Source: Fibrobacter succinogenes
GTDB lineage: Bacteria > Fibrobacterota > Fibrobacteria > Fibrobacterales > Fibrobacteraceae
Reading direction: 5' to 3'
Assembly (NCBI GenBank): GCA_902762305.1
Contig: CACWNW010000023.1
Location: 1 to 32,640, forward strand
DNA: 32,640 nucleotides
Under the pieces are notes generated by a model. The model saw nothing but the letters and a program-made list of their open reading frames with translations. It was not told the origin of the DNA and did no database searches. Position numbers and translations under genes: made by a program. Shown here one piece after another: positions 1-32,640 of this stretch. Each line of letters opens with the position of its first letter. Position 1 is the stretch's first letter.

Positions 1-94
1 CAACACCACGGCTGAATTCAGAATGTTCCATGAAACGGCAGTGGCCAATTTCTTCGAGTTGGCGACGCATAGGGATAGAATTGAAATAATTCAT
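1..94 (-). CDS. ilvC: Ketol-acid reductoisomerase, N-terminal 31 codons (partial)
   Basis: The gene runs off the left edge. The visible start reads MNYFNSIPMRRQLEEIGHCR, followed by FMEHSEFSRGV, which matches the conserved IlvC amino terminus (in E. coli: [20 protein letters not shown], then FMGRDEF). IlvC is the NADPH-dependent acetohydroxyacid isomeroreductase of valine, leucine and isoleucine synthesis, a cytoplasmic enzyme. The start codon is preceded by an AGAGG ribosome binding site about 7 bases upstream. The Rossmann fold and the metal-binding residues lie outside the window, so only the identity of the N-terminus is supported. Confidence 0.9.
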   Translation of the reverse strand, partial: MNYFNSIPMRRQLEEIGHCRFMEHSEFSRGV

Positions 95-145
95 TTTTTT
101 GAACCTCTGTTAAATAAAATTGTTCCGGCGGAAAATGTAGTTAAA

Positions 146-175
146 AGTTACTAGTTCCAAGTTACTAGTTACTAG
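146..175. repeat. Short direct repeats AGTTACTAG
   Basis: The unit AGTTACTAGTT occurs at 146-156 and 160-170, and a third AGTTACTAG overlaps the second at 167-175. The array sits upstream of ilvC, next to the interspersed repeat at 204-244. It looks like intergenic repeat decay rather than a regulatory site; no function is visible. Confidence 0.5.
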
Positions 176-203
176 AATTTCAAGCTGAAAAACGCCTTAG
201 AAT

Positions 204-244
204 GTCATCCTGAGCGTAGCCCATAGGGCGAAGTCGAAGGATCC
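204..244 (+). repeat. Interspersed GTCATCCTGAGCG-type intergenic repeat
   Basis: The segment begins GTCATCCTGAGCGTAGC and ends CGAAGTCGAAGGATCC. This resembles a dispersed intergenic element found in many bacterial genomes, including Fibrobacter. A related copy lies inside a coding region at 3933-3959. No terminal inverted repeats or target-site duplication are visible, so the mechanism of spread is unknown. Confidence 0.7.
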
Positions 245-259
245 AGGCCCTATTTACAT

Positions 260-283
260 AAAAAAAGGGGGAAGTCTCCCCCT
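260..283 (-). terminator. Intrinsic terminator of the lipoprotein gene at 360-1424
   Basis: On the minus strand, GGGGGA pairs with TCCCCC across a four-base loop, and a run of seven T follows. The position, about 80 bases past the stop codon of the minus-strand lipoprotein gene, fits Rho-independent termination. Confidence 0.7.
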
Positions 284-324
284 GATTGCAGCCGCGGCAC
301 GCCGCGTCTTCCATACACCCCCTC

Positions 325-349
325 TGCGGGCTTCAGTCGCCAGCCCGCA
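325..349. other. Stem-loop just after the lipoprotein stop codon
   Basis: TGCGGGCT and AGCCCGCA form an 8-bp perfect stem around a nine-base loop, only 11 bases past the lipoprotein gene end. It has no T-run of its own; it could protect the mRNA 3' end or assist the terminator at 260-283. Confidence 0.5.
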
Positions 350-359
350 ACGCCAGGCT

Positions 360-1424
360 TTACGCGACCCAGCCGTCTTTATGCATTATCAATTTCCATT
401 TCCCGTTCTTCTTTGCCAAATAGTAGTAACTCCCGCTATTGAAAGATTCCTCTACACTCAATATCACCATATCATGGTTTTTGTTGAATAAGGCTCCTCC
501 CATGGCCGGGAACGATTCAAAATGGAAATCATCGCCCGAATGATGCGGCACAACAGAAATCATCGGATGCCAGAAAGGATATTTTACCGGCAAGATTGTG
601 TACCTCTCACTGCGAGACTCATGGACATTCGCTTTCATAAAATTGTTCAATAGAGATTCATATTCCTTGTTCAGAATAAGAACCTTTTGGCCCATCGATG
701 TTCTGCCCAAGCAAGCTGATTTCATTTCTTTCCAGGTATTTCGCTTTATCCTGTGCCGATCGATTTTATCCAGTTCATTCATATCAGAAGCAGAAGTATC
801 TACATAAAATACCTGCATAGTTTGGACGAAATAATCAACATTATGCACGCTACTAGAATCTTCTTGCAAGCCGGATATAGCCTCTTCAAGAGGAACATCC
901 ATAATTGCCGCAAACCGGATACTATCTTGTTTATCTCGGATGGCTCGCATCGAGTCCGGATTTTCTTTCCATGCTTTCATGAAAGCAATAATGTCAACCG
1001 GCTTATTCTTCTTCTGAGCACTATCATTCTTCTGAAGAGAATCCCGTTTTTCCCTATCACGAACATAACTATACTTACGCTTAGCATCAAACTCCATTAC
1101 AACATTATAGATTTCGCGTAATTCCGCCGCCAGGGAATCATCCGGCGCAACCGTCCCACAAAGAGAATCCGAAGTCAATTCCCATCTCGCAAAAAAGTGG
1201 TCCCTGTAATCGTTCACGGAATCGTGCAGCAGCGTATCACCCGTTGCCTGGAACTGCTCGTAAAATTTATACGCACGCGTAAGGACTGTATCCAACGGCA
1301 GTCCTTTCAACTCTTCAAACCGTTTCGCTTTTCGCTCCTCATCTTCATTAGACGGAGCCTTCTCCGAAGAGCATCCGAAAAGGAACATCGCCACCAAACT
1401 CATCGCAACAAGAACCTTCTTCAT
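360..1424 (-). CDS. Hypothetical lipoprotein, 354 aa
   Basis: I do not recognise the family. The N-terminus MKKVLVAMSLVAMFLFGCSS is a lipoprotein signal with lipobox LFGC, so the mature protein should be lipid-anchored at Cys18 in the envelope. The body is hydrophilic and rich in charged residues (many D, K and R), with no further membrane segment. The ATG start at 1424 was chosen over the in-frame TTG at 1436 because GGAGG lies 7 bases before it and the signal peptide begins there. The C-terminal third contains a beta-rich stretch (SGSYYYLAKKNGKWKLIMHK) that ends the protein, similar to the end of many SnoaL/NTF2-like or repeat-type secreted domains, but this is only an impression. The gene stands alone, followed by a hairpin and a terminator. 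Confidence 0.8.
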   Translation of the reverse strand: MKKVLVAMSLVAMFLFGCSSEKAPSNEDEERKAKRFEELKGLPLDTVLTRAYKFYEQFQATGDTLLHDSVNDYRDHFFARWELTSDSLCGTVAPDDSLAAELREIYNVVMEFDAKRKYSYVRDREKRDSLQKNDSAQKKNKPVDIIAFMKAWKENPDSMRAIRDKQDSIRFAAIMDVPLEEAISGLQEDSSSVHNVDYFVQTMQVFYVDTSASDMNELDKIDRHRIKRNTWKEMKSACLGRTSMGQKVLILNKEYESLLNNFMKANVHESRSERYTILPVKYPFWHPMISVVPHHSGDDFHFESFPAMGGALFNKNHDMVILSVEESFNSGSYYYLAKKNGKWKLIMHKDGWVA

Positions 1425-1526
1425 AAACGCCTCCAAGCGTTGTTTATCTAAAGAAAATGTAATTTATTTTTCACACCAAAAAAGCGAAACAAGCCCCAAG
1501 CATCAACACAAAAGCCGCCCACATCA

Positions 1527-1949
1527 CTACGCCACAGTCTTCAGCAGTTCCCTGCCGATACGGCGCAATTCCTCGTCAATGAGTTTCTTTCTTGCCAAAG
1601 AGGGTTTCTTCGTTCCGTTTACGTATGCGGCGAACAGGGGCTGAGGGATTCCCAATCGGCGGGCAAACGCCGAGGCGTTAAGTTCGGGGAACAGCCAAAA
1701 TATACGACCAATGGGATTTGTCTTTTTCGGAGAAAAGAAGCCCGAAAGTTCCAGGCCCTCGTCCAAATCATCAAACCACACGCCATCGCAATCAACGCGG
1801 CAGTTCTCCAACTGCTTTCGCGTAGCCTTCCGCAGCGGTTCGTAATCGCGGATGAGTTCACGCCCGATTCGGCCGTCTTTCAGTTCAACACAAACAGCGT
1901 CTTTCTCGATCCAAAGCCTTTTTACATCTTTTTCCGAAATCTCGTTCAT
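1527..1949 (-). CDS. DUF2442-like protein with C-terminal helix-turn-helix, 140 aa
   Basis: The first half (about residues 1-75) looks like a DUF2442 domain: short beta-strands of the form 'VKRLWIEKDAVCVELKDGR' followed by a polar region. Residues about 88-130 (LNASAFARRLGIPQPLFAAY, then VNGTKKPS) form an Xre-like helix-turn-helix of the SQSxLAxRLGIxQxxxxxYxxGxKKPS type. The start codon overlaps the stop of the upstream RelB/DinJ-like gene in an ATGA, so the two are translationally coupled. DUF2442 genes are often paired with DUF4160 in toxin-antitoxin-like loci; here the partner is instead a RelB/DinJ-like protein. A DNA-binding autoregulator is the likely role. No catalytic residues are apparent. 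Confidence 0.75.
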   Translation of the reverse strand: MNEISEKDVKRLWIEKDAVCVELKDGRIGRELIRDYEPLRKATRKQLENCRVDCDGVWFDDLDEGLELSGFFSPKKTNPIGRIFWLFPELNASAFARRLGIPQPLFAAYVNGTKKPSLARKKLIDEELRRIGRELLKTVA

Positions 1950-2263
1950 CCGTTCGTTCCAAGCCGTTTCTTTCTCTCCGCACGGGCAGCCTTGATTTCG
2001 GCCTCGATTTCTTCTTCACTCAAGTTGTCAACGCCATGTTCACGGGCCTGTTTCTGCGCCTCATTAAGGTAGTAAAGCAAATCATGACCCTTATATGTCG
2101 GAGGAGTTCCCTTCACCTCAAACGGAATTCCATTTTCGACAAGAGCACGTTTGAAAAAGATGCGCACAGCCGTGGGTATATCCATCCCAAGGCTTTCAAA
2201 CAGGTCGGAAACCTGCTTTTTCAAATCTTCTTCAATCCTTATTTGCAAAACCGACATCGGCAT
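1946..2263 (-). CDS. RelB/DinJ-family antitoxin-like protein, 105 aa
   Basis: The N-terminal half (MPMSVLQIRIEEDLKKQVSD, then LFESLGMDIPTAVRIFFKRA) is a typical ribbon-helix-helix domain of the RelB/DinJ family: a beta-strand 'VLQIRIEEDLKKQ' and a helix ending in 'DIPTAVRIFFKRAL'. The C-terminal half is acidic and helical (NLSEEEIEAEIKAARAERKK), as in antitoxin toxin-binding arms. The start at 2263 is preferred over 2278 because AGGGGG lies 5 bases upstream of it. The next gene begins within its stop codon. No YafQ/RelE-type toxin follows, so it is either an orphan antitoxin, or its true partner is the DUF2442-HTH protein. A palindrome about 110 bases upstream may be its operator. Confidence 0.8.
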   Translation of the reverse strand: MPMSVLQIRIEEDLKKQVSDLFESLGMDIPTAVRIFFKRALVENGIPFEVKGTPPTYKGHDLLYYLNEAQKQAREHGVDNLSEEEIEAEIKAARAERKKRLGTNG

Positions 2264-2368
2264 ACAGACCCCCTGCATTATTACATCAAAATATAGTCAA
2301 AATAACTGCAAAAAGCAATACTTTTGCATAGAATCACTATTTTTCGTTCTTTTTTCTCCCCCCTCACC

Positions 2369-2410
2369 AAAAAAAATTATACCATTTGGTATAATACCAA
2401 ATGGTATAAT
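2369..2410 (-). terminator. 35-bp palindrome with T-run: terminator and/or operator
   Basis: Two 17-base arms (2376-2392 and 2394-2410) are perfect inverted repeats around a single A. On the minus strand a T-run of about seven bases follows, as expected for an intrinsic terminator of the hydrolase operon that ends at 2448. Each arm also contains its own small palindrome (ATACCATTTGGTAT and ATACCAAATGGTAT) and the outer edges read TATAAT on both strands, so the site could equally be a tandem operator and promoter for the RelB-like gene downstream. Confidence 0.6.
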
Positions 2411-2447
2411 TTATAAATCTAGGCTGCCCTATTTTATGAAAAAATGA

Positions 2448-3041
2448 TTATTCCCTAATCCACCTATCCAGAAAAACCATCTGCTCGGCGGTGTGGAACC
2501 AGTGTTCGCCGCCGTCCATCACGGTCAAGGGAGCACCGATTCTCTGGGCGAATTCGCGCATCGTTTCCAGTGAAGTCAGGTTGTCATTCAAGCCGTACAG
2601 AATTTTCGTCGGGATGCGCCACTCGATCGGATTTTCACGCACGTAGCACAGGTATTCCCACGAGAGCGTTTCGCCGAAATTCGTCGGCACCGTTTTCTTT
2701 TCGCGGAGCTCCCCTTCGGAGACTCCCGCCCAAGCCATCATGTCGCAAATCAGCTTTTCCAAGTTGACCATCGGTGAAATAAAATAGGCATGCTTGATGG
2801 ACTTGTCACCCAGCGAGTTCATCGAAAAGAACGCCCCGATACTATTTGCGACAAGGATTACTTCATCGTAGCCCGCCGCGACGAAATCAAAATAAACCGG
2901 GAATTCCTTCTTGGCATCCCACGGGGTTTCCGCCTTGTAATCGAACCCGAGAACATCGGCTTCCGGGAACAGGTTCTTGTAATGCAGCGCCTCGTCAGCG
3001 TTCCCGCCCTTCCCGTGCACATAAAGGACAAGGTTTTTCAT
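2448..3041 (-). CDS. Alpha/beta hydrolase family protein, 197 aa
   Basis: A small cytoplasmic hydrolase with no signal peptide. It starts with a beta-strand and an oxyanion-type turn (LVLYVHGKGG, residues 4-13). The nucleophile elbow is ANSIGA with Ser67; the acid is probably Asp153 in YGLNDN, and the base His180 or His183 in GGEHWFH. The length is near the lower limit for the fold, as in RBBP9/YdeN-like or UPF0227-type hydrolases. The substrate is unknown. The start lies 6 bases after the stop codon of the upstream FISUMP gene, and its AAAGGA ribosome binding site lies inside that gene's last codons, so the pair is likely co-transcribed. Confidence 0.85.
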   Translation of the reverse strand: MKNLVLYVHGKGGNADEALHYKNLFPEADVLGFDYKAETPWDAKKEFPVYFDFVAAGYDEVILVANSIGAFFSMNSLGDKSIKHAYFISPMVNLEKLICDMMAWAGVSEGELREKKTVPTNFGETLSWEYLCYVRENPIEWRIPTKILYGLNDNLTSLETMREFAQRIGAPLTVMDGGEHWFHTAEQMVFLDRWIRE

Positions 3042-3047
3042 ACCTTG

Positions 3048-4553
3048 CTAGTCCTTTACGCAACGAACTGAAAATGCATAGATCTTTGGGTAGAAGTACA
3101 GGTTCGCATTGTCGCCATAGTAGTACACGTACACATTATTCGCGTTTGTTTCACGATCCCTCTCATACTCTACAGAACTCCAGAAGTACGTATATTTGCC
3201 CTCTTCGAGGAAATCTCCTCCATCGCAGAACCTGAAACCAGCAGGCAACGCGGTGAAACCGAATGCATCCGTGCCATTTCCGCTTGTTCCTTTATAATCA
3301 TTCCAGCCCGTCTGCGATTTGAGAACCTTGCCCGCAGTGGATCTTCCGCCCACAGCCATGAGAAAGGCTTGCCATTCGGTATTATTCGGCAAATGCCAAC
3401 CCGGCGGGCAAATGCCCTGCACCGTGCCGGTCAGATTGCAAAATTTATCGTAACCGCATTCAAGCGGATTATCGGCATCATTCGCAAGCTTCACCGAATC
3501 GATTGCCGCGGCCCATGTATAAAAACGGCCAGCCACATCGCAGGTAGAGCTATCCCCGTTGTCCTTCTTTCCAAAGCACCAACTCTTTTCCTTCACATTT
3601 AAATCCGAGGCATCATAGTAATTCAGGTTTTCGGCCATCCAAGTTTGGTCACCAATCTTCACCGTCTTGTATGTTTTGCCATCACGTTCATCGGTCATGG
3701 AGCCGTAGTCAATATCAGGATTAAAGCGACATTCCTTCGGCACATTCCAACTCCAACCCGTTTCGCCTTCCAGAAGCGCCGAACAATTCACCTTGTCCTC
3801 GCTACTACTGGAACTTGATTCAGGTTCGCTAGAGCTAGACTGCACATCAGCAGAGCTGCTACTAGACTGCGGCGTCACTTCAGAAGAAGACGACTCCGCG
3901 ACGCTAGACGAGGACTCCACAACACTGCTACTGGATTCTTCGCTTGCGCTCAGAATGACGGATGAAGAACTACTAGACTTCACCGAACTCGACGACTCTT
4001 CATTTTTCGAAGACGAAGACTTCGACTTTTCACTGCTGCTGGACGAACTTTCCGGTTCGCATAAAACCCAGTCACCTTGCTCACACCGTGCATAATAAGT
4101 AGGCGTGTACCCCATTGGTGAATGGGGAACCGCAAACACCATAAACCTCCACGATTGCACCTGACCTTCGTTTTCCGCATCGCATTCCCAATCGTCAGGA
4201 GCAGCACGAATCACATCACCTTCCGTTAGATTTTCCAGAGAAGTTGCAGAAGGTCCAGACCACTTACCATTTTTACATTTGTAAAAAACGGTATTGACTC
4301 TATACGTTCCATACCAAGCATCTAACGTTTCCCGGTACTGATACAATAAAAATTTGCCCTCGTACTTTTTATCACAGGTACGATACTCATCCGGATTAAA
4401 AGAAGAACTTGTCTCTGCAATTTCAGAAGACGAAGACACCGCCTTTTCACTGCTGGACGAGTCGTCATCCGGTCCAGAGGAATATGACGAATCATCTACG
4501 CACCCGACAAACGCGAATGCAGCCACCCCCATCGCAACGAGAAACTTTTTCAT
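3048..4553 (-). CDS. FISUMP-domain lipoprotein with YRTCD module and Ser-rich linker, 501 aa
   Basis: The N-terminus MKKFLVAMGVAAFAFVGC is a lipoprotein signal (lipobox FVGC, Cys18); the start at 4553 has GGAGGT 3 bases upstream, better than the longer in-frame option. Residues about 57-165 form a cysteine-containing module (EYRTCDKKYEGKFLLYQY ... ARCEQGDWVLC) that occurs twice in the FISUMP protein at 5739-7334. A linker of about 95 residues, mostly serine, follows. Residues about 283-501 are the FISUMP domain, from YGSMTDERDGKTYKTVKIGD through WMAENLNY, the GWHLPNNTEW motif, and FSVRCVKD at the end. FISUMP domains are found in exported Fibrobacter proteins of unknown function. Residues 199-207 (VILSASEES) are translated from an interspersed DNA repeat. 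The hydrolase gene follows immediately. Confidence 0.9.
   Translation of the reverse strand: MKKFLVAMGVAAFAFVGCVDDSSYSSGPDDDSSSSEKAVSSSSEIAETSSSFNPDEYRTCDKKYEGKFLLYQYRETLDAWYGTYRVNTVFYKCKNGKWSGPSATSLENLTEGDVIRAAPDDWECDAENEGQVQSWRFMVFAVPHSPMGYTPTYYARCEQGDWVLCEPESSSSSSEKSKSSSSKNEESSSSVKSSSSSSVILSASEESSSSVVESSSSVAESSSSEVTPQSSSSSADVQSSSSEPESSSSSSEDKVNCSALLEGETGWSWNVPKECRFNPDIDYGSMTDERDGKTYKTVKIGDQTWMAENLNYYDASDLNVKEKSWCFGKKDNGDSSTCDVAGRFYTWAAAIDSVKLANDADNPLECGYDKFCNLTGTVQGICPPGWHLPNNTEWQAFLMAVGGRSTAGKVLKSQTGWNDYKGTSGNGTDAFGFTALPAGFRFCDGGDFLEEGKYTYFWSSVEYERDRETNANNVYVYYYGDNANLYFYPKIYAFSVRCVKD
3933..3959 (-). repeat. Interspersed repeat captured in the Ser-rich linker
   Basis: On the minus strand this reads GTCATTCTGAGCGCAAGCGA followed by AGAATCC, a copy of the intergenic GTCATCCTGAGCG family seen at 204-244. 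It is in frame and gives VILSASEES inside an otherwise almost pure serine linker, so the host protein tolerates it. Confidence 0.75.
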
Positions 4554-4752
4554 ATGACCTCCGGTTACCAGATAAAATAAATCCAACACAAATGTAATCT
4601 TTTTCGGCGAGAACCATGTCAAAAGTCAATATAAAAAAACGGACGTAAGTAGGTCGGTTACCATAAAAAGTTATATTGAATAAAAACAAGCAACCAAGAA
4701 CTAGTTCAGTATTCTATATTTAAATTGCAGCAAATTCATCGGGACTTTCAAC

Positions 4753-5481
4753 ATGCCCATCACAAACAAAGCAACCATAACTCAATGGAATGAAGAAAAG
4801 GGATTCGGGTTTGCAACCGCAAACGGAACAAAATACTTCGTCCATGTTTCTGCTCTAGGGCATACCGTCCGACCGCCTAAAATTGGCGACACCATTACTA
4901 TTTGCAGCTTCGGGAAAACAGAAAAAGGCGTTCGAATCGAAAAAGGGATTCTTGAAGGAGTCGCCCTACGCCAAGAGCAGCGCACCTACCGTCCAACAAG
5001 TTCTGGATACCACAAAGCCAACAAATCCCTGCGTAGCTTTATTTTCGGCCTATGCATCATTTTGGTCGCAGTCTCCGGCATCTACACGTTTATTTCAAAA
5101 ACGTCACCGACAGTTTTTACGACACTGTCTGCTACGCAATACACTTCAAAAGATGAAGTTGCAAAATTTATTTGCAATAACGGTCACCTGCCATCGAATT
5201 ACGTGAGCAAAAGTGAAGGCAAAAGGCTATACGAACAAAAAACAGGCAAAACTTTCAGCAAATGGAATTTTAATCCCTTATCGACCCTCGGCGTAATGAT
5301 TGGTGGCGACAATTTCGACAATCGAGAAGGGCTGCTACCTCCAGGAACCTGGTACGAAGCCGATGTTGACTATTTCGCAAACAACCGAGGAACAAAGCGA
5401 CTTGTTTATGGCAGCGGTTGCAACATCTATTACACCGGCGACCACTACAGATCCTTCAGCAAGATTAGATTCGGAAATTAA
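4753..5481 (+). CDS. Cold-shock domain - membrane helix - barnase-type ribonuclease fusion, 242 aa
   Basis: Residues 5-70 are a cold-shock OB fold: KGFGFA (RNP1, 16-21) and YFVHVS (RNP2, 28-33), of the kind found at the N-terminus of DUF1294 and excalibur proteins. Residues about 95-115 (SFIFGLCIILVAVSGIYTFI) are one membrane helix with basic residues before it, which predicts an inside N-terminus and an outside C-terminus. Residues about 134-242 match barnase along its whole length: LPSNYVSKSEG, IGGDNFDNREGLLP, TWYEADVDY, GTKRLVYG and TGDHYRSFSKIR. The barnase catalytic and binding residues K27, R59, E73, R83, R87 and H102 correspond to K153, R191, E202, R212, R216 and H231. So the enzyme looks active, cutting RNA after guanine, with the domain placed in the periplasm. 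Cys141 and Cys223 could form a disulfide. No barstar gene is nearby. Confidence 0.9.
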   Translation: MPITNKATITQWNEEKGFGFATANGTKYFVHVSALGHTVRPPKIGDTITICSFGKTEKGVRIEKGILEGVALRQEQRTYRPTSSGYHKANKSLRSFIFGLCIILVAVSGIYTFISKTSPTVFTTLSATQYTSKDEVAKFICNNGHLPSNYVSKSEGKRLYEQKTGKTFSKWNFNPLSTLGVMIGGDNFDNREGLLPPGTWYEADVDYFANNRGTKRLVYGSGCNIYYTGDHYRSFSKIRFGN

Positions 5482-5503
5482 CCATCTTTAAGGGAAAACA
5501 AAC

Positions 5504-5641
5504 ATGGATTTTTTATCTGATTTAATAGCCGAATTTTTGGCAATGTTGCTCAATTGGCGACATATTCTGATTATATTATCGCTTCTATTTATAGGTTTCG
5601 TCGTTTATAAATTTGTATTGCCGATGTTTGGCACTTCGTAG
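5504..5641 (+). CDS. Small single-pass membrane protein, 45 aa
   Basis: A short open frame beginning MDFLSDLIAEFLAMLLNWRH, then a hydrophobic segment (ILIILSLLFIGFVVYKFVL) and ending in MFGTS. One membrane helix is predicted, with a short amphipathic N-terminal stretch. AGGG lies about 9 bases before the ATG. It begins 22 bases after the cold-shock/barnase gene on the same strand, so the two are probably one transcript. It has no similarity to barstar. It could be an immunity or regulatory partner of the ribonuclease, or an unrelated small protein; its reality as a gene rests on the hydrophobic pattern, spacing and ribosome binding site. Confidence 0.6.
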   Translation: MDFLSDLIAEFLAMLLNWRHILIILSLLFIGFVVYKFVLPMFGTS

Positions 5642-5697
5642 CATCACTCCGCTTGCCCGGAGACTACTACGAAGTCCCTCAATAATCGGCTCGGCAA

Positions 5698-5721
5698 TGC
5701 AGAAATGCAAGCATTTCTGCA
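5698..5721. terminator. Stem-loop between convergent genes
   Basis: TGCAGAAATGC and GCATTTCTGCA form an 11-bp perfect stem around AA. It lies between the end of the small membrane gene (plus strand) and the end of the FISUMP gene (minus strand), so it could stop transcription from both sides. There is no T-run, so the terminator call is moderate. Confidence 0.45.
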
Positions 5722-5738
5722 CAGCACTCGCCTCATTT

Positions 5739-7334
5739 CTAGTCCATCACGCAGCGGACGGAGAACGCATAGTTCTTGTCATAATTAAGCAAGCCCGCAT
5801 ACTCGTAGTCGTAGCTCAAGTAAAAGGCCACGACGCCTCCAAGGCTTTCTTCGGTACTCCAGAAATCGGTACCATCGCCAAGGCCGTTAAAAGTTCCGTT
5901 GCCGAACATGATGCCGGCAGGCAGCGCATTAAAGCCAAAGGCGTCCGTTCCGCTCACGCTGTTCTCGCCACTGGACCAGCCGCTCTGCGATTTGAGGACA
6001 ACGCCCGCCGTAGTGTAGCCGCCCACCGCCAGAAGCAGGCCGTACCATTCATCGTGATCTGGCAGGTGCCACTTGTCGGGGCAAGCCGCCGTTGCCGCCG
6101 ACCAGATGTACAGGCGACCGTACTTCGCACAGTTTTCGGGGTCATCAGCGTAACACCAGGATTTACCCTCTAGGCTCGGGGTCTTCGCGCTGTCCGCATA
6201 ATCCAGGTTTTCGGCCATCCACCACTTGTTGTGAATCTTCACGGTCTTGTAAGTCTTTCCATCACGTTCATCGGTCAGGGTTCCGTACTCGCAGTTATCC
6301 TCCGTTTCTGTTTTGCAGGGGCCAACCAAAATTTCATGGCTTGAGGAACTTGCGGCAACCGAAGAAGAAGACTCCGTCGCATCACCGCTGCTTGAACTGA
6401 ACAAGCTTGAAGACGAACTGGGAGCGCATAAGACCCAATCACCTTGTTTACACCTAGCTACGCTAACTACGCTAACTTCGGTACCTACGGAAATTTGTTG
6501 TTCCAACATTGTACTTTGATATGAATACTCCGTCAAACCATAAGAGTATTGCAGAAGGCCTTCATTTTCAGCATTACATTCCAAGACGGATCGAGTAATG
6601 TTTTCCTCGTCACTTGTAACAACAAGAACCACGTCACCGCCAGTTTTATTTTCCGGACCGACATAAGAAAACTCAGACCATTTACCATTTTCACATTTGT
6701 AATAAGCACCTAGGATAGTTTTTACTTCAGCCGGATGCGGAGAATGCATCCAATAATTTGCTGAATACTGGTACAGTAAATATCTGCCTTCGTACTTTTG
6801 ATCGCAGGTACGATATTCATCTGGATTAAATACTGGCGATGGCCGAATGTCCGGTATACCACGTACAACCCAATCACCTTGTTCACACCTAGCGAAACGA
6901 TCAGCCCAGCTTTTACCATATTTAGACGAATACAAAACATACGACCACCGTTGCACTTTGCCTTCCTTTTCAGCATTACATTTCCAGGATTCGCCCTCGC
7001 TATCTAAAACAGCAAGAATCACGTCACCGCCAGTTTCATTTTCCGGACCGGTTTCCAAAATCCTAGACCATTCACCATTTTCACATTTAACAAAAACATC
7101 TCTGTTTGCAATGCCACTACCATCCCATTCCTCATACTGGTACAATAAATATTTACCTTCGTACTTTTGATCACAGGTACGATATTCATACAGATTAAAA
7201 GACGAACTTGAGATTTCAGAAGGCAAATTAGCGGAAGCCGATGGATCTGCTATAGTAGAATCAGTGTTGCATGCGCACAATAAAAAGGCAAAACATGCTA
7301 CAACGCCACACAGCACAGCAGAAAACTTTTTCAT
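5739..7334 (-). CDS. FISUMP-domain lipoprotein with two YRTCD modules, 531 aa
   Basis: The signal peptide ends in LLCAC (lipobox), so it is lipid-anchored in the envelope. Two copies of the cysteine module follow: about residues 50-160 (EYRTCDQKYEGKYLLYQYEE ... RCEQGDWVVRG) and about 170-310 (EYRTCDQKYEGRYLLYQY ... RCKQGDWVLC). A short serine linker (SSSSSLFSSSSGD) leads to the FISUMP domain, about residues 345-531 (YGTLTDERDGKTYKTVKIHN, WWMAENLDY, WHLPDHDEWY, FSVRCVMD). AGGGGG lies 5 bases before the ATG. The modules are those of the 3048-4553 protein, so the two genes are paralogues that differ in module number. An SDR gene remnant lies immediately upstream of this gene. Confidence 0.9.
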   Translation of the reverse strand: MKKFSAVLCGVVACFAFLLCACNTDSTIADPSASANLPSEISSSSFNLYEYRTCDQKYEGKYLLYQYEEWDGSGIANRDVFVKCENGEWSRILETGPENETGGDVILAVLDSEGESWKCNAEKEGKVQRWSYVLYSSKYGKSWADRFARCEQGDWVVRGIPDIRPSPVFNPDEYRTCDQKYEGRYLLYQYSANYWMHSPHPAEVKTILGAYYKCENGKWSEFSYVGPENKTGGDVVLVVTSDEENITRSVLECNAENEGLLQYSYGLTEYSYQSTMLEQQISVGTEVSVVSVARCKQGDWVLCAPSSSSSLFSSSSGDATESSSSVAASSSSHEILVGPCKTETEDNCEYGTLTDERDGKTYKTVKIHNKWWMAENLDYADSAKTPSLEGKSWCYADDPENCAKYGRLYIWSAATAACPDKWHLPDHDEWYGLLLAVGGYTTAGVVLKSQSGWSSGENSVSGTDAFGFNALPAGIMFGNGTFNGLGDGTDFWSTEESLGGVVAFYLSYDYEYAGLLNYDKNYAFSVRCVMD

Positions 7335-7413
7335 AAATCCCCCTTCGCCTCAACGGCCTGTTATTTAATAGAAATATAACCTTTCTTACCCCACTTGTCC
7401 AGAAAGTGCGGCT

Positions 7414-7572
7414 TTACCCTTCGAATTTCCAGCCGCAGTCGTTGTGGTAGACCATCTGGCGGGTCATGCCGCCGTCGATGCAGATGTTTTCGCCGGTGAT
7501 GAAGCCGGCCTTGTCGCTCGCGAGGTAAAGCACCATGTTCGCGATGTCGAGCGGGTTGCCGACGCGGCACAT
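7414..7572 (-). pseudogene. SDR oxidoreductase, C-terminal 52-residue remnant
   Basis: The minus strand reads [20 protein letters not shown], then [20 protein letters not shown] and [12 protein letters not shown] and a stop. This is the classic C-terminal part of a short-chain dehydrogenase (VGxPxDIAxxVxYLASDxAxFITGxxxxxDGG). The Rossmann GxxxGxG motif and the catalytic YxxxK are missing: upstream the sequence changes abruptly into a DUF4160 fragment in another frame. The last codons recur at 9997-10022. The fragment is probably not translated. Confidence 0.85.
7424..7449. repeat. 26-bp direct repeat, copy 1 (SDR 3' end)
   Basis: These 26 bases (starting AATTTCCAGCCGCAG on the plus strand) encode the [10 protein letters not shown] tail of the SDR remnant. 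They are identical to 9997-10022. Together the copies flank a 2.5-kb segment holding the DUF4160 fragment and the triple-FISUMP gene. Confidence 0.85.
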
Positions 7573-7577
7573 CCATT

Positions 7578-7691
7578 CACAATTTCAAACTTGGCTATTT
7601 TCCCCTGTTTTCTCACATGCACGTGCACCGGTTCATGCTCGTTCATATAGAAGAAAAAGGAGAATCCATCTTTTTCAAATATCTTCGGCAT
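7578..7691 (-). pseudogene. DUF4160 N-terminal fragment
   Basis: The frame begins MPKIFEKDGFSFFFYMNEHE, then [18 protein letters not shown], which fits the DUF4160 start (MPxIxxxxGxxFxxYxxEHxPxHVHVxxxG). After about 38 residues it runs into the SDR remnant in a different frame, so the C-terminal half is lost. DUF4160 genes normally sit beside DUF2442 genes; the only DUF2442-like gene in the window is 5.6 kb away. The start codon is intact but the product would be chimeric. Confidence 0.7.
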
Positions 7692-7792
7692 AATTTAATA
7701 TAGGTTATTATTTAATAACCATCAACAGGTTAAACGTTATTTTTTTTCATCCATTCATTTCACTTCATTTTCGCATCTTTTTTCTCACAAAC

Positions 7793-7829
7793 AAAAAAAG
7801 GCCGCTTTTTATTTCTCAATAAAAAACGG
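7793..7829 (-). terminator. Terminator of the triple-FISUMP gene
   Basis: On the minus strand CCGTTTTTTATT pairs with AATAAAAAGCGG (one mismatch, GAGA loop), then CC and seven T. It lies about 175 bases past the stop codon of the minus-strand gene ending at 8004. The T-run and stem support intrinsic termination. Confidence 0.6.
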
Positions 7830-7843
7830 TCTCATCTAATGAG

Positions 7844-7932
7844 CTTTCTTTTTTATCTCAGGTGGTCGCTCTACCACCCTGTCATCAATTTGGGCCTTCT
7901 TTTTTTTCTCAGGTGGGTACCCTGCCACCCTA
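7844..7932. repeat. Two tandem hairpin-bearing repeats, 51-bp spacing
   Basis: Units starting at 7844 and 7895 share a T-rich stretch, CTCAGGTGG, a variable loop and CCACCCT. The arms GGTGG and CCACC are kept in both while the bases between them differ (TCGCTCTA versus GTACCCTG), so a stem-loop seems to be what is conserved. They lie in the 312-base gap between the DUF4160 fragment and the triple-FISUMP gene, which otherwise contains only a terminator and AT-rich sequence. Confidence 0.55.
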
Positions 7933-8003
7933 TCTGGAAAGAAATATATGAAATTTTCAGGCAAAAACAAGTCTTTTCTCTAAAAAAGGCTATCCATTTC
8001 CAA

Positions 8004-9980
8004 TCAGTCCTTTACGCAGCGGACCGAATAAGCGTTTTCCTTGTCGCTTGAAATGTCCGCACTTTCGCGATACCAGTTCATGTACACACGGAAAGCATCG
8101 TTATTTTCCGCAGTGCCCCAGAAAAAGGTTACGCCATCACCGGAATATTTAGGCGTACAACCAATTATTTCAAAACGCCCGCCACCTACATGGCGTTCAT
8201 CGTGGGAAATGTACCTGTAACCAGCCGGCAACACAGAAAATCCAAAAGCATCCAAGCTTTTAGTATTTTCTCCCCAGCCACTTGTCGACCTGAGAGCAGC
8301 ACCAATAGACAATCTTTTTCCGACCACGCTACGCAAGGTATTCCATTCGTCGTCACTCGGAAGATGCCAGCCTTCAGGGCATGCGGTGGTCGCTGCCGCC
8401 CACGTATAAAGGCGACCGTACATGGTGCAATAGTTTACACTGTCTTTATAACAATAACTATCTGCCGTTTCAAAGTTGAGATTCTCGGCCATCCAGGTTT
8501 GTTCGCCAATTTTCACCGTCTTGTAGGTCTGGCCATCACGGGCATCCGTCATAAAGCCCTTCTCCCCTTTCACCCCGGAATTATCAGATGGAAGATCAGA
8601 AGATGCAGCATCGATGCTTTTACTCGACTGGGCTATTGAATTGCCCTTTAGGCAACGAACAGAAAAATTTTGATATTTGAATCCATCGCCCTTCATAACA
8701 TACTCAAAACGATTATTCAACTGAACATTGTACGCATGCTTGCTATCGGACTCAGTTGAACTCCAGAAGTATGCGTCACGGCCTTTAGAGCCCCAATCAC
8801 GAGCTACACTCGATTCACCAGCCGGCAAAGCGGAGAATGAAACCACATCCGTGCCGTCGCCATAGGTTTCCCAACCAGATGTGGACTTGAGAACCTCGCC
8901 GGCAGTGGAATCTCCTCCGACAGCCGCGAATAAAGTGTCCCATTCGGCCTTGCTAGGCAAATACCAGCCTTCGGGGCATGCGGAATTAGCAGCCTCCCAC
9001 CCATAAAGCCTCCCGAACTTGGCGCAGTTGCTTGAATCATCACCATAGCAATAGCTATAGTCCATCTCGTAGTTCAGGTTTTCCGCCATCCACGTCTGCG
9101 AGCTAATTTTCACCGTCCTGTACATTTGACCATCGCGAAAATCGGTCATAGAATCTATGCTCCCTTCGATGCGTTTGACCGTTTTTTCGACCTTACGAAC
9201 ATCATCCTTTACACAACGGACGGGATTTGCAGTACAACCATAGTATAAAAAATCGCCACCACCACCAACTTCGGAGCCTTCATTATAAAAGAAAACAGGA
9301 GCCTCGGGGCCGCCCCCACTTAACGAAGAAGTCCAAAAACGCGTTTCTTTGCCTTCATCGATATAATCAACGCCCATGCTCCATGCGTGCCTACAGCCAG
9401 AAGGCAACACAGAAAACGAGTATGCATCCGAACCATCACCAGAACTAAGCCATCCACCCAAGGATCTGATAGGTCTAACAAATATTATAGCATCCAAAAT
9501 CTTTGCAAGAACACTATATCGCTCTTGAAAAACAGGCTCCCAGTGTTTCTTCCACCCCCACGTGGACTTGAGCACCCTGCCAGCATCAGACCTTCCTCCA
9601 ACAACAGCAAACAACGAATCCCATTCAGCCATGCTAGGCAGATGCCAACCGCTAGGGCAAACACCCTGAATATCTCCCTGCGGCAAACGACACTTCTTGT
9701 CCTTACCACATTCACTTTCCGGCTTGCCAACCGCAACCGCAAAATTATAGAGTCTTCCATACTTGGTGCAGTTGCTTGTATCGTCTTTATAGCAGTAACT
9801 CGAGTCCGTTTTGTAGTTCAGGTTCTGGGCCATCCATGTCTGCGATCCGATTTTCACAGTCCTATAAGTCTGCCCATCGCGAGGATCCGTCATGGAATCT
9901 AAAACAACTCTTGAGAAGGATGCCGCAGCACACGCAAGCAAAAACAGGCCGAGCAATAAAGGAAGGATGGCTTTTTTCAT
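8004..9980 (-). CDS. Lipoprotein with three tandem FISUMP domains, 658 aa
   Basis: The signal peptide MKKAILPLLLGLFLLAC ends at a lipobox (LLAC, Cys17). Three FISUMP domains follow with almost no linker: about 29-258 (SMTDPRDGQTYRTVKIGSQT), about 277-450 (SMTDFRDGQMYRTVKISSQT) and about 482-658 (FMTDARDGQTYKTVKIGEQT). Each has WMAENLN or WMAQNLN, a CxxYGRLY/CxxFGRLY stretch, the GWHLPS or GWYLPS motif and a closing SVRCxKD or PVRCVKD. Unlike the other FISUMP lipoproteins here it lacks the YRTCD module and the serine linker. AGGGTG lies about 8 bases before the ATG. The domain copies differ clearly, so the duplication is old. Function unknown; exported and probably surface-exposed. Confidence 0.9.
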   Translation of the reverse strand: MKKAILPLLLGLFLLACAAASFSRVVLDSMTDPRDGQTYRTVKIGSQTWMAQNLNYKTDSSYCYKDDTSNCTKYGRLYNFAVAVGKPESECGKDKKCRLPQGDIQGVCPSGWHLPSMAEWDSLFAVVGGRSDAGRVLKSTWGWKKHWEPVFQERYSVLAKILDAIIFVRPIRSLGGWLSSGDGSDAYSFSVLPSGCRHAWSMGVDYIDEGKETRFWTSSLSGGGPEAPVFFYNEGSEVGGGGDFLYYGCTANPVRCVKDDVRKVEKTVKRIEGSIDSMTDFRDGQMYRTVKISSQTWMAENLNYEMDYSYCYGDDSSNCAKFGRLYGWEAANSACPEGWYLPSKAEWDTLFAAVGGDSTAGEVLKSTSGWETYGDGTDVVSFSALPAGESSVARDWGSKGRDAYFWSSTESDSKHAYNVQLNNRFEYVMKGDGFKYQNFSVRCLKGNSIAQSSKSIDAASSDLPSDNSGVKGEKGFMTDARDGQTYKTVKIGEQTWMAENLNFETADSYCYKDSVNYCTMYGRLYTWAAATTACPEGWHLPSDDEWNTLRSVVGKRLSIGAALRSTSGWGENTKSLDAFGFSVLPAGYRYISHDERHVGGGRFEIIGCTPKYSGDGVTFFWGTAENNDAFRVYMNWYRESADISSDKENAYSVRCVKD

Positions 9981-9992
9981 GAAATTTCACCC

Positions 9993-10046
9993 TTAAAATT
10001 TCCAGCCGCAGTCGTTGTGGTAAACTTTGTTTTCAGACGATTCCAT
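9993..10046 (-). pseudogene. Remnant of SDR 3' end fused to a short open frame (17 aa)
   Basis: The frame reads [17 protein letters not shown] and stops 12 bases before the triple-FISUMP start. The last ten residues repeat the tail of the SDR remnant at 7414-7572 (identical DNA at 9997-10022). The seven preceding residues show no match, and no ribosome binding site is seen. It is most likely a scar left by rearrangement; a leader-peptide role is possible but unsupported. The rest of the 9981-10237 gap is AT-rich without clear features. Confidence 0.6.
9997..10022. repeat. 26-bp direct repeat, copy 2 (SDR 3' end)
   Basis: Identical to 7424-7449 and in the same orientation. It marks the right border of the segment with the triple-FISUMP gene. 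Bases beyond the 26 do not match on either side. Confidence 0.85.
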
Positions 10047-10237
10047 AAGAGTAAATATACATCCGTCAACGTCCCCCACACCAAACACATCCCCGATTTT
10101 ACAAAGAAATCAATATACACCCCTACAAAAAAAGTATATTCCTAAAGTCCACACCACAGGAGAACTGAGAATCCCTAAAAACTAGGAAAAAGAGAAATTC
10201 GAAGCTTGGTGCAAAAAGAGATATAATTGGAGAATTT

Positions 10238-12046
10238 ATGGAAAAAGAATTCTTTAAGGCGATAGGCTTATATATTGATTCTCAATATATTAAGGTCTAT
10301 ACAAAGTATTGGGTGTATGAACGTGGACGGTGTTCAACAGTCCCTGCATTCGTATTACGTAGAGATTGTAGCGATGAGGATTTATTGAAACATATCAAAA
10401 TTTGTTTTGAAAACAGTAAATATATATCCGAAAAAGAATACGACAATCTCGGTGGATGGGATGTTCTATGGGATATTCTAAAGAATGCATTGAAAAAGAA
10501 ATCGCTAAAAAATTTCTATCAAACTTCTGTTGGCTTTTGCTTGGTATGGACAGGAGAAACGGAAGTTCACGTAGAAGTATGGAAATATTACGTGGGAAAA
10601 GCTGCGTCGCAGACTACGGCGGATGAAACTTTTGATTTGGAATACGATGAAGCATCTCCTGCGAAATTTGTGGTAAGGCTTCGACAAATCATGGAAGAGA
10701 TGTATGAAAAATACCACGTAAAATCGAATGATGAAATTCGCCAAGCGAAAAAAAAGCCTGGGATAAGAGAAATCAACAAAGCGATAGATGAATTAAACAA
10801 AAAAGATACGTCAATCAGAAAGAATGTTGCAAAAAAATTCGGGTGGAAACAAAGTAGTTTCATCAACTGGAAAGTTGAAGACGGATATTATTTTTATTTG
10901 GAACATCTCAATTGCTATGGTGAAGCTACTTTGTACGTCAAGCCCCTTTATATAGACGACTTATGGTGGGATGTTTTTGAAATGTCCAGCAACAAAAAAG
11001 AACCCATGAGTTTGAGGGGCAACGGAGCATTCGCACTAGATGGCGTTAGAATAATGGAAACACCCGATCTATTCGACATTAGAACGAATGAGCGTGGGGC
11101 TGAGTATGAATTAGAAAAAATACAGAAATATTCCAACGAAGATATCGAAAAGATTTGGGACAACGTTTTCCGACAATTTGACGACGAGGTAAAACGTTTT
11201 CTCAAAGAGAATCCCGATCCTGATTCCTATTTTCCAGAAGAGGAAAAATGCCATGAATATTACATGCTTATAACGTATTTACATGCAGGAGACAGGCAAA
11301 AAGTTCTGGACAAAATCGCGGAGTTCAGAGCGACTCCAGGTCGAATACGTTCACCGATGAAAAGGTCGTTCGATGACGGCAAAACAAGAGACGGACTTGA
11401 CTTTATCGAAGCATGGTGTTTGCGAGAACTCGCAGAGCAGGGCGATGTAACGGCACAATACAAACTCGGGGCGGCGTATGAAGACGGCTCATGCGTCCCC
11501 ATAGACAACGAAAAAGCAGTCTTTTGGTATCGCAAAGCGGCGGAACAAGGAAATTCATCAGCTCAATACAGTCTTGGAAGGATGTTCGATTACGGGTGCG
11601 GCGTCCCCGAAGACAAACAAGAAGCTGCCATTTGGTATCGTAAAGCTGCAGAACAAGGCGACGGGGATGCTCAAAACGATCTTGGCGTTATGTATCTTAC
11701 CGGAGAAGGCGTTCCCGAGGACAAGACGCAAGCCGCCTTTTGGTTCCGAAAAGCCGCAGAACAAGGACTTGCAACGGCCCAAAACAATCTCGGTGTAAGG
11801 TATCTTAACGGAGATGGCATTCCCGAGAACAAGGCGCAAGCCGCCTTTTGGTTCCGCAAAGCTGCCGAGCAAGGACTTGCCGCAGCTCAATTCAATCTCG
11901 GCGTAAGGTGTTTTAAAGGAGAAGGCGTTCCCGAAGACAAATCGGAAGCAGTGTCATGGTTTCAAAAAGCAGCCGAGCAAGGGCTTGAAGAAGCTCAAAT
12001 CAATCTCGACTTAATATTACAAGACAAACAAGAAACTCAGGCGTGA
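10238..12046 (+). CDS. Sel1-repeat protein with unrecognised N-terminal region, 602 aa
   Basis: Residues 402-581 hold five Sel1 repeats of exactly 36 residues (pattern AQxxLGxxYxxGxGVPEDKxxAxxWxRKAAEQG), with a partial sixth at 582-602. Sel1 repeats form helical solenoids that bind proteins. The first 400 residues have no signal peptide or membrane helix and I do not recognise them with confidence: residues 1-165 are rich in W, Y and acidic residues (SVGFCLVWTGETEVHVEVWK) and recall immunity proteins of contact-dependent inhibition systems; residues about 185-330 (KKFGWKQSSFINWKVEDGYY) recall DUF4304. GGAG lies 7 bases before the ATG. The gene is AT-rich compared with its downstream neighbours, which suggests transfer. 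No toxin gene is adjacent. Confidence 0.85.
   Translation: MEKEFFKAIGLYIDSQYIKVYTKYWVYERGRCSTVPAFVLRRDCSDEDLLKHIKICFENSKYISEKEYDNLGGWDVLWDILKNALKKKSLKNFYQTSVGFCLVWTGETEVHVEVWKYYVGKAASQTTADETFDLEYDEASPAKFVVRLRQIMEEMYEKYHVKSNDEIRQAKKKPGIREINKAIDELNKKDTSIRKNVAKKFGWKQSSFINWKVEDGYYFYLEHLNCYGEATLYVKPLYIDDLWWDVFEMSSNKKEPMSLRGNGAFALDGVRIMETPDLFDIRTNERGAEYELEKIQKYSNEDIEKIWDNVFRQFDDEVKRFLKENPDPDSYFPEEEKCHEYYMLITYLHAGDRQKVLDKIAEFRATPGRIRSPMKRSFDDGKTRDGLDFIEAWCLRELAEQGDVTAQYKLGAAYEDGSCVPIDNEKAVFWYRKAAEQGNSSAQYSLGRMFDYGCGVPEDKQEAAIWYRKAAEQGDGDAQNDLGVMYLTGEGVPEDKTQAAFWFRKAAEQGLATAQNNLGVRYLNGDGIPENKAQAAFWFRKAAEQGLAAAQFNLGVRCFKGEGVPEDKSEAVSWFQKAAEQGLEEAQINLDLILQDKQETQA
11441..11980 (+). repeat. Tandem 108-bp coding repeats (five Sel1 units)
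   Basis: Each unit is exactly 108 bases (36 codons). The third to fifth units are strikingly similar in DNA (GCCGCCTTTTGGTTCCG recurs in units 3 and 4), which points to recent duplication and makes the repeat number likely to vary between strains. Confidence 0.8.
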
Positions 12047-12085
12047 GGAACAAAGCCATCGTTTTAATTTGGATATCAATTTCAC

Positions 12086-12649
12086 ATGTCAGCAACTTTA
12101 CAAATTATCGAAATTAAAAAAGGCTCCCCGTATCTTCCGCAAGTTCAGGCGTTGTATGAATCGGCATTCCCGGCAAACGAGCGAATTCCGATGAAGCAAT
12201 TACTCGACAATAAAATCAAACGGGAATTTTGGGCGTTTTTCGAAAAGGACGATGGCGAGAACGGCGCAGCCCCTACCTTCTGCGGTTTTTCGAATTCCAT
12301 TTCACACGGCGACATCACGAACATCGTCTATTTCGCGGTTGAGCCAGAACTGCGCAGTCGCGGATACGGTTCACAAATCCTGCAGGCCATCCGCAGGCAA
12401 CACCCCGACACGCGCATCGATGTCGATATCGAAGTCGAAGAAGATTCCAAGGACGCCGAGGAACTCGAACGCAGGAACCGCCGCCGCGACTTTTACCAGC
12501 GTAACGGTTTTGACGCCGCGCCCGTCGAATACCACTGGCAGGGCGAACATTACCGCCTACTCAGCGCAGGCGGCACCGTCACCGAAAAAGAATTCCGCAA
12601 TTTCTGGAAAGAAATCCTGAAGGATATTCCCGGAGCAAAGTACCCATAA
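12086..12649 (+). CDS. GNAT-family N-acetyltransferase, 187 aa
   Basis: Acetyl-CoA-dependent N-acetyltransferase fold. The core beta-strand and motif A are NIVYFAVEPELRSRGYGSQI, where RSRGYG is the Q/RxxGxG/A pyrophosphate-binding loop (residues about 90-96). A later segment (RRDFYQRNGFDAAPVEYHWQ) is the usual FYxxxGF motif near the C-terminus. The early part YESAFPANERIPMKQLL resembles GNATs annotated with 'ESFPxxERxP' openings. Substrate unknown; cytoplasmic. Only 39 bases separate it from the Sel1 gene, with a weak ribosome binding site. Confidence 0.85.
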   Translation: MSATLQIIEIKKGSPYLPQVQALYESAFPANERIPMKQLLDNKIKREFWAFFEKDDGENGAAPTFCGFSNSISHGDITNIVYFAVEPELRSRGYGSQILQAIRRQHPDTRIDVDIEVEEDSKDAEELERRNRRRDFYQRNGFDAAPVEYHWQGEHYRLLSAGGTVTEKEFRNFWKEILKDIPGAKYP

Positions 12650-12652
12650 AAT

Positions 12653-12689
12653 CTTATAAGGGCTCTTTATAAGCCGAGGAAAAACAATG
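12653..12689 (+). promoter_or_regulatory. Leader stem-loop before the membrane protein gene
   Basis: CTTATAA and TTATAAG form a 7-bp stem around GGGCTCT; it is followed by GCCGAGGAAAAACA and the ATG, so it overlaps the ribosome binding site region (GAGG). A diverged copy lies at 17472-17508, where the stem is partly kept. Confidence 0.4.
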
Positions 12690-13382
12690 CCGTTATTGCA
12701 ACCAAAACATAAAAGTTCAGATAGCAGGCGCCTGGAAGACAATTCCCGACGCGGCGCCCGCACCATGTTCTTCTTGAAACTTTGGCTTATCCTTATTGTT
12801 GTATGCATGGTGCTATGCATTATCACCATGGAAATTGCAGGCTATATGGAGAATGCAGACGGGAATGATGCGGATTCCGCTCGGTTTCTCTACTATCTCT
12901 ACTATTTGACGATAGTGAATATAGTTCTAACAATCGGCTCTTCGATCGCAGGCTTTGTCTCGTTCTTTCTGTTTTCCGTTTACTGGACGTCGTGGCTCGA
13001 CAAAGCCTTGACGAACCTGCGTTGCCTCACCAAGACGTTTTTTTCTCCGAGCGTTGCAACCGTATGCGCGGCTATACCTGATATCGGGTATCTTATTGGC
13101 ATCTTTATTTTGTGGGATATCGCGCGGCGGCAGCAGAAGCTGCTAGACGTACTTGGCATTCAATACACACCCGTGGCCAGGCGCGACCTAGTTCTTTTCG
13201 TCATCTTCCTTCTCCTCGCCAACATAGTGGCGTATGAAGGGGTTGTAGCCACTAGGCCCGGCTGTTTTGCAGCATGTGCCTCGCTTATCGGGATCGTGGT
13301 AACCTGGTTACGCGTATTGCACCCCTGCGTAGAACAGGGGAATACGCTCTACCAGTTACAGCAAGAAATAATTAATCACTAA
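12687..13382 (+). CDS. Hypothetical membrane protein, 231 aa
   Basis: Not recognised. After a polar N-terminus (about 25 residues) there are hydrophobic segments at about 27-50, 68-100, 125-150, 168-190 and 195-215, so four to five membrane helices. No conserved charged motif inside the membrane stands out. GAGG about 9 bases before the ATG supports the start. Its stop overlaps the stop of the convergent alarmone synthetase gene by four bases. Composition is like the neighbouring genes. Confidence 0.75.
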   Translation: MPLLQPKHKSSDSRRLEDNSRRGARTMFFLKLWLILIVVCMVLCIITMEIAGYMENADGNDADSARFLYYLYYLTIVNIVLTIGSSIAGFVSFFLFSVYWTSWLDKALTNLRCLTKTFFSPSVATVCAAIPDIGYLIGIFILWDIARRQQKLLDVLGIQYTPVARRDLVLFVIFLLLANIVAYEGVVATRPGCFAACASLIGIVVTWLRVLHPCVEQGNTLYQLQQEIINH

Positions 13383-14368
13383 TCAATCAGATCGTTCTGG
13401 AATCTTGACAGGTGTTCGAACGGCAAGATTTGACGGCCTCTGAACAGCCCGCAGCCATCGTTAATCAGCTGGTTGTTGATGGCCTTGAACATGTTCACGT
13501 CGACTTTTGCAAGATCAATCCCCTGCAATTTCACCAGGCGTTCGTACGCCTCGTCAAAGTAGACGCACTCACCGCTTGGAATCTGGTCGTGCTTGGAGCG
13601 CCGTTCCTCCTGCGACTTTTCGTAGCCAAAGTGGTTCGCCTCGCCTATCTCGGCATAGTCGTCCATTTCCTTCGTTCGCAATTGTACTTCCGTATAGCAG
13701 CGCGCAAGGTTGTCGTAGAACGTGATATGCAACGACTGATAACCAGAACTCCTAGGAGTCGCCACCGAATCATGGTAATACGGCCTCACGGAATCCTTTA
13801 GCAAGTCGGAATGCCCGCTGTCATCCAGGTGTTTGAAAATCTCTGCCGAAAAGCCACGCTCTTCGAGAAACTCAGGCAATGCATTTGCGATTTCGTACAA
13901 GTATTTCCGTTCTACCTCGCTCCTGTCATCGCCCTTCTTGATATGGCAAATGGGCATCGAGATAACGATGCGGTAGGCAATCAGGTCGCGGAAATTCAAC
14001 TTGCTCTTGATTTCTGCTTCAGACGGGAATACACCATTCTTCTTGTAATAGTTGTAGATAAATTCAAGGATATATCCGTTGAACTTTTCTTCGGCACGGA
14101 TCAGGGACTTGATGCGGCCCTTGAACGTGAACGCAAGGAAGGGATACTCCCTTGTCATGAACTTGTAAAACTCTTTTATTCGTTGAGACTGCGAGGTCAA
14201 GAAGTCATTGTGCTCCAGCAGTTCGATAATCTGTATCAAGAAGTTCGAGTGAGCAAGGTCGATGTTGTTGCGCGTTCCCTTAGCGCTGTTCCTGAGGTCG
14301 TTTGAATACTGGTGCAGAATCTTCAGCACCGTGTTTCCAGAGAACAGATAGTCGTTCAAACAAATCAT
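13379..14368 (-). CDS. Stand-alone RelA/SpoT-type alarmone synthetase, 329 aa
   Basis: This protein carries a (p)ppGpp synthetase domain without the HD hydrolase and without TGS or ACT domains, so it is a small alarmone synthetase. Motifs in order: RIKSLIRAEEK (residues 85-95, substrate-binding basic loop), FRDLIAYRIV (126-135, with Asp128 and Arg133), SSGYQSLHI (207-215, the G-loop with Tyr210 and His214) and TEVQLRTKEMDDYAEIGEAN (226-245, ExQxRT with catalytic Glu227). It transfers pyrophosphate from ATP to GDP or GTP, or perhaps to adenosine nucleotides or tRNA as some family members do. The N-terminal 75 residues are helical and unassigned. GGAGG precedes the ATG by 7 bases. Convergent with the membrane protein gene. 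Confidence 0.9.
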   Translation of the reverse strand: MICLNDYLFSGNTVLKILHQYSNDLRNSAKGTRNNIDLAHSNFLIQIIELLEHNDFLTSQSQRIKEFYKFMTREYPFLAFTFKGRIKSLIRAEEKFNGYILEFIYNYYKKNGVFPSEAEIKSKLNFRDLIAYRIVISMPICHIKKGDDRSEVERKYLYEIANALPEFLEERGFSAEIFKHLDDSGHSDLLKDSVRPYYHDSVATPRSSGYQSLHITFYDNLARCYTEVQLRTKEMDDYAEIGEANHFGYEKSQEERRSKHDQIPSGECVYFDEAYERLVKLQGIDLAKVDVNMFKAINNQLINDGCGLFRGRQILPFEHLSRFQNDLID

Positions 14369-14680
14369 CTTAAGCCTCCAAGTCGGACTTCTTATCGGGG
14401 TTCACAAGACGAAATATAAAAACGTTTTTCGCCCGCAACAGCGGATAAAACTACTTCAAAAAATTTCTTACAAAGTGCTTTACACAGGGTGAAAAGAGCA
14501 AAAGCCTGTTTTACATTTTATTCAAATTTTATATATTAATTTCATGCCCAAGTTCTTAATCACCCTTGTTGCATCCCCCTTCTCCTGACATTTCTATTTC
14601 TAGCTATTGCAAAGACCAGGCAAAATACCGCTGCATTGACCGCAAGTAATCTTTATCAAAAAAAACAAATGAAGGCTTTC
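14369..14680. other. Intergenic region with a promoter-like site and a broken small frame
   Basis: The gap contains a plus-strand promoter-like pair (TTTACA at 14510-14515, TATATT at 14532-14537, 16-base spacer) and an ATG at 14544. The frame MPKFLITLVASPFS stops at 14588, but one extra C in the C5 run at 14575-14579 would extend it as a hydrophobic signal-like peptide (LLLTFLFLAIAKTRQN). It may be a frameshifted gene start. The rest is AT-rich with the upstream region of the alarmone synthetase gene. Confidence 0.4.
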
Positions 14681-17395
14681 TTATTTAAGGGTTCGAATCA
14701 ACGAATCCAAACGTTTCGTCATACGTTCGGCACCTTTGTAAGATAGATGATCGCAATTTCTCGCCATCTGGTCATCATAATCGTGGTCGCCCATCTTATT
14801 TTCGTCCATCAGCCTGAAATGCGGGTATTTCTTTTCAAACTGGTACAATTTATCAATCATCTTGATAGCGACCGAACGGCGTAATCCATACCTACCGTAA
14901 GCCCCCGTTTCTTTGTAACTGGGAGACTGCGGGAATAAAATTCCAATGAGATAGATGTTCTTTTCTTCGGCTTCCTTGATCATATTTTCAATACTTTCCA
15001 GCAAGAAATCATCCAAGTTTTCAATGGAATCCATGCATGTCGTATCTGCCTGAACAATATTTCCCTCCCATCCGCCGATTTCTGCGTAATTGAAGCCCAG
15101 TCTCTGCTGCACAAACTCTCGATTCTCTTCATTTTCGCCATAGGAATCTCTGGTGAGTTCATACAAACCTTCTGGATAACCATCACTCCAAAAATCATGA
15201 GACTCATCATAAAAAAATCCTGGTGACAGAAGGAAAATGCCATTCCAATAACTCGGTGAACCAAGATAACGATCAAACAAAATATCCAAATCAAACGAGA
15301 CCACCCCCACTTTTAATTTTGGCAAAAGGTTGTATCCGTAATTCAATATAATTTTATGCGCGACACTCAAATCTACAGCGGGGTTTGCAGCATTAATCGA
15401 AAAAATTCCAGTTTCAGATTCGTTTAAAAGGATTGGATCTATTCCTGCCCAAGGCCTTGATGATCCCGAAATCACTACGTTGATAGAGTCTCGATAACGG
15501 TAAAGCAACTCCAAATCATAGCGGGTGCACATAGGACTCAAAGCTCCCGTAAATAACGGATTCAGTTCGTACATACCAGCGCTGTCCAAATTTAAACTTG
15601 TCTCAAAATTCTGAGGCATTCCTATCCACAGATTAGGGTGCCACAATTCGTCGCCTTCCACAAGTTCCACGATGTTGGAATCCTTAATATTCACCAAGGC
15701 AATTTTCGAGTGTTTGCCATTTGCTGTTGTCAGGGTTGCTACAGCAAGATGCCCACTGCGATCCGCCCATTCCACATGATCAAAAGAGTAACCCTTGGGC
15801 GAAGGAATCATCTTTACAAGATTGCCTGAACTATCGGCGATTAGAATCTGTTCGTGCGAGGAATATTTTTCTCCCGCAAATTCATTTCCTGTTTCACCAC
15901 CAAAATCAAGGAATAAAGTCTGTTTAGTCGAATCAGAAAACGAAGCATTACAGGCCTGTTCGCCATTATACCAAACCTTATTTTCCCCGTTCACATTCGC
16001 TCGCAACAACTTCGCTCCAGAAACGGCAAGATTTCCATCGGCACTAACCCCACCATTAAACGTCCCATCAAAAATTTTTCGTGGTGTTCCAAACTTTCCC
16101 TCCGAAAAGGAGACGCTCCACGTAGAGCCTTTTTCCCATGCTCCCTCGTCAGAATTATTCTCAGCACTTGTCACGTAAACAATTTCAGTATCAGCATCAA
16201 CGATTCGCCATCGCGGAATCGCCGCACTTTCTACATCCAATTTGATTTTCGTCGTATCTTCGGCATTTAAGCGGCGCACATAAAGTTCGGATGTTCCAGA
16301 AATACCTTCGAACATTGTCGAAAATGCGACAAAATTTCCATCAGGCGATATTACAGGATGATACGCATCTATAGAATCTTCGATTTCCTTGACAACAGGC
16401 GTGCCGTTAACAAAATTCACGTAAGCGATATTCCCTGTTTCATCATTGCGAAAAGCGATTTTATTATGGTATGTATCCGTAATCTTCTTCAATCGCGAAG
16501 AATTTGTCAAGACATTAATAGGTTTAGAAGCAATTCTTCCTTTTGAGTTCATCCACACAGCATTGGGAATTTTCCCGAAGGCAAGACGGAAACCAACATA
16601 GTCGGCCCTGGTCGACGATGTTACCGTATAAACATCGGTTCTATTTTCTATTGCCAAAGCAGAAGCTGAACTACGGAAACTACCACCTTTCAGTACACGT
16701 TCTCCAATATTTCCACCATCGGGAGCACCAGCAAAGTTTGTCACGACAGTATCACGAAGTGAACCCTTCCAATCGTTCACCCATTCCATGACATTTCCGG
16801 CAAAATCACAGAGTTCAACATCTTGAACGGTCTTATCAACTGCGGTACAGGGCTTATGCAACTTGTAATTCGAATTTCCTGCATTCCAATCACTTTGCGG
16901 ATTCCAGTTTTGCAAAGCCGACAAAATCCATTCAGCCTCGGTAGGAAGTCGATAGGCATCCATTTCGGCATGGAATGCATAACCGACGAGGTTCGTACAA
17001 TGCCCTTCGGCGTCAACGACCTTTTCTGTATAAGTGTATGCAGTATCTAAATTTTCATTCTTGCTTTTTTCGTTGGCAAAAAGGACTGCATCAAAAAAAG
17101 TCACATCCGTTACAGGAAGTTCCCCATCTTCACAATTTAAATCCCTGACCATCTTGCTAAATTCGCCACAGGTCACTTCACGCTTGTCAATTGAAAAATT
17201 GTAGGTAAAATTAACCGTTAAATTCGCCTCTAGTTTAACCGAGAATCCTTTTGCCTGAAGAAGCATCATTCCCGAATGATGTTCATCGTTTTCCATAACC
17301 AAATCTAGTTCTTCTTGTAAAGAAGGACCTTTATCGGAATTGCACGCAACGAAAAGCGCCGCAACCGCACAAATCAACCACTTTTTATAATACAT
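14681..17395 (-). CDS. TIGR02171-type Fibrobacter lipoprotein: FGE-like, propeller-like and SGNH-like parts, 904 aa
   Basis: The signal ends at LFVACN (Cys18). Residues about 60-275 form a formylglycine-generating-enzyme/sulfatase-modifying fold: YNFSIDKREVTCGEFSKMV, AYRLPTEAEWILSA, DFAGNVMEWVNDW, VLKGGSFRSSASAL and YVGFRLAFGK. Residues about 300-610 look like TolB-type propeller blades (HPVISPDGNFVAFSTMFEG). The last 260 residues look like an SGNH hydrolase: VVISGSSRPWAGIDP is a GxS block near residue 650 and NCDHLSYKGAERMT is the final D-x-H block. This fits the Fibrobacter family TIGR02171. True FGEs need two active-site cysteines; I do not see them in the usual place, so the first part may be structural only. 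Substrate unknown. The ribosome binding site is weak. Confidence 0.85.
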   Translation of the reverse strand: MYYKKWLICAVAALFVACNSDKGPSLQEELDLVMENDEHHSGMMLLQAKGFSVKLEANLTVNFTYNFSIDKREVTCGEFSKMVRDLNCEDGELPVTDVTFFDAVLFANEKSKNENLDTAYTYTEKVVDAEGHCTNLVGYAFHAEMDAYRLPTEAEWILSALQNWNPQSDWNAGNSNYKLHKPCTAVDKTVQDVELCDFAGNVMEWVNDWKGSLRDTVVTNFAGAPDGGNIGERVLKGGSFRSSASALAIENRTDVYTVTSSTRADYVGFRLAFGKIPNAVWMNSKGRIASKPINVLTNSSRLKKITDTYHNKIAFRNDETGNIAYVNFVNGTPVVKEIEDSIDAYHPVISPDGNFVAFSTMFEGISGTSELYVRRLNAEDTTKIKLDVESAAIPRWRIVDADTEIVYVTSAENNSDEGAWEKGSTWSVSFSEGKFGTPRKIFDGTFNGGVSADGNLAVSGAKLLRANVNGENKVWYNGEQACNASFSDSTKQTLFLDFGGETGNEFAGEKYSSHEQILIADSSGNLVKMIPSPKGYSFDHVEWADRSGHLAVATLTTANGKHSKIALVNIKDSNIVELVEGDELWHPNLWIGMPQNFETSLNLDSAGMYELNPLFTGALSPMCTRYDLELLYRYRDSINVVISGSSRPWAGIDPILLNESETGIFSINAANPAVDLSVAHKIILNYGYNLLPKLKVGVVSFDLDILFDRYLGSPSYWNGIFLLSPGFFYDESHDFWSDGYPEGLYELTRDSYGENEENREFVQQRLGFNYAEIGGWEGNIVQADTTCMDSIENLDDFLLESIENMIKEAEEKNIYLIGILFPQSPSYKETGAYGRYGLRRSVAIKMIDKLYQFEKKYPHFRLMDENKMGDHDYDDQMARNCDHLSYKGAERMTKRLDSLIRTLK

Positions 17396-17471
17396 CTTAC
17401 ATTCAGGTATAATTCAAAAATACCATTAAAAAAAATATAATATTTGCCACCATGTCGGGAATGATAAATGA

Positions 17472-17508
17472 CTTATAGGGGCCTCTCCATGAGCCAAGAA
17501 AAACTATA
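17472..17508 (+). repeat. Diverged copy of the 12653 leader
   Basis: CTTATAGGGGCCTCTCCATG followed by AGCCAAGAAAAACT aligns with the leader at 12653-12689, position by position with a one-base gap. Here no gene starts directly after it: the ATG equivalent is altered, and the alcohol dehydrogenase begins about 105 bases later. It may be a leftover of a lost gene start. Confidence 0.4.
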
Positions 17509-17612
17509 ATTGATAAGGATTGATGATTCCGACGATGCTTGCAAAAGCAAAAAATATGTTTAATTTTATGAAAGCTTAATCGACAACCAAAGCAAAGCTA
17601 CAGGACAATTCT

Positions 17613-18719
17613 ATGCGTTTCTACGTTCCCACGGATATCTACGTCGAAAAGAACTGCGTGAAGAACCACGCACAAAACTTGCTTGCGATTGGAAAGCGCG
17701 CATTCATCATGACGGGACGTTCCTCTGCCAAGAAGAACGGTTCCTTGAACGATGTCACCGCCGTTCTGGACGCGGGGCACGTACCGTACCAGATTTTTGA
17801 CCAGGTCGAAGAAAACCCGTCAACCGATACCGTAGGGAGCGCCGCACAGCTGGCACGCGAATTCGGGGCCGATTACATCATCGGCATCGGGGGCGGCTCC
17901 GCCATCGACGCGGCAAAAGCAGCCTCGCTGCTCCTTGCGAACCCGAGCCTCATCGCGGACAACCTGCACAAGGCACCAGAAAAGCCGCTCAGCCATGCGC
18001 CTGTCGTCGCCGTACCGACTACCTGCGGAACAGGTTCCGAGGCAACACCGGTCGCCATCATCACGAACCACAAGATTCACCTGAAGAAAAGCATTCCGCA
18101 CCGCATTTTCCCGACGCTCGCGCTTGTCGACGGCAAGTACCTCGCCTCGGCCAAGAAGACGCTGATTATCAACACCGCGGTCGACGCGCTCGCCCACATG
18201 GTCGAAAGCATCCTGAACATCCATTCCAACGTGTTCAACCGCATGTGCCCGGAATACGGCCTCAAGCTCTGGGGCGAATTGAAGGACGCACTCCTTTCCG
18301 ACGCCCCCGTCGACGGAAGCCTTTACGAAAAACTCATGCTCACTTCGACTATCGCGGGCATGTCCATTGCGCACACGAGCACCTCCGTACCACACGGCAT
18401 GAGCTATGACCTCACGCTGCATCAAGGTACGCCGCACGGCCCCGCCGTCGGCTACTTCCTTGCCGGCTATGTGGATGTCTGCGAGAAGAAAGTCCCCGAA
18501 GACGTCAAGCTCATCCTGACACTTTTGGGTCTAAAAAACACCGCCGATTTCACCGCAATTCTTGACAAACTTATCGGCAAATGCAAGGTTACTTGCAAAA
18601 TGCGCGACCAGTTCGCCGCAGCCATGAAGGTGAACCGCTCCAAGCTAGACCTCGTCCCCGGCGGAATCACGCCCGAGGAAGTCGACTACATTTACGACAA
18701 ATCCCTAGTCATAGAATAA
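17613..18719 (+). CDS. Iron-containing (type III) alcohol dehydrogenase, 368 aa
   Basis: A cytoplasmic NAD(P)-dependent dehydrogenase. The dinucleotide-binding loop GGGSAIDAAK is at residues 93-102, preceded by YIIGIG. The metal ligands are Asp191 and His195 (AVDALAHMVES), His261 (SVPHGMSYD) and His275 (GTPHGPAVG), the normal set for group III enzymes. PTTCGTGSEAT (about 135-145) is the conserved substrate-side loop. The length is normal for the family. AGGA lies about 7 bases before the ATG. The gene is GC-rich, monocistronic and followed by a strong terminator. Its last codons (EEVDYIYDK) recur at 24311-24333. The substrate (alcohol, aldehyde or propanediol-type) cannot be deduced. Confidence 0.92.
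   Translation: MRFYVPTDIYVEKNCVKNHAQNLLAIGKRAFIMTGRSSAKKNGSLNDVTAVLDAGHVPYQIFDQVEENPSTDTVGSAAQLAREFGADYIIGIGGGSAIDAAKAASLLLANPSLIADNLHKAPEKPLSHAPVVAVPTTCGTGSEATPVAIITNHKIHLKKSIPHRIFPTLALVDGKYLASAKKTLIINTAVDALAHMVESILNIHSNVFNRMCPEYGLKLWGELKDALLSDAPVDGSLYEKLMLTSTIAGMSIAHTSTSVPHGMSYDLTLHQGTPHGPAVGYFLAGYVDVCEKKVPEDVKLILTLLGLKNTADFTAILDKLIGKCKVTCKMRDQFAAAMKVNRSKLDLVPGGITPEEVDYIYDKSLVIE
18678..18700. repeat. 23-bp direct repeat, copy 1 (alcohol dehydrogenase 3' end)
   Basis: These bases encode EEVDYIYDK near the end of the intact alcohol dehydrogenase. An identical 23-base run in the same orientation lies at 24311-24333, so the two flank 5.6 kb of accessory genes. Confidence 0.8.
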
Positions 18720-18743
18720 ATTAAGTAGCAATTTTCAAAAGGG

Positions 18744-18781
18744 AATCCCCAAGAGTCAAAAAACTCTTGGGGATTTTTTTT
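18744..18781 (+). terminator. Intrinsic terminator of the alcohol dehydrogenase gene
   Basis: AATCCCCAAGAGT pairs perfectly with ACTCTTGGGGATT around CAAAAA and runs into T8. It lies 25 bases past the stop codon. This is the strongest terminator in the window. Confidence 0.92.
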
Positions 18782-19063
18782 CAGGGTTGGAGTGTCAAGC
18801 TTCATCGCATTCAACTGCGTCTGAACCTAATATACATCCAAAGTTCTCATGTTCACCCAACGCTTTTTACATACCGATGTAAAAGAAAACAACACTAAAA
18901 TTCCCCTAAAAATGCGAAAATTACGCTATTTTCAAGCCTTTCCCCGTGTAAAACCCGTATTTTTCCCTTGTAAAGTAATAGCTACATTCGATTTTTTCAC
19001 CCCCGACAAAGAATAAAAAAGGCAAAGTATTTTTTCGCAAAAAAAAAGTTTATATTATGAAAT
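18782..19063. other. AT-rich intergenic region upstream of the YhhN-like gene
   Basis: Beyond the terminator nothing is recognisable as a gene. The last 60 bases are very A-rich (AAAAAAAAAGTTTATATTATG) and probably hold the promoter of the next gene; no strong ribosome binding site is visible before its ATG. Confidence 0.4.
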
Positions 19064-19861
19064 ATGAACAAGAAGACCCTTATTACCTCGCTTATCGTCC
19101 TCGTCGGCATTCTCATGGTCACCTTCTTCGTGATGGACTGGGTTGTATTCTACAAATGCGGCGCCGTCGAAAAATGCCTTACAGAAAGCAGCAACTACCA
19201 GAACATAGCCAAGTTCGCGGTAACGACCATCATGACGATTATCGTGTTCTTTATCGGCAAGAACTGCATCTGCAAGCGAGACCGCACCTTTTTGCAGATA
19301 GGTTTCGCCATGGCTCTGTGCGCAGATTTCTGCCTAAAGATCTTGCACAACTATATCAAGAACCCGGGAAACGAAAACGACCCCGGCTTTATCGATTACA
19401 AAGGTGACTTTACGTTACTCGGCATCTGCTTTTTCATGGTGGTGCAGGCTCTGTTCATTTACCGCCACACGCGCACAAGCGACAAGGACAACCATTCTCC
19501 GTGGATCCTTTGCATTCCCTTTGCCGTCATGTTCATCGCGAACGCGCTCCACCTGTTCAGCATTCTCACGAGCCCAAACATTCCGATTATCGCAACCTAC
19601 GGCACATTCCTCATCTGCTCGCTCATCGTCGCCTGCAAGGTGCCGAAGGTAGGGTATTTCCCGGCAAAGAACGCAAGGAACATCAAGTACGGCATGATAC
19701 TGTTCTTCTGCTGCGACGCATGCGTGGGCCTATCGCTTGCAACGGGCGACGACCATACCATCCAGGAAATTGTTGCGACAGTCGCCAATAACTTCGTTTG
19801 GTATTTCTATACGCCGGCACTGATCCTGCTCGGGCTCAGCGGATACAAGAGGAAAGAGTAG
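19064..19861 (+). CDS. Multi-pass membrane protein, YhhN-like, 265 aa
   Basis: Seven to eight membrane helices are visible, starting at residues 6-28 (LITSLIVLVGILMVTFFVMD). The C-terminal part resembles the YhhN (lysoplasmalogenase) family: a 'GMILFFCCDACVGLSLA' segment in place of the usual GxxLFxxSDxxxAL, and a closing FVWYFYTPALILLGLSG helix. In YhhN proteins these aspartates are needed for hydrolysing the vinyl-ether bond of lysoplasmalogens. The similarity is by pattern only. It heads a run of plus-strand genes reaching 24254; the VOC gene starts 9 bases after its stop. Confidence 0.6.
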   Translation: MNKKTLITSLIVLVGILMVTFFVMDWVVFYKCGAVEKCLTESSNYQNIAKFAVTTIMTIIVFFIGKNCICKRDRTFLQIGFAMALCADFCLKILHNYIKNPGNENDPGFIDYKGDFTLLGICFFMVVQALFIYRHTRTSDKDNHSPWILCIPFAVMFIANALHLFSILTSPNIPIIATYGTFLICSLIVACKVPKVGYFPAKNARNIKYGMILFFCCDACVGLSLATGDDHTIQEIVATVANNFVWYFYTPALILLGLSGYKRKE

Positions 19862-19870
19862 TTCTCGGCC

Positions 19871-20272
19871 ATGGAAATGTCCACGCCCCAAATACGCATT
19901 GAACATGCGGCACTTTACGTGCGCGACCTTGAAGCCGTACGCCAGTTCTTCGTGAAATACTTCGGGGCTACGGCAGGCGATTGCTACCACAACAAGGTAA
20001 CCGATTTCCGCTCCTACTTCCTCACGTTTTCAGGAAGCGCACGGCTCGAGATAATGACGCGCCCCGAACTTGCAGACTCCCCACAGGGCTACGCTATCGG
20101 CTATGCGCACATCGCCCTGAGCGTCGGAAGCAAAGAACAGGTAGACTCGATAACCGAGCAACTCCGCAACGACGGATTCGTGGTGGCAAGCGGCCCGCGC
20201 ACCACCGGCGACGGCTACTACGAAAGCTGCGTCAAGGCCATCGAAAACATTCTTGTAGAAATTACCGTATAG
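19871..20272 (+). CDS. VOC-superfamily (glyoxalase/bleomycin resistance-like) protein, 133 aa
   Basis: A single vicinal-oxygen-chelate domain. It opens with IEHAALYVRDLEAVRQFFVK and closes with GDGYYESCVKAIENILVEIT, the typical 'YYES...G..IE' ending. The four metal-ligand positions of the family can be read as His12, Glu60, His80 and Glu130, so the metal site appears complete. VOC enzymes include glyoxalase I and fosfomycin- or bleomycin-resistance proteins; the substrate is not predictable. The start could be residue 1 or Met3. It follows the membrane gene by 9 bases and precedes a GNAT gene, suggesting an operon. Confidence 0.88.
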   Translation: MEMSTPQIRIEHAALYVRDLEAVRQFFVKYFGATAGDCYHNKVTDFRSYFLTFSGSARLEIMTRPELADSPQGYAIGYAHIALSVGSKEQVDSITEQLRNDGFVVASGPRTTGDGYYESCVKAIENILVEITV

Positions 20273-20295
20273 GCAACGGAGGCACCGCAAAGTTT

Positions 20296-20925
20296 ATGGA
20301 AATCGAATTTGGAATCTTGAAACGCGAAGAAATAAAGGAGTCCGTGGAACTGGCAGCCAGGGCCTATGAGGACTACGAGTATTTTACGAACTTTTTCCCC
20401 GACCTGGAAGAGCGACGCAAAACGCTCCGAGCCATATTGTACAGGGCATGGATTACCAGTTTCGGGAAGACCCATTTTTTGACAGCCAAGATAGACGGGA
20501 AAATGGTGGCCGTCGCCCAGGTCGACGACCCGCATTTCAAGAGGCCTTCGGTAATCCAGTTCCTGCTCCACGGCTGGCTGCTGGTGTACCGCGATGTGAA
20601 GGCCAAGCATGTGCACGACTGGATAGCGATGGATACTGCGGCAAGCAAGCCGTGTCATGACTACCAGAAAACGGCTCCGGACATCTGGTACGCCTGTTCG
20701 CTGACGGTGGACCCCCCGTTCCAGGGACAAGGCATCGCGACGAAATTCATCGCCTTCTGGGAAGACTACGTCCGTGAACGCGGCGGCAAGCAGCTCATCT
20801 TTTTCACGAATTCCGAGAAGAACATCGCATTCTACAAGAAGCGCGGTTTCGAAGTATTTGACGAGCGAGAAATAGTCCATAACGGGAACAGGATGGGAAG
20901 CTGGAGCGTGAAAAAGACGCTATGA
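20296..20925 (+). CDS. GNAT-family N-acetyltransferase, 209 aa
   Basis: The acetyl-CoA motif is ACSLTVDPPFQGQGIATKFI (residues about 135-155), with QGQGIAT as the pyrophosphate loop; then KQLIFFTNSEKNIAFYKKRG gives the NxxxxxFYxxxGF ending. The start at 20296 is chosen since the translation upstream of it is a shadow of the VOC gene; GGAGG lies 13 bases before it, slightly far. Its stop overlaps the start of the next gene in ATGA, so translation is coupled. Acetyl acceptor unknown. Confidence 0.88.
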   Translation: MEIEFGILKREEIKESVELAARAYEDYEYFTNFFPDLEERRKTLRAILYRAWITSFGKTHFLTAKIDGKMVAVAQVDDPHFKRPSVIQFLLHGWLLVYRDVKAKHVHDWIAMDTAASKPCHDYQKTAPDIWYACSLTVDPPFQGQGIATKFIAFWEDYVRERGGKQLIFFTNSEKNIAFYKKRGFEVFDEREIVHNGNRMGSWSVKKTL

Positions 20926-21842
20926 AAATTTATTACCACCTTCCCGGCCTATTTGAATTCCACGATTTGTACAGGGTGTTCTTGCCGCTATTCCGCGAGC
21001 ATCGGGAATATTTTTACGACTGGTGCGAAATCGGCTCCATATACGGCGCCCCAAAGGATTGCCTCTGGGGCGGAGGCCGCGTAGGGTTCGGGGATGCGGA
21101 ACCAGAATCGGTCGCGGCCCTCACGAAAGAATACGGAATTTCGGCAAGGCTCACCTTCAGCAATTCATTGATTCGCGAGGAGCACCTCTCCGATACACGC
21201 TGCAACGCACTGTGCAAGATGTTCGAGAGTTGCGCGGATAACGGCGCAGACAATGGTGCGGGCAAAAACCGTGCCGGCATCATCGTCCATTCAGACTTTC
21301 TGCTCAATTACATCAAAACAAAATACCCCAGATTCTATTTCGTCTCTTCGACCACGAAAGTGCTCACGGAATTCGAAAAGTTCAAGGCCGAGCTGAACCG
21401 AGACGAATTCAAATTTGTTGTCCCAGATTTTCGCCTGAACAAACAGTTTGACAAGTTGAACACTCTCACGGATGTACAAAAACAGAAAGTCGAGTTCCTG
21501 TGCAATGAATGTTGCTGGTTCGGCTGTTACGACCGCAAGAACTGCTACGAGAACGTGAGCCGCAAAAGTCTCGGAGAAGACTGCGAAGATCATGTTTGCG
21601 TATCGCCCACTGCACAAAGGGGCTACCGCTTCTCCGATGCGATGAAGAACCCCGGCTTTATCGGGATAGATGACATCCAGAACGTGTACGCACCAGCAGG
21701 ATTCCGCCATTTCAAAATTGAAGGTCGCAGTCTCGGAAGCGCCATCATCCTAGAATTTCTACTTTATTACATGACCAGGCCCGAATACCAACTCAAGGTG
21801 CGCGAAGAAATCTACCTGGACAGTTCACTAGATTTGTTTTAA
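20922..21842 (+). CDS. U32-peptidase-like, cysteine-rich protein, 306 aa
   Basis: I cannot name this family with certainty. The fold hints at the TIM-barrel part of peptidase U32-like proteins: alternating strands such as AGIIVHSDFLLNYI and FYFVSSTTKVL, and a late HFKIEGRSLG segment like the (L/F)KIEGR motif of U32 proteins. A cysteine cluster (FLCNECCWFGCYDRKNC, residues about 188-205, and later Cys residues near 216 and 222) could bind an iron-sulfur cluster or zinc. There is no signal peptide, so it is cytoplasmic. It overlaps the GNAT gene by four bases, suggesting a functional link. Family members of U32 act in tRNA or ubiquinone hydroxylation or as proteases. Confidence 0.7.
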   Translation: MKIYYHLPGLFEFHDLYRVFLPLFREHREYFYDWCEIGSIYGAPKDCLWGGGRVGFGDAEPESVAALTKEYGISARLTFSNSLIREEHLSDTRCNALCKMFESCADNGADNGAGKNRAGIIVHSDFLLNYIKTKYPRFYFVSSTTKVLTEFEKFKAELNRDEFKFVVPDFRLNKQFDKLNTLTDVQKQKVEFLCNECCWFGCYDRKNCYENVSRKSLGEDCEDHVCVSPTAQRGYRFSDAMKNPGFIGIDDIQNVYAPAGFRHFKIEGRSLGSAIILEFLLYYMTRPEYQLKVREEIYLDSSLDLF

Positions 21843-21853
21843 ACGAGGAACTT

Positions 21854-22144
21854 ATGAATTCAACTTTAATGTTGGCTATCATAATAATTACGTCGTCTTC
21901 GTTTATCATAGCAAAGATTCTTAAAAATTTTGCAAAAAAATCATCTCCATATCTGCTGTTTGCCGTCGCAGACGCCTTCATCGGGCTTTTGATATTAAGC
22001 TTAGCCATCTACGACTTCAATACAGCCGAAGGAGAATTTGCAGGAATCCTAGGCGAAATGGCATTGCTGATTGGAGAGCCGATTGTCGCAACACTTTTAA
22101 TTATAGATGCCATAGCATGGCACATGTCACGAAAGCCAAAATAA
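21854..22144 (+). CDS. Small membrane protein, 96 aa
   Basis: Three hydrophobic segments (about 4-22, 33-53 and 66-88) make it an integral membrane protein; no family recognised. GAGGA lies 5 bases before the ATG. It begins 11 bases after the U32-like gene and is AT-rich compared with it. It ends 19 bases before the next gene, so it is probably in the same operon. Confidence 0.7.
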   Translation: MNSTLMLAIIIITSSSFIIAKILKNFAKKSSPYLLFAVADAFIGLLILSLAIYDFNTAEGEFAGILGEMALLIGEPIVATLLIIDAIAWHMSRKPK

Positions 22145-22163
22145 TTTCAATCATTCAAAAAAG

Positions 22164-23024
22164 ATGAAGAAAAAGATTATGATAGCCCTGATTGTCGTTG
22201 CAGCCATCATTTTGCTTCTGGCGGTATGGTTCAACATTCCCTATTCGCCCGTCAAAGCACAGTTTATAACGGATGTCGAAGCAAGGGCGCAAAAAGTCAC
22301 AGCCGTCGCCAGCGAAAAATATACGGCAGACGATTTCAAGGACTTGCCACCAACAATTCAAAAGTACTTGGAATTGAACGACTACATCGGAGCAAAGCGG
22401 TACGCCGTCTTATCGATGGAATACAGGAATGTCGATTTCGGCTTGGGCGTAAACAAGCCTCGGCTCAAGATTGATTACACGCACACGGACTTTTCCGATT
22501 CTCCGGACAGGCTCGCATTTATCGACAGCAAGATGTTCGGCGTCCCCTTCCAGGGATACGATTACTACATGGACGGAAAGGGCGGCATGAAGGGCGTTCT
22601 CGCGAAACTCTTTACCCTGTTCGACCAGACCGGTCCCGAAATGGACAAGGCATGCCTCATCACCTACCTTGCCGAAGCATTCTTCTTGCCGGAAGCGTTC
22701 CTGAAGGATTTCATCACGTTCAAGCAGATTGACGAACACACCGTAGAAGCCACCATCACGAACAAGGGAGTGACCGCATCCGGAGTTTTCCACTTCAACG
22801 ATTCCTACGAGATGACCTCGTTCACGACGAATGACCGCGGACAGATTGCCCCCGACGGGACCATCGAATACACCCCCTGGGAAGCGCAGTGCGAAAACTA
22901 CAAGGAATACTCGGACGGCATCAGGCGACCGACCGTTTTCCGCGCCGTATGGAAGAACAAAGGCGGCGATTTCATCTATTTTGACGGAAATATTAGCGAA
23001 GTGAATGGAGAGAAGGTGAAATAA
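22164..23024 (+). CDS. DUF6544-like membrane-anchored protein, 286 aa
   Basis: One N-terminal membrane segment (residues 5-24, IMIALIVVAAIILLLAVWFN) anchors a 260-residue extracytoplasmic domain. The sequence FKDLPPTIQKYLELNDYIGA resembles the 'LPxxVQRYL' opening of the DUF6544 family, followed by beta-rich sequence that ends in FRAVWKNKGGDFIYFDGNIS. Function of the family is unknown; the fold recalls outer-membrane lipoprotein carriers (a beta-half-barrel), which is inference only. Gene order is conserved in direction with the small membrane genes on both sides. Confidence 0.65.
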   Translation: MKKKIMIALIVVAAIILLLAVWFNIPYSPVKAQFITDVEARAQKVTAVASEKYTADDFKDLPPTIQKYLELNDYIGAKRYAVLSMEYRNVDFGLGVNKPRLKIDYTHTDFSDSPDRLAFIDSKMFGVPFQGYDYYMDGKGGMKGVLAKLFTLFDQTGPEMDKACLITYLAEAFFLPEAFLKDFITFKQIDEHTVEATITNKGVTASGVFHFNDSYEMTSFTTNDRGQIAPDGTIEYTPWEAQCENYKEYSDGIRRPTVFRAVWKNKGGDFIYFDGNISEVNGEKVK

Positions 23025-23028
23025 ATAA

Positions 23029-23295
23029 ATGATTCATAAATTAGCCACAGTCTTTTCAATATCTTTACTGATATATAGTGGAATTCAAACAATTTCCTAT
23101 CAAAATGTATCTGGGAAATTTTTTGAATTTTATGGAAAATCTGCGGTAGTATATGGATCTGGACTTGTGATACTAGCTATTATTTGGCTTATTTGCTGGC
23201 ATACAAAGGCATTCAAATTCACACGAGACGATAACTGGCCATATTTATTACTGAGTAATTACCTAATCGCAATTATTGTAAAAATGATTATGTGA
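23029..23295 (+). CDS. Small membrane protein, 88 aa
   Basis: Two or three membrane segments (about 5-23, 38-57 and 70-86). AT-rich (its codons end mostly in A or T), unlike the gene before it, which starts only 4 bases earlier to the left. No family recognised. Likely translated from the same transcript as the DUF6544-like gene. Confidence 0.65.
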   Translation: MIHKLATVFSISLLIYSGIQTISYQNVSGKFFEFYGKSAVVYGSGLVILAIIWLICWHTKAFKFTRDDNWPYLLLSNYLIAIIVKMIM

Positions 23296-23326
23296 CGATT
23301 TTTAAAATTTTGTACTTTATACATCA

Positions 23327-23755
23327 ATGAAATTCCTTAGGCAAAACATACGTTCGATGATTACAGTCGCTGTATTCGCAATACTCGCCGCAATTGTCGA
23401 GGGTTCTTTTGCCTGCAATTACGGTTTCGAATCCCGACAGGAAAACGGATTTGCAGATGCGGCTTTCGGCAAGGTCGAAGCCCCCGACAATCCCCTATTC
23501 CTGTCGCGAGAGACCGGAGCGGAAACAGGCCTGCTTACACGAAGGCCCGACCAGCAGGCTTTTTCGCGCACACTGCGGAGCGGAAATTTCCAAGGCCCCT
23601 GCGGGCGCGATACCGGAGCGTTCAGGCGCACCACATCGCTCTCCGGCAGCCCAATTGCGGCCCCTAGCATCGCAGTTAGCGGGTTCCCTACCCCACTTGC
23701 ATACCAGACTTCAAAAGAGTATTACGTTTTTACGCTAGAACGAATTCTCTGTTAA
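23327..23755 (+). CDS. Possible secreted protein, 142 aa
   Basis: A signal peptide is plausible (SMITVAVFAILAAIVEGSFA, cleavage after residue 29). The mature part is rich in Ser, Gly, Arg and Pro with no recognised domain and has two overlapping alternative frames of similar length, so coding status is uncertain. No clear ribosome binding site. The Arg/Ser-rich, low-complexity composition could also be non-coding DNA read in frame. Confidence 0.4.
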   Translation: MKFLRQNIRSMITVAVFAILAAIVEGSFACNYGFESRQENGFADAAFGKVEAPDNPLFLSRETGAETGLLTRRPDQQAFSRTLRSGNFQGPCGRDTGAFRRTTSLSGSPIAAPSIAVSGFPTPLAYQTSKEYYVFTLERILC

Positions 23756-23775
23756 CAAGATTCTTTCTCCAATAG

Positions 23776-23796
23776 ATGGCGGACCAAGCCCGCCAT
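23776..23796. repeat. ATGGCGG ... CCGCCAT intergenic hairpin repeat
   Basis: ATGGCGG and CCGCCAT form a 7-bp stem around a seven-base loop and are followed by GACG. The minus strand reads ATGGCGGGCTTGGTCCGCCA, a dispersed repeat type often found in the same genomes as the GTCATCCTGAGCG element. Likely another copy of the interspersed repeat family. Confidence 0.6.
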
Positions 23797-23825
23797 GACG
23801 ATAAACTCAATACAAAAAAAAATTT

Positions 23826-23845
23826 GACGGATTATTCCGTCGGAG
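23826..23845 (+). promoter_or_regulatory. Stem-loop abutting the ribosome binding site
   Basis: GACGGA and TCCGTC pair around TTAT, and GGAG of the next gene follows at once. The arrangement could influence translation initiation of the 23853 gene. Confidence 0.4.
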
Positions 23846-23852
23846 AAAGAAC

Positions 23853-24254
23853 ATGCAAAATATTTCCAAGATGGAGATGGCGAAGGCCCTCTTCAGCAAA
23901 CCCTATATCAAGACCGAAAAGACTTTTTTCGGCCTCAAGACAAAAGTCACCTACACCACGACAAATTCCCCCATCGTGGGCATCTGCCAGGAATATACCC
24001 CCACGGAAGGGCAGAAGGTCAAGGAGATTCTCGACGCGAAGGCAGGCGAACTCGATGAAGTTCTCCAGAGGGTGGGCCACCCGAAAACGACCACCAACGG
24101 GAATTTCCGGCTGAACATCTGCTGCTCGCAGGATTACGCGTTCGCCGCATTTCACCTGCAGCAGTTCTCGGGATTCGAGTACCACACCATAGATGACATC
24201 CGTTTCGTTGAAGGTTCCGAAGCCGAAAAGATGCTCAAGGCTTTCACGAAGTAA
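23853..24254 (+). CDS. Hypothetical protein, 133 aa
   Basis: No signal peptide or membrane segment; mixed alpha/beta sequence with Cys111 and Cys112-type pair (LNICCSQDYAFAAFHLQQFS). GGAG lies 7 bases before the ATG. I do not recognise a family. It is the last gene before the alcohol dehydrogenase tail copy and is GC-richer than the preceding small membrane gene. The amphipathic first helix (MQNISKMEMAKALFSKP) is typical of a soluble cytoplasmic protein. Confidence 0.7.
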   Translation: MQNISKMEMAKALFSKPYIKTEKTFFGLKTKVTYTTTNSPIVGICQEYTPTEGQKVKEILDAKAGELDEVLQRVGHPKTTTNGNFRLNICCSQDYAFAAFHLQQFSGFEYHTIDDIRFVEGSEAEKMLKAFTK

Positions 24255-24310
24255 TCAACAACAAAAAGGCGGACGGTCGCAAGGCCACCGCCATAAAATT
24301 GAATCGCGAA

Positions 24311-24333
24311 GAAGTCGACTACATTTACGACAA
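24311..24333. repeat. 23-bp direct repeat, copy 2 (alcohol dehydrogenase 3' end remnant)
   Basis: Identical to 18678-18700. In frame it reads LNREEVDYIYDKSV, the tail of an iron-containing alcohol dehydrogenase, and the frame stays open upstream for about 20 codons without a match to the intact gene. The rest of the gene is absent, so it is a remnant. The next gene (minus strand) ends 2 bases further on. Confidence 0.75.
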
Positions 24334-24334
24334 G

Positions 24335-25276
24335 TCAGTCACCCTGGTACAGGTTTTCTTGCTGGCAACGCTTCAGGCTGTCCCGATAAGCAGGCGAATC
24401 GTCGTATGGCTCCAAGTACAGTTCCGCCATATCCTGCAGGCGCTTCGCCCGCTTGACATCCATCGGCTGCACAAGTTTCGCATTCCCGATTTCGAGATAC
24501 CTTTTTACCCCTCGGTTATAATCGAGCAGGATGATTTCGAAGATGTACCCGTCGAAAAAGAGATCCGGAGTCATTTCTTCCTGGTACGCGATGACGGAAT
24601 CCCTCAGTTGCCGAGCTCGCGCAATATCCATCATCTCGGGCCTAGCCTGGGGCAGAATTCCCAGAGGTTGCCACCCGCAGGAATCCACCTCGGAATACTC
24701 AACCCCGCAGGCATCCTTCAAGAAGCACGCATAGATAGAATCTCCATTCACGCGCAAAGCCGTAACACGGGCGTCCATATACCAGGCATCCGCAAACTTC
24801 ACCCGCAGTTCAAAATCCGCACCATTCGCAAGTTCCAGCGCCTCCTTGGGCAGCGGGCCATCCTCGATTTTCCCAAACGGGAAAAACGCCGGAGGGTAGG
24901 ATGCCCACAAGGAAAATGCCATATACACCAGCAGCGCAATTACCGGAAGCATCGCATAGTGCAATTTTTTGCGGACCTTAAAAAAGAAACTTGCCGCAAT
25001 ACCCACGAAATATGGGGAAAGAGTAATGAAAAAGACTACAGGACGTTCAAAGAATGTACCCGCATTAATCCAAAGAACAAGCAGGAAGACAGGCAAAACG
25101 AGCCCCACTCCAAGCCAAAACTTTTTCTTGGAGGTATTCCGGCGAAGAACGAACCAGACAAAGCCCCAGAAAAAAGGCAGGATTATAAATTCGGCAAACC
25201 ATTCCAAACGGTATACACTTAAAAACTCGCTCAGAAAGCCTTTCCACAATTCATAAAGGTATCGCGACGTCTCCAT
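24335..25276 (-). CDS. Hypothetical membrane protein, 313 aa
   Basis: Four membrane helices in the first 135 residues (about 26-45, 53-70, 78-98 and 105-125), then a soluble domain of about 180 residues with three cysteines (ACFLKDACGVEYSEVDSCGW). GGAGGAAGA immediately before the ATG is a clear ribosome binding site. No family recognised. Its stop codon falls right beside the alcohol dehydrogenase remnant, so its 3' end may have been fixed by that rearrangement. Confidence 0.8.
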   Translation of the reverse strand: METSRYLYELWKGFLSEFLSVYRLEWFAEFIILPFFWGFVWFVLRRNTSKKKFWLGVGLVLPVFLLVLWINAGTFFERPVVFFITLSPYFVGIAASFFFKVRKKLHYAMLPVIALLVYMAFSLWASYPPAFFPFGKIEDGPLPKEALELANGADFELRVKFADAWYMDARVTALRVNGDSIYACFLKDACGVEYSEVDSCGWQPLGILPQARPEMMDIARARQLRDSVIAYQEEMTPDLFFDGYIFEIILLDYNRGVKRYLEIGNAKLVQPMDVKRAKRLQDMAELYLEPYDDSPAYRDSLKRCQQENLYQGD

Positions 25277-25391
25277 TCTTCCTCCATCATCTTTTCACCC
25301 GCATTTTCAATATATATAATCCTGCAGGCATAAACCCCCGACGAAGATGTAAAAAGAATCTAATGAAGGAACGTCAAGGAAGCCCTTTTAC

Positions 25392-26000
25392 CTAGAATAC
25401 GCGGGCGACAGCGTTCAGCGAGCACGAATAGCGCGCCCTGCCGCCACGGGCAATAGTAAAATCGACAGGATAGAATTCGAGCCCAAAACGCTTACCCGAG
25501 GTGCGCCAGGCCATACCCAAATTCGAGCGGAACCCCAAAGACTCGAAATCATAGTCGCTATCGTCCTCTTCCATCGTATAAGCCAGGATGCTATTCCCGT
25601 CCGCATCAAAAGCCTCGATGGGGGCCGGTTTTACATAATAATATCCGCTAGCTGTCCCATCTTGCCAATGAGCAATGAACATGAAGTTGCCCACCAAACC
25701 GAATCCGAGACCGATAGGTGCATTCAAGTTCACGAGGAGGCCTTCGGAAAGTTCATTAAAATCGTAATCCACGCAGTCTTCGCAACCCGAAGCGTCGGTC
25801 CCGACCTCAACTATCGCGCCCACCCCCACGTAGGGCGTAATCGGTTTCACAAGCGAAAGCGACCAGCCTACCATTTCGGAATAATTCCAGGCGCCAATCA
25901 TCGGCCCCGTCTTGATATCGAAGGTTTTCCAGGAAATATCGCCGGCAGAAGCGAACGAGGCAAGAACGACAAGAACAAACGAAATCAGTTTTATTTTCAT
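25392..26000 (-). CDS. Outer-membrane beta-barrel-like protein, 202 aa
   Basis: A cleavable signal peptide (KLISFVLVVLASFASAGD, cut after ASA) is followed by alternating hydrophobic and aromatic strands typical of small outer-membrane barrels (GWSLSLVKPITPYVGVGAIV, GLGFGLVGNFMFIAHW, FGLEFYPVDFTIA). The C-terminus ends in VARVF, a terminal Phe as usual for BamA substrates. Two cysteine pairs (GCEDC) lie in a loop. AAAGGAG precedes the ATG. Function unknown. Confidence 0.75.
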   Translation of the reverse strand: MKIKLISFVLVVLASFASAGDISWKTFDIKTGPMIGAWNYSEMVGWSLSLVKPITPYVGVGAIVEVGTDASGCEDCVDYDFNELSEGLLVNLNAPIGLGFGLVGNFMFIAHWQDGTASGYYYVKPAPIEAFDADGNSILAYTMEEDDSDYDFESLGFRSNLGMAWRTSGKRFGLEFYPVDFTIARGGRARYSCSLNAVARVF

Positions 26001-26242
26001 GGTATTTCTCCTTTTGATAAAAAAATAGATATCCCCGCAAACGAAAAAAACGTTTTTTAACGAGAAAACCGCATTTTTTTATTAATTTCCTTGAAAAAAG
26101 CCACTTATGAAACCCCATGTTTCATATGCGTTTGTCTGCAAAAAATAAGATTCCAACCCAAATAAAATAATATATATTGGGCGTGGCTATTCCATCAAAT
26201 AGGGACCGCAATTCCCTAAACTACAACCACGGACAAAATCAG

Positions 26243-26425
26243 ATGTCCCTTATCCTTTCGCTCCTGTTCTTTTCGCTGTTTTCAAGCGCCATTCTGCGCG
26301 GCAAGTTCTCGTATGGCAAGGCTGATTACGACTTCCACGAGCATCCCATCCAATTCGTAGTCGCACTGTTATTTATCTTCAGCCTCTCCGCCCTCTGTTT
26401 TTACCGTTTTCTCACGGAACCTTGA
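26243..26425 (+). CDS. Small membrane protein, 60 aa
   Basis: Two hydrophobic segments (SLILSLLFFSLFSSAIL and QFVVALLFIFSLSALCFYRF) around a charged middle (RGKFSYGKADYDFHEHPI). The start at 26243 was chosen as the upstream extension has no coding look; the ribosome binding site is weak. A short hairpin (AGGGA/TTCCCT at about 26200-26216) lies upstream. It reads toward the DUF998-like gene. Confidence 0.55.
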   Translation: MSLILSLLFFSLFSSAILRGKFSYGKADYDFHEHPIQFVVALLFIFSLSALCFYRFLTEP

Positions 26426-26443
26426 GTAGCATTTCTTACAAAG

Positions 26444-26471
26444 ATGCTATATTCGGGGAATAGCATAGAGG
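26444..26471 (+). promoter_or_regulatory. Stem-loop and ribosome binding site before the DUF998-like gene
   Basis: ATGCTAT and ATAGCAT form a perfect 7-bp stem around ATTCGGGGA; AGAGG, the probable ribosome binding site, follows directly and is 7 bases from the ATG. Confidence 0.45.
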
Positions 26472-26478
26472 TATACAA

Positions 26479-27171
26479 ATGAGCGAAGATAGGGCCCTGC
26501 AAAACGCAGTTACAAAAGCCACAGAAGACGAAAAGAAGGTTTGGCTGAAGAGGATCCGAAATTTTGTCGGAATTCTCGGGATGCTGCTTCCATGGATTTC
26601 GCTCCTTGGGGTTTTTATCGTATCCAGGGCAAAACCGGGAACCATCCCGCAGGACTTCTGGGATACGCTTTCCATTTCGGCCACATACTACGTGACGCCC
26701 CCGCTGACAGGCATCCTCACGACAGCGGCAATCGTCCTGATCTGCTACAAGGGCTACAAGTGGTACGACAACCTCATCACGACACTTTCCGGCATCTGCG
26801 GGGCGATGATTGTAATATTCCCCTGCAACTGCCCCATCGCAGACGGAATCGTCGGCTTTTTCCAGCTGCCCGTAAGCACGTCGCACATCATCCACTGCGC
26901 ATCGGCAGTCCTGTTCTTCACGCTCCTGGCCGCAAACAGCATGTTCCTGTTTACGGACACCGACAAGACAAAGCCCATGACGCGCAACAAGAAAATCAAG
27001 AACGTCATATTCAGGGTTTGCGCCGTCGGCATGATCCTTTCGCTGGGCCTGCTGGCGCTGCCTATCCAGTTCCCCGCCAAGATCTTCACGCTCGAAGCCA
27101 TCGCGCTGACATTCTTCGGTACCAGCTGGCTTATAAAGGGCGAAATACTCGGCCTGCTTTCCGACGACTAG
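26479..27171 (+). CDS. DUF998-like membrane protein, 230 aa
   Basis: Six membrane helices are visible. The stretch SISATYYVTPPLTGILTTAA, then VLICYKGYKWYDNLITTLSG and a later FPCN...HIIHCASAVLFFTLLA match the pattern of a common bacterial DUF998-type membrane family (SISxYYxT, CYKGYxxxDNxxxxxxG, HxxxAxxFF). Function unknown. It is followed after 9 bases by the FliB-family gene, so co-transcription is likely. Confidence 0.7.
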   Translation: MSEDRALQNAVTKATEDEKKVWLKRIRNFVGILGMLLPWISLLGVFIVSRAKPGTIPQDFWDTLSISATYYVTPPLTGILTTAAIVLICYKGYKWYDNLITTLSGICGAMIVIFPCNCPIADGIVGFFQLPVSTSHIIHCASAVLFFTLLAANSMFLFTDTDKTKPMTRNKKIKNVIFRVCAVGMILSLGLLALPIQFPAKIFTLEAIALTFFGTSWLIKGEILGLLSDD

Positions 27172-27180
27172 AATTCGCGC

Positions 27181-28149
27181 ATGCTTCTCCGCAAGCCCGA
27201 CTTTTACGATTCGTTCAAATGTATCGCCTCGAAATGTAGCGACACATGCTGTGTCGGCTGGGAAATAGACGTTGACGAAGCTTCACAAGAGGCGTACCGC
27301 AACGTCGCGGGCGTTTTCGGTGACAAGCTGCGTTCCAACATAGAAGACGGGCATTTCAAGCTGCTCCCCCACGACCGCTGCCCCTTCCTCGACAGGGAAA
27401 ACCTGTGCGAAATCTACCGGAACCTGGGCGAAGGCGCGCTCTGCGACATCTGCCGTGAGCACCCGCGGTTCGTAGAAGTATTCGGCGACATAATGGAACG
27501 CGGCCTCGGGCTCTGTTGCGAGGAGGCCGCAAGGCTCCTGCTTGCAGGCGATGGCCCGCTCTCGTTCGTGACCAAGGAATGCGACGAACCCGAAGACGAC
27601 CTGGACGACGATGACCGCGAAATCCGCGACGAGGTTTTGGGCGAACGCGAACGGATGCTCGGGACATTAGCCAGCAGCTCAGTCCACTTTACAGACAAAC
27701 TCGAAAGCGTATTCGCCTACAACGGAAAAGACCCGTTTTTTCCGCTTAAAAGCGCTCACGACATGTACGAGCTCCTGGCCAAGACAGAAAGTTTCGGACC
27801 CGCATGGGACGCGGCCCTGGCACAAATCAAGGCGCATATCGATATCGCAGGCGACACCACCCATCCCGAGCCCCCCGAATGTCAATTTTCCGAGACCGAG
27901 AGCCTGCGGCTCATCGCCTACCTCATCTACCGGCACTATGCCAAATGCCTTTTCGAAGGGCGGGAACAGGGAAAGCTTTACTTCGCGCTGTTTTTCTGGA
28001 ACGCGGCACGGCTATTTGCCGGGGAACTCGGCGGCAAGATAAACGCCATCAAGATGCTTTCGCGGCAACTGGAATACTGCGAAGAAAACATGGTTTTAAT
28101 CGAATCCGCACTAGAAAAGCTTATCACCGAACAGCAAAATAATTTATAA
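27181..28149 (+). CDS. FliB-family (flagellin lysine-N-methylase-like) protein, 322 aa
   Basis: The N-terminal 125 residues have the characteristic cysteine pattern: CIASKCSDTCCVGWEID (Cys14, 19, 23, 24), CPFLDRENLCEIYRNLGEGA (Cys67, 76) with LCDIC (88, 91) and EHPRF, and GLCCEEAARLLL (112, 113). This is the FliB/YkgJ-like family; Salmonella FliB methylates lysines of flagellin and carries an iron-sulfur cluster. Fibrobacter has no flagella, so a different protein substrate is likely. The remaining 200 residues are helical. Cytoplasmic. It follows the DUF998-like gene by 9 bases. Confidence 0.85.
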   Translation: MLLRKPDFYDSFKCIASKCSDTCCVGWEIDVDEASQEAYRNVAGVFGDKLRSNIEDGHFKLLPHDRCPFLDRENLCEIYRNLGEGALCDICREHPRFVEVFGDIMERGLGLCCEEAARLLLAGDGPLSFVTKECDEPEDDLDDDDREIRDEVLGERERMLGTLASSSVHFTDKLESVFAYNGKDPFFPLKSAHDMYELLAKTESFGPAWDAALAQIKAHIDIAGDTTHPEPPECQFSETESLRLIAYLIYRHYAKCLFEGREQGKLYFALFFWNAARLFAGELGGKINAIKMLSRQLEYCEENMVLIESALEKLITEQQNNL

Positions 28150-28196
28150 TTACACCCAAAGTCATCACTTTCCAATCCTTTCTAAAGGAGACTGAA

Positions 28197-28967
28197 ATGA
28201 AAAAGAACATGCTCTTTGCAATGGCCGCAGCATTCGCGTTTTTCGGTTGTGCACAAATCGACGAAACGGAACGCGGCGTGGTGCTCGAATTCGGAAAGGT
28301 CGACGAGGTCATCGGCCCGGGCCTCACCATCTACAACTGCTTTTTCAAGGAAATCAAGCGCATTTCGGTAAAGACCGAACTCGAAACCGGCCGTATCGAG
28401 GCGGGTTCCAAGGACCTGCAGACGGTCTATGTCGGCACGAACGTGAACTACCATGTCGACGAGGCGCATGTGGCCGACGTCTATTCGCAATACGGCACCG
28501 CCTACGTGACCACCGTGCTGCAGCCCAAAATCAAGGAGACCATCACGGGAATCACCCCGCAGTACGCCCCCGAAGAAATGCTCCAGAAGCGCGAAGAAAT
28601 CCGCAGCCGCATGGAAAAGGCGCTCAAGTCCAAGCTCGATTCCGCAAATGCGCACCTCGTGATTGACGGGTTCACCATCACCGAATTCCAGTTCAGCCGA
28701 GCCTTCAACGAGGCAATCGAAGCCAAGCAGGTGCAGGAACAGGAAGCCCTCAAGGAAAAGAACATCAAGATAAAGATGGACTACCAGAACGAGCAGCGCG
28801 TCGCGAAGGCCAAGGCGGACTCCGCCGTCATCGCCCTCCAGATGGAAGCCCTCAAGAAGCAGAACGGCAAGGAATACCTGATGCTCAAATGGATCGAAAA
28901 ATGGGACGGAAAACTCCCGCAGGTGAACGGAAACGACAAAATAATCCCGATGTTCGGTCTCCAATAA
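28197..28967 (+). CDS. SPFH/prohibitin-like lipoprotein, 256 aa
   Basis: The signal MKKNMLFAMAAAFAFFGC ends in a lipobox (Cys18). The mature protein begins like an SPFH (band 7) domain: ERGVVLEFGKVDEVIGPGLT, then YVGTNVNYHVDEAHVADVYS and VLQPKIKETITGITPQYAPE. Residues about 170-235 are a long charged helix (EAKQVQEQEALKEKNIKIKM) as in prohibitins. Prohibitins form ring-shaped membrane scaffolds; most bacterial ones use a membrane helix, here a lipid anchor. AAGGAG precedes the ATG. The gene is GC-rich; next gene begins 42 bases after it. Confidence 0.9.
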   Translation: MKKNMLFAMAAAFAFFGCAQIDETERGVVLEFGKVDEVIGPGLTIYNCFFKEIKRISVKTELETGRIEAGSKDLQTVYVGTNVNYHVDEAHVADVYSQYGTAYVTTVLQPKIKETITGITPQYAPEEMLQKREEIRSRMEKALKSKLDSANAHLVIDGFTITEFQFSRAFNEAIEAKQVQEQEALKEKNIKIKMDYQNEQRVAKAKADSAVIALQMEALKKQNGKEYLMLKWIEKWDGKLPQVNGNDKIIPMFGLQ

Positions 28968-29009
28968 AATAAGTTATATTTAAAGAAACCCTCCAAAAAA
29001 GGATTCCAT

Positions 29010-29765
29010 ATGCACATATCGTTCATTGCATTCGTCATCCTCGCCATCGTCGTCGTAGCTATCGCTGCGTACCGCATGGGCGTCCATGTCGCCAAGGCGA
29101 CCAAGCAGGCCTCCCCCGAGGCCCAGAACAAAATCCCCTACGAAAAATGCCTGGAAAAGAACAAGAAAGCGTTCAAGTACGGGACATTCACCGACGCCCG
29201 TGACGGAGAGACCTACCACACCGTCAAAATCGGCGACCAGGTCTGGATGGCCGAGAACCTGCGTTTCAAGGCGGAAGGCAGTTTCGCACCGAACAACGAG
29301 GAAACCAACGTTAAACAGTTCGGACGCCTCTACACATGGACTTCCGCGCTGGACATTCCCGCAGAATTCGCCAACGAATCCCCGGCCAAGGATCTCGCGA
29401 TGTACGAAAAGATGAAGGACAAGAACTTCCAGGGCATCGCACCGGAAGGTTGGCACATCCCGAGCAACAAGGAATGGGAACAGCTCATGGAAAATATCGA
29501 TGCCAAGTCCGACGGCAGCGAGCTGCGCAGCACGTGCATCTGGCAGAAGCCCGGCAAGGATACGCTCGGGTTCTTCGCTCTCCCCGCCGGCTACCGGTTC
29601 GACAACGGCACATTCCACCACTTCGGCAAGCGCGCCCGCTTCTGGAGCAAGGAAGAATACGGGAAGTCGAACGCCTACCGCATGAGCATCTCGGAAAACT
29701 CCACCGACATCGAAGGCATCTACAGGTCCGACGCGCTTTCCGTGCGCTGCGTGAAGAACGCCTAG
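29010..29765 (+). CDS. Membrane-anchored FISUMP-domain protein, 251 aa
   Basis: Residues 3-22 (ISFIAFVILAIVVVAIAAYR) form an uncleaved membrane anchor instead of a lipobox. The FISUMP domain covers about residues 57-251: YGTFTDARDGETYHTVKIGD, VWMAENLRF, FGRLYTWTSAL, EGWHIPSNKEWEQL, FFALPAGYRF and SVRCVKNA. AAAGGA lies 7 bases before the ATG. It is the only FISUMP gene on the plus strand in this window, and its ending is followed by a terminator. Function unknown; likely exposed on the outer side of the inner membrane. Confidence 0.88.
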   Translation: MHISFIAFVILAIVVVAIAAYRMGVHVAKATKQASPEAQNKIPYEKCLEKNKKAFKYGTFTDARDGETYHTVKIGDQVWMAENLRFKAEGSFAPNNEETNVKQFGRLYTWTSALDIPAEFANESPAKDLAMYEKMKDKNFQGIAPEGWHIPSNKEWEQLMENIDAKSDGSELRSTCIWQKPGKDTLGFFALPAGYRFDNGTFHHFGKRARFWSKEEYGKSNAYRMSISENSTDIEGIYRSDALSVRCVKNA

Positions 29766-29794
29766 CCGCAAAGCCATCCCGGCATAAAAAGTTC

Positions 29795-29820
29795 GCCCCG
29801 TCACTGGACGGGGCTTCTTT
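29795..29820 (+). terminator. Intrinsic terminator of the FISUMP gene
   Basis: GCCCCGTC and GACGGGGC form an 8-bp stem around ACTG, followed by TTCTTT. It lies 30 bases past the stop codon and may also act on the convergent gene. Confidence 0.8.
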
Positions 29821-29860
29821 GTAACTAGACTTTACGGAACTTTTTACGGGGCAAGGACCA

Positions 29861-30850
29861 TCAGGAAATCTTCCGGAGGGTGAACATGACCGACGCGGCC
29901 TTCCCCTGTTCGTCCTTATCGACAAGCACGAACGAAATCTGGCATTTCCCGTGAAGGGTACCCATGCATTCCGTATAAATCATGCCGTCTTTTTCGAGGC
30001 GTTCCGGAAGCGTGGCCAGGTCGAGGAACTTCATCACCTTGTCGGTATCTTCTTTTTCGACCAGCGAAAAGACCACACGCTCGATAGTCGCAGAAAGGCC
30101 ATCCCCGCGCAAAAGGTCGGCGATAAAGCGGTCGCTCTGCACGACCTCGTATGTCCTGCGCTTCAGATCGAACACATACACGCACTGGTACAGCGAAGTA
30201 AGCGCATGCGCGACATTCGACTTGTGGACACCATCGCGCTCCTTCTCGTCGAGCTCAAGGTTACTGTTGTAGATTTCCTTGAAATTGTTCGATATCCGGC
30301 TGCACAGGTAGTAACCCGCGACACCAATCGCAATGGATTCTATAGTATAGCCGCTCATGACCGAGAGGAACCAATCCAGCGGGCCGTTCACATCGGTGCG
30401 GACGATGAAGCGGAAATCGCTCACCAGGACATTCGATATCAAGATCATCAGGTAGTTCAACGCCACGCTGATGAGGTAGATGAACTTCTCGCAATAGAAC
30501 AGGCTCACCATGGGCACAAGGGCATACGTGATGTAGACGCCGACATGAGCCAAGCACATGAACGTGAGCACGCCCATAAAGCCGAGAAGCCCCCAGAACA
30601 CGGTGAACAGGCTAAGCGGGCAATAGTGATTCAATATCTTCTGGCCAAAAGAAAGGAGAATCAAGGACAGCGTTATGCCGATACAAGCCTGGTACGATAC
30701 GTCGCAATATCCCAGGAGATGGTCCAGGGCAATGGCAGGACCCGCAAACGCACAGAAAAAAAGAATCCGAGACATGGATTCATTCATGGAACGGCGGTTC
30801 CTGAGGATAAAATCCTGATAACGGCTTATACAGTCATTTTTTTCTTTCAT
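29861..30850 (-). CDS. Membrane sensor-like protein with PAS-like C-terminal region, 329 aa
   Basis: The first 185 residues carry about six membrane helices (for example ILFFCAFAGPAIALDHLLGY and IGVAGYYLCSRI). A linker helix (NLELDEKERDGVHKSNVAHA) then leads to a C-terminal region of about 110 residues (LYQCVYVFDLKRRTYEVVQS) that looks like a PAS-type input of signalling proteins common in gut bacteria, but no histidine-kinase, GGDEF or EAL motif follows. It may be an orphan sensor. The start at the ATG (30850) is preferred over the upstream TTG; ribosome binding site weak. Confidence 0.65.
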   Translation of the reverse strand: MKEKNDCISRYQDFILRNRRSMNESMSRILFFCAFAGPAIALDHLLGYCDVSYQACIGITLSLILLSFGQKILNHYCPLSLFTVFWGLLGFMGVLTFMCLAHVGVYITYALVPMVSLFYCEKFIYLISVALNYLMILISNVLVSDFRFIVRTDVNGPLDWFLSVMSGYTIESIAIGVAGYYLCSRISNNFKEIYNSNLELDEKERDGVHKSNVAHALTSLYQCVYVFDLKRRTYEVVQSDRFIADLLRGDGLSATIERVVFSLVEKEDTDKVMKFLDLATLPERLEKDGMIYTECMGTLHGKCQISFVLVDKDEQGKAASVMFTLRKIS

Positions 30851-30952
30851 GAGGGGACCCAAAAACACTTCCAACAGATAAAATAATAAAAGTTGCAGTC
30901 AAGCGGTCACTTGCAACTTTTATGTAAGTTTTTGTTACGGAAGAGCGCCTTA

Positions 30953-31023
30953 GCGGCCTTATGGCCGCCATACAGCGTAAGGCAACCCGCTTACCTCCCC
31001 TGCGCAACCCCCACTGCGCAGGG
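30953..31023. other. Two inverted repeats downstream of tex
   Basis: GCGGCC-TTAT-GGCCGC (30953-30968) and CCCTGCGCA/TGCGCAGGG (30998-31006 and 31015-31023) are perfect stems between the end of tex and the next gene. They could end transcription of tex, but no T-run follows either on the minus strand. Confidence 0.45.
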
Positions 31024-31034
31024 AAGAAACTCGG

Positions 31035-32640
31035 CTACCTCCCCTTCTTCATCTGCTTGAGGAGGGCGCTCATCTTCTGGGGCTGGGCGACCGCGGGCTT
31101 CTTGGGAGCAAAACCCGGGCGATCCTTGCCCGCAATCTTGTTCTTCAAGTCCGCGATGGTCGCGTGGCCCTGGATGCCGCCCTGCGGGCGTGCATTGCCG
31201 CGATTGTTATCGCGGCCGCGGCCACCGAAGTTCCCGCGGGGTCCGCCGACACGCTGGCCGCGCGGGCCACTCACGCCTGCACCTGCCACACCGTCGGTAG
31301 ATTCCTGCTTCATCGAGAGGCTGATGCGCTTCTGGTTCGCGTCGACTGCGACAACGCGCACCTTCACGACGTCGCCCACGGTCAGGACTTCCTTCGCGTC
31401 GGTCACGTACTTATCGCTGATTTCGGAAATATGCACGAGGCCATCCTGATGCACGCCGATATCCACGAAGGCACCGAAGTTCGCCACGTTCGTGACCACG
31501 CCTTCCATCCAGCTACCCGTAACAAGGTCGTTGATGGTCTTGATGCGGTCATCGAACTTCGCATAACGGAATTCCTTACGCGGGTCACGGCTCGGCTTCT
31601 GGAGTTCCTTCATGATATCTTCCAAGGTGGCCTTACCCACTTCGTCGGAAAGGAACTCGTCGACCTTGATGGCCTTCACCGCTTCGGCATTGCCCACGAT
31701 TTCCTTCACGGGGACGCCGACCTTCTCGGCCATCTTCTCCACGAGGGCGTAGTTTTCGGGGTGAACCGCGGAATCGTCCAGCGGGTTCTCGGCACCCGGA
31801 ATGCGCATGAAGCCGGCAGCCTGTTCGAAGGCCTTCGGGCCGAAGCCCTTCACCTTCTTCAGGTCTTCGCGGCTCGCGAACGCGCCGTTATCCTCGCGGT
31901 ACTTCACGATAGCTTCGGAGAGCGTATTGCTGAGGCCTGCCACATGGGAGAGCAGCGGAGCGGAAGCGCTGTTCACGTCGACACCGACCATGTTCACGCA
32001 GCTTTCCACCACTTCGTCGAGGCGCTTCTTGAGTTCGCGCTGGTTCACGTCGTGCTGGTACTGGCCAACACCGATGGACTGCGTCCTGCAGGCGGCGGCC
32101 AATCGAGATGGCGCCGCGGGTCGTCACGTCTTCCTTCGGGAATTCCTGGATGGCGATCATGCTTGCGCTGTACACGGAAGCGCCGGCCTCGCTCACGATA
32201 ACGCGCGGCGGAACCTTGCCCTTGAACTTGAGGGCCATCTCGCCACAGAAGGCGTCGGTCTCGCGGCTTGCGGTACCGTTACCGATGGCGATGAGGTCAA
32301 TCTTGTACTTGTCGATAAGCTGCATCAGGTACACCGCAGCACCGGCCTTGTCGTTGTGCGGTTCGTGCGGCTTGATAATGCCGTGATCAAGGAACTTGCC
32401 GTTCTCGTCGAGCACGGCCACCTTGCAGCCCGTACGGAAACCCGGGTCGAGCGCAAGCACGGACTTGTGGCCCGCGGGTGCGGCAAGCAGAACGTCCTGC
32501 AAATTCTTGCTGAACACCTTGAAGGCTTCTTCTTCGGCGTTGTCCTTCAACAGCAGGCGCACTTCGCTTTCCATGCTCGGCTGCAGCAGGCGTTCCCAGG
32601 CGTCCTGGCACATGGCCTCCAGGTACGGAGTCCAGGTCGA
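31035..32640 (-). pseudogene. tex: tex transcription accessory protein, partial, frameshifted by an internal deletion
   Basis: Tex is an RNA-binding transcription and translation accessory protein. The upstream part shows the YqgF-like region (VLALDPGFRTGCKVAVLDEN, AIGNGTASRETDAFC, VSEAGASVYSAS, ISIGRRLQD). The frame then changes near 32080-32090, and the HhH region (GVDVNSASAPLLSHVAGLSN, VKGFGPKAFEQAAGFMRI) and S1 domain (TGSWMEGVVTNVANFGAFVD) continue in another frame to 31035. Between RRLQD and SIGVGQYQHD about ten conserved residues are missing, and four bases remain in their place: a deletion of about 29 bases that shifts the frame. The C-terminus ends in a Gly/Arg-rich tail. The N-terminus lies beyond the right edge. 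It may be a real inactivation or an assembly error. Confidence 0.85.

Follow-up and report, generated by a model that had tools for sequence, protein, structure and literature searches.

A cold-shock domain, a membrane helix, and a barnase domain in one gene

The window analyzed here, a stretch of 32,640 nucleotides, comes from a Fibrobacter genome of 3.6 Mb, in which it is contig C23. An open frame on its plus strand (4753-5481) begins with ATG and encodes 242 amino acids plus a stop, and profiles, hydropathy, and predicted structure show a product that begins with a divergent cold-shock domain (CSD), continues through a single transmembrane (TM) helix, and ends in a barnase domain, confirming the fusion described in a first-pass annotation of this DNA. 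The features of the gene are as follows:

4753..5481, plus strand: CSD-TM-barnase gene (open frame, Pfam, homologues, conservation)
4762..4956, plus strand: cold-shock (OB-fold) domain, residues 4-68, predicted cytoplasmic (structure match Z 10; Pfam sub-threshold, 18.4 bits)
4798..4815, plus strand: RNP1-like motif KGFGFA, residues 16-21 (K16, G19, and F20 invariant and F18 = F/Y among 22 members)
4834..4845, plus strand: RNP2-like motif YFVH, residues 28-31 (H31 invariant among 22 members)
5032..5094, plus strand: single TM helix, residues 94-114, predicted N-in signal anchor (hydropathy 2.5, K/R-rich N-side; helix 94-111 in the model)
5137..5469, plus strand: barnase domain, residues 129-239, predicted periplasmic (Pfam, PDB matches, predicted structure)
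5173..5175, plus strand: C141, half of a co-occurring cysteine pair, candidate disulfide (co-occurrence in 48 barnases)
5209..5211, plus strand: K153, equivalent to barnase K27 (alignment)
5323..5325, plus strand: R191, equivalent to barnase R59 (alignment; kept in 20 of 22 members)
5356..5358, plus strand: E202, equivalent to barnase E73, general base (alignment)
5386..5388, plus strand: R212, equivalent to barnase R83 (alignment)
5398..5400, plus strand: R216, equivalent to barnase R87 (alignment)
5419..5421, plus strand: C223, second half of the cysteine pair (co-occurrence in 48 barnases)
5443..5445, plus strand: H231, equivalent to barnase H102, general acid (alignment)

The genes on either side lie on the minus strand. 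These neighbors, which we take to be FISUMP-type lipoprotein genes, occupy 3048-4622, 5739-7334, and 8004-9980 (all minus strand); two of them have Ser-rich linkers, and the DNA of the flanking genes of this type cross-matches between loci. Immediately 3′ of the CSD-TM-barnase gene is an open frame for a 45-aa membrane peptide (5504-5641, plus strand) whose family is represented in 10 of the 80 Fibrobacter genomes and which we rejected as a general partner because it adjoins a CSD-barnase gene in only four of these and lies elsewhere in six. Comparison with another genome (G072, L171) shows 88.6% identical DNA starting at window position 5489, right after the barnase stop, with other genes replacing the barnase, and this position is a breakpoint of gene gain or loss. 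A promoter and terminator scan of the gene performed no better than on shuffled sequence, no shared upstream motif was seen in an alignment, and neither an operon partner nor a phosphate-type regulatory context was found. At 1527-2278 (minus strand), two overlapping small genes possibly form a toxin-antitoxin relic; judged by eye only, the first resembles a RelB/DinJ-type antitoxin and the second a DUF2442-like regulator.

Two recognizable folds

Pfam Ribonuclease (PF00545) matches residues 141-238 with an E-value of 9.8e-14 and 52.1 bits against a cut-off of 24, and barnase and binase in the PDB match the window protein at E 1e-17 with about 41% identity. In an AlphaFold2 model built from 21 sequences, the pLDDT of the barnase half is mostly 85-96, Foldseek with this half gives E 3e-10, and the superposition on barnase that the first-pass annotation had proposed finds the fold present (residues 129-239, Z 15.1, rmsd 1.9 Å over 102-103 residues). 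The six residues named there as the active site (K153, R191, E202, R212, R216, and H231) align as claimed with barnase K27, R59, E73, R83, R87, and H102; across 22 family members five of them are invariant, and the counterpart of R59 is retained in all but two. This points to an apparently intact active site and a predicted RNase activity.

The barnase half also contains two cysteines, C141 and C223, that behave as a pair, with both present in 38 of 48 barnases, neither in 10, and one alone in none. They align with barnase Q15 and W94, positions expected to lie close together because W94 packs against H18, where the helix containing Q15 ends. We regard a C141-C223 disulfide as a probable candidate, yet because the pair perhaps changed in step only once on the tree, it is weak evidence. 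Pfam searches of the same genome detected a DsbA-like protein but, as a point against a disulfide, neither DsbB nor VKOR.

The N-terminal half is recognized less readily by profile. Pfam CSD (PF00313) scores 18.4 bits, below its cut-off of 27, and hmmsearch with the family profile matched cold-shock proteins weakly; we therefore call the domain a divergent CSD and assign it on fold and motifs. In the model this half forms a five-stranded barrel with pLDDT about 90, and residues 4-68 superpose on CspA-, CspB-, and CspE-type chains with Z 9.5-10.1 and rmsd 1.9 Å. The RNP1-like KGFGFA and the RNP2-like YFVH are kept across the 22 members, and this conservation together with the fold led us to reject a chance match despite the sub-threshold score. 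As modeled, the N-terminal domain is a divergent CSD, a domain of RNA-binding type that may itself bind nucleic acid.

Predicted topology

Residues 94-114 are the sole hydrophobic stretch of the protein, with a mean Kyte-Doolittle hydropathy of 2.5 against 0.56 for the next best window. Five K/R residues fall within the 20 positions before this helix and two within the 20 after it, and K/R residues are more numerous before than after the helix in all 20 members from the genus Fibrobacter, with the smallest margin in the L038 group. A cysteine at residue 101 (window 5053-5055), in the N-terminal third of the helix, is kept in 22 of 22 full-length members and is thus invariant within an otherwise variable helix; this is not a normal lipobox position.

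The charge bias predicts an N-in topology, with the CSD in the cytoplasm and the RNase outside the inner membrane, supporting the arrangement of RNA binder and ribonuclease put forward in the first-pass annotation. We place the RNase outside because of the positive charge before the helix together with the cysteine pair, the near-absence of barstar, and the existence of exported paralogues, and also because an Excalibur domain takes the same place on the scaffold, as described below. A barnase active in the cytosol should be lethal, and since no barstar scored over the cut-off in the same genome, a cytosolic location is unlikely; two weak barstar matches there lie, by reading, in PyrC-like and AroK/AroB-like frames and were rejected. 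Genus-wide, barstar was found in only one of 80 Fibrobacter genomes, G014, a MAG that is 8% contaminated, even though 63 of the 80 have matches to the window protein, nearly all of them in the barnase part. Among the exported kin, the same genome encodes a lipoprotein barnase with a lipobox (G000:C1:101978-102316), and there are further lipoproteins as well as L129, a TM-barnase that lacks the CSD and is K-rich on its N-side. Because Fibrobacter has an outer membrane, “periplasmic” is a more precise term than “surface” for the nuclease for foreign RNA suggested earlier, which is otherwise a possible reading.

Distribution, phylogeny, and selection

Full-length homologues occupy 20 loci in 19 of the 80 Fibrobacter genomes, the source genome included, and one further homologue occurs in each of two other Fibrobacteraceae genera, one of them also found by name in the isolate F. 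intestinalis ATCC 43854. The homologue searches thus recovered the same architecture at 22 loci in 21 Fibrobacteraceae genomes, and this recurrence, which includes an isolate, led us to reject an assembly chimera, the artifact against which the first-pass annotation had cautioned. Judged by sequence, this is a conserved CSD-TM-barnase protein of rumen and gut Fibrobacter bacteria. Outside Fibrobacterota the survey comprised one pattern scan of genome contigs with two peptide patterns from the barnase half, which can miss distant cases. Among plasmid matches, those of Aerococcus and Acetoanaerobium were rejected as examples of the same architecture, since they extend no further than the TM helix plus barnase or are limited to the barnase, and a Proteus barnase is the tip of an Rhs-like protein. 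In genome G024 (L053:4698-5045), a deletion inside the gene keeps the reading frame and fuses the CSD, up to residue 71, to barnase residues 205-240, so that the helix and some of the active site are gone.

In a tree of 48 barnase domains, the CSD-bearing barnases and the CSD-less L129 form one group (bootstrap/SH-aLRT 89/89) that stands apart from the Fibrobacter lipoprotein barnases. The CSD-bearing sequences alone are not a clade, with L129 nesting inside them (AU p 0.06), and the simplest reading of this moderately supported tree is probably a single fusion event, with the CSD lost once, in L129. The dN/dS ratio is 0.07 for the barnase, 0.09 for the CSD, 0.28 for the linker, and 0.50 for the TM helix; both the CSD and the barnase are under strong purifying selection, and the helix shows the weakest sequence constraint, as expected for a spacer and anchor.

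A scaffold shared with Excalibur proteins

The protein does not stand as alone as it first seemed. Three Fibrobacter genomes have an Excalibur domain, a type named for extracellular calcium-binding proteins, on the same CSD-TM part (Pfam confirmed on two, L055 and L056), and in four genomes (L057, L058, L059, and L060) CSD-TM proteins have nothing behind the helix and, by reading, degraded RNP motifs. These forms can occur together: G068 has the barnase and Excalibur forms, and G001 has the barnase and CSD-TM-alone forms. One family model retrieves both the barnase and the Excalibur kinds, and on the C-terminal part of the window protein Pfam reports Ribonuclease only, with no Excalibur. A tblastn search with the Fibrobacter Excalibur form recovered full-length relatives from Aeromonas, Aliivibrio, Vibrio, and Thiodictyon, whose records carry cold shock or excalibur annotations (for Aeromonas 32.7% over 94%, E 3e-19); the CSD-TM part alone matched Aeromonas weakly (E 1e-3, 27%).

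The CSD-TM-Excalibur proteins of Gammaproteobacteria (e.g. Aeromonas QSO25257.1), annotated as “cold shock domain-containing” or “excalibur calcium-binding domain-containing protein,” and those of Fibrobacter resemble the window protein in having an N-terminal CSD with RNP-like motifs, a basic linker, one TM helix, and a small C-terminal domain presumed to lie outside, which is Excalibur in theirs and barnase here. The Fibrobacter CSD-TM part is a distant relative of the gammaproteobacterial one, at 25-30% identity, and given these matches common descent of the scaffold between phyla is no more than likely. The presence of Excalibur on the CSD-TM part in Fibrobacter and in its gammaproteobacterial relatives points to a domain swap on a known scaffold, in which a CSD-TM scaffold like those that bear Excalibur in other proteins probably acquired a barnase a single time. 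This is the direction that we infer for the swap; the CSD tree is too short and long-branched to order the barnase and Excalibur forms.

What is new, then, is the outer domain, with barnase in place of Excalibur. Our literature search found no paper on a CSD linked to a ribonuclease in such an architecture, in agreement with the first-pass annotation, which knew of no described ribonuclease version, although the sequence is already public in F. intestinalis ATCC 43854. We likewise found no description in the literature of a function for CSD-TM-Excalibur proteins, though they are annotated in many bacteria. A natural replacement of Excalibur by an enzyme gives a handle on the whole CSD-TM group, as the RNase half has known chemistry and lends itself to direct assay; it suggests where, relative to the membrane, the outer domain works and that the scaffold may be concerned with RNA.

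Possible roles

On balance we favor, with moderate confidence, a periplasmic RNase anchored in the inner membrane that degrades RNA there, with its CSD on the cytoplasmic side. The CSD would be made first, fold, and stay in the cytoplasm, and the hydrophobic helix would act as an uncleaved, single-pass, N-in signal anchor. The C-terminal barnase would be threaded across the membrane and fold in the periplasm, probably with one disulfide, where it would cut single-stranded RNA by the barnase mechanism, with E202 and H231 carrying out the transphosphorylation. Most likely it would serve to degrade RNA that reaches the periplasm, either from lysed rumen or gut cells or as leaked RNA, for nucleotide scavenging or clearance, working beside the lipoprotein barnase present in most Fibrobacter genomes. 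Against this reading, the membrane-tethered CSD has no evident use in it, and the lipoprotein alone could supply the RNase. The search for an operon partner or a phosphate-type regulatory context, negative as noted above, likewise tells against scavenging.

Several known RNases bear comparison with such a protein. Barnase and binase, secreted guanyl-specific RNases of PF00545, have the same fold and six active-site residues; unlike them, the window protein is membrane-anchored behind a CSD, with an extra cysteine pair and no barstar partner. The Fibrobacter lipoprotein barnase belongs to the same barnase subfamily, has the cysteine pair, and is exported, but it has a lipobox signal and no CSD, sits on a separate branch of the tree, and in the copy of the same genome has N in place of R59. 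E. coli RNase I is a soluble periplasmic enzyme of the T2 family. It is alike in function only, as an agent of periplasmic RNA degradation in a Gram-negative bacterium, and has an unrelated T2 fold and no CSD. PMC8765455 gives 2′,3′-cNMPs as its products.

Of the alternatives, one that we consider unlikely makes the CSD the working half, holding mRNAs, such as those for membrane or secreted proteins, at the inner membrane from the inside, with the barnase a passenger or a cutter of RNA crossing there. There is precedent in E. coli CspE and CspC, which bind membrane-protein mRNAs (PMC4520561), the CSD matches the barnase in its low dN/dS, and by reading the nucleic-acid-binding motifs are conserved in the barnase and Excalibur fusions and degenerate where a C-terminal domain is missing. 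However, no RNA ligand is known to us for any CSD-TM protein, the Pfam score of the CSD lies below the family cut-off, L129 retains the barnase without the CSD, and an mRNA receptor has no reason to bear an RNase outside. It is improbable, too, that the two halves cooperate through the inner membrane, with a tethered RNA binder on the cytoplasmic face and an RNase in the periplasm that together, as one chain, handle RNA at or passing through the envelope in import, export, or localized decay; if true, CSD-TM with its exchangeable outer domains (barnase, Excalibur) would be a general scaffold for nucleic-acid handling in the envelope.

We give similarly little credence to a barrier or defense nuclease that destroys foreign RNA (RNA phage genomes, vesicle RNA, or conjugation intermediates) at the inner membrane while the CSD catches strands that get through. 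The membrane position, the two nucleic-acid-related domains, and the patchy presence in 19 of the 80 genus genomes would suit such a role, but the window protein matches none of the families in PADLOC-DB, no defense genes were noticed near the gene, no homologue was found in phage and viral-contig collections, and the pattern is that of a single origin within one bacterial family, all of which weigh against the phage defense considered in the first-pass annotation.

A toxin delivered to other cells, likewise raised there, or a part of a toxin-antitoxin system is very improbable. Barnase is known as the tip of polymorphic toxins (Tox-Barnase, in Rhs and other proteins), where it is accompanied by barstar (PMC3482391), and the homologous Proteus domain is such an Rhs-like tip. 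The 242-aa protein, by contrast, consists of CSD, TM, and barnase only, with no delivery, repeat, or processing domain, and its anchor retains it; no immunity gene adjoins it, its neighbors being on the minus strand, barstar is confined to the one genome noted above, and the barnase tip is fixed rather than polymorphic, not varying between close relatives. Fibrobacteres are listed among the phyla with Tox-Barnase (PMC3482391), so an earlier count may already include the barnase half. The opposite, C-in topology, in which the barnase would be a cytoplasmic membrane-bound enzyme of RNA turnover and the CSD would lie outside, would put the RNase beside cellular RNA, and a cytoplasmic CSD has no recognized use under N-in either, but it is hardly credible given the positive-inside bias in the members tested, the lack of barstar, and the fact that exported kin and Excalibur take the side of the barnase. 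As they stand, these genomes document barnases persisting across a genus practically without barstar.
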